Of a DNA stretch of 41,802 nt, positions 1 to 41,802 are shown in pieces; the first letter of the stretch is position 1; every line of letters begins with the position of its first letter. The position numbers and the translations under genes were made by a program. The notes below the pieces were generated by a model. The model searched no databases. It worked only from the letters and a program-made list of their open reading frames with translations, and had not been told where the DNA came from. This DNA comes from Deltaproteobacteria bacterium (GTDB lineage Bacteria; Desulfobacterota; Syntrophia; Syntrophales; UBA2210), in assembly GCA_026388515.1 (NCBI GenBank), contig JAPLJO010000007.1:1-41802 (forward strand), in the 5' to 3' direction.

Positions 1-1056
1 GCCGGCGGAGATGGTGTCAATGCCGAGATTATTGCAGAGTCGTCCCGCCATGCAGGTGGCCGCGAGATCAATGGAGCCGATGAGCGTGCCGAAGGCAACG
101 ATGGTTTCGTACTCGGGTCCGGGGCCTTCGGGAACCGCCCAGGGTCCTTCCTTCACCTCCACGACGCGCTTGCAGGCGATGCTGCAGAAGGCGCAGGCGC
201 CGCGCTTCGTGAGGTATGTTTCCGTCAGCGTGCTTCCTGTCAGGGCTTCAGCCGCTTCCTCCCAGAAGTTGGAGGTCCAGTTCCTGATGGGAACATCACC
301 GGCGAACATCCCGCCGATGAGGTTAGCGGCAGTGCCGTTCTCCTGAAGCACATTGGAGGCAAGGGCCTCGCTGATTTTCTTGTTCAACTCCTTGCGGAGC
401 TTTTCGACCTTCTTGGGATCGGCCAGATCCATTTCCTTTTTGCTCGCCTTGACAAGAATCGCCTTCAGGTTTTTTGATCCCATGATGGCGCCGAAGCCGG
501 CCCGTCCCGTGGCGTGGTGGCCCTCGCTCAATATCACCGAATACTTTACCAGCTTTTCGCCGGCGGGGCCGATGACCAGCGTCCGGTAGTTTTTTCCGAA
601 CTTTTTCTTGAGGGCGGTGTTGACATCCGATGCCCCCTTGCCCCAGTATTCACCGGCGTCCTGGATTTCGATTTTGTCGTCCTCGATGAGGATGAGCGAC
701 GGCTTCGCAGCCTTTCCCATGATGACAATGCCGTCGTACCCTGCATACCTCAGTTCCGGCGCCAGGTATCCGCCGCAGGATGAATCACCCCAGTTCCCCG
801 TAATGGGAGAACGACCTGCCGTGCTGTGCCTGCTCGCGCCGGAGAGTTTCAACCCGGCGAAGGGGCCGTTCATGATGAGAAGCATGGCTTCGGGGGAAAG
901 GGGTTCGGTATTGAAGTTTCCCTTGTCCCAGAAATATTTTGCCGCGAGGCCGCTTCCGCCGATGTAGTGCGTGTAATACTCTTCGGGCAGCTTCTCAATG
1001 GCCGTTGTTCCGGCGGAGAGATTCACGTTGATAATTTTCCCCGTATTTGCCTTCAT
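1..1056 (-). CDS. Aldehyde ferredoxin oxidoreductase family protein, N-terminal part (cut by left edge)
   Basis: Reading the minus strand from the ATG at 1056 gives 352 open codons that run off the window start; the ORF track misses it because no stop is inside. The protein begins MKANTGKIINVNLS and has the AOR family N-terminal pattern: a glycine-rich GGSGLAAKYF stretch near residue 33, the NGPFAG and SGASRHSTAGRSP segments near 63-83, and a CAFCSIAC cluster at residues 288-295, the CxxCxxxC site that binds the [4Fe-4S] cluster beside the tungsto- or molybdopterin. The family oxidises aldehydes to acids (or reduces acids) with ferredoxin in the cytoplasm. A GAGGGA Shine-Dalgarno lies just upstream. 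It follows the alcohol dehydrogenase and SCP2 genes on the same strand, which fits an alcohol/aldehyde/acid interconversion operon. The exact substrate is not known. Confidence 0.9.
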   Translation of the reverse strand, partial: MKANTGKIINVNLSAGTTAIEKLPEEYYTHYIGGSGLAAKYFWDKGNFNTEPLSPEAMLLIMNGPFAGLKLSGASRHSTAGRSPITGNWGDSSCGGYLAPELRYAGYDGIVIMGKAAKPSLILIEDDKIEIQDAGEYWGKGASDVNTALKKKFGKNYRTLVIGPAGEKLVKYSVILSEGHHATGRAGFGAIMGSKNLKAILVKASKKEMDLADPKKVEKLRKELNKKISEALASNVLQENGTAANLIGGMFAGDVPIRNWTSNFWEEAAEALTGSTLTETYLTKRGACAFCSIACKRVVEVKEGPWAVPEGPGPEYETIVAFGTLIGSIDLAATCMAGRLCNNLGIDTISAG

Positions 1057-1078
1057 GGGTCGTCCCTCGTAACGGTTA

Positions 1079-1498
1079 TTATTTTATTATTATATCCTCT
1101 CTGCCTGATTCTTTGAGTAGCTTGACGTAGAGCTCGGCGACCTTCTTCAGCTTGGGAGCGAGTTTAAGGAGGCCTGTTGCGGAACCCTTCACCCTTATTT
1201 TTTTCCTCGTGATTGCCACCACGGGATTCAGCTTGTTTGACCATGAGCGGTGTGCGTCGTCGGCCGAGAGGCTCATGGTAAGGTCAGGCGCATCCGCCGG
1301 TTTGCCCGGGCCTGTCTTCAGCTGTCCACCGCGGCAGTCTACCCAGAACGCGCAGTTCGGACCACTCTCGGTGTAGTCAAACAAAATAAGCTGATTGACC
1401 TTCTTCAGGCCGCCGGAGAGTTCCTCATCCTTGAATCCCGCTTCGAAAAGCTTCACGAAAAAATCAATAGGTTCTTTTTCGTCTTTCCAGAATTCCAT
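1079..1498 (-). CDS. SCP2 sterol-binding domain protein
   Basis: A single-domain protein of 139 residues resembling sterol carrier protein 2-like domains, which bind lipids or acyl chains in a hydrophobic cavity. Visible features are the segment LILFDYTESGPNCAFWVDCRGG near residues 38-60, a PDLTMSLSADD strand-turn typical of SCP2 domains, and a C-terminal amphipathic helix with GLLKLAPKLKKVAELY. The ORF track start is two codons upstream, but the second ATG at 1498 has AGGAGG at better spacing, so I prefer it. It lies between the iron alcohol dehydrogenase (16 bases upstream) and the aldehyde oxidoreductase (22 bases downstream), all on one strand, so it may present a hydrophobic alcohol or aldehyde to its neighbours. 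That role is inference. Confidence 0.8.
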   Translation of the reverse strand: MEFWKDEKEPIDFFVKLFEAGFKDEELSGGLKKVNQLILFDYTESGPNCAFWVDCRGGQLKTGPGKPADAPDLTMSLSADDAHRSWSNKLNPVVAITRKKIRVKGSATGLLKLAPKLKKVAELYVKLLKESGREDIIIK

Positions 1499-1519
1499 GT
1501 GCATTCCTCCTTTTTTGGG

Positions 1520-2716
1520 TTATTTAAACGCCTTGATATAAAGCTTGTAGATATCCGCCTCTTCAAGATACCGCGGGTTGTAGCTTATCTGTGAATCACC
1601 CGCGGCGGCTTCCACCACTTTCATGAGATCTTTTTTCTTCTTCGGGATATTGAGATCGGCGAGCGTTTCCGTGAGGCCGATATCCTTCTTCAAATCCCGG
1701 ACAGCCTTGACAGCCTTCTTGCCAGCCCTTATCGGATCCATCCCCTTCACATTGATGCCCATGGCGTCGGCAATCATGAGGAATCGGAGCGGCGCGGCTT
1801 CAACATTGAACTCCATGACGACAGGGAGCATGATGCCGTTTCCAAGGCCGTGAGGAACGCCGTACTTTCCGCCGAGGGCATGGGCGGTGGCATGAACGGC
1901 GCCGGTCATGGTGTTGCCGAAACAGAGCCCCGCCAGGGTGCTGGCAATCTGCATGTGTCCCCTCGCCTCGATATTACCCGGTTCCTTGACGGCGATGGGA
2001 AGATATTTGAAGATGAGCCGGATGGCATGGAGACCCATGGCGTCGGCAATCGGTTCGGCGCCCGTAGAGGTGATTCCCTCAACGGCGTGAGTCAACGCAT
2101 CCATGCCGGTGAAGGCCGTAATCTTGGCAGGCAGTTTCACCGTGAGTTCGGGGTCTAGCATGGCAACATCGGCGTTGTAAGGATGGGTGACGGCAAGTTT
2201 CACGCCCTGGCTCGTGTCGAGGACGACTATCGCGTTGGTGACTTCACTGGCCGTGCCGGCCGTCGTGGGGAGTGCGATGTGGGGGGGCAGTGGTTTTGCA
2301 CCTTCCCACAGGGCGGCCATTTCGGCAAGCGGCTGAAAGTCATTCTCTCCCATGCCGACGAGGATGTTGACCGCCTTTGCCGTATCCATAACACTGCCGC
2401 CGCCCAGGGCGATCATACAGTCCGCGCCCTTCTCACGATAGAATACGGCCCCTCTGTTTATAATGTCAATCCGGGCGTCCTGGACGATGTCGTCGAATAC
2501 GCCCACAAGTTTGAGGTCGGAGCCCTTGACTGCCTCGATTACCATATCGGCCACACCGGCATTGACGATTCCCTTGTCGGTGAAGATGACCACTTTCGTG
2601 CCGCCTAACTGGCCCATCTCAAAGCCCAGCTCCTTCCTGATGCCCGGCGAATACATGATACGCGGCCGGTTGAACCAGGTAAATAATGGATCAAATTGAA
2701 TATCGGGGTATTGCAT
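1520..2716 (-). CDS. Iron-containing (group III) alcohol dehydrogenase
   Basis: A 398-residue cytoplasmic NAD(P)-dependent alcohol dehydrogenase of the iron-activated family. The nucleotide-binding GGGSVMDTAKA is at about residues 105-115. Metal-ligand segments typical of the family follow: the DVAMLDPELT Asp region, MDALTHAVEG, and later HATAHALGGKYGVPHGLGNG with the conserved histidines. Length is normal for the family. The ORF track extends to 2767, but the ATG at 2716 has a strong AGGAGG and matches the usual family N-terminus. It is the first gene of the leftward alcohol dehydrogenase-SCP2-aldehyde oxidoreductase set and is divergent from the B12 operon. It would interconvert an alcohol and an aldehyde; the substrate cannot be read from sequence. 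Confidence 0.92.
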   Translation of the reverse strand: MQYPDIQFDPLFTWFNRPRIMYSPGIRKELGFEMGQLGGTKVVIFTDKGIVNAGVADMVIEAVKGSDLKLVGVFDDIVQDARIDIINRGAVFYREKGADCMIALGGGSVMDTAKAVNILVGMGENDFQPLAEMAALWEGAKPLPPHIALPTTAGTASEVTNAIVVLDTSQGVKLAVTHPYNADVAMLDPELTVKLPAKITAFTGMDALTHAVEGITSTGAEPIADAMGLHAIRLIFKYLPIAVKEPGNIEARGHMQIASTLAGLCFGNTMTGAVHATAHALGGKYGVPHGLGNGIMLPVVMEFNVEAAPLRFLMIADAMGINVKGMDPIRAGKKAVKAVRDLKKDIGLTETLADLNIPKKKKDLMKVVEAAAGDSQISYNPRYLEEADIYKLYIKAFK

Positions 2717-2859
2717 AGCTGATTCCCTCCTGAGATTGATTGCGATGAAATAAAGAACATAACGCACAGGTGGCCAAGGTATACGAATTTCAGTAAAAGT
2801 TCAAGCACGTTTTACGTGGCAGAAAAAGATTTTAAATCCACCCCCGTCGTTCTTTCTCC

Positions 2860-2889
2860 TTGACATCAGTGCGATACCTTTTCTATGAT
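2860..2889 (+). promoter_or_regulatory. Promoter of the B12 uptake operon
   Basis: A perfect TTGACA at 2860-2865 and TATGAT at 2884-2889 are separated by 18 bases. Transcription would start around 2896, shortly before the cobalamin riboswitch, so the aptamer would lie at the 5' end of the transcript. This is a sigma-70 type reading of the sequence, not tested. Confidence 0.7.
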
Positions 2890-2927
2890 ATACGCCATTG
2901 ATGTCGCGTAAAATCTCAGTGTTTTTC

Positions 2928-3080
2928 CTGTGCGGGTGGATTGCGGAAGAGGGGTGAAATTCCCCCGCTGCCCCGCAGCCGTGAAGGGAACGAAAGCCTT
3001 GAGTGCCACTTATCGCCGCAGGCGATTGGGAAGGCAGGCGAGTAGGGTGCCCTGAGCCGGAATACCGATCCACCCGGGAA
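2928..3080 (+). ncRNA. Cobalamin riboswitch
   Basis: The closing P1 stem is visible as GGGTGGAT near 2934-2941 pairing with ATCCACCC near 3068-3075. Inside are the conserved cobalamin-riboswitch blocks GAAATTCCCCCGCTGCCCC with GCAGCCGTGAAGGG, then a GAGCCGGAATACC block near 3054-3066, a close match to the B12 box. It sits in the leader of btuC-btuD-btuB-tonB. By the known behaviour of this class, adenosylcobalamin binding should lower expression of the uptake genes. The expression platform lies in 3076-3218; a GC-rich TCCTCGAGGGA inverted repeat is present there but I cannot decide between transcriptional and translational control. Confidence 0.93.
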
Positions 3081-3218
3081 TCCTCGAGGGAGGTGCCTCG
3101 TGCAGTATTTTCAGCACATTTCAATCGTGTGGCGCTTCAGCACCTGCCGGCACAGTGTAAGTGATTCCGTGGCGTAAATGTGCGTATTACGGTTCTCTTG
3201 CAGAATGGAAAGGCGGGT

Positions 3219-4226
3219 ATGAAGAAGCGGCTTCTCTGCATCATCCTTTTATTCGGGTCTCTCTTTGCGGCCGTGGCGGTGCTTTCGGTGCTGGTGGGAG
3301 CAGCGCCCATCAGTCCGTGTAAGATTCTGTGGGGTCTCGTCCGGGGATGGTACGGGGGAGTACCCCTCATCGCCCCCCATGAAAAAACCATACTGTTATC
3401 CATACGGGTGCCCAGAATCATCCTGGCCGCCACCGTCGGCGCCGCGCTTTCGCTCTCGGGAGTTGTGTTTCAGGCGATTCTCCGAAACCCCCTTGCCGAG
3501 CCGTTCATCCTCGGCATGTCGGGCGGCGCGGCCGTGGGGGCGATTGCGGGGATACTCATCGGGTTCGGCACCTCCAGTGTTGCCATTCCGACGCTTGCAT
3601 TCTCCGGCGCCTTTATGGCGGTCGCCATCGTGTTCGTCACGGGAAGGAGGGCGGAAAGGTTCGACGCCACCACCATGCTCCTCGCTGGTGTCGTGGTCAA
3701 CGCGTTCTGTTCCGCCATCATCATGTTTCTCATCTCGCTCTCCGGGAGTGCCGGTCTCAGGGGGATTACCTTCTGGCTCATGGGAAACCTGGGATCCGCC
3801 GCGGGAGGCGAAATCGCACTTGCACTTCTCGTCCTCGCGGTGTGTGCCGGCGTCGTCTTTGCCCTGGCGAGGCCGCTGAACCTCATTGTTGCCGGCGAGG
3901 AGACGGCGATGCATCTCGGCATCGACGTGGAGCGGACCAAAATCATCCTTTTTACGGCCACGTCGCTCATGACGGCGGTCGCCGTGTCGTATGCCGGAAT
4001 CATCGGATTTGTGGGACTTGTCATTCCCCATATGACGAGGATGCTCCTCGGCTCCGACCACCGTATCGTACTCCCGGCGTCGCTGTTTTTCGGTGCGGCC
4101 TTTCTCGTCGCGGCCGATACGGTGGCGCGGATTGCCGTTCCGCACGCCGAGCTTCCCGTGGGAGTGATAACGGCGTTCATCGGGGCGCCTTTCTTTGTGT
4201 ATCTCCTCCGTACAAAGGTGCGGTGA
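3219..4226 (+). CDS. btuC: Vitamin B12 (FecCD-type) ABC transporter permease
   Basis: A 335-residue inner-membrane permease of the FecCD/BtuC family with about ten hydrophobic segments. Family hallmarks are RVPRIILAATVGAALSLSG, the NPLAEPFILGMSGGA segment, and near the C-terminus GIIGFVGLVIPHMTRMLLGSDHR, the region that contacts the ATPase. The track starts at a GTG at 3180, but the ATG at 3219 has a GGAAAGG ribosome site and starts directly at the first membrane helix, so I prefer it. It stands behind a cobalamin riboswitch and directly before the ATPase gene (three bases apart), so B12 or a corrinoid is the likely substrate rather than a siderophore. Confidence 0.92.
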   Translation: MKKRLLCIILLFGSLFAAVAVLSVLVGAAPISPCKILWGLVRGWYGGVPLIAPHEKTILLSIRVPRIILAATVGAALSLSGVVFQAILRNPLAEPFILGMSGGAAVGAIAGILIGFGTSSVAIPTLAFSGAFMAVAIVFVTGRRAERFDATTMLLAGVVVNAFCSAIIMFLISLSGSAGLRGITFWLMGNLGSAAGGEIALALLVLAVCAGVVFALARPLNLIVAGEETAMHLGIDVERTKIILFTATSLMTAVAVSYAGIIGFVGLVIPHMTRMLLGSDHRIVLPASLFFGAAFLVAADTVARIAVPHAELPVGVITAFIGAPFFVYLLRTKVR

Positions 4227-4229
4227 GCC

Positions 4230-5027
4230 ATGACGCTTGTGAATGTCAATAATGTGTGGTTCCGGTACGGGATTGAGTGGGTGCTCGAGGACGTATCGTT
4301 TTCCGTCGGTGAAGGGGAATTTTTCGGCATCATCGGACCGAACGGCTCCGGTAAAACGACACTCCTCAGGATTATCGATGGAATCCTGAAGCCGAATGAG
4401 GGTTCAGTGGCAATTGACGGCACCGGGACGGCCGGGATGAAGCGCAGCGACCTTGCGCGGGTTGTCGCCGTGGTACCGCAGGAGACGCAGTATGTGTTTC
4501 CCTTTACCGCCGGCGAGATTGTGATGATGGGACGGTCACCTCATCTGGGGCTCCTTTCATTTGAAGGAGCGAACGATTTCGGGATTGTGGAAAAGGCGAT
4601 GCGCGCCACCGATACCCTGCCGCTCGCGGCCAGGAATTTTGATGAGCTCTCCGGTGGGGAGCGTCAGCGGGTCATCATCGCCCGTGCCCTTGCACAGGAA
4701 CCGAAGGTCATCCTTCTCGACGAACCGACGGCCCATCTGGACCTCAGGCATCAGATCGCCCTTACGGCGCTCATGCGGTCGCTCTGCCGTGAAAGAAACG
4801 TCACGGCGATTGCGGTGACTCATGACATCAACCTGGCATCGCTCTTCTGCGACCGGCTCATGTTCCTCGACGGCGGAAAGGTGCGGGCGCTCGGGCCGCC
4901 GCGGGAGGTGGTGACGGAAACAGTGCTCCGGGAAGTCTATGGCGTTCCCGTGCACGTCGACGTTGATATCGCAACGGGGCTTCCCCGCGTCATGCTGACG
5001 GCCCGGGGGCTGGAAGTGCCTCGCTGA
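4230..5027 (+). CDS. btuD: Vitamin B12 ABC transporter ATP-binding protein
   Basis: A 265-residue ABC ATPase of the FecE/BtuD type. All motifs are intact: Walker A GPNGSGKTT near residue 35, a Q-loop glutamine in VVPQET, signature LSGGERQR near 140, Walker B VILLDEPT and the H-loop in AVTHDINLA. It would pair with the upstream permease at the inner membrane and power corrinoid import. It begins three bases after btuC and ends two bases before the open frame of the receptor gene, so the operon is tightly coupled. Confidence 0.92.
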   Translation: MTLVNVNNVWFRYGIEWVLEDVSFSVGEGEFFGIIGPNGSGKTTLLRIIDGILKPNEGSVAIDGTGTAGMKRSDLARVVAVVPQETQYVFPFTAGEIVMMGRSPHLGLLSFEGANDFGIVEKAMRATDTLPLAARNFDELSGGERQRVIIARALAQEPKVILLDEPTAHLDLRHQIALTALMRSLCRERNVTAIAVTHDINLASLFCDRLMFLDGGKVRALGPPREVVTETVLREVYGVPVHVDVDIATGLPRVMLTARGLEVPR

Positions 5028-5077
5028 GAGTGTGCCCGTCGGGGAGAATGGTTTTCATGGTATCCGAAGGAAACAAC

Positions 5078-7198
5078 ATGACGACAATAATGGTGCGAAA
5101 TGGTGCGGCGGTCTGTATTGTTGTGGCGATACTTGCGGGATCATGGTTTCACAAAGCCGCGGCGGAAGAGACGGGCGCGGCGGTGACGCTCGAGGAAGTT
5201 GTGGTGACGGCGACGAGGACCGGGGAGGTGCGCCGTGACGTGCCGAATTCGGTAATCGTCAGGGATGCACGCGATATAGAAGAATCTCCTGCGGCGAGCC
5301 TGGGGGAATTCCTGGCGAATGAAACGGGTCTTGACTGGAGGAGCTACGGCAATTACGGAGGCGCCGTGGAGGAGATTCACATCCGGGGCATGGGCGGCGA
5401 TGCGACCCAGGTATTTGTCAATGGCGTCTCCGTGAATTCCCCCTCGGTAGGCGTGGCCGACGTGGCGCGGATTCCCCTCGACAGCATCGAAAAAATTGAA
5501 GTGGTTAAAGGTTCCGGCTCCGTGCTCTACGGTTCCGGAGCCATGGGCGGTACGGTGCACATCATGACGCGAATGCCTGAACGGGGGAAGACGGACCTTG
5601 CGGTAAAGGCGGGGTACGGCAGTGAATCTTCATCTCTCATCTCTGCCCGCCAGGGAATGTATCTCACTGATAATCTTGGCTACTATCTCTCCGCCGGCAT
5701 TCGCGAGACCGATGGTTTCCGGTCGAACAGCGATCTTGCGCATCATGACGGCTCGCTCAGGATAAACTACGATGCAGGCAGCGCCTTCAATATCGATTTC
5801 TACGGTGATTACCTGGAAAGAGACTACGGACGTCCGGGACCGGAACCGCCCTCCGGCACCGGTGATTTTAATGCCGGCGGCGTTCACGTATACAGTAGTG
5901 ACGCGGCGAGCCTCCTCAACAGGGGCGGCGACAGGGATGCCCACCTCATCATGCATGCCAGGTATGCGCCATTGAATGCGCTTGCCCTCGATGTAAAGGG
6001 GTACCGCACGCTCATGAAAAACCGCAACTACCTGCGCTATTTCAATTCCTTCACGGGGGATGTGCCCGGCAGTGACGGCGAGACGGCAAACAGGGTCTGG
6101 GGCGCCGACGGGACCCTCGAAGCAAACCCTGCGGAAGGTCTCAGGGTGATTGCCGGCGCCGAGTGGCGTGATTATGACTGGCGCAACGAGAGTGTCGCCC
6201 TTGACGGGAGCGGGCATACGATTGCCGGCACGGAACTCTCCGCCGACGCCGATCTTTCCACAAAGGGAATTTTCACCGAGCTGCAGTACCGGCCCTTTCA
6301 ATACGGCAAGATACTTGCCGGTATCCGCCATGAGGATCACTCAGCCTTCGGGTATGAAAATGTGCCGCGAGTGGGGCTTGTGGTGAACCCGGCGGACGAG
6401 ACGGTCATTAAACTCTCTCATGGGAAACACTTCAGGGCGCCCACCCCCAACGACCTCTACTGGCCCGACGACGGGTACAGCCGGGGCAATCCATCACTCG
6501 AGCCGGAAACGGGGTGGCATACGGAGGCGACGCTGGAACAGTCCTGCTTCAATGACCTCTTTTTTCTGACGTTCTCCTTCTTTCACTGGCGCCTGGACAA
6601 TAAAATCCAGTGGGGTGTCGATTCCAGCGGCGTGTGGACGCCGCAGAATCTGAGGACTTACCGCGCGCAGGGTTTTGAGGGGGAGGTGACATTCGGCCCG
6701 GTCCGGCATTTCATGGCATCTCTCTCATACACCTATACCGATGCCAGGGAGGAAAACAGGGCATACACGAAACAGGATTTCGGGTGGCCTCCGCTCACCC
6801 CCCCGGATTTTCAGTATGCCTGGGTGACGAGAAGGGCCGCGTACACGCCGCGGCAGCAGTTCAAGGGGGCGCTTACGTATGAAACCGGCTTTGGACTCAC
6901 GGCATCGTCGGTGGTCAGATTTGTGGGCGACCGGCCGTGGTACCGGACGGAAACGGAGGGGGCCTATCCTTCCACGAAGACCGTGGAGTATACGCTCGAT
7001 CCCTGCTGGACGACGGATGTCATGATACGGCAGCGGATCTCCAGTCAGTGGATTCTTTCGCTCGATGCGGTGAACATATTCGACAAGGGGTACGCGACTT
7101 ACTACGATATATTTTTTGATAAGAACGGCAACGGTATTGTCGGCACGTATCCCGGACCTGAGCGATCGTTTTTCGTCTCGCTCTCCTATGAGCTGTAG
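5078..7198 (+). CDS. btuB: TonB-dependent outer-membrane receptor, BtuB-like
   Basis: About 706 residues: a signal peptide of roughly 29 residues ending in KAAAEE, a TonB box LEEVVVTATRT just after it, a plug domain (IHIRGMGGDATQVFVNGV and VEKGSGSVLYGSGAMGG-like segments) to about residue 150, then a 22-strand type beta-barrel ending in FFVSLSYEL. The frame opens at a GTG at 5030, but the ATG at 5078 has AAGGAA upstream and begins the signal peptide cleanly. Position behind the riboswitch and btuCD points to cobalamin or a related corrinoid as ligand. Energy would come from TonB, encoded next. The last residue is Leu rather than the usual Phe or Trp. Confidence 0.9.
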   Translation: MTTIMVRNGAAVCIVVAILAGSWFHKAAAEETGAAVTLEEVVVTATRTGEVRRDVPNSVIVRDARDIEESPAASLGEFLANETGLDWRSYGNYGGAVEEIHIRGMGGDATQVFVNGVSVNSPSVGVADVARIPLDSIEKIEVVKGSGSVLYGSGAMGGTVHIMTRMPERGKTDLAVKAGYGSESSSLISARQGMYLTDNLGYYLSAGIRETDGFRSNSDLAHHDGSLRINYDAGSAFNIDFYGDYLERDYGRPGPEPPSGTGDFNAGGVHVYSSDAASLLNRGGDRDAHLIMHARYAPLNALALDVKGYRTLMKNRNYLRYFNSFTGDVPGSDGETANRVWGADGTLEANPAEGLRVIAGAEWRDYDWRNESVALDGSGHTIAGTELSADADLSTKGIFTELQYRPFQYGKILAGIRHEDHSAFGYENVPRVGLVVNPADETVIKLSHGKHFRAPTPNDLYWPDDGYSRGNPSLEPETGWHTEATLEQSCFNDLFFLTFSFFHWRLDNKIQWGVDSSGVWTPQNLRTYRAQGFEGEVTFGPVRHFMASLSYTYTDAREENRAYTKQDFGWPPLTPPDFQYAWVTRRAAYTPRQQFKGALTYETGFGLTASSVVRFVGDRPWYRTETEGAYPSTKTVEYTLDPCWTTDVMIRQRISSQWILSLDAVNIFDKGYATYYDIFFDKNGNGIVGTYPGPERSFFVSLSYEL

Positions 7199-7325
7199 AA
7201 ATCCCGCCCCCGTGATCCGCTATGCTGATGACATGGATACTGAGCGGAGATAGCGATGCCATGACGCAGTTCTCGCCCGGGGCGGTCCGGTCTCATGTAT
7301 CGCTGAATTCTTTACAGGAAACGCG

Positions 7326-8006
7326 ATGGAAAGAGGAATCCGACAGGATATTATATACGCGGTGGTGATTGCCGTCCTGCTTCACGGGGTCGTCATCCTC
7401 CTGCCGTTTCCCGGGGGGTGGCGCGGGCATTCGCCCGTTGAAGATCGGCAGGGAGTTCTGACGGTGTCCCTCTGCGCCCCCCTTACTGTAATCTCAAGAC
7501 CTCTTCCGTCGCATGCGGTCGGGATTGCAGGATCACGCATTTTCTCCCAGCATATGGACCGCAGAGAAGAGACCAGACACCCCGGGACTGGTGCCGGTGG
7601 AGCTGTTCAGGTGGCGGTAATTTCGGCGGTAGAAGGCAATTTCATAGCAGGGCAACATGGCGATCGGCCTGCCCCTGCCGCAGCACGTGAAGAGGAACCC
7701 GGGGCGTCCGGCATGTTATATGACACGGATTTCATTCCGCCGCATTATCTCCATAATCCCGTACCTTCGTACCCGTTCCTTGCGCGACGCAGTGGCCTGG
7801 AAGGTGTGACCGTTCTTTCGGTGGAAATCCGCGTGGATGGCAAGGTGGCGGCGGTGAAAGTGAAGCGCTCCTCGGGATACGATGTTCTTGATGAGGCGGC
7901 CCTTATTGCCGTGGAGAAGTGGGTATTCGAACCCGCCCTGAAGAGGGGTATTCCCGTGGAATGCCCGGTCGATGTTCCCATTCGGTTTGCCCTGGAAAAA
8001 AGCTGA
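7326..8006 (+). CDS. tonB: TonB-family energy transducer
   Basis: A 226-residue protein with one N-terminal membrane helix (about residues 9-26), a poorly conserved periplasmic spacer, and a TonB C-terminal domain from about residue 140 (PVPSYPFLARRSGLEGVTVLSVEI ... LDEAALIAVEKWVFEPA). The linker is less Pro/Lys-rich than in E. coli TonB. The start has AGGAAA five bases upstream. It follows the receptor by 127 bases, so it probably serves BtuB specifically. ExbB and ExbD are not in this window and must be supplied from elsewhere. Confidence 0.9.
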   Translation: MERGIRQDIIYAVVIAVLLHGVVILLPFPGGWRGHSPVEDRQGVLTVSLCAPLTVISRPLPSHAVGIAGSRIFSQHMDRREETRHPGTGAGGAVQVAVISAVEGNFIAGQHGDRPAPAAAREEEPGASGMLYDTDFIPPHYLHNPVPSYPFLARRSGLEGVTVLSVEIRVDGKVAAVKVKRSSGYDVLDEAALIAVEKWVFEPALKRGIPVECPVDVPIRFALEKS

Positions 8007-8211
8007 CCGTGGTGCGGGTTCTGGAAACACTGGAGCGACGCAGGTGTATAGTGAAAACATGCGGACGGTCCAACAGGAGATTTCTGAATTATCATATGGA
8101 TAATATCTGTGAGGGGTTTTTATTCGGGTCTAATGTGTGATAAAGGAACCTCCGTGACTCTGTAATGATTAGAGGCCGATTCAGTAGCAAACCATTAATC
8201 GGGAGAAAACG

Positions 8212-8805
8212 ATGAAATCTCATGAAGATATGAAAAAGAGACTCATGGAAATCATTCTTGAGCGGTCATTTCAGTACCGCGAAAATCCCCCCTTCATACT
8301 CGCCTCGGGGAAGAAGAGTAACTACTATTTCAACTGCAAGCCCACCACGCTCGATCCGGAGGGCATGAATCTCATAGGCCACATTGTGTATGACATGCTC
8401 GCCGGTTCCGACATCACTGCCGCGGGCGGGCTGACGCTCGGCGCCGATCCGATTGCCAATGCCGTGTCCGTAATCTCTTTCCAGCGCGGCAGGGCCATCA
8501 CATCCTTTATTGTGAGAAAGGATGTGAAGGAACACGGCACACAAAGTGCCGTCGAGGGGAACGTGACGGCGGGAGAAAAGGTGGCAATCATAGACGATGT
8601 CATTACCACGGGCGCCTCGACAATCACTGCAATAGAAAGGGCCCGCGAGGCGGGACTCATCATAGACAGGGTCATCGCGCTGATTGACCGTGAGGAAGGC
8701 GGAAGAGAAAATATAGCTCCACATGTGCCGCGGATTGACGCCGTTTTTAAGCGTTCGGAAATCATGGCGGTGCATACTCATCAAACAATTCTTGTAAAAA
8801 AGTGA
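8212..8805 (+). CDS. pyrE: Orotate phosphoribosyltransferase
   Basis: A 197-residue enzyme of de novo pyrimidine synthesis that joins orotate to PRPP to give OMP in the cytoplasm. The PRPP-binding signature VAIIDDVITTGAST is at residues 124-137, and the N-terminal SGKKSNYYFNCK and the RKDVKEHGT loop are typical of the type I phosphoribosyltransferase fold. Length is normal. It is 205 bases after tonB and looks like a separate housekeeping gene. Confidence 0.93.
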   Translation: MKSHEDMKKRLMEIILERSFQYRENPPFILASGKKSNYYFNCKPTTLDPEGMNLIGHIVYDMLAGSDITAAGGLTLGADPIANAVSVISFQRGRAITSFIVRKDVKEHGTQSAVEGNVTAGEKVAIIDDVITTGASTITAIERAREAGLIIDRVIALIDREEGGRENIAPHVPRIDAVFKRSEIMAVHTHQTILVKK

Positions 8806-8844
8806 AAATTGGTTTAAAAGGGCCGAACATTTCAGGAGGCGTTT

Positions 8845-8937
8845 ATGAGGGGAGACCCGGCATGCCGGTTTTTCCCTTTTGATTTTTGCGTGGACTTGCC
8901 GTGGCATTATGAAATCCATCCTTATCGCATCGCATAA
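8845..8937 (+). CDS. Possible 30-residue leader ORF overlapping the sigma-54 activator
   Basis: This ORF is too short for the track. An ATG at 8845 sits five bases after a perfect AGGAGG and opens a 30-codon frame (MRGDPACRFFPFDF...) ending TAA at 8935-8937, overlapping the start of the next gene by 29 bases in another frame. The activator's own ATG at 8909 has no good ribosome site, so translation of this leader could feed ribosomes to it. The same DNA contains a GC-rich hairpin followed by Ts. No family is recognised; it may be a coupling device rather than a functional peptide. Confidence 0.35.
   Translation: MRGDPACRFFPFDFCVDLPWHYEIHPYRIA
8850..8880 (+). terminator. Possible rho-independent terminator after pyrE
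   Basis: The self-complementary CCGGCATGCCGG is directly followed by TTTTT, with flanking GGGA and TCCC able to extend the stem. It lies between pyrE and the sigma-54 activator. It overlaps the possible leader ORF, so it could be an attenuator rather than a simple terminator. Confidence 0.45.
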
Positions 8938-10321
8938 TATGGAAGCCTGTGAAGTCATCAGGAAGTGTCTTCAATCGGAGTACCGGTTTGACGTGGCGGC
9001 ATCTCTTGACGAGGGACTCGAGATATTCAGGAAAAAACGATGCGAGTTTTTTTTCGTTGACCTTGATATCCTTTGCGAAAATGCCGCATCTAATGCGGAC
9101 GAGACCGATTACAAGAGCGCCATGATGCCCTTCTGGCAGGCCTTTCCGGCGGCGCAGATCGTGGCCATGTCCTCCCAGGAAAAAATCCGCGACGCTGTCA
9201 TGGCGGTCAAGGCAGGTGCGAGCAACTATATCACGTACCCTATTGATACCGATGAACTCACTCATATTATTGAGAGTGCATATAAGACCATTCTCGTAAA
9301 CTCGGAGCTGAATTATCTCCGGGATCGGTTCTGGCAGGCTGATTCCATGGAAGTGGTGGAAACCACAAGCCCCGCAATGCGCGATGTCTTCGAAAAAATA
9401 CGGGCGGTGGGTCCGATGAAGACCACGGTCCTTCTTGCCGGGGAAACGGGGACGGGGAAAAGCCTTCTCGCGAAACTCATTCACCGGAACAGCTCCAGGC
9501 GGACGGCGCAGTTCATTCATGTGCACTGCGGCGCCATACCGGACACCCTCATAGAAAGCGAGCTCTTCGGTCATGAAAAAGGTGCTTTTACCGGCGCCGA
9601 CAGAAGAAAGCTGGGGAAGTTCGAAATCGCCCATAAAGGTACGATTTTTCTCGACGAGGTGAGCACCCTGACACCGGCGGCCCAGATTAAACTTCTTCAG
9701 GTACTGCAGGAGCAGATGTTCCAGCGGGTGGGAGGGGAATCGAACATAGAAGTTGATGTGCGCATCATCGCCGCAACGAATATAGATCTATCGATACTGA
9801 TTGGAGAGGATAAGTTCAGAAGAGACCTGTATTACCGGTTGAGCGTTTTTCCCATTGAGATCCCTCCATTGCGTGAGCGTGATGAAGACCTGTCGCACCT
9901 TGCAGAAGTCATTCTCAGGGAACTGAAAAGGGTGAACGCAAAAGACGTGAAAGGCATTGACCCCCGGGTAATCGAGGCATTTAAGCACTATTCATGGCCC
10001 GGCAATGTGCGCGAACTGAAAAACATCATGGAAAGAGCGTTTGTGATTGAAAAATCTTCGATTCTCTCACCCGAGAGTTTCCCCCGCGAATTGTTCGGGC
10101 AGAATTCCCATGATTCTCATTCTATTATAGATATACGCCTTTCGCTTTCCGATATTCGCAATGAAATAGTAAAGACCTATCTTGTAAAGCTTCTCGCGCA
10201 TCACAAAGGACGCATCCGCGATTCGGCATCGGCCGCGGGCATTACGACCAGGCAGCTTAATAAATTAATGATCAAATACGGTATTAAAAAAGAAGAGTTT
10301 AAATTACAGCGAATTGATTGA
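8909..10321 (+). CDS. Sigma-54-dependent activator with degenerate receiver domain
   Basis: About 470 residues in the NtrC-type order. An N-terminal receiver-like domain (1-125) is followed by an AAA+ domain with Walker A GETGTGKS (178-185), the sigma-54 contact loop GAFTGA (225-230) and Walker B TIFLDE (near 250), then a C-terminal Fis-type helix-turn-helix (IRDSASAAGITTRQLNKLM). The AAA+ parts are intact, so it should remodel sigma-54 holoenzyme. The receiver keeps a possible phospho-Asp in VDLDIL, but the usual acidic pair after beta-1 is replaced by SHNME and the conserved Lys of the KP motif is Tyr (YITYPI). A TTG at 8879 is the track start; the ATG at 8909 fits the domain edge better. 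No partner kinase is adjacent, and its targets are unknown. Confidence 0.9.
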   Translation: MKSILIASHNMEACEVIRKCLQSEYRFDVAASLDEGLEIFRKKRCEFFFVDLDILCENAASNADETDYKSAMMPFWQAFPAAQIVAMSSQEKIRDAVMAVKAGASNYITYPIDTDELTHIIESAYKTILVNSELNYLRDRFWQADSMEVVETTSPAMRDVFEKIRAVGPMKTTVLLAGETGTGKSLLAKLIHRNSSRRTAQFIHVHCGAIPDTLIESELFGHEKGAFTGADRRKLGKFEIAHKGTIFLDEVSTLTPAAQIKLLQVLQEQMFQRVGGESNIEVDVRIIAATNIDLSILIGEDKFRRDLYYRLSVFPIEIPPLRERDEDLSHLAEVILRELKRVNAKDVKGIDPRVIEAFKHYSWPGNVRELKNIMERAFVIEKSSILSPESFPRELFGQNSHDSHSIIDIRLSLSDIRNEIVKTYLVKLLAHHKGRIRDSASAAGITTRQLNKLMIKYGIKKEEFKLQRID

Positions 10322-10517
10322 CGATAAGGAACATTTGTTCCGGTATGTAAAAAAAAGAGAACAAAAAATCTCGTTTAATTAATTTCTTTTTAATTTCAAT
10401 ATATTAAAATATATATTCGGTTCTTTGAAAACTCAAATAACGTTCCAGGGCCCCTCAATGAAGAGAACAAAAGTTCCTCATTTTGGGGTTAATTATTAAA
10501 TAAACAATGTAATCAAT

Positions 10518-10847
10518 ATGTTGCGTCATGGCATGCTTGATGCTCTATGCGGGCAAGACCTTATACCAGAAATAATCACAAGCAGGATCAGAGTGACAAA
10601 GAAGGAAGCCAGCGGTCAGAGCCTTATTCGAGGAATGATTTTCCCGGCAGCCTGGGACGAGAAGGGAGACACCCTTCAGGTTGTCATCGATTCGCCCGAT
10701 GAGAAGCAGTATATCGTCGAACTCGATGAAAAGGGGAAAGAGCTCATCGCCCTGGTGCGTCGTGAAGTTGAAGTGAATGGTCTCGTGAGGAGAGACGGTA
10801 CGGGAAAGACCTATATTCATGTGCAGTCATACCGGCTTGTGGGATGA
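10518..10847 (+). CDS. Small cytoplasmic OB-like protein of unknown function
   Basis: A 109-residue protein with no signal peptide or membrane segment. Its second half alternates short beta-strand-like stretches with turns, and the block LIALVRREVEVNGLVRRDG resembles LVGRLVEVRGFVEGAED in the next gene, so the two look like relatives of an OB-type fold. No clear Shine-Dalgarno precedes the ATG, and the upstream 190 bases are very AT-rich. It probably shares a transcript with the exported protein and the lipoproteins that follow. I do not recognise a named family. Confidence 0.6.
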   Translation: MLRHGMLDALCGQDLIPEIITSRIRVTKKEASGQSLIRGMIFPAAWDEKGDTLQVVIDSPDEKQYIVELDEKGKELIALVRREVEVNGLVRRDGTGKTYIHVQSYRLVG

Positions 10848-10926
10848 CGCGGCTGACGGAGCCTCATCCACATCGCGACAGGATGTGCAGAAATTAAATT
10901 GTGGTCTTGACTGAAATGGAATATAT

Positions 10927-11223
10927 ATGACAGCCAGTATGAAGGCCCGCTACGCGCTGTGCAGTGTTCTTTTTCTTTCCATGCTGATTGTGCCGGCGAT
11001 GACAGAGGCGGATGAGGCGTCCGGCACAGTGACGATTATGGGCGTGGTGAATGTCACGGGACAGATCGTCACTGATGCGGGAGAATCATACTTTATAGTG
11101 GATGACAGGATCGGAAGAGAAGTTTCCCGGCTGGTGGGTCGACTGGTAGAGGTGAGGGGCTTTGTAGAGGGAGCGGAAGACGCCAGGATGATTACGGTCA
11201 TGGAGTATCGGGAAGTTGAGTAG
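10927..11223 (+). CDS. Small exported OB-like protein of unknown function
   Basis: 98 residues: a signal peptide with a hydrophobic core (about 9-24, ending near MTEADE), then a compact beta-rich domain, GTVTIMGVVNVTGQIV ... LVGRLVEVRGFVEG. The pattern is like periplasmic OB-fold proteins and matches the second half of the preceding gene. A second in-frame ATG at 10939 is an equally good start for the signal peptide. It ends about 50 bases before the Pal-like lipoprotein and is probably co-transcribed with it. The function is unknown; an envelope role is inferred from location. Confidence 0.65.
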   Translation: MTASMKARYALCSVLFLSMLIVPAMTEADEASGTVTIMGVVNVTGQIVTDAGESYFIVDDRIGREVSRLVGRLVEVRGFVEGAEDARMITVMEYREVE

Positions 11224-11275
11224 CATGGGCAGCGCCGGAATCTCCCGGGAAAATGCGGGAGAGAGAGGAGGAGGG

Positions 11276-11857
11276 ATGAGAAAATCAGTTTCAAAAGGTG
11301 TGTGTGCGGCAGGATTCATACTGTTCCTTATGCTGTTTCTGTCCTCATGTGCCACTACCGATACCGCTGGCAGAACCGATATCACGACAAGTGAACCGGG
11401 AGCGGCGGCGGAGACGGTAACAGTGGAGCAGCAGTCGAAGGAGCAGCAGGAAGCTGCAATCATGGCGGAGCCCGGGAAACAGTGGCAGACAAAGGATCAG
11501 AAGCTTCTTGATGCAATCAATGGCTTTCAAATTGAAAAGATTTATTTTGATTACGATAAGTATGACCTGAGTTCCGAGTCACGGAATGTGCTTTCGAATA
11601 AGGCGCAGTGGCTGAAGGCGAATACGGGATTTAAGGTAAGAATCGAAGGGAACTGTGACGAGAGGGGCACCAATGAATACAATCTTGCCCTCGGCGAGAG
11701 AAGGGCTCAGGCGGCGTTCAATTTTCTCGTGACCGTCGGGGTGCCGGCCGAACGCATTTCCACGATCAGCTTCGGGGAAGAGAAGCCCTTTGATCCGGGG
11801 CATGATGAAGAGGCCTGGGCGAAGAACAGGCGGGATGAATTCGTACTGAGTGAATAG
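11276..11857 (+). CDS. Pal/OmpA-like peptidoglycan-associated lipoprotein
   Basis: 193 residues. The N-terminus is a lipoprotein signal with lipobox LSSC (Cys25), followed by a Gln/Glu-rich linker and an OmpA-like domain from about residue 85: IYFDYDKYDLSSESRNVL, then IEGNCDERGTNEYNLALGERRAQA, the peptidoglycan-binding core of Pal. The end reads KNRRDEFVLSE where Pal usually has NRRVEFV. The track start at 11216 is too early; the ATG at 11276 follows a GAGGAGG ribosome site. It should anchor the outer membrane to the cell wall. TolA, TolB, TolQ and TolR are not seen here, so it may not be the main Pal. Confidence 0.88.
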   Translation: MRKSVSKGVCAAGFILFLMLFLSSCATTDTAGRTDITTSEPGAAAETVTVEQQSKEQQEAAIMAEPGKQWQTKDQKLLDAINGFQIEKIYFDYDKYDLSSESRNVLSNKAQWLKANTGFKVRIEGNCDERGTNEYNLALGERRAQAAFNFLVTVGVPAERISTISFGEEKPFDPGHDEEAWAKNRRDEFVLSE

Positions 11858-12083
11858 TGTGGTGATTTCCACCGCCCGCACTGTCCACCGGGTGCCGGGA
11901 CGGAAACACATGATAATGAGGTAAGTTCTTTAACAGATAGTAGCGGAAACGAGGAAAAACAAAGTTTCGGAGCATCAAGTCCATGGAAGTACCCGCCAGT
12001 CGGTGGATACATTCACAGGGTGTGTTCCGGTTCCTGACGTTCCGAACTATATATTAACCCAATTAGGAAAAGGAGGTTTTACG

Positions 12084-12698
12084 ATGAGAAGAAGAGTTTG
12101 GTTGCCGGTAATTTTAATTGTTGCCCTGGTGGCATTTTTCAGCGGCTGTGCAAAGGTTCCGCAGCCGGAAATCGATGCTGCAAAGGCGTCTCTCAGCGCG
12201 GCAAAGACAGCGGAAGCAGATCGTTACGTGCCCGAGGAGTACAGTGGGGCGAATCAGGCGCTGAATGCTGCAACGACGGAAGTTGAGAAGCAGAATTCGA
12301 AGTTTGTCCTCTTCCGGAGCTACAAGGAAGCCGTCAAGATGCTTGCCGATGCCAAGATGAAGGCGGAAGAAGCAGCGAGCGCGGCCGCCGCGAAGAAGGA
12401 AGAAGTGAAGAAGGAAACGGAAGCCGTTATGGCGGAAATCACTGCATCCATTGAAAGCACGAAAGGCCTGATCGCCACGGCCCCGAAGGGCAAAGAGGGC
12501 AAGCAGGCGCTCGAAGCCATTCAGACCGACCTGACGGCAGTTGAGGCCTCACTGCAGGAAGCAAACACCGTCTATCAGGGTGGTGATTATCTGACCGCCG
12601 TTGACAAGGCGAAATCAGTCCTGGAAAAGGCGAAAGCCCTCAACGATGAAATGACCCAGGCCATTGAAAAGTACAAGTCACTGAAGAAGAAGAAATAA
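12084..12698 (+). CDS. DUF4398-like lipoprotein
   Basis: 204 residues starting at the ATG at 12084 behind a strong AGGAGG; the track start at 12003 lies upstream of it. A lipoprotein signal ends in FSGC (Cys22). The rest is alanine-, glutamate- and lysine-rich helix, likely coiled coil. The segment AKTAEADRYVPEEYSGANQALNAA resembles DUF4398-type envelope proteins (Ala-rich helix, Tyr-x-Pro, then a second helix). The same module appears at the start of the next gene's periplasmic part. It is probably anchored to a membrane and in contact with the wall; the molecular role is unknown. A hairpin follows it. Confidence 0.75.
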   Translation: MRRRVWLPVILIVALVAFFSGCAKVPQPEIDAAKASLSAAKTAEADRYVPEEYSGANQALNAATTEVEKQNSKFVLFRSYKEAVKMLADAKMKAEEAASAAAAKKEEVKKETEAVMAEITASIESTKGLIATAPKGKEGKQALEAIQTDLTAVEASLQEANTVYQGGDYLTAVDKAKSVLEKAKALNDEMTQAIEKYKSLKKKK

Positions 12699-12799
12699 GC
12701 AGGTGACGCTGCAGAGACAAACCCGTTCAACGGCGATGCTTACGGAGCCGGGGAGAGGGTTTTCTCCATGATGTTGAAATGCAGCATTACGGGAGATGA

Positions 12800-12845
12800 A
12801 ATAACCGAGGGGGGACGTACCGCTTCCTCCCTCGGTTATTCTTTA
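12800..12845 (+). terminator. Terminator-like hairpin after the DUF4398-like gene
   Basis: AATAACCGAGGG at 12800-12811 pairs perfectly with CCCTCGGTTATT at 12829-12840, a 12-bp stem, followed by CTTTAC. The T-run is weak, but the position 100 bases after the stop fits transcription termination. Confidence 0.6.
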
Positions 12846-13128
12846 CATAAGGTGCGGTTCATCGGTCTGAGTATCCACGGGAATCAATGCCGCCCGTGTG
12901 TGTCATGAGGGTTCTTTGAGAAAACCGATGAGCCCGCCGATTGCACCTTCCGTCGGTGAAGCCGTGGCTGGCTCTATTACACGGATTATAAAGGGAAGCT
13001 GCATTCCGTGCCGCGGATGCGGTATGGCCCGGGCATCGAAAGTTCAAAGTGCGTTCACGTATTTCACGTGGTGTCTTTAATAGTGCGTCGGGAAGACGTG
13101 TATTCCAGAATTATAAGTGCATTATCCT
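12846..13128 (+). other. Intergenic stretch with no supported gene
   Basis: Short overlapping ORFs on both strands lack ribosome sites and family-like sequence. No tRNA-like arms or clear operator were seen. It presumably holds the promoter of the L,D-transpeptidase gene that follows. Confidence 0.4.
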
Positions 13129-14334
13129 ATGAAGAAATTGCGGACGCGGAGCGGAAGGGTAAAGAAAAGAAGCAAAAAAATCCTCCCGGTTTTTTTTCTA
13201 ATCATCGCAGTCCTCGGATGTGTGGCCGGTTGTTTATATCTTTTCTATCCTGAGCCTCCCCTTATACAGTTTACCGAAGCATCGTACGCGGTTGAGACGG
13301 CACGAAAAGCCGACGCACCGGTGTATGCCCCGGCCCAGTTTACACAGGCGGAACGCCTCTTGAGGAGGGCGCGCTTCGAGTGGCAGCTCGCGAACATGGA
13401 TTTACTCTATTTACGTGAATATCAATATCCCGGCGATCTTGCCCGTGTTGCAAAGCTACACGCCCTCAAGGCTGCGGAGCGATCTGAGGTTTCAAGGAAA
13501 AGCCTGCAGCAGTCCGCAGTGGCCGCCGCGACGTATGTCCGGACGCGTATCGATGAGTTCAGCAGGAAGTTTGAGGGTTTCCCCGTGAGCGCCAGGATGC
13601 GTGCCAAGTTTACAAGGGGCCAGATGCTGTTTTTCGAGGGGGAGCAGGCTCTGAAAAAAAACGACTTTCTCAACGCCTCTGAAAAAATCAAAACGGCGGC
13701 GGTGCATATTGACAGCGCCGACGCGGCAATCACCGAGAATCTCCAGGGATACTTCACGCTGATTCCTCTCTGGGAAAGGTGGGCAAAGGAGACCATCGAA
13801 TGGTCGAGACAGAATGGGAAATCCGCCATTGTGATCGATAAAGTCGAACATGCCTGCAGAGTGTATAAAAACGGTGCGCTCCTGGCGGAGTATGATGCCG
13901 AGTTCGGCTCCCAGTGGCTCGGGGACAAGAGACAGGCGGGAGACAGAAGCACGCCCGAGGGTAAGTATCGTATCATCAATGCCAAGACAGGATACACGAC
14001 GAAGTACTATAAGGCGCTGGTATTGAATTATCCCAATGAGGTTGATTTACAGCAGTTCAGGATTGCCAAGAAAAAGGGTCAGCTGAGATCCGCCGCCGGC
14101 ATTGGGGGAAACATCGAGATACACGGAGGCGGCGGGAGGGGATTTAACTGGACCGAAGGTTGTATCGCGCTTTCGAATTCCGATATGGACAGGCTTTTTC
14201 ATCTTGCCGGCGTGGGTACCCCGGTCACCATCGTCGGCTCGCTGAATCACACGCAACAGACCAGGGAAATCATGAAAAAATCCTCGACGGCAAAAATGGA
14301 TGAAATCCTGAAGTCCGGCGTCAGGATAAACTGA
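13129..14334 (+). CDS. L,D-transpeptidase (YkuD) with DUF4398-like N-terminal module
   Basis: 401 residues. A basic N-terminus and one membrane helix (about 19-39) are followed by a helical region whose start, ASYAVETARKADAPVYAPAQF, resembles the DUF4398-like module of the previous lipoprotein. A YkuD catalytic domain occupies about 230-375. The catalytic segment has His332 in IEIHGGG and Cys345 in WTEGCIALSN; Glu replaces the His of the common SHGC form. The family makes 3-3 cross-links in peptidoglycan or attaches proteins to it, in the periplasm. The track starts at a GTG at 13117; the ATG at 13129 is preferred, though neither has a strong ribosome site. It is the first of four linked cell-wall genes. 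Confidence 0.88.
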   Translation: MKKLRTRSGRVKKRSKKILPVFFLIIAVLGCVAGCLYLFYPEPPLIQFTEASYAVETARKADAPVYAPAQFTQAERLLRRARFEWQLANMDLLYLREYQYPGDLARVAKLHALKAAERSEVSRKSLQQSAVAAATYVRTRIDEFSRKFEGFPVSARMRAKFTRGQMLFFEGEQALKKNDFLNASEKIKTAAVHIDSADAAITENLQGYFTLIPLWERWAKETIEWSRQNGKSAIVIDKVEHACRVYKNGALLAEYDAEFGSQWLGDKRQAGDRSTPEGKYRIINAKTGYTTKYYKALVLNYPNEVDLQQFRIAKKKGQLRSAAGIGGNIEIHGGGGRGFNWTEGCIALSNSDMDRLFHLAGVGTPVTIVGSLNHTQQTREIMKKSSTAKMDEILKSGVRIN

Positions 14335-14359
14335 CCCGTCTCCGGAGAGTTGTACCGAT

Positions 14360-15157
14360 ATGGAAAACGAAGAATTCACCTCACGTCACGTCCGTGACGA
14401 CGCATGCGATGAGAGAGAACGCATCGAGGATTACGGTGAGATAGCACACGAACGCCCCCCAAAAAAACCGGGGCGGGTATGGGCGATTATTGTTCCGGTC
14501 CTGTATATCATTGCCGGGGTGCTCATCGGAGGATTGCTCGCGGGTGCCGTGGTGCTTGAAGCGCCTTCGCTGAGGGAATGGCTTCTCGCGACACTTCCCG
14601 AATCGAGGACGGTGTCGGCGACGGTTCCCGTGAAGGGCCTCGACATATCCCGGGAACTGGAGAAATCGAGAAAACAGGCGTCGGTCCTCGAAGGACGCTT
14701 CCTCGCCCTTACACCGAAAGAACCCTATCTGATTGTCAGCACGTCGGATAACAAGATTCAACTCAGGAAGGGAAGGGAAGTCATCCGCAGGGGAATATGC
14801 TCCACGGGGAGCTACGTTCTTCTCAAATCACAGGACAACCGGGAGTGGCTTTTCAAGACACCCCGCGGGATGTTCCACGTGCAGCAGAAGCTTGTCAATC
14901 CCGTATGGCGGATGCCCGACTGGGCGTTCATCGAGGAGGGGAAGCCGGTTCCTCCGCCCAATGCGCCGGAGCGGTTTGAAGCGGGAACGCTCGGGGAATA
15001 CGGCCTCGCGTTCGGCAACGGCTATCTCATTCACGGCACCATCTACAAACGCCTGCTCGGCATGCCGGTAACACACGGGTGCGTGCGTCTCCCCGACGAC
15101 GATCTGGAAGTTGTCTATAAAACCCTGAAGGAAGGATCGAAGATATTCATCTACTGA
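14360..15157 (+). CDS. L,D-transpeptidase (YkuD), membrane-anchored
   Basis: 265 residues. A charged cytoplasmic tail is followed by a membrane helix at about 41-66, and a YkuD domain runs from about 120 to the end. The catalytic motif is intact: His225 in YLIHGTIYK and THGCVRLPDDD with Cys241. It should act on peptidoglycan stems in the periplasm, as for other family members. It begins 25 bases after the previous L,D-transpeptidase and is followed 28 bases later by a protein of the same length that appears to be its catalytically dead relative. Confidence 0.9.
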   Translation: MENEEFTSRHVRDDACDERERIEDYGEIAHERPPKKPGRVWAIIVPVLYIIAGVLIGGLLAGAVVLEAPSLREWLLATLPESRTVSATVPVKGLDISRELEKSRKQASVLEGRFLALTPKEPYLIVSTSDNKIQLRKGREVIRRGICSTGSYVLLKSQDNREWLFKTPRGMFHVQQKLVNPVWRMPDWAFIEEGKPVPPPNAPERFEAGTLGEYGLAFGNGYLIHGTIYKRLLGMPVTHGCVRLPDDDLEVVYKTLKEGSKIFIY

Positions 15158-15185
15158 ACGTGCGAAGGTATACGCGGTATCATTC

Positions 15186-15983
15186 ATGAGACGTAATTTT
15201 ATCTTCAAAATACTTTTTTTCATCCTCGCCCTTGTACCGCCGGCCATTGCCGCTGTCTATATGGTGGTGCTTCCCGTGATCGTGGTCAATGACAATGTAT
15301 CGTCCGAAGAGGCGAGACTTCGGGAACGCGGCGGTGCCCGGGAGATATCCGCGGGGGGGAGTGAAAAGCTTGCCGCGTATATCGTGACCAGAACCGAGGA
15401 GGCATACTGGAAAAACCGCCTCGCCATGGCGAAGACAGGATCAGCGGGACTCGTGGTGGATCTCGTCAACCGCAAGGTGTATCTTGATATCAGAGGCGTG
15501 CCCATCCGCGAGTGTACGATACAGGAAATGAAGGTAAGCGAAGCCCTCCTGAAGAAGAAGGGGCAATTGGGCATCATCGACTGGATCAGTTCGCCCCACG
15601 TTCTCATGAAGGAGTGGACGACCATCGTGAAGCAGCCCATCAAGGTGAAGATCGCCCCGAAGAACGAGACTGAGGCGGAGGCACAGGCGCCGGAGAAATT
15701 CCAGGAAGACAGGGGTGACGTCCAGTATTCATTGAAATTCAGCCCGGAGGTGACCATACATTTCGAGCAGGTTGCTCCCGAAATGAACTCGTCGGACTGG
15801 AAAGAAAAAATGAAAAACGATTTTCGGCTCAAATGGGAAATTGCAAAAGAATCGTTGCAGCGGCTTTCCCGCCATGAGCTTCCGGAACATGATCTTTCCA
15901 TTGCCATAAGGCTCGCCCCTGACGATGCCCGCGCGATATACCGCGCGCTTCCCGAAAACGCCTGGATGGCGCTCCGCCTGTAG
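15186..15983 (+). CDS. Membrane-anchored protein, likely catalytically inactive YkuD relative
   Basis: 265 residues, exactly the length of the upstream L,D-transpeptidase. It has one N-terminal membrane helix (about 8-34). AGLVVDLVNRKVYLDIRGV near 87-105 resembles the first strands of a YkuD domain. The C-terminus SIAIRLAPDDARAIYRAL aligns by eye with THGCVRLPDDDLEVVYKTL of the neighbour, placing Ala240 where the catalytic Cys241 would be and losing His and Gly. The middle is divergent. If the alignment holds, this is a pseudo-enzyme that may regulate or scaffold its active neighbour. No other family is recognised. The start has a Met-Arg-Arg head typical of inner-membrane proteins. Confidence 0.7.
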   Translation: MRRNFIFKILFFILALVPPAIAAVYMVVLPVIVVNDNVSSEEARLRERGGAREISAGGSEKLAAYIVTRTEEAYWKNRLAMAKTGSAGLVVDLVNRKVYLDIRGVPIRECTIQEMKVSEALLKKKGQLGIIDWISSPHVLMKEWTTIVKQPIKVKIAPKNETEAEAQAPEKFQEDRGDVQYSLKFSPEVTIHFEQVAPEMNSSDWKEKMKNDFRLKWEIAKESLQRLSRHELPEHDLSIAIRLAPDDARAIYRALPENAWMALRL

Positions 15984-16143
15984 CGGACTTATGGTGCGGA
16001 GGGTCCGCCTGCGTGCAGGCTGCGGGCTGCATCCTGACGTTACCATGTTCCCATACCACCACCCTGCTCCGGTTCCCTCCCCCTGCCGCTCCGCCCCCAC
16101 GCCAGGTCGATGTTTTCGCACGACGTCAGAACACCACTTTTTT

Positions 16144-16908
16144 ATGAAGCCGTCAGAGTTCATGAGAAAAAGAAAGACACGAACAATTGCCATCATGGCG
16201 CTTGCCGCACTTCTTGCGGGTGTTGTTTCAATTCCCCTCTCCGCATTCGTCTATCCGGATATCTCCAAACTGAAGCGGGAGAATCCTCGTTCCTCGGCGT
16301 TCATGGAATACCGTGCCCGCGAGTGGAAGGAGGCCGGAAAGAAAAAGTCCATCTCCTTTTACTGGGTGCCGCTCTCCGCGGTTTCTTCCTTCGCGGCAAA
16401 AGCCGTCATCATCGCTGAAGACGACAAGTTCTGGAATCATGAAGGATTTGATTTCGAGGCGATGGAGCGCGCCTTTGAAAAGAACCTGAAGGAAAAGAAG
16501 CTCAAGGCGGGCGGGAGCACGATAAGTCAGCAGCTGGTGAAAAATCTTTATCTCTCACCTTCGAAAACCCCGGTGAGAAAAATCCGTGAGGCGATACTCA
16601 CGTGGCGCATGGAAAGGTCACTGTCGAAGAGAAGAATCCTTGAGCTCTATCTCAATGTCGCCGAGTGGGGTGACGGCGTCTTCGGAATCGAGGCGGCGGC
16701 GCGTCATTATTTCGGCGTTCACGCCTCAGAGCTCGGCCCCATGGAAGCGGCGAGGCTGGCGGCGGTGCTTCCCAATCCGAGGAAGTACGACCCGCGGGGC
16801 ACCTCACGGTACGTCAGTTACCGTTCCGGGAGAATCTACGACATCATGGTGCGGCGGGGCATCGTGATTCCTGAAAGCGACGAGACGGCCTCGGGCGACG
16901 AATCATAA
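16144..16908 (+). CDS. mtgA: Monofunctional biosynthetic peptidoglycan transglycosylase
   Basis: A 254-residue GT51 enzyme that polymerises lipid II into glycan strands at the outer face of the inner membrane. After an N-terminal membrane helix come the family motifs AEDDKFWNHEGFD (with the catalytic Glu), GGSTISQQLVKNLYLSP, and KRRILELYLNVAEWGDGVFGIEAAARHYF. There is no transpeptidase domain. The track start at 15925 overlaps the previous gene; the ATG at 16144 (or 16162) begins the usual MtgA N-terminus. Its linkage to two L,D-transpeptidases joins glycan synthesis with non-classical cross-linking. Confidence 0.93.
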   Translation: MKPSEFMRKRKTRTIAIMALAALLAGVVSIPLSAFVYPDISKLKRENPRSSAFMEYRAREWKEAGKKKSISFYWVPLSAVSSFAAKAVIIAEDDKFWNHEGFDFEAMERAFEKNLKEKKLKAGGSTISQQLVKNLYLSPSKTPVRKIREAILTWRMERSLSKRRILELYLNVAEWGDGVFGIEAAARHYFGVHASELGPMEAARLAAVLPNPRKYDPRGTSRYVSYRSGRIYDIMVRRGIVIPESDETASGDES

Positions 16909-16958
16909 CTGTCAATAATCGTAATCACCTGCGTGCCGGAGCCGCCGACGATACACAA

Positions 16959-16988
16959 AGCGCCGAATACCCGGCGTTAATTTCTTGA
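16959..16988 (+). terminator. Possible terminator after mtgA
   Basis: CGCCG at 16961-16965 pairs with CGGCG at 16972-16976 and is followed by TTAATTTCTT. The stem is short (5-7 bp), so this is tentative. Confidence 0.35.
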
Positions 16989-17090
16989 CACAAGCCGGCC
17001 TTCATATAGTAAGGAAGAAAACCGGAATGCGCCTGAAACTCGTATCATGATAAGTACCCACCGCATAACTTTTTCGGAGGCCAGAGACCC

Positions 17091-18287
17091 ATGGCAACAC
17101 TCTTCGATACCACCCGAATAAAGAGTATGGAACTCAAGAACAGGTTTGTCCGTTCCGCCACCCATGAGGGCATGTCCGATGGCGACGGGTATCCCACGCC
17201 AAAACTCCTGAACCTTTACGAGAGACTTGCGAAGGGAGGGGTCGGTCTTATCATCACGGGCTTTGCCTCTGTGTCACGGGACGGGAAATGCATGTTCAGC
17301 GGGATGCAGGGGATTGACAGCGACGGCCATATTCCGAAATACCGCGAGCTTGTCGACCGGGTGCACGGGGCGGGCGCGAAAATCGCCATGCAGATTGCAC
17401 ACTGCGGCAGGCAGACCCATCGGGATGTCATCGGCGTGCAGCCGATCGCGCCCTCGCGGGTGCTGGACACCTCGACCCTCGTAATGCCCCGTGAGATGAC
17501 CGAAGAAGACATCGAGCGGGTGATCGAGGCCTTTGCCCGCGCGGCATGGCGGGTAAGAGAATCAGGCTTCGACGCAGTCGAACTGCACGGGGCCCACGGG
17601 TATCTCATCAGCGGTTTCCTGTGTTCCCATACCAACAGACGAAAGGACCGCTGGGGCGGCTCAGTGGAAAACAGAATGCGGTTTGTCGCCGAAATATACC
17701 GGCGCTGCCGGAGGGCCGTCGGGGATGACTACCCCATACTCGTCAAGATAAGCGCCACCGACAGCATGAGGAAGGGGATCACCATCGGGGAGAGCGCCGT
17801 GATGGCGCGGATGATGAGCGACATGGGATTCGACGGCATAGAGGTAAGCTGCGGCATCGGTGAGGACAGATTCACCATGCTGCGGGGAGATCTTCCCGTG
17901 GAAGCCATTCTGCAGACCTGGGATATATTCAGGAAAAAGAATGTACTCTATCGCCTGACCATGAAACACTTCGGGAGAATGATCGTGCGTCCGATGGCCT
18001 TTACACAGGCATATAACCGGGAGGCGGCACGGGTAATCAGGGAAAGTGTCCGCGTGCCCGTGTTTCTCGTCGGCGGACTGACGGAACCGGCAGTCATGGA
18101 AGACGTCATTGCGAGCGGGGATGCCGACTATATTTCGCTCTGCCGCGCGCTCATCGCCGATCCGAAACTTCCGGAACGTATCAGAGGGGGCAGCAAAGAA
18201 CCGTCCCGCTGCATCCACTGCAACCTGTGCCTGGGATACCTGGGAACAAGGCCGGTCGCCTGTTATCACGGGAAGCTTCTCAGTTGA
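17091..18287 (+). CDS. Old-yellow-enzyme family NADH:flavin oxidoreductase with Fe-S Cys cluster
   Basis: 398 residues with the OYE-type TIM barrel: MELKNRFVRSATHEG at the start, QIAHCGRQ near 103, the substrate/flavin region DAVELHGAHGYLISGFLCS near 165, and VGGLTEPAVMED near 325. The C-terminus carries CIHCNLCLGYLGTRPVAC, a CxxCxxCx10C cluster like the [4Fe-4S] site of 2,4-dienoyl-CoA reductases, one residue shorter than the usual form. The protein ends there, without the second FAD/NAD domain of those enzymes. It may reduce an enoyl- or dienoyl-type bond. A TTGACA at 16985 is a possible -35. Its stop overlaps the convergent kinase gene by eight bases. Confidence 0.88.
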   Translation: MATLFDTTRIKSMELKNRFVRSATHEGMSDGDGYPTPKLLNLYERLAKGGVGLIITGFASVSRDGKCMFSGMQGIDSDGHIPKYRELVDRVHGAGAKIAMQIAHCGRQTHRDVIGVQPIAPSRVLDTSTLVMPREMTEEDIERVIEAFARAAWRVRESGFDAVELHGAHGYLISGFLCSHTNRRKDRWGGSVENRMRFVAEIYRRCRRAVGDDYPILVKISATDSMRKGITIGESAVMARMMSDMGFDGIEVSCGIGEDRFTMLRGDLPVEAILQTWDIFRKKNVLYRLTMKHFGRMIVRPMAFTQAYNREAARVIRESVRVPVFLVGGLTEPAVMEDVIASGDADYISLCRALIADPKLPERIRGGSKEPSRCIHCNLCLGYLGTRPVACYHGKLLS

Positions 18288-19347
18288 ATCCCGCCTCCAT
18301 CGTCTTCAATGCGGCCTTTTCAAGTATCTGCACGGCGAAAATCATCATCTTGAAACGCTCATCGGCCGTCTGCTTGTGGTAGAAACGGTAGTATATCTGC
18401 TGGGCGATGACGGCCAGGCGGAATAATCCGAAACAGTAGTAGAAATCTATAGAATCAAATTCAAATGCGTAGTTTTTCCGGTAGAGTTCGAGGAGTTCCT
18501 TCCGCGTCATCGAAAATTCAACTTCCGCGGGCATAAAGCGCATCAGGTGAACCTCCAGCGCGTCTCCGGCATCCACCTTGTAGGCAATTGCGTTCATGAT
18601 GTCCATGAGCGGATCGCCAAGGGTGGCCATCTCCCAGTCGAGGACACCGATAACTTTCGTGGGATTCTCCGCGTCCACAATCATGTTGTCCAGCTTGAAG
18701 TCGTTGTGGATGATGGTCGCCCGCGGGCGTTCCTCCGGGACATGGTCATGAATCCATTCCATAATATTTTCGTAGTCGGGTGCGTCAGGCGTGTGAGCCT
18801 GGCGGTACCGCTCGCTCCAGCCTTCAACCTGTCTTCGCACATATCCTTCCGGTTTTCCGAACTCAGCGAGGCCGACCGCCCTGTAATCGATTGAGTGGAG
18901 GGCCGCATGAACATTCACCATATCGGCAAGAAGCTTTCTCGCCTGATCGGTGGAGAGCATAAATCCCTTCGAAAATTCCCTTCGTATCACCATGCCCCGT
19001 ATCCGTTCCATGAGGTAGAAGGGACAACCGATGACCGTTTCATCCTCCGAGTACACAAGGGGCTTCGGACAGCAGGGAAAGACGGGGTGGAGCGCAGAGA
19101 GCACATTGAACTCCCGCTTCATGTCGTGGGCCGTTTTCGCCTTCCGTCCGATGGGCGGTCTTCTCAGGATCATCTCCTTGTCGCCGACCTGGACAAGGTA
19201 TGTCAGATTTGAGTGACCGCCGGGGAACTGTCTGATGGTGAGGGCGCCCGTGAGATCCGGGAGCGTATCCCTGAGGAAGGCTTCCACCTTCGAGGCATCC
19301 AGCTCTTCACCTTTTCGCGTGTCGCGTGCCCTGTCGATCCTGTCCAT
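18280..19347 (-). CDS. APH-type phosphotransferase (ACAD10/YcbJ-like)
   Basis: 355 residues with the aminoglycoside phosphotransferase/choline kinase-like fold. It has a nucleotide-binding N-lobe (FPGGHSNLTYLVQ, then EMILRRPP), the catalytic loop IIHNDFKLDNM near 215 and the metal-binding GVLDWEMATLGDPLMD. Members of this subgroup are often encoded with acyl-CoA dehydrogenases and may phosphorylate hydroxylated acyl groups; that fits the neighbourhood but is inference here. The ATG at 19347 has AAAGGAA upstream. It is the last gene of the leftward arm of the acyl-CoA locus. Confidence 0.88.
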   Translation of the reverse strand: MDRIDRARDTRKGEELDASKVEAFLRDTLPDLTGALTIRQFPGGHSNLTYLVQVGDKEMILRRPPIGRKAKTAHDMKREFNVLSALHPVFPCCPKPLVYSEDETVIGCPFYLMERIRGMVIRREFSKGFMLSTDQARKLLADMVNVHAALHSIDYRAVGLAEFGKPEGYVRRQVEGWSERYRQAHTPDAPDYENIMEWIHDHVPEERPRATIIHNDFKLDNMIVDAENPTKVIGVLDWEMATLGDPLMDIMNAIAYKVDAGDALEVHLMRFMPAEVEFSMTRKELLELYRKNYAFEFDSIDFYYCFGLFRLAVIAQQIYYRFYHKQTADERFKMMIFAVQILEKAALKTMEAGFN

Positions 19348-19495
19348 CGATGGTTCCTTTCTGCCGGGTGATCGCTATCGCCGCGTTACGCACGCATCCC
19401 CGCATCCGCCGCTTCGTATCAATCGGAACTTCGTTCACGAGCGGCGCGATATCATGCCGGCGGCACAGGCGAGTCACATGGGAATGCGGACGGCC

Positions 19496-20473
19496 TTATA
19501 CTCCTTCGAAGAATTTCTGGGGATTCTCAACGAGCATGGTGTTGATCTGCCCGTCGGTGACGCCCGCTTTCTTCAGAAGCGGGATGATGTTTTCGAACAG
19601 GTGCGTCGGTTTCCAGTTCGGCAGCACCAGCGATACGATATCGGCGACACCGGGTCTTCCCAGCCAGAAATTCACGAAGTCATGCGATAGCATGATCTGG
19701 CCGGTAAATCCCGATCCCAGAAGCCCGATGAGACAGGCGAGCCGCCGCTGGTCCTTGGGGGCTCCCGCGAGGCCTTCAATGCCGAAACGGTCAAAGGCGA
19801 TATAGACGCCTTTTTCCAGGACACGCATGAGGTAATCAATATCGGTGGAACCGCCGATATGTCCTATCATTATCTTCTTCGGATTCACTCCCTCGGCAAT
19901 GAGCAGGTCCGCCTGCTCCGGGCCCATCGTGCCTTCCTGGGTGTGGGTTATGATATTGATTCCGTCTTCCTTCGAGACGCGGGCCGCCGCCTTGAAGAAC
20001 ATTTCCTCATAGTGGGTAATGGCGCCCTTGCTGGAGGCGAGCTTGAAGACACCGGGCCTGATTCCCGTCTTCGCGATGCCGTCGGTGACTTCCTTCTTGA
20101 ACATTTCATATATCTGCGAGACACCATCCCCTATCTGGCTCCGGAGATGGAAATAGGCGGGGGCGCCTTCACCCTCGAAATAGTAGCCGCTCGCGCAGAT
20201 TATGTTGAGGCCCGTCTTTTCGGCGATCTCCTTCAGGATGGCCGGGTCGCGTCCGCATTCGTTCGGCGTGGCGTCCACAAAGGTGGCGACACCATGCTTT
20301 TTTATTTTTTCCGCCGTCTCAAGCCCCGCCTTGATACAGGCGTCCCTGTCGAAGGGGCCGAGCGTGACATCTCCCGACCAGCCGGGATACCCGAAAAGGA
20401 AGTGCTCGTGCATCAGTGTTTTTCCCAGTGTGTCCGTTGCCACCGGACCGAGTACCGTATTAACCTTTGTCAT
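19496..20473 (-). CDS. Phosphotriesterase-like metal-dependent hydrolase
   Basis: 325 residues of the PTE/PLL amidohydrolase family. All metal ligands can be placed: HEH at residues 22-24, the bridging Lys in PGVFKLASS, His in ITHTQEG, His in IGHIGGS, and Asp in MLSHDFV. This binuclear site usually hydrolyses lactones or esters. Length is typical. The ATG at 20473 has AAGGAGG; the track start at 20500 is upstream of it. Between an acyl-CoA synthetase and an APH-type kinase it could open a lactone or thioester-derived ring in the pathway; the true substrate is unknown. Confidence 0.88.
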   Translation of the reverse strand: MTKVNTVLGPVATDTLGKTLMHEHFLFGYPGWSGDVTLGPFDRDACIKAGLETAEKIKKHGVATFVDATPNECGRDPAILKEIAEKTGLNIICASGYYFEGEGAPAYFHLRSQIGDGVSQIYEMFKKEVTDGIAKTGIRPGVFKLASSKGAITHYEEMFFKAAARVSKEDGINIITHTQEGTMGPEQADLLIAEGVNPKKIMIGHIGGSTDIDYLMRVLEKGVYIAFDRFGIEGLAGAPKDQRRLACLIGLLGSGFTGQIMLSHDFVNFWLGRPGVADIVSLVLPNWKPTHLFENIIPLLKKAGVTDGQINTMLVENPQKFFEGV

Positions 20474-20536
20474 GTTCCATCCTCCTTTATAATAGTCCAC
20501 CCCTGATTTCGGAAGGGACCTTCAGAGCCCGCCTTC

Positions 20537-22210
20537 CTACATCTTCTTCAGTTCTCCTTTTATGAGTTTTCCACCGGGGTTCCTGGGGAGCATCATCTGG
20601 CTGAACACCACGAAATCGGGCACCTTGTAATCGGCGATTTTCCCCCTGCAGAATTCCTTCACGTCTTCCTCGGTGAGTGTTTCGCCCGGCACCGCCCAGA
20701 CGACGGCCTTTATTTTTTCGCCCAGCACCTTGTCGGACACACCGACGACCCCCACTTCCAGAACCTTCGGATGCTGGCTGATAAGGTTTTCCAGCTCTAC
20801 CGTGTAGACATTTTCACCGCCCCTGCAGATCATGCTTTTTATCCGGTCGATGATGAAGGTGTATCCGTCGTCGTCCATATAGGCCACATCGCCGGTGAGA
20901 AACCACCGTCTCCCGTCACCGTCGGTGATGAAGCTCTGCGCCGTCTCATCGGGCAGGTTCCAGTAGCCTGGGCTGATGCTGGGGCTCGCGGCGAGTATCT
21001 GACCCGGCTTTCCCCGGGGTACGTCTTTCATGTTTTCATCCACAATCCTGAGACGGCTGTTGCCGACGGTCCCGCCGACGCTGCCCGGCTTGGCGACGAT
21101 GGTTTCCGCGTCGCCCGCCATGAAGAGAAGCCAGCCCACCGACGCGCCCTCGGTGAATCCGTAGCCGTTTCCGATGCGGGCCTTCGGGTATTCCTTCGAG
21201 AGCTTGTGACAGATCTCCGGAGGCATGGGCGAGCCGCCCTGCATGATATAGGTGAGGTTGTTCGCTTTCACGAGGTCCTGGTACCGCGGCTGCAGGCCGA
21301 GAATCCAGTACATGGCGGTCACCATCACCGAGAAGTTGATTTTTTCATCGATGAGGACGTCGAGCACCTGCTGGGCATTGAACGTGGTGACCACCACGGA
21401 CTTTGCCCCCAGGAGGTTCAGGTTGACGAGGGTATGGAGCGTAGTCACATGGAAAAAGGGAGTGACGATAAGCTGCCGCCAGTCGGAAACCATGGTGTCG
21501 GGATCGAAGATTTTTCTCATCGAGTTTGTGCAGTTCATCGCATTGTTTACCACGGCGCGATGAAGCGTGATGGTGCCTTTCGGCCTTCCCGTGGTGCCCG
21601 AGGTATAGATGAGGCTGCAGATATCTCCCTCGCTCACATCGACGAGAATCTCTCTCGGCGCCTTCTTCTCCATGAGTGCGACAAGGGGAAGCGCGTTGTC
21701 CTTCTTTTCCTTTCCTGAGACAAAGACATGCCGGAGGCCGGGATTTTTACCGGTGATGGCTTTCACATTGTCCCAGAGGGCGGCTTCTATCGCGGCGGCG
21801 ACGCAGCCGCTGTCCTCGAACTGGCGCTCCACTTCATCGCCGGCAAGCCGTGCGTTGATGATCACCGATATGGCGCCGATCTGCGAGAGCGCGAGGTACA
21901 TGACGAATGCCTCGGGGATGTTATTCATCATGATGGCGACCCTGTCGCCCTTTTCGATGCCGTAATCCTCCCTGAGCGCATATGCCACGTTGTTGACGAC
22001 GCCGTTGAACTGGTTGTAGGTCCAGCGCAGGTTAAAATCCGGGAAATAGAACATTTCCCTGTCGCCGAAGAGCGCAACGCCCTCTTTCATAAGTTCCGTG
22101 AGTGTGCCGTACCGGCATGCCCAGACATCCTGCAGTTCGTCGCGGAAACGTGTCGTAATGACCCCCTCCTGCGGCCACTCGAGAGGCGGTTTCATTTTTT
22201 TGTCTGCCAT
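20537..22210 (-). CDS. AMP-forming acyl-CoA synthetase
   Basis: 557 residues of the ANL superfamily. The P-loop-like SLIYTSGTTGRPKGTI is near 195, YGFTEGA near 345, GDVAYMDDDGYTFIIDRIK near 435, and the C-terminal catalytic Lys lies in NPGGKLIKGELKK. It would activate a carboxylic acid with ATP and CoA in the cytoplasm. The start at 22210 follows AAGGAGG; the track start is 14 codons too early. It lies 63 bases upstream of the phosphotriesterase-like gene on the same strand. The acid is unknown; sequence alone does not tell chain length or ring character. Confidence 0.92.
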   Translation of the reverse strand: MADKKMKPPLEWPQEGVITTRFRDELQDVWACRYGTLTELMKEGVALFGDREMFYFPDFNLRWTYNQFNGVVNNVAYALREDYGIEKGDRVAIMMNNIPEAFVMYLALSQIGAISVIINARLAGDEVERQFEDSGCVAAAIEAALWDNVKAITGKNPGLRHVFVSGKEKKDNALPLVALMEKKAPREILVDVSEGDICSLIYTSGTTGRPKGTITLHRAVVNNAMNCTNSMRKIFDPDTMVSDWRQLIVTPFFHVTTLHTLVNLNLLGAKSVVVTTFNAQQVLDVLIDEKINFSVMVTAMYWILGLQPRYQDLVKANNLTYIMQGGSPMPPEICHKLSKEYPKARIGNGYGFTEGASVGWLLFMAGDAETIVAKPGSVGGTVGNSRLRIVDENMKDVPRGKPGQILAASPSISPGYWNLPDETAQSFITDGDGRRWFLTGDVAYMDDDGYTFIIDRIKSMICRGGENVYTVELENLISQHPKVLEVGVVGVSDKVLGEKIKAVVWAVPGETLTEEDVKEFCRGKIADYKVPDFVVFSQMMLPRNPGGKLIKGELKKM

Positions 22211-22249
22211 GGGTCCCTCCTTGGTATAGAAATGGTGATTGGTTGATCG

Positions 22250-22280
22250 CATATCTTTTTCGACGAACGAAAAAGATATG
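22250..22280. other. Perfect 13-bp inverted repeat between selenoprotein and acyl-CoA synthetase genes
   Basis: CATATCTTTTTCG and CGAAAAAGATATG flank a five-base loop. It lies 36 bases beyond the selenoprotein stop and 40 bases before the acyl-CoA synthetase start. It has no external T-run, so it may be an RNA-processing or attenuation hairpin rather than a simple terminator. Confidence 0.7.
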
Positions 22281-22315
22281 TGGGCAAGTAATCCTTTCGT
22301 CTATAAATGCTTCAC

Positions 22316-23203
22316 TTACTCCTTCTTCCGTGCGTCCGATCCCGCTTTTTTTACGTCGCCGAGGAAAAGCTTGATGATCGGCGATATCTCCGGGGGGTGC
22401 CAGTTCGTCTTCCGCGGATCTTCGTGCCACGTGAAGGGAAGATGAACCACCGTCCCCGGTTTTCGTGTCTCTTCAAATACCTGAAGGGCGCTCATGAGCA
22501 CTTCACGCTGACCCTTTATGTCATGGACCTCGCCGACCGGCCGCCCGAAGGGATACTCGATACCGGCGACACGGGGCATCCCCACCTTCCGTGCGAATTC
22601 GGGGACAGGTGTCAGTATCACCGTGACGATGCCGTCTGCCTCGAGGAAACGCGCAACCAGTCCCACGGACTGGCAGCAGAGCGGTCAGGCCGGCGTGAGA
22701 AGGACTGCGTCCACCCCTTCGGCGTGCATACGGGAGGCCACCTTCGGCATGGTTTCTTCGAGAAGTATCGTGGAGTTGAGTTGAAATCCGTAATAGGAAT
22801 AGGAAGTCGGCGCGAGCCTGCCGATGACGCCTTCTTTTTCAAACTCGCGGAAACGCGCAAGAGGCAGTATCACATTCATATCCTCTTTAATAAGGGCCGT
22901 GTTGACATGGAGGTGATTGACATCGATGTTCGCCTCCGTGGCGTCCCTCGGGATTTCTCGGTGCGTCGGATCACCCCAGAGCGGCTCTTTTTTCTCCCGC
23001 TCCATATCGAAGGGGGGATCCGATTTCATGCTGATGCCCGCTGACGTCATGAGGGAGAATGTCAGCTTCGAAAGGGGTCTGGTAAGGGTGGTCCATGGTA
23101 TATCACCGCTGAACTCTTCCGCGGGGATGTCCTTTTTAATCCAGGCACTGAGCGAGGGCGGCATGAAACGAAAGCCGTCGACGATTCTCGCGTAATTCTG
23201 CAT
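22316..23203 (-). CDS. GrdB-like selenoprotein (glycine/sarcosine/betaine/proline reductase family) with in-frame UGA
   Basis: The track shows two ORFs in the same frame (22685-23212 and 22316-22666) parted only by one TGA at 22685-22687. Read through as selenocysteine they give 295 residues with Sec at 173, in the context LLTPA-U-PLCCQSVGLVARF, the U-P-x-C-x-Q form known in GrdB-like proteins outside amino-acid fermenters. Eleven bases after the UGA comes CCAGTCC-GTG-GGACTGG, a 7-bp hairpin at the spacing of bacterial SECIS elements. The C-terminal half continues ADGIVTVILTP and GMPRVAGIEYPFGRPVG. The ATG at 23203 has GGAGG. The family cleaves C-N bonds reductively in Clostridia; here it leads an acyl-CoA gene set and its reaction is unknown. 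SelA, SelB and SelC are not in the window. Confidence 0.88.
22656..22687 (-). promoter_or_regulatory. SECIS-like hairpin with UGA codon
   Basis: On the minus strand: TGA, 11 bases, then CCAGTCC GTG GGACTGG. The apical loop begins with GU as in known bacterial elements, and the 11-base gap equals that of E. coli fdhF as I recall it. Folding was done by eye. Confidence 0.75.
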
Positions 23204-23260
23204 GATGAGCACCTCCGTTCGATGATGTGTGTGGACGTGGGAGAAGAGAACAACGATGGA

Positions 23261-23289
23261 AGAATATGAAAATGACGAGTGTCTGTCAA
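23261..23289 (-). promoter_or_regulatory. Promoter of the selenoprotein operon
   Basis: On the minus strand a perfect TTGACA (23289-23284) is followed 17 bases later by TATTCT (23266-23261), about 58 bases before the ATG at 23203. The palindromic operator lies about 75 bases upstream of the -35. Confidence 0.65.
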
Positions 23290-23339
23290 TGTGAAAGTCG
23301 TGACCATGAAACGGGTATTCAAACGGCTCAAAAAAATAT

Positions 23340-23368
23340 TTGACAGGAATTCGAATTTATTTTACTGA
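23340..23368 (+). promoter_or_regulatory. Candidate promoter of the TetR-acyl-CoA dehydrogenase operon
   Basis: TTGACA at 23340-23345 and a weak -10 TACTGA at 23363-23368, 17 bases apart. The -10 overlaps the palindrome, so a bound repressor would block this promoter. Confidence 0.45.
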
Positions 23369-23385
23369 ATGAACGTTCATTCAGT
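23364..23385. promoter_or_regulatory. Perfect 22-bp palindrome, likely TetR operator
   Basis: ACTGAATGAACGTTCATTCAGT is its own reverse complement. It lies between the divergent selenoprotein and TetR genes. The core ATGAnnnnTCAT-like layout recalls sites of TetR-type fatty-acid regulators. Autoregulation is the natural reading. Confidence 0.8.
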
Positions 23386-23428
23386 GACAGGCAGCGGATT
23401 GCCGCCGTCATGTTCCAGGGTTCAGGTC

Positions 23429-24082
23429 ATGGTTGTGAAGAATAATGGAAGAAAAATCGGCAAAGATGAGACAAGGGAGAAAATCATCCGGGCCGCAAAG
23501 GATCTCTTCAGCAGAAAGGGGTATCACAAAACCTCGGTGCGGGACATCGTTCGGGCCGTCGGGATGTCAGCGGGGTCGGTGTATGTTCATTTTAAAAACA
23601 AGCAGGACCTTTTTGAGGAAATCGCCACACGCAACGTTGAAGAACTCCGGATCATGCTGAAGGAAAAGAGACGCACAAGCCGCTCCGACGACATTCCGGA
23701 AAGACTGGAAAAGGTGAGGGAAACATACAACATCTTCTTTGATTATGTCGACGAACATGCCAATCAGTTCCTTACGATGATTCGCGGAGGCTTCGGCGTG
23801 GACGAACGGGTCGATGAAGATACCTGGCGCTGGTTCAGTTCATTTGCGAACGACCTTGCCGAAGATTTTCAGATATGGAAGCGCAAAGGAATAATCAGCG
23901 GATTCAATCCGGTGCTTCTGGGACATGTAGTTGTCGGCATGTCGAACCAGGTCGCCCATTGCTATCTCGTGGAAAAAAAGTTCACCCGCGAAGAAGCCAT
24001 TGAAGCGCTCATTACGATCAACAGGGCCATATTTTTCAGCTATCTCACGAAGAAGGGGAAAGAAAAACTGGGCATACAGTAA
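23429..24082 (+). CDS. TetR-family transcriptional regulator
   Basis: 217 residues. The N-terminal helix-turn-helix is clear: TREKIIRAAKDLFSRKGYHKTSVRDIVRAVGMSAGSVYVHFKNKQDLF. The C-terminal half is a variable ligand-binding helical domain ending in TKKGKEKLGIQ. The track start at 23369 lies inside the palindrome; the ATG at 23429 follows CAGGG at fair spacing. It is transcribed away from the selenoprotein gene and leads the rightward operon with acyl-CoA dehydrogenases, so an acyl-CoA or the free acid is the likely inducer. I expect repression of both arms through the palindrome. Confidence 0.9.
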   Translation: MVVKNNGRKIGKDETREKIIRAAKDLFSRKGYHKTSVRDIVRAVGMSAGSVYVHFKNKQDLFEEIATRNVEELRIMLKEKRRTSRSDDIPERLEKVRETYNIFFDYVDEHANQFLTMIRGGFGVDERVDEDTWRWFSSFANDLAEDFQIWKRKGIISGFNPVLLGHVVVGMSNQVAHCYLVEKKFTREEAIEALITINRAIFFSYLTKKGKEKLGIQ

Positions 24083-24119
24083 CGATAGCGGGCAGTACAC
24101 CGCAGAGAAGGAGGGGACC

Positions 24120-25622
24120 ATGGTACTGAGCCACGAATTCAAGGTGCTTCTGGAGAGGGAGCCCAAATTCATCGACATCATGTGCAGCCTCGAGGCGACG
24201 GCGCGTCAGCCGAAGGGGATAATCAACGAGACGAAGGAAGTGGTGGCCATCGCACGGAAATTCAACGACGAGGTGGTGAGACCCTACGCGCTCGAACTCG
24301 ACAGGCTTAGGACGGAAGACCCCGAATTTCTTCCCTGGGAGTTCGTGAAAAAGGCGAACGAGTGGGGCTTCTATACCATGTGGATTCCAAAAATCTTCGG
24401 GGGGAAGGGCTACTGCATGCCCTCCATGTCATATTTCATCGAAGAAATCGGATCCGCCTGCCTGGCCATGGCGAATCTCATCGGCGTCCACTACCTCGGC
24501 TTTGCCACACTCACCGCCACCTGGAACATGCGCCTCGTGAACAGGCTCGCGCGGGAGGTGGCGAAAGGCGAGAAGACGGGTGCTCCCTGCCTCATTTCAC
24601 TTGCCATAACCGAACCGGGCGCGGGTACCGACGTGGAAGAGATAGACCTCATCGACAAGGGAAAAATCACCTGTCACGCCGGAAAGGTGAAAGGCGGGTA
24701 CGTGGTAAACGGGAGCAAGGTATTCATCTCGAACGGCCATATCTCCGCGTGGCATATGCTGATCGCCTATAGCGATCTGAAACGTCCCTCGGATACGCCT
24801 GTGGTGCTCGCTGTTCCCACCGGTGCGAAGGGGTTTTCCTTCGGACGCCAAGAGCACAAGATGGGCCAGAAGGGATGTCCCGCCAGCGAGCTTATCTTCG
24901 AGGACTGTTTCATCCCCGATGAACTGGTCGCCATGGATGATGAGCAGTGCCGCGGCCTCTCCCGGAAAACACGGGAGGCAACCATGCAGGTGATTGATTA
25001 CGTAGTCTCCGTCACCCGGGCCGGTGTCGGCGCCTTCGGCACGGGTGTCGCCCGCGGGGCCTTCGAGGAGGCGCTAAAATTTGCCGGTGAGACGGAGGTG
25101 GACGGGAAACTCCTCATCAACCACGAATGGGCGCAGTGCATGCTTGCAGAGATGTACAAGAACGTGACCATCGCCCGGCTCTGCTACGTGGAAACCAATT
25201 ACGCCAACGGCATGTACGGCTTTTTCAAGACCCTCCAGATGAAACCCATGTACTACTGCGCGAAGATGCTGCCGAAGTTTTACATAGACCTTGTCATTGC
25301 CCCCCTGATGAGTAAGCATTTTATGACAAAACTCATGCGGAAAATTGGTCTTGACGGACAGAAAGATGAAGAAATTCACCGCACCTCGGGATGGGCGTCC
25401 ATCGCGAAGGTGGTAGGAACCGATGCAGGCATCAGGAACTGCCAGCTCGCGCTGGAGATGATGGGTCAGGCGGGGCTGCGCCAGGATAGAGTGGCGGAGA
25501 AACACCTCAGGGATTCCAAGCTTCTCCAGATATACGAAGGCACGAACCAGCTCAACCGCCTGAATATTTTCAAGTGCCTGATTGCGCGGTCCTGTCCGCA
25601 GGCCGTGGTCTTCGATGAATAG
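24120..25622 (+). CDS. Acyl-CoA dehydrogenase
   Basis: A 500-residue flavoenzyme that introduces a 2,3-double bond into an acyl-CoA. Motifs are AITEPGAGTDVEEIDL near 161-176, KVKGGYVVNGSKVFISNG, and the C-terminal RDSKLLQIYEGTNQLNRL, whose Glu is the usual catalytic base. It is longer than the typical 380 residues, with an insert before the C-terminal helices. The track start at 23931 overlaps tetR; the ATG at 24120 follows GGAGGGG. Electrons would go to ETF, not encoded here. It is 37 bases after tetR and 13 bases before the second dehydrogenase. Confidence 0.92.
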   Translation: MVLSHEFKVLLEREPKFIDIMCSLEATARQPKGIINETKEVVAIARKFNDEVVRPYALELDRLRTEDPEFLPWEFVKKANEWGFYTMWIPKIFGGKGYCMPSMSYFIEEIGSACLAMANLIGVHYLGFATLTATWNMRLVNRLAREVAKGEKTGAPCLISLAITEPGAGTDVEEIDLIDKGKITCHAGKVKGGYVVNGSKVFISNGHISAWHMLIAYSDLKRPSDTPVVLAVPTGAKGFSFGRQEHKMGQKGCPASELIFEDCFIPDELVAMDDEQCRGLSRKTREATMQVIDYVVSVTRAGVGAFGTGVARGAFEEALKFAGETEVDGKLLINHEWAQCMLAEMYKNVTIARLCYVETNYANGMYGFFKTLQMKPMYYCAKMLPKFYIDLVIAPLMSKHFMTKLMRKIGLDGQKDEEIHRTSGWASIAKVVGTDAGIRNCQLALEMMGQAGLRQDRVAEKHLRDSKLLQIYEGTNQLNRLNIFKCLIARSCPQAVVFDE

Positions 25623-25635
25623 AAAGGAGGCTCCC

Positions 25636-26757
25636 ATGTTAACGTACACGAACCCCGAATTGAAACCCTTTGAAGAACTGGCCGGTCAGTTCGCCCGTAA
25701 TGAACTTGCTTCCGGAAGAGAAGAACACGATAACTATCCCTTCGGTCCCTTTTTCCACGGCGTCCTCGCGCGGGCCCATGAAGCGGGATTTCTCGGGATT
25801 ATCCTTCCGGAACACCAGGGCGGTATCGGCCAGGGAACGGGAGCGCTCTGCGTGATACTCGATTCGATAAGCCGTGCCGACGCGAGTCTGGCGGGGATAC
25901 TCTTCACCACGGCGCTTGCCCAGCAGATTCTCATGGAAGCCGGCGCGTTCGATGCGATCAGAACAATTACGGGTGGCGCTTCAAAGGCGGAAGAGGCGCT
26001 CATTGCGTTTCCCGCGTTTGCCAATCCTTCGGAACTTGCACCCTCGGTCTTCGCAAAGAACGAAGAGGGGCGCTACACCCTCTTCGGCACCTGCGACTAC
26101 CTCGTTCTCGGCGGGCTTGCCCGATACGGCCTGATACCTGCGCGTGTACACGGCCGGAAAGGATACTCCTTCTTTATAGTGGACCTTGCCGCACCGGGAG
26201 TGACGAAAAGCGGCCCCGTCGTCAGCCTCGGTTTTCACGCCTGTCCCGCCGTCGACGTGAAAATCAGGGACGTGGACGGAACAATCGCGGGGAGCGAGGG
26301 GGACGGCGCGGTGCTTTTTGAACGGGCGGCGGAAAAAATGCATATTGCCGCCGCGGCCATTGCCTGCGGGATTATGAAAGGTTCCTTTGTGGAGGCACTT
26401 AGCTACGCAAAAGAGCGCTTTCAGGGAGGGCGTGAGATTGTGAAGTGGTCCGAGGTCCGGATGATTCTTGCGAATATGGCAGTGAAAGTCGATGTCGCCG
26501 ACATGACCCTCGCAGGAGCGTGCCGGGCGGCTGAAGAGAAACATCCCGGGTGGGAAACAAAATCCCGCGCCGTCGCGATCCGCATCCAGGATGATGCCTG
26601 TGAACTTACCACCGACGGCATCCAGGTCCTTGGCGGGTATGGGTATATGAAGGACTACGGGCAGGAGAAAAGATTCCGGGATGCCAAGCAGGTTCAGGCG
26701 CTTCTGGGCATGGCACCGATGAAGAAGCTGAAGTATTTTGAAAAAGTGGCGGAGTGA
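25636..26757 (+). CDS. Acyl-CoA dehydrogenase-like protein lacking the usual catalytic Glu motif
   Basis: 373 residues with the acyl-CoA dehydrogenase fold: GILPEHQGG-type N-terminal helix region (IILPEHQGGIGQG), a beta domain, and DGIQVLGGYGYMKDYGQEKRFRDAKQ near the end. Where other members continue QIYEGTNxIQR, this one reads QALLGMAPMKKL, so the common catalytic Glu position is lost. It could use another residue, or be a partner of the first dehydrogenase, as in known heteromeric steroid acyl-CoA dehydrogenases. The ATG at 25636 has AAAGGAGG. The usual Gly/Thr/Asp-rich substrate loop (EPGAGTD) is also not seen. Confidence 0.88.
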   Translation: MLTYTNPELKPFEELAGQFARNELASGREEHDNYPFGPFFHGVLARAHEAGFLGIILPEHQGGIGQGTGALCVILDSISRADASLAGILFTTALAQQILMEAGAFDAIRTITGGASKAEEALIAFPAFANPSELAPSVFAKNEEGRYTLFGTCDYLVLGGLARYGLIPARVHGRKGYSFFIVDLAAPGVTKSGPVVSLGFHACPAVDVKIRDVDGTIAGSEGDGAVLFERAAEKMHIAAAAIACGIMKGSFVEALSYAKERFQGGREIVKWSEVRMILANMAVKVDVADMTLAGACRAAEEKHPGWETKSRAVAIRIQDDACELTTDGIQVLGGYGYMKDYGQEKRFRDAKQVQALLGMAPMKKLKYFEKVAE

Positions 26758-26795
26758 CAGAGTGGCAGAGCAGCAAAATGACAAAGTGATAAAGA
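26745..26795 (+). repeat. Degenerate short direct repeats after the second dehydrogenase gene
   Basis: The stretch reads gtggcggagtgacagagtggcagag...atgacaaagtgataaag, several imperfect copies of an agtggcag-like unit around the stop codon and just after it. Likely replication-slippage sequence; no function is seen. Confidence 0.4.
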
Positions 26796-26865
26796 AACTT
26801 CCCTGAAGACCCCTGCTGCGAGGAGAGAAGAATGGTTCGAGGGGGATGAGAAAAGGAGAGATGTG

Positions 26866-27699
26866 ATGCCCAATGCAGTCGTCACAGGTGCAGCCTCGGG
26901 CCTCGGAAGGGCGTTTGCCCTTGCGCTGGCGAGAAAGAACTGGCGCGTGCTCGTCGCCGATATCAACGCCGTCGGCGCGGCGGAGACGCTGGAGTTGGTG
27001 AAAAAAGAAGGCGGGAGCGGCGCCACCTTCCGGTGCGATGTGGCGTCGCTCGATGATGTCAAGGCCATGGCAGCATTTGCCTTCGGCGAGTGGCAGCGGG
27101 TGGACCTTCTCATAAATAATGCCGGCATCGCCGTCACCGGTACTGTCGGGGACGCGCCCATCGAGGACTGGCGATGGATTTTCAGCGTGAACTTCTGGGG
27201 CGTGCTCCACGGGTGCCATGTGTTCGTACCGAAGATGAGAGAGCAGGGAGGCGGTCACATTATTAACGTGGCGTCCGCGGCGGGTATCGTCTCGCTTCCC
27301 GAGATGCCGGCCTACAACGCCACGAAGGCGGCGGTGATATCTCTGTCGGAGACGATGAGATGCGAGCTTGCCGCGCACCGTATCGGCGTCACCGTGGTGT
27401 GCCCCTCGTTTTTCCGAACCAACCTGGCGAAGGGCCTTCACTGCACCGACGAGTTTCAGAAAACGTTCGCCATCGTGGCGATGGAAAACGGCAGGATCTC
27501 CGCGGATGAGGTCGCCAAGCGGGCCCTGCGGGCCATGGAGAAAAACAGACTCTATGCGATACCCCATGCCTCGATTCGTCTCCTGTGGTTCATGAAGCGG
27601 GTGTCGCCGGCCATGTTTTACCGGAATATGGCGTTTATGAACAAGAGCAGCCGGTTTCGGATGGTGCTTCTTGCACTGGCCCGTCGCGGGCTTACATAA
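26866..27699 (+). CDS. Short-chain dehydrogenase/reductase
   Basis: 277 residues of the classical SDR family. The cofactor motif TGAASGLGRAF is at about 7-17, NNAGIAVTG near 85, the catalytic Ser in VASAAGIVS, and YNATK with the Tyr and Lys. Asp in VADINA after beta-2 suggests NAD(H). Together with the dehydrogenases and thiolase it probably oxidises a 3-hydroxyacyl-CoA or a ring hydroxyl. The ATG at 26866 has AAGGAG; a GTG one codon before is the track start. The C-terminus is longer than average and rich in Met and Phe, perhaps for membrane contact. Confidence 0.9.
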   Translation: MPNAVVTGAASGLGRAFALALARKNWRVLVADINAVGAAETLELVKKEGGSGATFRCDVASLDDVKAMAAFAFGEWQRVDLLINNAGIAVTGTVGDAPIEDWRWIFSVNFWGVLHGCHVFVPKMREQGGGHIINVASAAGIVSLPEMPAYNATKAAVISLSETMRCELAAHRIGVTVVCPSFFRTNLAKGLHCTDEFQKTFAIVAMENGRISADEVAKRALRAMEKNRLYAIPHASIRLLWFMKRVSPAMFYRNMAFMNKSSRFRMVLLALARRGLT

Positions 27700-27724
27700 T
27701 TCGGTATACTAAGGAGAACAAAAG

Positions 27725-28984
27725 ATGGCTAAAGACGTGTACATCATCGGTCTCGGCATGATAAAGTTCGGCAAATACCTCGACAGAAGCATCAAATCCC
27801 TCACCGGTGAAGCGCTGAAGCTTGTGCTCGATGACTGCGGCCTTTCGGTGGATGATCTCGAGGCCGCCTGGTTTTCCAACTCATCATGGGGAATGAGCTC
27901 CTTCCAGCACTGTATCAGGGGGCAGGTCGCCCTCTCCGCGAACGGCCTCGAAGGTGTACCCGTCACGAATGTGGAGAACGCCTGCGCGGGAGCGTCAACG
28001 GCCCTTCACGGCGCCTGGACTGCCGTGAAAGCGGGGCTCTATGACTGCGCACTTGCCATCGGCGTGGAAAAACTCAACGATCCCGACCGGGCAAAGGTCA
28101 TGATGGGGTTCATCACGGGAACCGACGTGGAAGTCACCATGGAGATGATGGCGAAGTTTCAGAAAGAAGAGCAGGAGAGGCGCGAGCGCGAAGCCCGCGA
28201 GAAAGGCATCGAGCTTTCGAAGGAAAAAGCGGGCGGCCATTCTGCGTTCATGGACCTTTACGCCATGGGGGCGCGCACGCACATGAAGCAGTATGGGACA
28301 ACCCAGCGGCAGCTTGCCTGCATCGCCGCGAAGAACCACAACAACTCGGTATTGAATCCCCTTGCCCAGTACACTTTCCCGATGACCGTGGAAGAGGTGC
28401 TGGCCGACCGGGAGGTGGCCTACCCGCTCACCCGCGCCATGTGCGCGCCCATAGGCGACGGCGCCGCGGCGGCGATCGTCTGTAGCGGGCGCTTTCTGAA
28501 AAAGGTGGAGAGAAAGAGGGCCGTACGGATTCGCGCGTCCATCCTCCAGTCGGGAAACCGGGTGAGGGAAAGCGATATCACCGCCCGCACATCGCGCATC
28601 GCCTATGAAACGGCGGGTCTCGGCCCCGGTGACATATGTGTCGCAGAGGTTCACGATGCCACCGCGTATGGTGAGCTCTTCCAGACGGAACAGGTCGGAT
28701 TCTGTCCCGTGGGTGAGGGCGGGCCTTTTGTGGAAAGCGGCGCGACGGCGCTCGGCGGAAAGATTCCCGTCAATCCCAGCGGCGGACTGATTGCACGGGG
28801 CCATCCCGTGGGCGCCTCGGGGCTCGCGCAGATACACGAACTGGGGACCCAGCTCAGGGGTGAGGCGGGGAAGCGTCAGGTGGAAGGCGTCAGGATTGCT
28901 CTTGCTGAAAACGGCGGCGGTTTCCTCGGGCAGGCGGAAGCGGCCATGGTGATTCACATACTGGAAAAGCATAGCGTTCGATGA
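27725..28984 (+). CDS. Thiolase, SCP-x type
   Basis: 419 residues of the lipid-transfer (SCP-x) thiolase group. The nucleophilic Cys is in VENACAGASTAL near 90, the EVHDATAYGEL motif near 315 and the His in GLIARGHPVGASG near 355, ending ENGGGFLGQAEAAMVIHIL. It would cleave a 3-ketoacyl-CoA with CoA, or run in the condensing direction. An AAGGAG ribosome site precedes the ATG. An insert rich in Glu/Arg/Lys (about 140-165) is unusual and looks like an exposed helix. This group often acts on branched or sterol side-chain substrates; that is a family hint, not proof. Confidence 0.9.
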   Translation: MAKDVYIIGLGMIKFGKYLDRSIKSLTGEALKLVLDDCGLSVDDLEAAWFSNSSWGMSSFQHCIRGQVALSANGLEGVPVTNVENACAGASTALHGAWTAVKAGLYDCALAIGVEKLNDPDRAKVMMGFITGTDVEVTMEMMAKFQKEEQERREREAREKGIELSKEKAGGHSAFMDLYAMGARTHMKQYGTTQRQLACIAAKNHNNSVLNPLAQYTFPMTVEEVLADREVAYPLTRAMCAPIGDGAAAAIVCSGRFLKKVERKRAVRIRASILQSGNRVRESDITARTSRIAYETAGLGPGDICVAEVHDATAYGELFQTEQVGFCPVGEGGPFVESGATALGGKIPVNPSGGLIARGHPVGASGLAQIHELGTQLRGEAGKRQVEGVRIALAENGGGFLGQAEAAMVIHILEKHSVR

Positions 28985-28997
28985 AAAGGGGGATTGT

Positions 28998-29729
28998 ATG
29001 GCACTGCAAAGAGACATGGCACGGGAGGAGTTTGTTGAACGTCTCAAGTTTGAGTTTACCGAAACGGAAAAAGTAATTCTGCAGAGGAGAAGCGTCCGGC
29101 TCTATAAGAAGGAACAGGTGCCGGAATTCATGGTGAAGCGAATGCTGGAGGCGGGCCGTTTCGCACCCTCGGCGGGGAATTCCCAGCCCTGGAAGTTCGT
29201 CGTCGTGCGGGATCCGCAGTTGATCGACGGCATGACAAAAACGACCGTTGATCTGTGCAAGTTTTTCCGCGCGACGACAGACTACACGCGGCCGGGCTTC
29301 GGCTGGATGAGGCCTTCGGTGAAGTTTTTCACGCGGCTGCTCCCCAATGACCTTCATCCCGTTCCCTTCGGAGCGGTGTCGCTGATTGCCCAGGGAAAAC
29401 TCTCGGTCTGGCACGGGGCCCCCACGGTGATTCTCATTTTCAAGGATGTGCGCGGTGTCTCGAATCCGGATCTCGACTGCGGCATCGCCGGCCAGAACAT
29501 GGTACTCGCCGCTCACAGCATGGGGCTCGGCACCTGCTGGGTCGGATTTGCGCGGACCGCCTTCGAGTACGCCGCGAAGTGGCGGAGGTATTTCGGCATC
29601 GAGTTTCCCTTTAAATTCGCCAACAGCCTTGCCGTGGGGTGGCCGAAAGGTAAGCCGGACGGCATGGTGGAACGGCAGACCCACGCAGTCGACTGGTACG
29701 AAAGCGGCCAGCGACGGACCATTTACTAA
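28998..29729 (+). CDS. Nitroreductase-family flavoprotein
   Basis: 243 residues with the nitroreductase FMN fold: QRRSVRLYKKEQVP near 29, GRFAPSAGNSQPWKF near 53, and the C-terminal AGQNMVLAAHSMGLGTCWVG near 163. It lies 14 bases after the thiolase and 11 bases before a ferredoxin with which it is probably co-translated. Such pairs may reduce enoyl or nitro groups with electrons from ferredoxin; the substrate is not known. Confidence 0.88.
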   Translation: MALQRDMAREEFVERLKFEFTETEKVILQRRSVRLYKKEQVPEFMVKRMLEAGRFAPSAGNSQPWKFVVVRDPQLIDGMTKTTVDLCKFFRATTDYTRPGFGWMRPSVKFFTRLLPNDLHPVPFGAVSLIAQGKLSVWHGAPTVILIFKDVRGVSNPDLDCGIAGQNMVLAAHSMGLGTCWVGFARTAFEYAAKWRRYFGIEFPFKFANSLAVGWPKGKPDGMVERQTHAVDWYESGQRRTIY

Positions 29730-29740
29730 GGAGGATCGCC

Positions 29741-30058
29741 ATGGGAAAGATGACATTCCTGGAAAAAATCCGTATTCCCACCTACAACGACCCAAAGCAG
29801 GTAACGCCCGGCGAGGTCGACTTCGACAACGGAAAGTGCACCGGGTGCGGCATTTGTGTCGAAGTATGTCCCGCTGACTCGCTCGTGATGGAGGACAAAA
29901 AAGCGCGGATGAAGGCTGCGGCGGAAAACCAGTGTATGTTCTGCGGCTGCTGCGTAGCCATATGTCCCGCCGGTGCCGTCAGCATGAAGTCACCCTTCAA
30001 ATGCACCCTCTTTTTCAAACCCATCGACTACGGCGAACCGAAACCGCCGCGGTTGTGA
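29741..30058 (+). CDS. 2[4Fe-4S] ferredoxin
   Basis: 105 residues with two classic clusters, CTGCGICVEVCP and CMFCGCCVAICP, each CxxCxxCxxxCP. N- and C-terminal extensions flank the core. AAGGAGG precedes the ATG. Likely electron carrier for the adjoining nitroreductase-like protein or for other reductases of the locus. Confidence 0.92.
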   Translation: MGKMTFLEKIRIPTYNDPKQVTPGEVDFDNGKCTGCGICVEVCPADSLVMEDKKARMKAAAENQCMFCGCCVAICPAGAVSMKSPFKCTLFFKPIDYGEPKPPRL

Positions 30059-30097
30059 CGAACGCAGAATGAGGAACACAAATCCGGGGAGGTAACT

Positions 30098-31666
30098 ATG
30101 AGTAAGGCAGCAACGTGGGCGTCGGAACTTGAAGCGCAGGCATCGAAACTCGGCGACAGGCCGTTTCTCTATGTGGTGTATCAGGACCGTTACATCAGTT
30201 TCAAGGAAATGGACGACAACGCAAACCGTCTCGCCAATTTTCTTCTTTCCCTCGGTGCGGGACCGGGGAAGGGCATCGCGCTCCTCATGAACAACTCGCC
30301 CCAGTTTCTTGATGTCTTCTTCGGCATGCAGAAAATAGGACTGTATGCGAACACGGTAAATACGGGCCTCAAGGGAGACGGCCTTGCTTTTATCGTTGAC
30401 AACAGCGATGCAGGGTATCTCATGGTGGATTATGACCTCGTCGAGCTTTTTCAATCGGTCTGCGACAAAACCCCCGGTATCAAAACAATAATCGTCAACA
30501 CCCTTGAGGCGCCTCCCGGCTATACCGTGCCGGTGGGCATGCTCGATCTAAGAGCCGCCTACGGCCCTGAAGTGTCGGCGGTGAAGCCTTCCATCGAGTT
30601 CGATGAGGGGGGCGTGCTCCTTCTCATGTACACCTCGGGGACTACGGGGCTTCCGAAGGGGGTTGTCTCGCGGTACAACAACAACATGGTCGACAGAATC
30701 CGCCCGCTTGCCCTTTTCACCATGACCCCCGATTCGGTCTACTACACGGCGCTCCCGCTCTTTCACGGGAACGCCCTCTTCATCACCACGACGAACTCGC
30801 TCATCGCCGGGTGCACCATGGCGCTCTCCAGGAAATTTTCCGCGAGCCGGTTCTGGGATGAAATATGGCAGTCGAAGGCCACCACCTTCAATACCATCGG
30901 CGCCATCATTCCGATTCTCATTAAGCAGCCGCCGAACCCCCACGAACGCGACCACCGGGTCGGCAGGATACTCTCGGCGGGATGCCCCGCCGACATGTGG
31001 GAGGCCTTCGAAACACGCTTCAACATCAAGATATGGGAGGGCTACGCCGCCATCGACGGGTCGGGGCTCATCATGAATTTCGGCGACGGCCCGAAGGGTT
31101 CCATCGGCAAACCGGTAAACTCGCAGATACGGCTCGTCAATGACAGGGGGGAAGAGGTTACGACAGGCGAGCCGGGAGAACTGCTCTTCTACGTGGCGAA
31201 GGACCGCACCGACAGGGTGGAGTACTACAAGAACCCCGAGGCAATGGAGAAAAAGACCAAGGGGGAGTGGGAGTATACCGGCGACCTCATGTACCAGGAC
31301 AAGGACGGCTATCTCTACTTCGTGGGGCGCGCCACCGATTCCATGAGAAGGCGCGGCGAGAACGTCTCCGCCTACGACGTGGAGCAGGCCATCATGAAGC
31401 ATCCCGCCGTCCTTGAATGCGCCGTCTACGGTGTTCCCTCGGAACTCACCGAGGACGACATCATGGCATCAATCCGCCTCGTCGAGGGGCATACGCTCAC
31501 GCCCCGGGGACTCCTCGACTTTCTCGAGGACAAGCTCGCGAAGTTCGCCACACCCCGCTATGTCAGAATCGTCGATGATTTCCCGAGAACGGAAACCTTC
31601 CGGGTGAAGAAAAACGAACTCAAGGCGGTGGGCGTCACGGCGGATACCTTTGATGCGGAAAAGTAA
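30098..31666 (+). CDS. Second AMP-forming acyl-CoA ligase (CaiC/BaiB-like)
   Basis: 522 residues of the ANL superfamily. The motif LLLMYTSGTTGLPKGVV is near 170, WEGYAAIDGSG near 315 in place of the usual YGxTE, GDLMYQDKDGYLYFVGRATD near 390 and a terminal Lys in RVKKNELK. It resembles carnitine- or bile-acid-type ligases, but the identity of the acid cannot be read. It is the last gene of the rightward arm. GGGGAGG lies before the ATG. Confidence 0.9.
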   Translation: MSKAATWASELEAQASKLGDRPFLYVVYQDRYISFKEMDDNANRLANFLLSLGAGPGKGIALLMNNSPQFLDVFFGMQKIGLYANTVNTGLKGDGLAFIVDNSDAGYLMVDYDLVELFQSVCDKTPGIKTIIVNTLEAPPGYTVPVGMLDLRAAYGPEVSAVKPSIEFDEGGVLLLMYTSGTTGLPKGVVSRYNNNMVDRIRPLALFTMTPDSVYYTALPLFHGNALFITTTNSLIAGCTMALSRKFSASRFWDEIWQSKATTFNTIGAIIPILIKQPPNPHERDHRVGRILSAGCPADMWEAFETRFNIKIWEGYAAIDGSGLIMNFGDGPKGSIGKPVNSQIRLVNDRGEEVTTGEPGELLFYVAKDRTDRVEYYKNPEAMEKKTKGEWEYTGDLMYQDKDGYLYFVGRATDSMRRRGENVSAYDVEQAIMKHPAVLECAVYGVPSELTEDDIMASIRLVEGHTLTPRGLLDFLEDKLAKFATPRYVRIVDDFPRTETFRVKKNELKAVGVTADTFDAEK

Positions 31667-31991
31667 GGGCACCGCATACCGTGCCCATCGGGGGCTCCCC
31701 GAATGCGGGCACTCCCGGATTTTTCCGGAAGAACTGGAGCAGGGCGAAAAGACCGCATGCAAAATTGGATAAGTCTTATGAAAATATATCAGCGTAAACC
31801 TCTTCAAAACCTCCTCGACTTGATTAAATTATCCTGACTGAGATTTTATTTGACAGACGATGTCGGGAAAGATCTTAATGAATCAATGTCACTAATGTGC
31901 GCTCTGGGTTAGCTTTGAAAAACAAGAATTACAGATTGTAGAAATGTGTGAGAGAGGCAGAGCTTCATCCTCTTCACCTCACGAGATATGC
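31667..31991. other. Convergent intergenic region, base composition changes here
   Basis: Between the rightward acyl-CoA ligase and leftward sugar operon. GGGCAC cgcatacc GTGCCC at 31668-31687 is a possible hairpin for the rightward transcript, without a T-run. From about 31770 the DNA is clearly more AT-rich. No gene is supported; the short ORFs on both strands look like chance. Confidence 0.4.
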
Positions 31992-33074
31992 TCACTCCCT
32001 CTGATTTCCGAGCTTCGACCGCCTGATCGGGCAGTCTGGCTTTACATATTTTCCGCCGAGTGCGGCAGATTCGTAGAGGGCGGTGAGAATTTCTATGTTC
32101 TTTTTCCCTTCTTCCGCGTCGACAAGTGCCGGTTTATTGTTTACAATCGCATCGATCACATTCGCAAGGTAAGGAGTATGGCCTTCTCCATACACATTCG
32201 ATACTTCCTGCGATGAAGAATTCTGGATCTGCGCGTCTTCCGGCTGTTCATCCCGGAATTTCCAATAGAGGATCTTGTTGACGGCCTTTCCGCCGATGAT
32301 TGTGGAACCTTTCTCACCGAGAATGCTCAGGGAACCTTCAAGGTCTTCAGGCCGTGAGGCTACAGTCGCCTCAAACGCACCGAGAGCGCCTGATTTGAAC
32401 TTGAAAGTGGCAAGTGCGGTATCTTCAACTTCAATATCAAGAAGCCTCGTTGCCGATATGCACTGCATTTCATCGATCGGACCCATGAACCACTGGAGAA
32501 GATCAAGGTGATGGCTCGCTTGCTGCGACATAACACCGCCGTCAAGCTCCCATGTGCCGTGCCAGTTATCCTGCTCGTAATATGATTGCAATCTCATCCA
32601 TCTGACTCGAACCGATCCCAGGACCAGTTTTCCGAATCGGCCTGCCTCGAGGGCTTTCCTTGCGGCAACTACGGCAGGATTGAAACGGTTCTGTTTTACG
32701 ACAAATAGTCGGCATTTGTTGTCTGCGCAGGCTCTTATCATCTCGTCACAGTCCGAGACACGCAGAGCCATCGGTTTTTCAACGATAATATGCTTACCGT
32801 AACGGGAAACATCGATGACGTGTCGTGCATGATAGCCCGTGGGCGTGGCAATATCAATTACATCGATTTCCGCATGCCGCTTCATCATGTCGTGGTAGTT
32901 TATATAGTAAGGAACCTGGACTTCCTCCGATTTTGCCTTCGCCTTCTTCTCGTCGATATCGCATATCGCAACGAGTTCGCCGTCAATCATACCTGAAGTT
33001 AGAGCTTTCAGATGGTTGTTAGAAACGCGCCCACATCCGATAACTGCAAATTTAAGTTTAGCGTGATCAGACAT
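31992..33074 (-). CDS. Gfo/Idh/MocA-family sugar dehydrogenase (WlbA/WbpB/GnnA-like)
   Basis: About 360 residues. The NAD-binding N-terminus is KLKFAVIGCGRVSNNHLKAL, the catalytic EKPMALRVSDCDEM is near 98, and VRVRWMRLQSYYEQDNWHGTWELDGGVMSQQASHH is the substrate-side signature seen in UDP-GlcNAc(A) 3-dehydrogenases. With the linked DegT aminotransferase it would make a 3-amino-3-deoxy sugar nucleotide. The ATG at 33074 starts right at the Rossmann fold and has GGTGA upstream; an ATG at 33101 is a possible alternative. Last gene of the operon. Confidence 0.87.
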   Translation of the reverse strand: MSDHAKLKFAVIGCGRVSNNHLKALTSGMIDGELVAICDIDEKKAKAKSEEVQVPYYINYHDMMKRHAEIDVIDIATPTGYHARHVIDVSRYGKHIIVEKPMALRVSDCDEMIRACADNKCRLFVVKQNRFNPAVVAARKALEAGRFGKLVLGSVRVRWMRLQSYYEQDNWHGTWELDGGVMSQQASHHLDLLQWFMGPIDEMQCISATRLLDIEVEDTALATFKFKSGALGAFEATVASRPEDLEGSLSILGEKGSTIIGGKAVNKILYWKFRDEQPEDAQIQNSSSQEVSNVYGEGHTPYLANVIDAIVNNKPALVDAEEGKKNIEILTALYESAALGGKYVKPDCPIRRSKLGNQRE

Positions 33075-33119
33075 ATTTTCACCGGAATAGTCATTCGTCA
33101 TTTGCAATAGACCTCTGAA

Positions 33120-33926
33120 TTAAAATAGAAGGGAAACTGTCATCTTGCTGTTTTCCATTGACCGCCGCTCTTTCTTTTCCGTCCATATCTTTAACCAGAG
33201 CCACAGGAAGGCGAAGACGGCCACGGCGATAACGATATAGGCTGCACTCTTCTCGAGAGACCCCTGTTTGATTCCTTTTCCAATGAGCGTGAACGGTATA
33301 GCTTCCGGCAGCAGTCCGATTGCCGTGCCGATCAGAAAATCCTTCTGTGCGACCGGGGACAGGCCGAGAATGAGGTTTACGACCATTCCGTGCATCGGCA
33401 TTTGCCTGGCGAGTATCACCGCGGGAATTCCGCCCTGTCCAATCAGTTCCGCGAAATAGTTGAGCTTTGGGTAACGTCTGATAATGAAATCTCCGCCCGC
33501 CCATCTCACGAAAAGGAAAACTATGTAGAACGCGATCATGGTTCCGGTCATGCAATATATCAATCCACGGAAAAACCCGAAGAGCATTCCGCCGATGGGA
33601 CAGAGAAGAAGCCTCGGCACACCGACACAGACAAGGATGGTAACACCACACGTGAATATGAGAGGCGCTAATAGTCCATATTCCTTTATTCCTTCGCTGA
33701 ATTCCATGGCTCTCACTCCGAACTGTCGAAGCGGAGTAAGATGCAGTCCAAGGATAATGAGGGAAATAACGAGAATGAAGATGAGATCTTTGCGAATCGA
33801 GAAGAACGAATCAAGTTTCGGTTTTTCGATTGGATGCGACACGTCGGCATCGGAACGACTGTCAATTGCGTAAATGACCCTCTCGTCGTTCTTATTGGGA
33901 GTGGTATTCCGGTCCAATTCTGTCAC
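33120..33926 (-). CDS. VTT-domain (TVP38/DedA-like) membrane protein
   Basis: 268 residues with a hydrophilic N-terminus (1-45) and several membrane helices. The VTT core is visible as GVPRLLLCPIGGMLFGFFRGLIYCMTG and later GGIPAVILARQMPMHGMVVNLILGLSP. The frame opens with a GTG at 33926 overlapping the preceding GT2 gene by 35 bases, so coupling is likely. The family is linked to lipid scrambling or undecaprenyl-phosphate recycling; in this operon it may move a lipid-linked sugar. Confidence 0.83.
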   Translation of the reverse strand: MTELDRNTTPNKNDERVIYAIDSRSDADVSHPIEKPKLDSFFSIRKDLIFILVISLIILGLHLTPLRQFGVRAMEFSEGIKEYGLLAPLIFTCGVTILVCVGVPRLLLCPIGGMLFGFFRGLIYCMTGTMIAFYIVFLFVRWAGGDFIIRRYPKLNYFAELIGQGGIPAVILARQMPMHGMVVNLILGLSPVAQKDFLIGTAIGLLPEAIPFTLIGKGIKQGSLEKSAAYIVIAVAVFAFLWLWLKIWTEKKERRSMENSKMTVSLLF

Positions 33927-34641
33927 CTCGGATCGACCGTTTTCTCAACCAGTAGATTGCGAAACAGTCGGTAATTCCGCGCCATATCCTGTTTCTAACC
34001 CCGTATTTTGAATACCCGCGTGTGCGCGGGCGGTCGTTTATCGGTATCTCCACAACTTCATAACCCTGAAGCCTGAGAAGTGTTGGAATAAAGCGATGCA
34101 TACCGTTGAATATCTGAATCTCACAGAGCGCGCTCCTGCGAATTGCACGGTAGGTGCAACCGCCATCGGATATTTTGTCGCCCGTGACAATATTTCTGAA
34201 AACGTTCCACGTTCTCGATGAGATCCTTTTTACTATTGTGTCCATTCTTTTTCTGCGAACTCCACAGACCGCCGCAATGTTCTCCTTCAGTGCGTCCAGG
34301 AGAAATGGGATGTCAGCGGGATCGTTTTGCTGATCAGCATCCATCGTGATGATGATTTCGCCATTGGCGTGAGCGAACCCGGTCGCTTGTCCGGCGCTTT
34401 CACCGGAATTCAAGCGATGTGGGAATATTCGGAGGAAAGGCCTGGTCTCTCTGAGTTTCTTCATAACTTCCAGACTGTCGTCAGTGCTCTTGTCGTCAAT
34501 GAAAATGACCTCGTATTTTTTTCCGAGCTTGTCGAGAACCTGCTGAAGCTCGTCAATGAGCGGCTCAAGATTGTCTTCCTCATTGAATACGGGAATCACG
34601 ACCGAAACATGACATGACTCATCAATAGTTTTATCGATCAT
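33892..34641 (-). CDS. GT2 family glycosyltransferase (DPM1/ArnC-like)
   Basis: 249 residues. The N-terminal VVIPVFNEEDNLEPLIDEL, FIDDKSTDDS and the metal-binding MDADQQNDP are GT2 signatures of polyprenyl-phosphate sugar transferases. The ArnC-type C-terminal membrane helices are missing or very short. It would put a sugar on undecaprenyl phosphate for the GT39 enzyme of the same operon. Its start overlaps the end of the aminotransferase gene by 11 bases. Confidence 0.9.
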   Translation of the reverse strand: MIDKTIDESCHVSVVIPVFNEEDNLEPLIDELQQVLDKLGKKYEVIFIDDKSTDDSLEVMKKLRETRPFLRIFPHRLNSGESAGQATGFAHANGEIIITMDADQQNDPADIPFLLDALKENIAAVCGVRRKRMDTIVKRISSRTWNVFRNIVTGDKISDGGCTYRAIRRSALCEIQIFNGMHRFIPTLLRLQGYEVVEIPINDRPRTRGYSKYGVRNRIWRGITDCFAIYWLRKRSIRGDRIGPEYHSQ

Positions 34642-35746
34642 TTTTCGAATAGAATTCGCTGATACTTTCGCAGACGAATTTTATCTCCTCCCTTGTTACG
34701 ACATGAGACATTGGAAGTGAAAGCATATGATCGCAGGCATATTCGGCGCGCGGATACGATCCCCTCCCCTGGTTCAGATGTTGGTATGCCGGTTGGAGAT
34801 TGAGCGAACGCGGATAATGAATACCCGACTCAATTCCATTATCTTGTAGATGTTTAATGAGCGCATCCCTGTGGGGAGTAATTATGACATAGAGATGATA
34901 CACCGGCTCCGTATCGGGAATCACTTTCGAGGTTCTCACCTGCGAGATGTCCTTGAGTCCTTCATCATACTCGGCAGCGACCCTGCGGCGGCCTTCGTTC
35001 CATGTGTCGAGATTGGGCAAACAGACTCTGAGAAGAGCGGCCTGTATGGCGTCGAGACGACTGTTCATTCCCTCAAATTCGTGGTCGAACTTGCCTTCTC
35101 GGCCGTGGTTTACAAACATCTTAATCTTCCTGAAGAGGCTGGCATCTCTTGCAGTCACAGCGCCGCCATCTCCGAAGCCGCCGAGATTCTTCGATGGGAA
35201 GAAACTGAACACGCCGGCATCCCCCATCGTTCCCACTTTCTTGCCCTTGTACTTAGCACCTTGAGCCTGTGCGCAGTCTTCAACGAGAAATAGTCCGTAT
35301 TTTTTTGCGATACTAAGCGCCCTGTCCATCTCAACCGGATGCCCATAAAGATGAACGGGAATGAAAGCCCTTGTTCTTGTCGTGATTTTCTTTTCAACCT
35401 GGTCGAGATCGAGATTGAAACTGTCTTCTGCGAGATCACAAAAAACGACCTGGGCCCCTGTGAGGGTAATAGCCTCTGCCGTGGCTATGGCAGTATGCAC
35501 TGTTGTGATGACTTCATCTCCCGGTCCGATTCCCATTGCTTTCAAAACCGCAAAGAGACCATCAGTGGCGCAGCCGCAGCTGCAGACGTTCTCGGTTCCG
35601 AGCCATCGTGCCATTTCCTTTTCGAACAATTCTACTTCCGTCCCTCCTATGTAGTTGGCGCTGTCGATAACGCGTATCGCCGCGTTGTGGAGTTCCTCTT
35701 TGATCGGCTCGTGCATTTTGTTGAGATCAACGAATCTGACTTTCAT
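34631..35746 (-). CDS. DegT/DnrJ/EryC1-family PLP sugar aminotransferase
   Basis: 371 residues. The PLP Lys is in FFPSKNLGGFGDGG near 185, with LVEDCAQAQGAKYKGKK before it and the NSRLDAIQAALL segment after. It transfers an amino group to a keto-sugar nucleotide. Paired with the Gfo/Idh dehydrogenase it forms a WlbA/WlbC- or GnnA/GnnB-like set. The ATG at 35746 has GGTGA upstream; the track opens three codons earlier at a GTG. Confidence 0.9.
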   Translation of the reverse strand: MKVRFVDLNKMHEPIKEELHNAAIRVIDSANYIGGTEVELFEKEMARWLGTENVCSCGCATDGLFAVLKAMGIGPGDEVITTVHTAIATAEAITLTGAQVVFCDLAEDSFNLDLDQVEKKITTRTRAFIPVHLYGHPVEMDRALSIAKKYGLFLVEDCAQAQGAKYKGKKVGTMGDAGVFSFFPSKNLGGFGDGGAVTARDASLFRKIKMFVNHGREGKFDHEFEGMNSRLDAIQAALLRVCLPNLDTWNEGRRRVAAEYDEGLKDISQVRTSKVIPDTEPVYHLYVIITPHRDALIKHLQDNGIESGIHYPRSLNLQPAYQHLNQGRGSYPRAEYACDHMLSLPMSHVVTREEIKFVCESISEFYSKNDR

Positions 35747-35772
35747 TTCCGTCACCGTTTTCTGGATACAAA

Positions 35773-37284
35773 TTATGTTAAAGCGCTGCCGCCTTTCACG
35801 CCCGCCATTGGCGGTGATGCATGCGGACGGCAGAGGGATCCAGCGCCGAGTATACTTAGTACTTTATTTGTTTCTCCGTAGGGCTTGATCTGCTCCAGGA
35901 TGCAAATGCCCGGTCTTCTGGCATCATTGACGCGGGCGTCCACGGCCAGCAGCAGGAAGGATTTGCCATCGGCCAACATCCGGGCCACCTCCTTCTCCTG
36001 TACTACCGGAATCGTATGCCTGTAATAATAGACCAACTGGCTCGATTCCGACTTAAACAAATATACTGGAGCGTCTCCTCGGAGGTTGTCAAGTCTCGCT
36101 GCAAGAGGTTGAAAAGCATCATATCGATATGACATGACCGATGCCTGTACGGCAGTATAGTACACGACGAATACGACAATGAGCGCTGCACTGAAGGCGG
36201 TCAGTGCAAAGGGGATACGCCGCCAGCGTAGTTTGGCCTGCTCAAGCCAACTCGCCAGGGCCAGACCCAGAAACACTGCCAATGCGGGACACATGGGCAG
36301 AATGTACTTGTCTCTCTTGAAGGCAAACAGCGAGAAAATAATCAGCGGCACCAGGGCAGCCAAACCGAAGAAACGGCCCGCATCGGTTGCTAACAACCGT
36401 TTGAACTGCGCCCGCGGACGCCAGAGAAGCACAAGTATCCATGGTGCGAAACCCTTCACCACCACTCCGAGGTAGGAGTAGAATGGATCGCTTTTAGCGC
36501 CCGCAATCTTGCTGGACATCTCATTTCCGATTACCCTGAACAGCGGTGCGCCCGGCAACTGCTCATTGACATACAGAAACCACGGCAGCGCGATAACTGA
36601 AAATATCAGCCAACCCCGCCAGTCGATCAAACCGCGCAGGGCCGGCTTGCTGCGTTCCAGCAAACCGTAACATACTATCGGTGGCAGCCAGAAGAGCAGC
36701 GCTACCGGCCACTTGGTCAAGAAAGCCAGCCCCAGCATGGCATACGATCCATACAGGTAGTAGCGACTTCCACGCTTTACATATTCGAAATAGAACAACA
36801 CGGCGGCAAACGCGCACAGAGTCAAAAGCATTTCAATTTCCGCCAACCGGGCATATCTGGAGAAGTAATTCGAGGTTACCAGGGTAAGAACGCCGAGCAG
36901 CGCAGCCCAGCGGCCGATATACTTTTTCAGCATAAAAAACAGCAAACACACTATGCACAGCGCGAACAGCCCTGAGGGCAGGCGCAGGACCCATTCTGAA
37001 CTGCTGTTGGCGAGTAGTCCGAAAATGGCCCCCGACCAGTAAAATAAGGGCGGCTTCTCGAGATACACCTCGCCGTTCATCGTCGGGATAAACCAGCTGT
37101 GATTGGCCATCATTTCCCGAAGCACCACAAGCCGCCGCCCCTCGTCATGAGACAGCAACGGGATGGACCAGATGCCCCAAAAAAATACCAGGAGCATCCC
37201 GATACATAGCATCCAGAAGAAGATGCGATACAACCGATCGTCGGAGCTAACGCTCTGTGAAAATACGTTTGTATGCTCTTTCAC
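35773..37284 (-). CDS. GT39/ArnT-like membrane glycosyltransferase
   Basis: About 503 residues with ten or more membrane helices. The first periplasmic loop has SHDEGRRLVVLREM, like the catalytic Asp-Glu loop of ArnT and PMT enzymes, then YLEKPPLFYW. It would transfer a sugar from a polyprenyl phosphate to lipid A or another surface acceptor on the periplasmic side. The first GTG at 37299 is the track start, but the GTG at 37284 has AAGGAG at good spacing. It is the first gene of the leftward sugar operon; a candidate promoter lies at 37390-37418. Confidence 0.88.
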   Translation of the reverse strand: MKEHTNVFSQSVSSDDRLYRIFFWMLCIGMLLVFFWGIWSIPLLSHDEGRRLVVLREMMANHSWFIPTMNGEVYLEKPPLFYWSGAIFGLLANSSSEWVLRLPSGLFALCIVCLLFFMLKKYIGRWAALLGVLTLVTSNYFSRYARLAEIEMLLTLCAFAAVLFYFEYVKRGSRYYLYGSYAMLGLAFLTKWPVALLFWLPPIVCYGLLERSKPALRGLIDWRGWLIFSVIALPWFLYVNEQLPGAPLFRVIGNEMSSKIAGAKSDPFYSYLGVVVKGFAPWILVLLWRPRAQFKRLLATDAGRFFGLAALVPLIIFSLFAFKRDKYILPMCPALAVFLGLALASWLEQAKLRWRRIPFALTAFSAALIVVFVVYYTAVQASVMSYRYDAFQPLAARLDNLRGDAPVYLFKSESSQLVYYYRHTIPVVQEKEVARMLADGKSFLLLAVDARVNDARRPGICILEQIKPYGETNKVLSILGAGSLCRPHASPPMAGVKGGSALT

Positions 37285-37299
37285 GTTGCTCCTTCTCAC

Positions 37300-37749
37300 A
37301 CGCGTATCTCAACGGCTATATCCATAGGCATTAGTGGCAAGGAAAAACCTGCGTCATGTCTAAACACATTCTCAAAGATTTGGCGCGTAGAATTACATCT
37401 CTCGTCGACGACTGTCAATCTTTTTATGAACAATGTGGCCTCGGCAGGTGCAAGAATGAGAGTAGTTTGCTGACCTTAAATAAAACATTGTGTCGTCTTA
37501 TGGCGAAAGAACTCGCTTGATGGCGCACTGACTTCACCTACCTAGTCTTCAGAAAAAGGTTTATTCCCATAGCTACGATAATTGTAATCTTCGATGAGAT
37601 TAAAAGAGTCCTCTTTCCAGTATCACATCACAATATTTAGATAGATTTCTATCATAGTATCTTTTTATCCATTTCTCGAAAGGGATAACACAACTCCTCG
37701 TGAAATATCCTTTCATTCGGAGACTCGGCATGTCTGATCAATCCATGTG
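37300..37749. other. AT-rich intergenic region with no supported gene
   Basis: Nothing like a gene, tRNA or terminator was found apart from the candidate minus-strand promoter. A plus ORF from 37700 overlaps the next gene in antisense and is rejected. Confidence 0.4.
37390..37418 (-). promoter_or_regulatory. Candidate promoter of the sugar operon
   Basis: On the minus strand TTGACA (37418-37413), 17 bases, then TAATTC (37395-37390), about 105 bases before the GTG at 37284. The -35 is perfect and the -10 weak. Confidence 0.4.
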
Positions 37750-38055
37750 TTATACAATTTCGAAAACTATCATAATGGGAATCAATGTCAGTGAAATCAA
37801 CCCTGCAAAGAAAATTATATCAGCTACTTTCTCAAAGAAATCTGATCGTCTGCGTGACCGCATCGACGCATACGAAAAAACACTGGACACAAGGAAAAGA
37901 ATCACCACCACTCCGAGAATCTCATCAATAATAGTCTTGGCGCTGAAATCTGATAGCTTGATAAAACTTAGCAATATGAAACTGAGTCCCAGGAGATTCG
38001 AAGAAGTGGGGAGAATGTGTTTTGCAATATTTTCTCTGTCATTATTCTCTGTCAT
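37750..38055 (-). CDS. Small integral membrane protein of unknown function
   Basis: 101 residues with three predicted membrane helices (about 20-35, 44-62, 79-100) separated by a basic MRSRRRSD loop. The head ENIAKHILPTSSNLLGLSFILLSF resembles small inner-membrane proteins of unknown role in proteobacteria. No ribosome site is clear, so the start is uncertain. A 119-codon ORF on the opposite strand overlaps it; the hydrophobic pattern favours this strand. Confidence 0.6.
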   Translation of the reverse strand: MTENNDRENIAKHILPTSSNLLGLSFILLSFIKLSDFSAKTIIDEILGVVVILFLVSSVFSYASMRSRRRSDFFEKVADIIFFAGLISLTLIPIMIVFEIV

Positions 38056-38217
38056 TTAAAATTACACTTATAGAAGTCTTAAATATTGAATTTTGAATAA
38101 CCTATTCGGCACGCATGGCAACTACTCTTGAGATTCATTAAATCCAATAAATTTCGGTCCTCTTCGTAATATACAATATGTGCTTCGGGGTGTTACTCTT
38201 CTGCCATTAAAGTATCG

Positions 38218-38252
38218 AAAAAGGAGGCAGACACCTTGCAGTGCCTGCCTCC
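38218..38252 (-). terminator. Strong rho-independent terminator
   Basis: On the minus strand GGAGGCAG pairs with CTGCCTCC (stem extends through a G-T pair to GCAC/GTGT-like bases) and is followed at once by TTTTT. It ends the leftward transcript of the two small exported proteins. Confidence 0.85.
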
Positions 38253-38275
38253 CGTTTCAACAGCTCTGACCGATT

Positions 38276-38305
38276 ACATCAGATCACATCAGATCACATC
38301 AGATA
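38276..38305. repeat. Three tandem copies of a 10-bp unit across a stop codon
   Basis: ACATCAGATC is repeated twice exactly and a third time as ACATCAGATA. The repeats span the last codons and stop of the small exported protein gene at 38294. Confidence 0.8.
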
Positions 38306-38659
38306 CATTGAAGTTGCGACATTTACACCTTCTTTGGTGGTGGAGTACTTGACTATGATCTCCCGCTCTTTTGTAACCTCATCCAATGAGATCGATTTCG
38401 CATCCCTGTCATAAATAGTGGTGGTCGATTTCACGAGAAAGATTATCATCTTTCCACCCTTATCCACGGCAACAATTTCCGACCGTGTACCAATTTCAGG
38501 ATTTGCAACTGTCACCATTTTTACCGTTCCCGTAAACACCTTGAGATTTGATTCCGCAAGGTTAAAAGTCGGGCTGTAGGTCGGCTGTGCAAAACATGAA
38601 TTTCCTGCAAGCAGTATCCCAAGGCAGATCAGCGCTATATGCAAAATTTTTGTTTTCAT
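38294..38659 (-). CDS. Small exported beta-rich protein (DUF5666-like)
   Basis: 121 residues. A signal peptide (core about 6-18, ending CFAQ) is followed by a compact beta-rich domain: FTGTVKMVTVANPEIGTRSEIVAVDKGGK, then a TTTIYDRDAKSISLDEV stretch reminiscent of DUF5666-type OB-like domains. The last codons lie in a tandem 10-bp repeat. It follows another small exported protein and shares its terminator. Function unknown; possibly periplasmic ligand or metal binding. Confidence 0.7.
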   Translation of the reverse strand: MKTKILHIALICLGILLAGNSCFAQPTYSPTFNLAESNLKVFTGTVKMVTVANPEIGTRSEIVAVDKGGKMIIFLVKSTTTIYDRDAKSISLDEVTKEREIIVKYSTTKEGVNVATSMYLM

Positions 38660-38687
38660 AATGCCCGCCTGCCTTCAGCCGAGCTTT

Positions 38688-39011
38688 TTACTTCTTTTTT
38701 GGTTGAGGTGTCGGCATCACCTTTATCTTGATCACTTCATTGGTGCCTGCTTTGAGAGTTGCTTTGATTTCATCGTCGACTTTCAACAATGCCAGATCCT
38801 TATCCGTCACTTTAATAATTTCCTCTTTTCCTGTTGGTGCCAATTTTACCGTCACTTCTTTCTTGGCGGCATCAATGGAAAGAACCTTGCCCTTGATCAC
38901 CTGTACTGCCGGTTCGGCTTTCGGGGGTGCCGCTTTTGTCTGGGCGAACCCAACTGCCGCAACACACACGGCACACAAAATGGCGATGACGATAATTGTT
39001 GCTCGTTTCAT
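38688..39011 (-). CDS. Small exported protein of unknown function
   Basis: 107 residues: a signal peptide ending near GFAQ (residue 23), a Pro/Ala/Lys spacer, then a beta-rich domain IKGKVLSIDAAKKEVTVKL ... KVDDEIKATLKAGTNEVIKI, and a Pro-Lys tail. The ATG at 39011 has a strong GAGGAGG. It lies 115 bases downstream of the sensor kinase gene on the same strand and could be a target of that two-component system. Its fold resembles the next gene's product, so the two may work together. No named family is recognised. Confidence 0.72.
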   Translation of the reverse strand: MKRATIIVIAILCAVCVAAVGFAQTKAAPPKAEPAVQVIKGKVLSIDAAKKEVTVKLAPTGKEEIIKVTDKDLALLKVDDEIKATLKAGTNEVIKIKVMPTPQPKKK

Positions 39012-39126
39012 AAGACGTACCTCCTCGATAAATTTGAGTGCAGTATACGCATGAAAAATTAAATTACGATTAAAGCAGAATTAGAATATTTTAATGAATG
39101 GAAGGACTAAAAGGCTTTTACGGATG

Positions 39127-40605
39127 CTACAATACAGTCACAAAAGGAAGAGTTACGGTGAATGTGGAACCATGTCCCGGCACACTTTCGACTTCTATAA
39201 TTCCGCCGTGAGCCTCAGCGATAGACTTGGCGATACTCAACCCCAGGCCAAAGCCCTTGTGGCTCCGTGATTTATCGGCGCAGTAGAAACGTTCAAATAA
39301 CCGGGGCATATCGTCAACCGAGATACCTATGCCAGTGTCCTGCACTGAGACAGCCACACGGCAGGCATGTACATTCACGCTTATTGATACTGCACCGCCA
39401 CGACCCGTAAATTTAATGGCGTTATCCAGCAGAATTAAAAACAGGCGGCGCAGGTATTTCCTATCCGCCTGGACCATCATATCATTACCCACTTTAAGCG
39501 AGAGCGAAATATTTTTCTCACTGGCAAGTATTTTTATATCATCAATGACCTCTCCGAGTAAGATTTCGAGATTCACCGGCTCAAAAACCATGTCGATCAC
39601 CCTGCTGTCGAAGCGCGCGAGGAGCAGCAGATCTTCCACAATTGAAGAGATAGTACTTACTTCTTCAAGGTTGCTGCTCAGTATCCGTTCGTATTCCTCG
39701 GTGGTACGTTCGCTCTTGAGTGCAACTTCGATTTCACCCCGCAGCACCGCAAGGGGGGTTTTCAGTTCATGTGCAAAATCCTCGAAAAACTGCCGCTGCA
39801 ATGTAAAGGACTGATCGAGACGTTTCAGAAGTTCGTTGAACGTTTCGGCGAGACGTCTGATTTCATCTTTGCTTTCAGGCAGGGGTAAACGGGATTTCAG
39901 ATTTTCTGCGGTAATATGGCGTGTGGCACTGATTAATTTATCGACCGGACGCAGTGAGGTGCGCGCAAGAATCACGCCGATGAAACCGGTGAATATGACG
40001 GTTATCGGCAGCAGGACGAAGAGTGTGAGTTTTAATTTGTTCAGGGTGGTATCTATTCCCGCCGTCGGGCTTGCAACCTGAACGATATAGGCCACACGAT
40101 GGTTCTCTATAACCGGCATCGCCAGAGTCCTGAATGACATTTGCCTTCCTGTGACATTGACCGCAATTGTATCAAAGTGGGGGTTGCCTTCTAATACCAA
40201 AACCAGTCTCTGTCGGGGAATCATTGCAATCGCGGGGATGTTTCTGGAAGAAATGATGTGCGTGCCTCGCGTATCAAAAATCTGCACCATGATATTCAGC
40301 AGTTCCGGGTCATTGCTTCGCTCTTCAACCCATCGCTGCGCAACTTTATTGAAATTGATATTGTCAATCTTGCTGAGTATGTCGATACCGAGTCCGCGTG
40401 AAAGAATGCTCTGCTGTTCAGCTTCCCAGTATGCTTCTATTGAATTAATAACTCCTTCGGCCCTTGATTGCAGGAGGTGATCCCGTTCATCGTATACTTC
40501 CTTGCTCAGTCGTTGATAAAGAATCACACTGAATACCAGAAGTGTGATAGTCAAAATCAGCATATAGAGAAGGATTATTTTGAAACGGATTGAACGGAAC
40601 ACCAT
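39127..40605 (-). CDS. Sensor histidine kinase (CusS/EnvZ-class)
   Basis: 492 residues in the order membrane helix (10-30), periplasmic sensor (about 35-180), second membrane helix (185-210), HAMP, then DFAHELKTPLAVLRGE (phosphorylated His), LDNAIKFT, VQDTGIGI and GFGLGLSI for ATP binding. All catalytic boxes are intact. It starts five bases after the regulator's stop. The periplasmic domain has no named match that I can see; it is reminiscent of metal or envelope sensors. Nearby small exported proteins are possible targets. Confidence 0.92.
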   Translation of the reverse strand: MVFRSIRFKIILLYMLILTITLLVFSVILYQRLSKEVYDERDHLLQSRAEGVINSIEAYWEAEQQSILSRGLGIDILSKIDNINFNKVAQRWVEERSNDPELLNIMVQIFDTRGTHIISSRNIPAIAMIPRQRLVLVLEGNPHFDTIAVNVTGRQMSFRTLAMPVIENHRVAYIVQVASPTAGIDTTLNKLKLTLFVLLPITVIFTGFIGVILARTSLRPVDKLISATRHITAENLKSRLPLPESKDEIRRLAETFNELLKRLDQSFTLQRQFFEDFAHELKTPLAVLRGEIEVALKSERTTEEYERILSSNLEEVSTISSIVEDLLLLARFDSRVIDMVFEPVNLEILLGEVIDDIKILASEKNISLSLKVGNDMMVQADRKYLRRLFLILLDNAIKFTGRGGAVSISVNVHACRVAVSVQDTGIGISVDDMPRLFERFYCADKSRSHKGFGLGLSIAKSIAEAHGGIIEVESVPGHGSTFTVTLPFVTVL

Positions 40606-40609
40606 ACTA

Positions 40610-41278
40610 TTATTCCCTGATTATATAGCCACGACCCCTGATGGTATGGATGAGTTTGTTCTTGAACGGCTTATCGATTTTATTGCGCAGATAATTAATA
40701 TACACGTCAATCACATTCGTAAAGCTGTCGAAATTGATGTCCCACCCATGCTCCGCCAGCATAGTGCGGGTTACCACTTTCCCGACATTACGCATGAGAT
40801 ACTCCAACACGATAAATTCTTTTGCGGTAAGTTCGATTGACTTTCCCGCCCTGCTGACCCGATGAGTCAATAAATCCATTACCAGGTCTCCTACCTGGAG
40901 TGTTGATGTAATGTTCTCACCTTTCTTTCGCAGGAGCGCCCGTATCCTTGCGAGGAACTCTTCGAATGCAAACGGCTTCGTCAGATAATCATCCGCACCG
41001 GCATCGAGGCCTCTCACCTTGTCTTGTACTGCGTCTCTGGCTGTGAGCATCAGAATAGGCGTGTCATTCTTCTCCTCTCTCAGTTTTGAACAGAGAGTCA
41101 CTCCATCTATCCCGGGAAGCATGATATCCAGTATAATTGCATCGTAGGTTTCGGTGGTCGCGTATTCATACCCGTGCTGGCCATCAAAGGCAACGTCAAC
41201 GGTGTATCCTTCCTCCTTCAAACCCCGTTGGACAAATCGGGCGATTTTTACTTCGTCTTCAACCACGAGAATACGCAT
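40610..41278 (-). CDS. OmpR-family response regulator
   Basis: 222 residues. The receiver is canonical (MRILVVEDEVKI, ILDIMLPGIDG with the phospho-Asp, TARD, and KPFAF with the Lys) and is followed by a winged-helix OmpR DNA-binding domain (LTAKEFIVLEYLM ... VIDVYINYLRNKID). The ATG at 41278 follows an AGGCAAGAG site and starts the receiver; the track start at 41326 is too early. It forms a two-component pair with the kinase next to it. Confidence 0.93.
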   Translation of the reverse strand: MRILVVEDEVKIARFVQRGLKEEGYTVDVAFDGQHGYEYATTETYDAIILDIMLPGIDGVTLCSKLREEKNDTPILMLTARDAVQDKVRGLDAGADDYLTKPFAFEEFLARIRALLRKKGENITSTLQVGDLVMDLLTHRVSRAGKSIELTAKEFIVLEYLMRNVGKVVTRTMLAEHGWDINFDSFTNVIDVYINYLRNKIDKPFKNKLIHTIRGRGYIIRE

Positions 41279-41433
41279 ACTCTTGCCTGCTTTGATATTC
41301 CGCATGTATGAATCATAGAATATCACACCACTCGCATTTCGAAAGCGGTCCAGCGATGAGGCCGTTGCTGATAGATGCCGACTTTCGATTCAAGTCACCA
41401 TTTTTTTAAGCTTCCTCGAATAAAATGGTATAA

Positions 41434-41802
41434 TCATATAATTGTACCGATGCCCATGATTGTTATTGCGACGATTATTTCATATCGCCTGACTTCCTGA
41501 AACATCAGTTTGATCGCATTGCCGATGAAGTATCTAAGGAGTGCAATAGTGACCGCCCATATGAGAGCGCCTATACTATTAAGCAGGAAAAACGTGAAGG
41601 GTTTCACCCGGCTCAATCCTATCAGAAAAGGCGTGATTGTCCGCATGCCATAGATAAACCGGAAACCCATGATAACCGGAATCTGATGCTTGTGGAGGAG
41701 TGCGGATGCCCGGTCGTAGTTTGCTTTCCAGGAGAGATGTCTTTCTATCAGTGAAATGTTCTTTATGCGACCAAGATCACTGCTGTCCAAAATAACCTGA
41801 TA
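41434..41802 (-). CDS. DedA-family membrane protein, C-terminal part (cut by right edge)
   Basis: The frame stays open from the right edge to the stop at 41434, so the M in the track is not a real start. About 122 residues are visible. PVIMGFRFIYGMRTITPFLIGLSRVKPFTFFLLNSIGALIWA is the DedA/VTT core with the conserved Arg-rich RFxxGxR. The family acts in membrane lipid flipping or undecaprenyl-phosphate handling. A second VTT protein lies in the sugar operon at 33-34 kb. Confidence 0.85.
   Translation of the reverse strand, partial: YQVILDSSDLGRIKNISLIERHLSWKANYDRASALLHKHQIPVIMGFRFIYGMRTITPFLIGLSRVKPFTFFLLNSIGALIWAVTIALLRYFIGNAIKLMFQEVRRYEIIVAITIMGIGTII

Follow-up and report, generated by a model that had tools for sequence, protein, structure and literature searches.

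Do two neighbouring acyl-CoA dehydrogenase (ACAD) genes, the second of which lacks the catalytic motif, encode two enzymes or the two halves of one? The question is raised by a contig assigned to a Deltaproteobacteria bacterium of the order Syntrophales (GenBank assembly GCA_026388515.1, contig JAPLJO010000007.1), of which we analysed positions 1 to 41,802; this whole stretch of DNA is referred to below as the window. On its forward strand, a long chain, P0001 (24120–25622, 500 aa), is followed by a short chain, P0002 (25636–26757, 373 aa), with a gap of 13 nt between the stop of the first and the ATG of the second and a strong Shine-Dalgarno site before both open reading frames. An earlier note, made by reading the sequence, had contrasted QIYEGTNQLNR in the first protein with QALLGMAPMKKL in the second, reported that the second has no EPGAGTD loop, and proposed that the two might form a new heteromer. 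Both readings of the sequence hold at these positions. From the distribution of FAD-site residues described below, we consider it very probable that P0001 and P0002 are the subunits of an obligate alpha-beta ACAD, most likely alpha2beta2 with two FADs, in which the long chain would be the catalytic alpha subunit and the short chain a FAD-completing, catalytically inert beta subunit.

Motifs, domains, and predicted structures

Both proteins belong to the ACAD superfamily, and in a genome annotation both genes would pass as plain 'acyl-CoA dehydrogenase'. The ACAD N, M, and C domains of Pfam were all found in P0001; in P0002 the N and C domains scored above the cut-off and the M domain was undetected, though the predicted fold is complete. 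With residue numbers counted off printed alignments, P0001 carries the motif ITEPGAGTD, with the TEPGAGTD loop at T164–D171, a VFIS strand at 201–204, and the catalytic Glu473 within the YEGT of its second motif. Three positions that usually serve the FAD of a neighbouring subunit are changed in it: T325 stands for Arg, E446 for Gln, and Q450 for Gly. P0002 retains these residues as R261, Q330, and G334, has FANPSE in place of TEPxAGxD with the loop deleted, and reads LLG-MAP at the YEGT position, where L357 stands in the place of the catalytic Glu. Its Met235 occupies the alternative catalytic position on helix G (T255 in MCAD, Glu in IVD and LCAD).

The long chain also has an N-terminal extension of ~29 residues and, in its C-terminal domain, an insert of ~52 residues (residues 367–418; positions 25218–25373, forward strand) that was delimited by alignment and is predicted to be helical by AlphaFold2. 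The insert was present in every long homologue inspected, divergent ones included, and ordinary ACADs do not have it. A membrane helix was considered for this segment and rejected, its hydrophobicity being merely moderate (KD19 at most 1.09). In one long homologue (L042:3806–5290), the C-terminus runs out of frame past the insert, through a frameshift or an assembly error, and the adjoining short chain is intact. Single-chain AlphaFold2 models gave an ACAD fold for both proteins, with a pLDDT of 86 for the short chain and 79 for the long chain. Profile and fold searches of the PDB, examined for a heteromer as the nearest relative, returned homomeric MCAD/SCAD enzymes first for both chains, and the top Foldseek matches were of this type. 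The sole steroid heteromer chain in these lists came from Tcur3481-Tcur3483, at rank 39 in the Foldseek search with the short chain.

Residues of the FAD site in long and short chains

In human SCAD, F152, L154, S155, and T187 of one subunit hold the isoalloxazine ring and G160, S161, T364, and E396 lie at the FAD ribityl/pyrophosphate, while R297, Q365, and G369 are supplied by the adjacent monomer (PMC13027082). In IVD, residues of two adjacent monomers coordinate each FAD (PMC12369846). We tabulated the corresponding residues in 47 long and 49 short chains and, from the window's genome, in 30 further ACADs, matching columns to SCAD residues via motifs (ER..FG; QxxGGxG) and not by superposition; in this table, L133 repeats L002, and L042 is the long chain with the frameshifted or misassembled C-terminus.

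The Arg of the SCAD R297 position was found in 49/49 short chains, 0/47 long chains, and 28/30 of the other ACADs. The Gln of the Q365 position was likewise present in every short chain (49/49) and in no long chain (0/47), where it is Glu or Asp throughout, and the Gly of the G369 position in 48/48 short and 0/47 long chains. This last column is imperfectly diagnostic, given that a divergent long chain outside the table, from the second pair of L180, does have the second Gly (LMGGDGI). On the catalytic side the distribution is the opposite one: the Glu at YEGT was present in 46/47 long and 0/48 short chains, and the TEPxAGTD loop in 46/46 long chains, with a deletion there in 49/49 short chains. 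Since either chain lacks what the other has, the losses are reciprocal, as expected of a composite site and unlike random decay. The missing catalytic residues of P0002 are due neither to chance nor to sequencing error, because a pair with identical residue losses recurs in dozens of independent genomes.

In the enzyme that we propose, the alpha subunit (P0001) would bind the substrate and the isoalloxazine ring via its TEPGAGTD loop and VFIS strand, and Glu473 would abstract the alpha-proton. The beta subunit (P0002) would be non-catalytic, giving R261, Q330, and G334 across the dimer interface to hold the ADP half of the FAD of the alpha subunit, which no longer has its own set. An alpha2beta2 tetramer would then hold two FADs and two active sites, the FADs being shared between unlike subunits. 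We infer the physical complex, its stoichiometry, and its FAD count from the sequences. Either chain assayed alone would probably turn out to be a dead or flavin-free protein.

Another reading, which seems to us very unlikely, gives the short chain catalytic activity of its own, with an unusual base, and makes the pair two distinct enzymes that serve a single pathway with successive or isomeric CoA esters as their substrates. It draws on the fact that certain ACADs place the base elsewhere, such as LCAD with its helix G Glu (PMC11153573), and on several ordinary ACADs of the window's genome that have no Glu at the YEGT position. Yet when an alternative catalytic Glu, which the earlier note had named as counter-evidence, was sought at one further position, helix G, it was found in 0/49 short chains, which have Met (Met235 in P0002), Leu, Phe, Tyr, or Trp there; this rules out a short chain with an alternative helix-G Glu. 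The 47 long chains have Thr or Ser at this position and no Glu either. Moreover, the loop that holds the isoalloxazine ring is deleted in all short chains, and therefore no flavin would be seated there in the usual way.

Improbable as well, if slightly less so, is a long chain that works by itself as a homomeric dehydrogenase, accompanied by a short chain that is just a decayed paralogue or moonlighting protein travelling along with it. All residues for proton abstraction and for the isoalloxazine ring are indeed present in the long chain, and homomeric MCAD/SCAD are the closest matches to both chains, in sequence as in fold. Against this stand the trans-FAD Arg and Gln, lost throughout the long chains and invariant throughout the short ones. 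Decay would also not leave R261, Q330, G333-G334-x-G336, and the YMKDYxQEKR stretch invariant in short chains across phyla, as we observed. A short chain that merely travels along is further at odds with the co-inheritance of the two genes, to which we return below.

Comparison with steroid-type heteromers

In the heteromeric ACADs of steroid degradation, the Glu is found in one chain only and FAD lies at the alpha-beta interface, with two active sites per alpha2beta2 tetramer (PMC8399759; PMC11153573). In the fused enzyme CasC, FAD binding requires the N-terminal half (PMC8399759). Steroid-type pairs from an actinobacterial genome, picked via its IpdE2 gene, were put through an identical residue table as a positive control. 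The control alpha chains kept SEPxxGxD and the helix-G Glu (NER in most, FER in one) and were without the Arg and Gln. The control beta chains retained the Arg together with all or most of the H/QxHGG stretch and had neither the Glu nor the loop. A fused chain (L177) combined the two, its N-terminal half following the beta pattern and its C-terminal half the alpha pattern. The comparison with known heteromers that the earlier note had suggested thus gave the same reciprocal pattern in the control pairs as in the long and short chains. Calibrated in this way, the residue test spots such heteromers from sequence.

Distribution, adjacency, and co-divergence

The window's genome (G000, 2.68 Mb) encodes three further long/short pairs, with the genes side by side in each. 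One of them (L002) shares 56% and 52% identity with the window chains. The other two (L001:3245–5850 and L004:2636–5211), at about 31% and 28% identity, are divergent, show the same reciprocal residue pattern, and each have a nearby nitroreductase that carries fused 4Fe-4S domains. We also observed that the genome has a very high density of ACADs, with 45 N-domain matches. Among them is a PimCD-like pair (L013:2374–4731, contig C142) that shows a reciprocal FAD-site pattern too, which brings the probable number of heteromeric ACADs in the genome to at least five. In another adjacent ACAD pair (L003:2468–4986, contig C125), the catalytic Glu is missing from both chains at both of its known positions (WMGGKQ; LCGVGA).

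When species genomes were scanned with the two closest short chains, 16 orthologous loci (L031–L046) were found at 46–86% identity; the matches after these dropped to 31% and were ordinary ACADs. The hosts are Syntrophaceae, Smithella, and Deltaproteobacteria MAGs, three Actinomycetota MAGs, and one Spirochaetes MAG, and the pair closest to that of the window, at 91% and 86% identity, is in a Syntrophaceae MAG, a group to which the window's host probably belongs. A long chain adjoins the short chain in 16/16 of these loci. In the three Actinomycetota MAGs the gene order is swapped to short-long, and adjacency has therefore outlasted a rearrangement.

In an even phylum sample of 395 genomes, the short chain was found in 21 genomes and the long chain in 22. 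In G158, a short chain of 56% identity begins directly behind the long chain and is cut off by the contig end after 108 residues, and because of this truncation we count the two chains as co-occurring in 22/22 genomes. Homologues that act alone, the other kind of counter-evidence foreseen in the earlier note, were not seen in this sample: 0 genomes had a short chain without a long one or a long chain without a short one. This 22/22 co-inheritance is the observation that speaks against a short chain merely travelling along. Copy numbers match within genomes (3/3 in G311 and 2/2 in eight others), and the long chain adjoins the short chain at 30/31 short loci, the exception being G134, where the two are on different contigs.

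Across 41 pairs, the distances among long chains were strongly correlated with those among short chains (Mantel r = 0.89), and 0/10,000 permutations reached this value (largest 0.45). As r is inflated partly by shared species history, we compared paralogous pairs within genomes. The choice of which of two long chains lay closer to a long chain from outside agreed with the corresponding choice between their short chains in 242/269 cases, and 12/14 quartets agreed, in comparisons that are not independent of one another. Agreement was weak in the window's genome (20/30) and in G030 (8/13). Taken together, the paralogue comparison supports cognate pairing of long and short chains.

Relation to known enzymes and origin of the pair

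The steroid degraders' alpha2beta2 enzymes (ChsE4-ChsE5, ChsE1-ChsE2, that is FadE26-27 and FadE28-29, IpdE1-IpdE2, Scd1AB, and Tcur3481-Tcur3483) resemble the window pair in being encoded by two adjacent genes, with the catalytic Glu in the alpha chain only (PMC8399759; PMC11153573). They hold the isoalloxazine ring on alpha and the ADP side of FAD on beta (PMC8399759; PMC11153573), a division that the residues predict for the window pair as well. They differ in that their alpha Glu is at helix G (NER), whereas that of the window pair is in the YEGT loop, in having no counterpart of the ~52-residue alpha insert, and in their hosts, which are mostly aerobic steroid degraders as opposed to Syntrophales-like anaerobes whose genomes carry several pairs. 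PimC-PimD, the large and small subunits of pimeloyl-CoA dehydrogenase (TIGR03204/TIGR03203), are a large/small ACAD pair like ours, but the PimC-like alpha chain of L013 has its Glu on helix G, unlike the window alpha, and falls in one clade with the steroid alphas. P0002 scored 44 bits against pimD_small (cut-off 653), and P0001 had no match to pimC_large. Fused ACADs of the CasC/FadE34 type share the arrangement in which one half has the Glu and the other is required to bind FAD (PMC8399759), in a single chain where the window pair has two genes. Homotetrameric MCAD and SCAD share the fold, the YEGT base position, and the motif set of the alpha chain, and gave the best PDB matches, but carry on one chain both halves of the FAD site that the window pair would divide between two.

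The NCBIfam equivalogs were also tried as assignments, including pimC/pimD, cyclohexane-1-carbonyl-CoA dehydrogenase, and IpdE2, and were rejected, as P0001 and P0002 fell far below every cut-off; none of the curated families searched covers the lineage of the pair. A literature search for the long/short pair in Syntrophales found no report. Judged by sequence, the pair therefore has the same architecture as the steroid and PimCD heteromers, yet it is a member of neither family, because its alpha base is not at the steroid position and its scores are below the PimCD cut-offs. Of the earlier proposal of a new heteromer, the heteromer is favoured by the reciprocal degeneracy of the FAD site, co-inheritance, and matched copy number, while the novelty has to be narrowed. 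The two-part ACAD design is already known from steroid degraders, and what is new here is a lineage with a YEGT-loop base, an insert, and anaerobe hosts, not a principle.

The pair might still be a steroid/PimCD-type heteromer by descent, if there had been one ancient alpha-beta ACAD in which the Glu subsequently changed place between helix G and the YEGT loop. Such a reading bears on where the pair came from, leaves its mechanism untouched, and can stand beside the alpha-beta explanation; we regard it as possible, if somewhat short of probable. The reciprocal pattern is shared with the steroid type, and AU tests failed to reject trees in which the long chains were constrained to join the steroid alphas (p = 0.355) or the short chains with the steroid betas (p = 0.719), the latter tree even scoring better. 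In a free quick tree, however, the long chains formed a clade (SH-aLRT 100) apart from the steroid/PimC alpha clade (100), and the short chains fell apart from the steroid/PimD beta clade (99). The different site of the catalytic base and the lack of the alpha insert in the steroid type also argue against common descent. A more tentative suggestion, which we think rather unlikely as a whole, is that the pair represents a third, independent lineage of split ACADs from an MCAD-like ancestor in anaerobes, not from stock with a helix-G Glu, with its own insert, nitroreductase/ferredoxin replacing ETF, and several pairs per genome for bulky substrates. If the origin were independent, the family would be a natural replicate of a homotetramer splitting into complementary halves.

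Gene neighbourhood

The genes around the pair are all on the forward strand unless stated otherwise. Directly upstream is a TetR-family regulator (23369–24082), which is also found upstream in L031, L035, L038, L039, and L045. Downstream are a short-chain dehydrogenase (SDR; 26866–27699), probably the 3-hydroxyacyl-CoA dehydrogenase of the same module, an SCP-x/lipid-transfer-type thiolase (27725–28984), a nitroreductase-family protein (28998–29729; the version beside L001 and L004 is the 4Fe-4S-fused one), a two-cluster 4Fe-4S ferredoxin (29741–30058), and an AMP-binding acyl-CoA ligase (30098–31666) that would activate the substrate. Four of these are conserved neighbours, recurring beside orthologues, those of Actinomycetota included: the SDR most often, and the thiolase, nitroreductase, and ligase in about half of the loci or fewer, frequencies that are lower bounds as some loci end at contig ends.

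Together, these genes would form a module that shortens CoA esters in the manner of beta-oxidation, with activation by the ligase, dehydrogenation by the pair, a later oxidation by the SDR, and thiolysis by the SCP-x thiolase. The substrate class is probably a bulky, branched, or unusual acid, a guess that takes steroid side chains, pimelate, and dicarboxylates as its models (PMC12543098). We would also guess that the ferredoxin or nitroreductase may take the electrons. The presence of several pairs per genome in syntrophic-type anaerobes suggests that complex acids are oxidised anaerobically by a module that has so far gone unrecognised.

Two further features of the neighbourhood were observed. 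By eye, the thiolase has ENGGG near its C-terminus at the usual site of the second catalytic Cys, and because of this replacement it may be a non-standard thiolase or a retro-aldolase-like enzyme. On the reverse strand, at 22316–23212, a PrdB/GrdB-like reductase gene has an in-frame TGA at residue 176 (U-P-L-C-C). Since the genome encodes SelB and tRNA-Sec, the gene probably specifies a selenoprotein, which an ordinary ORF caller would break into two.
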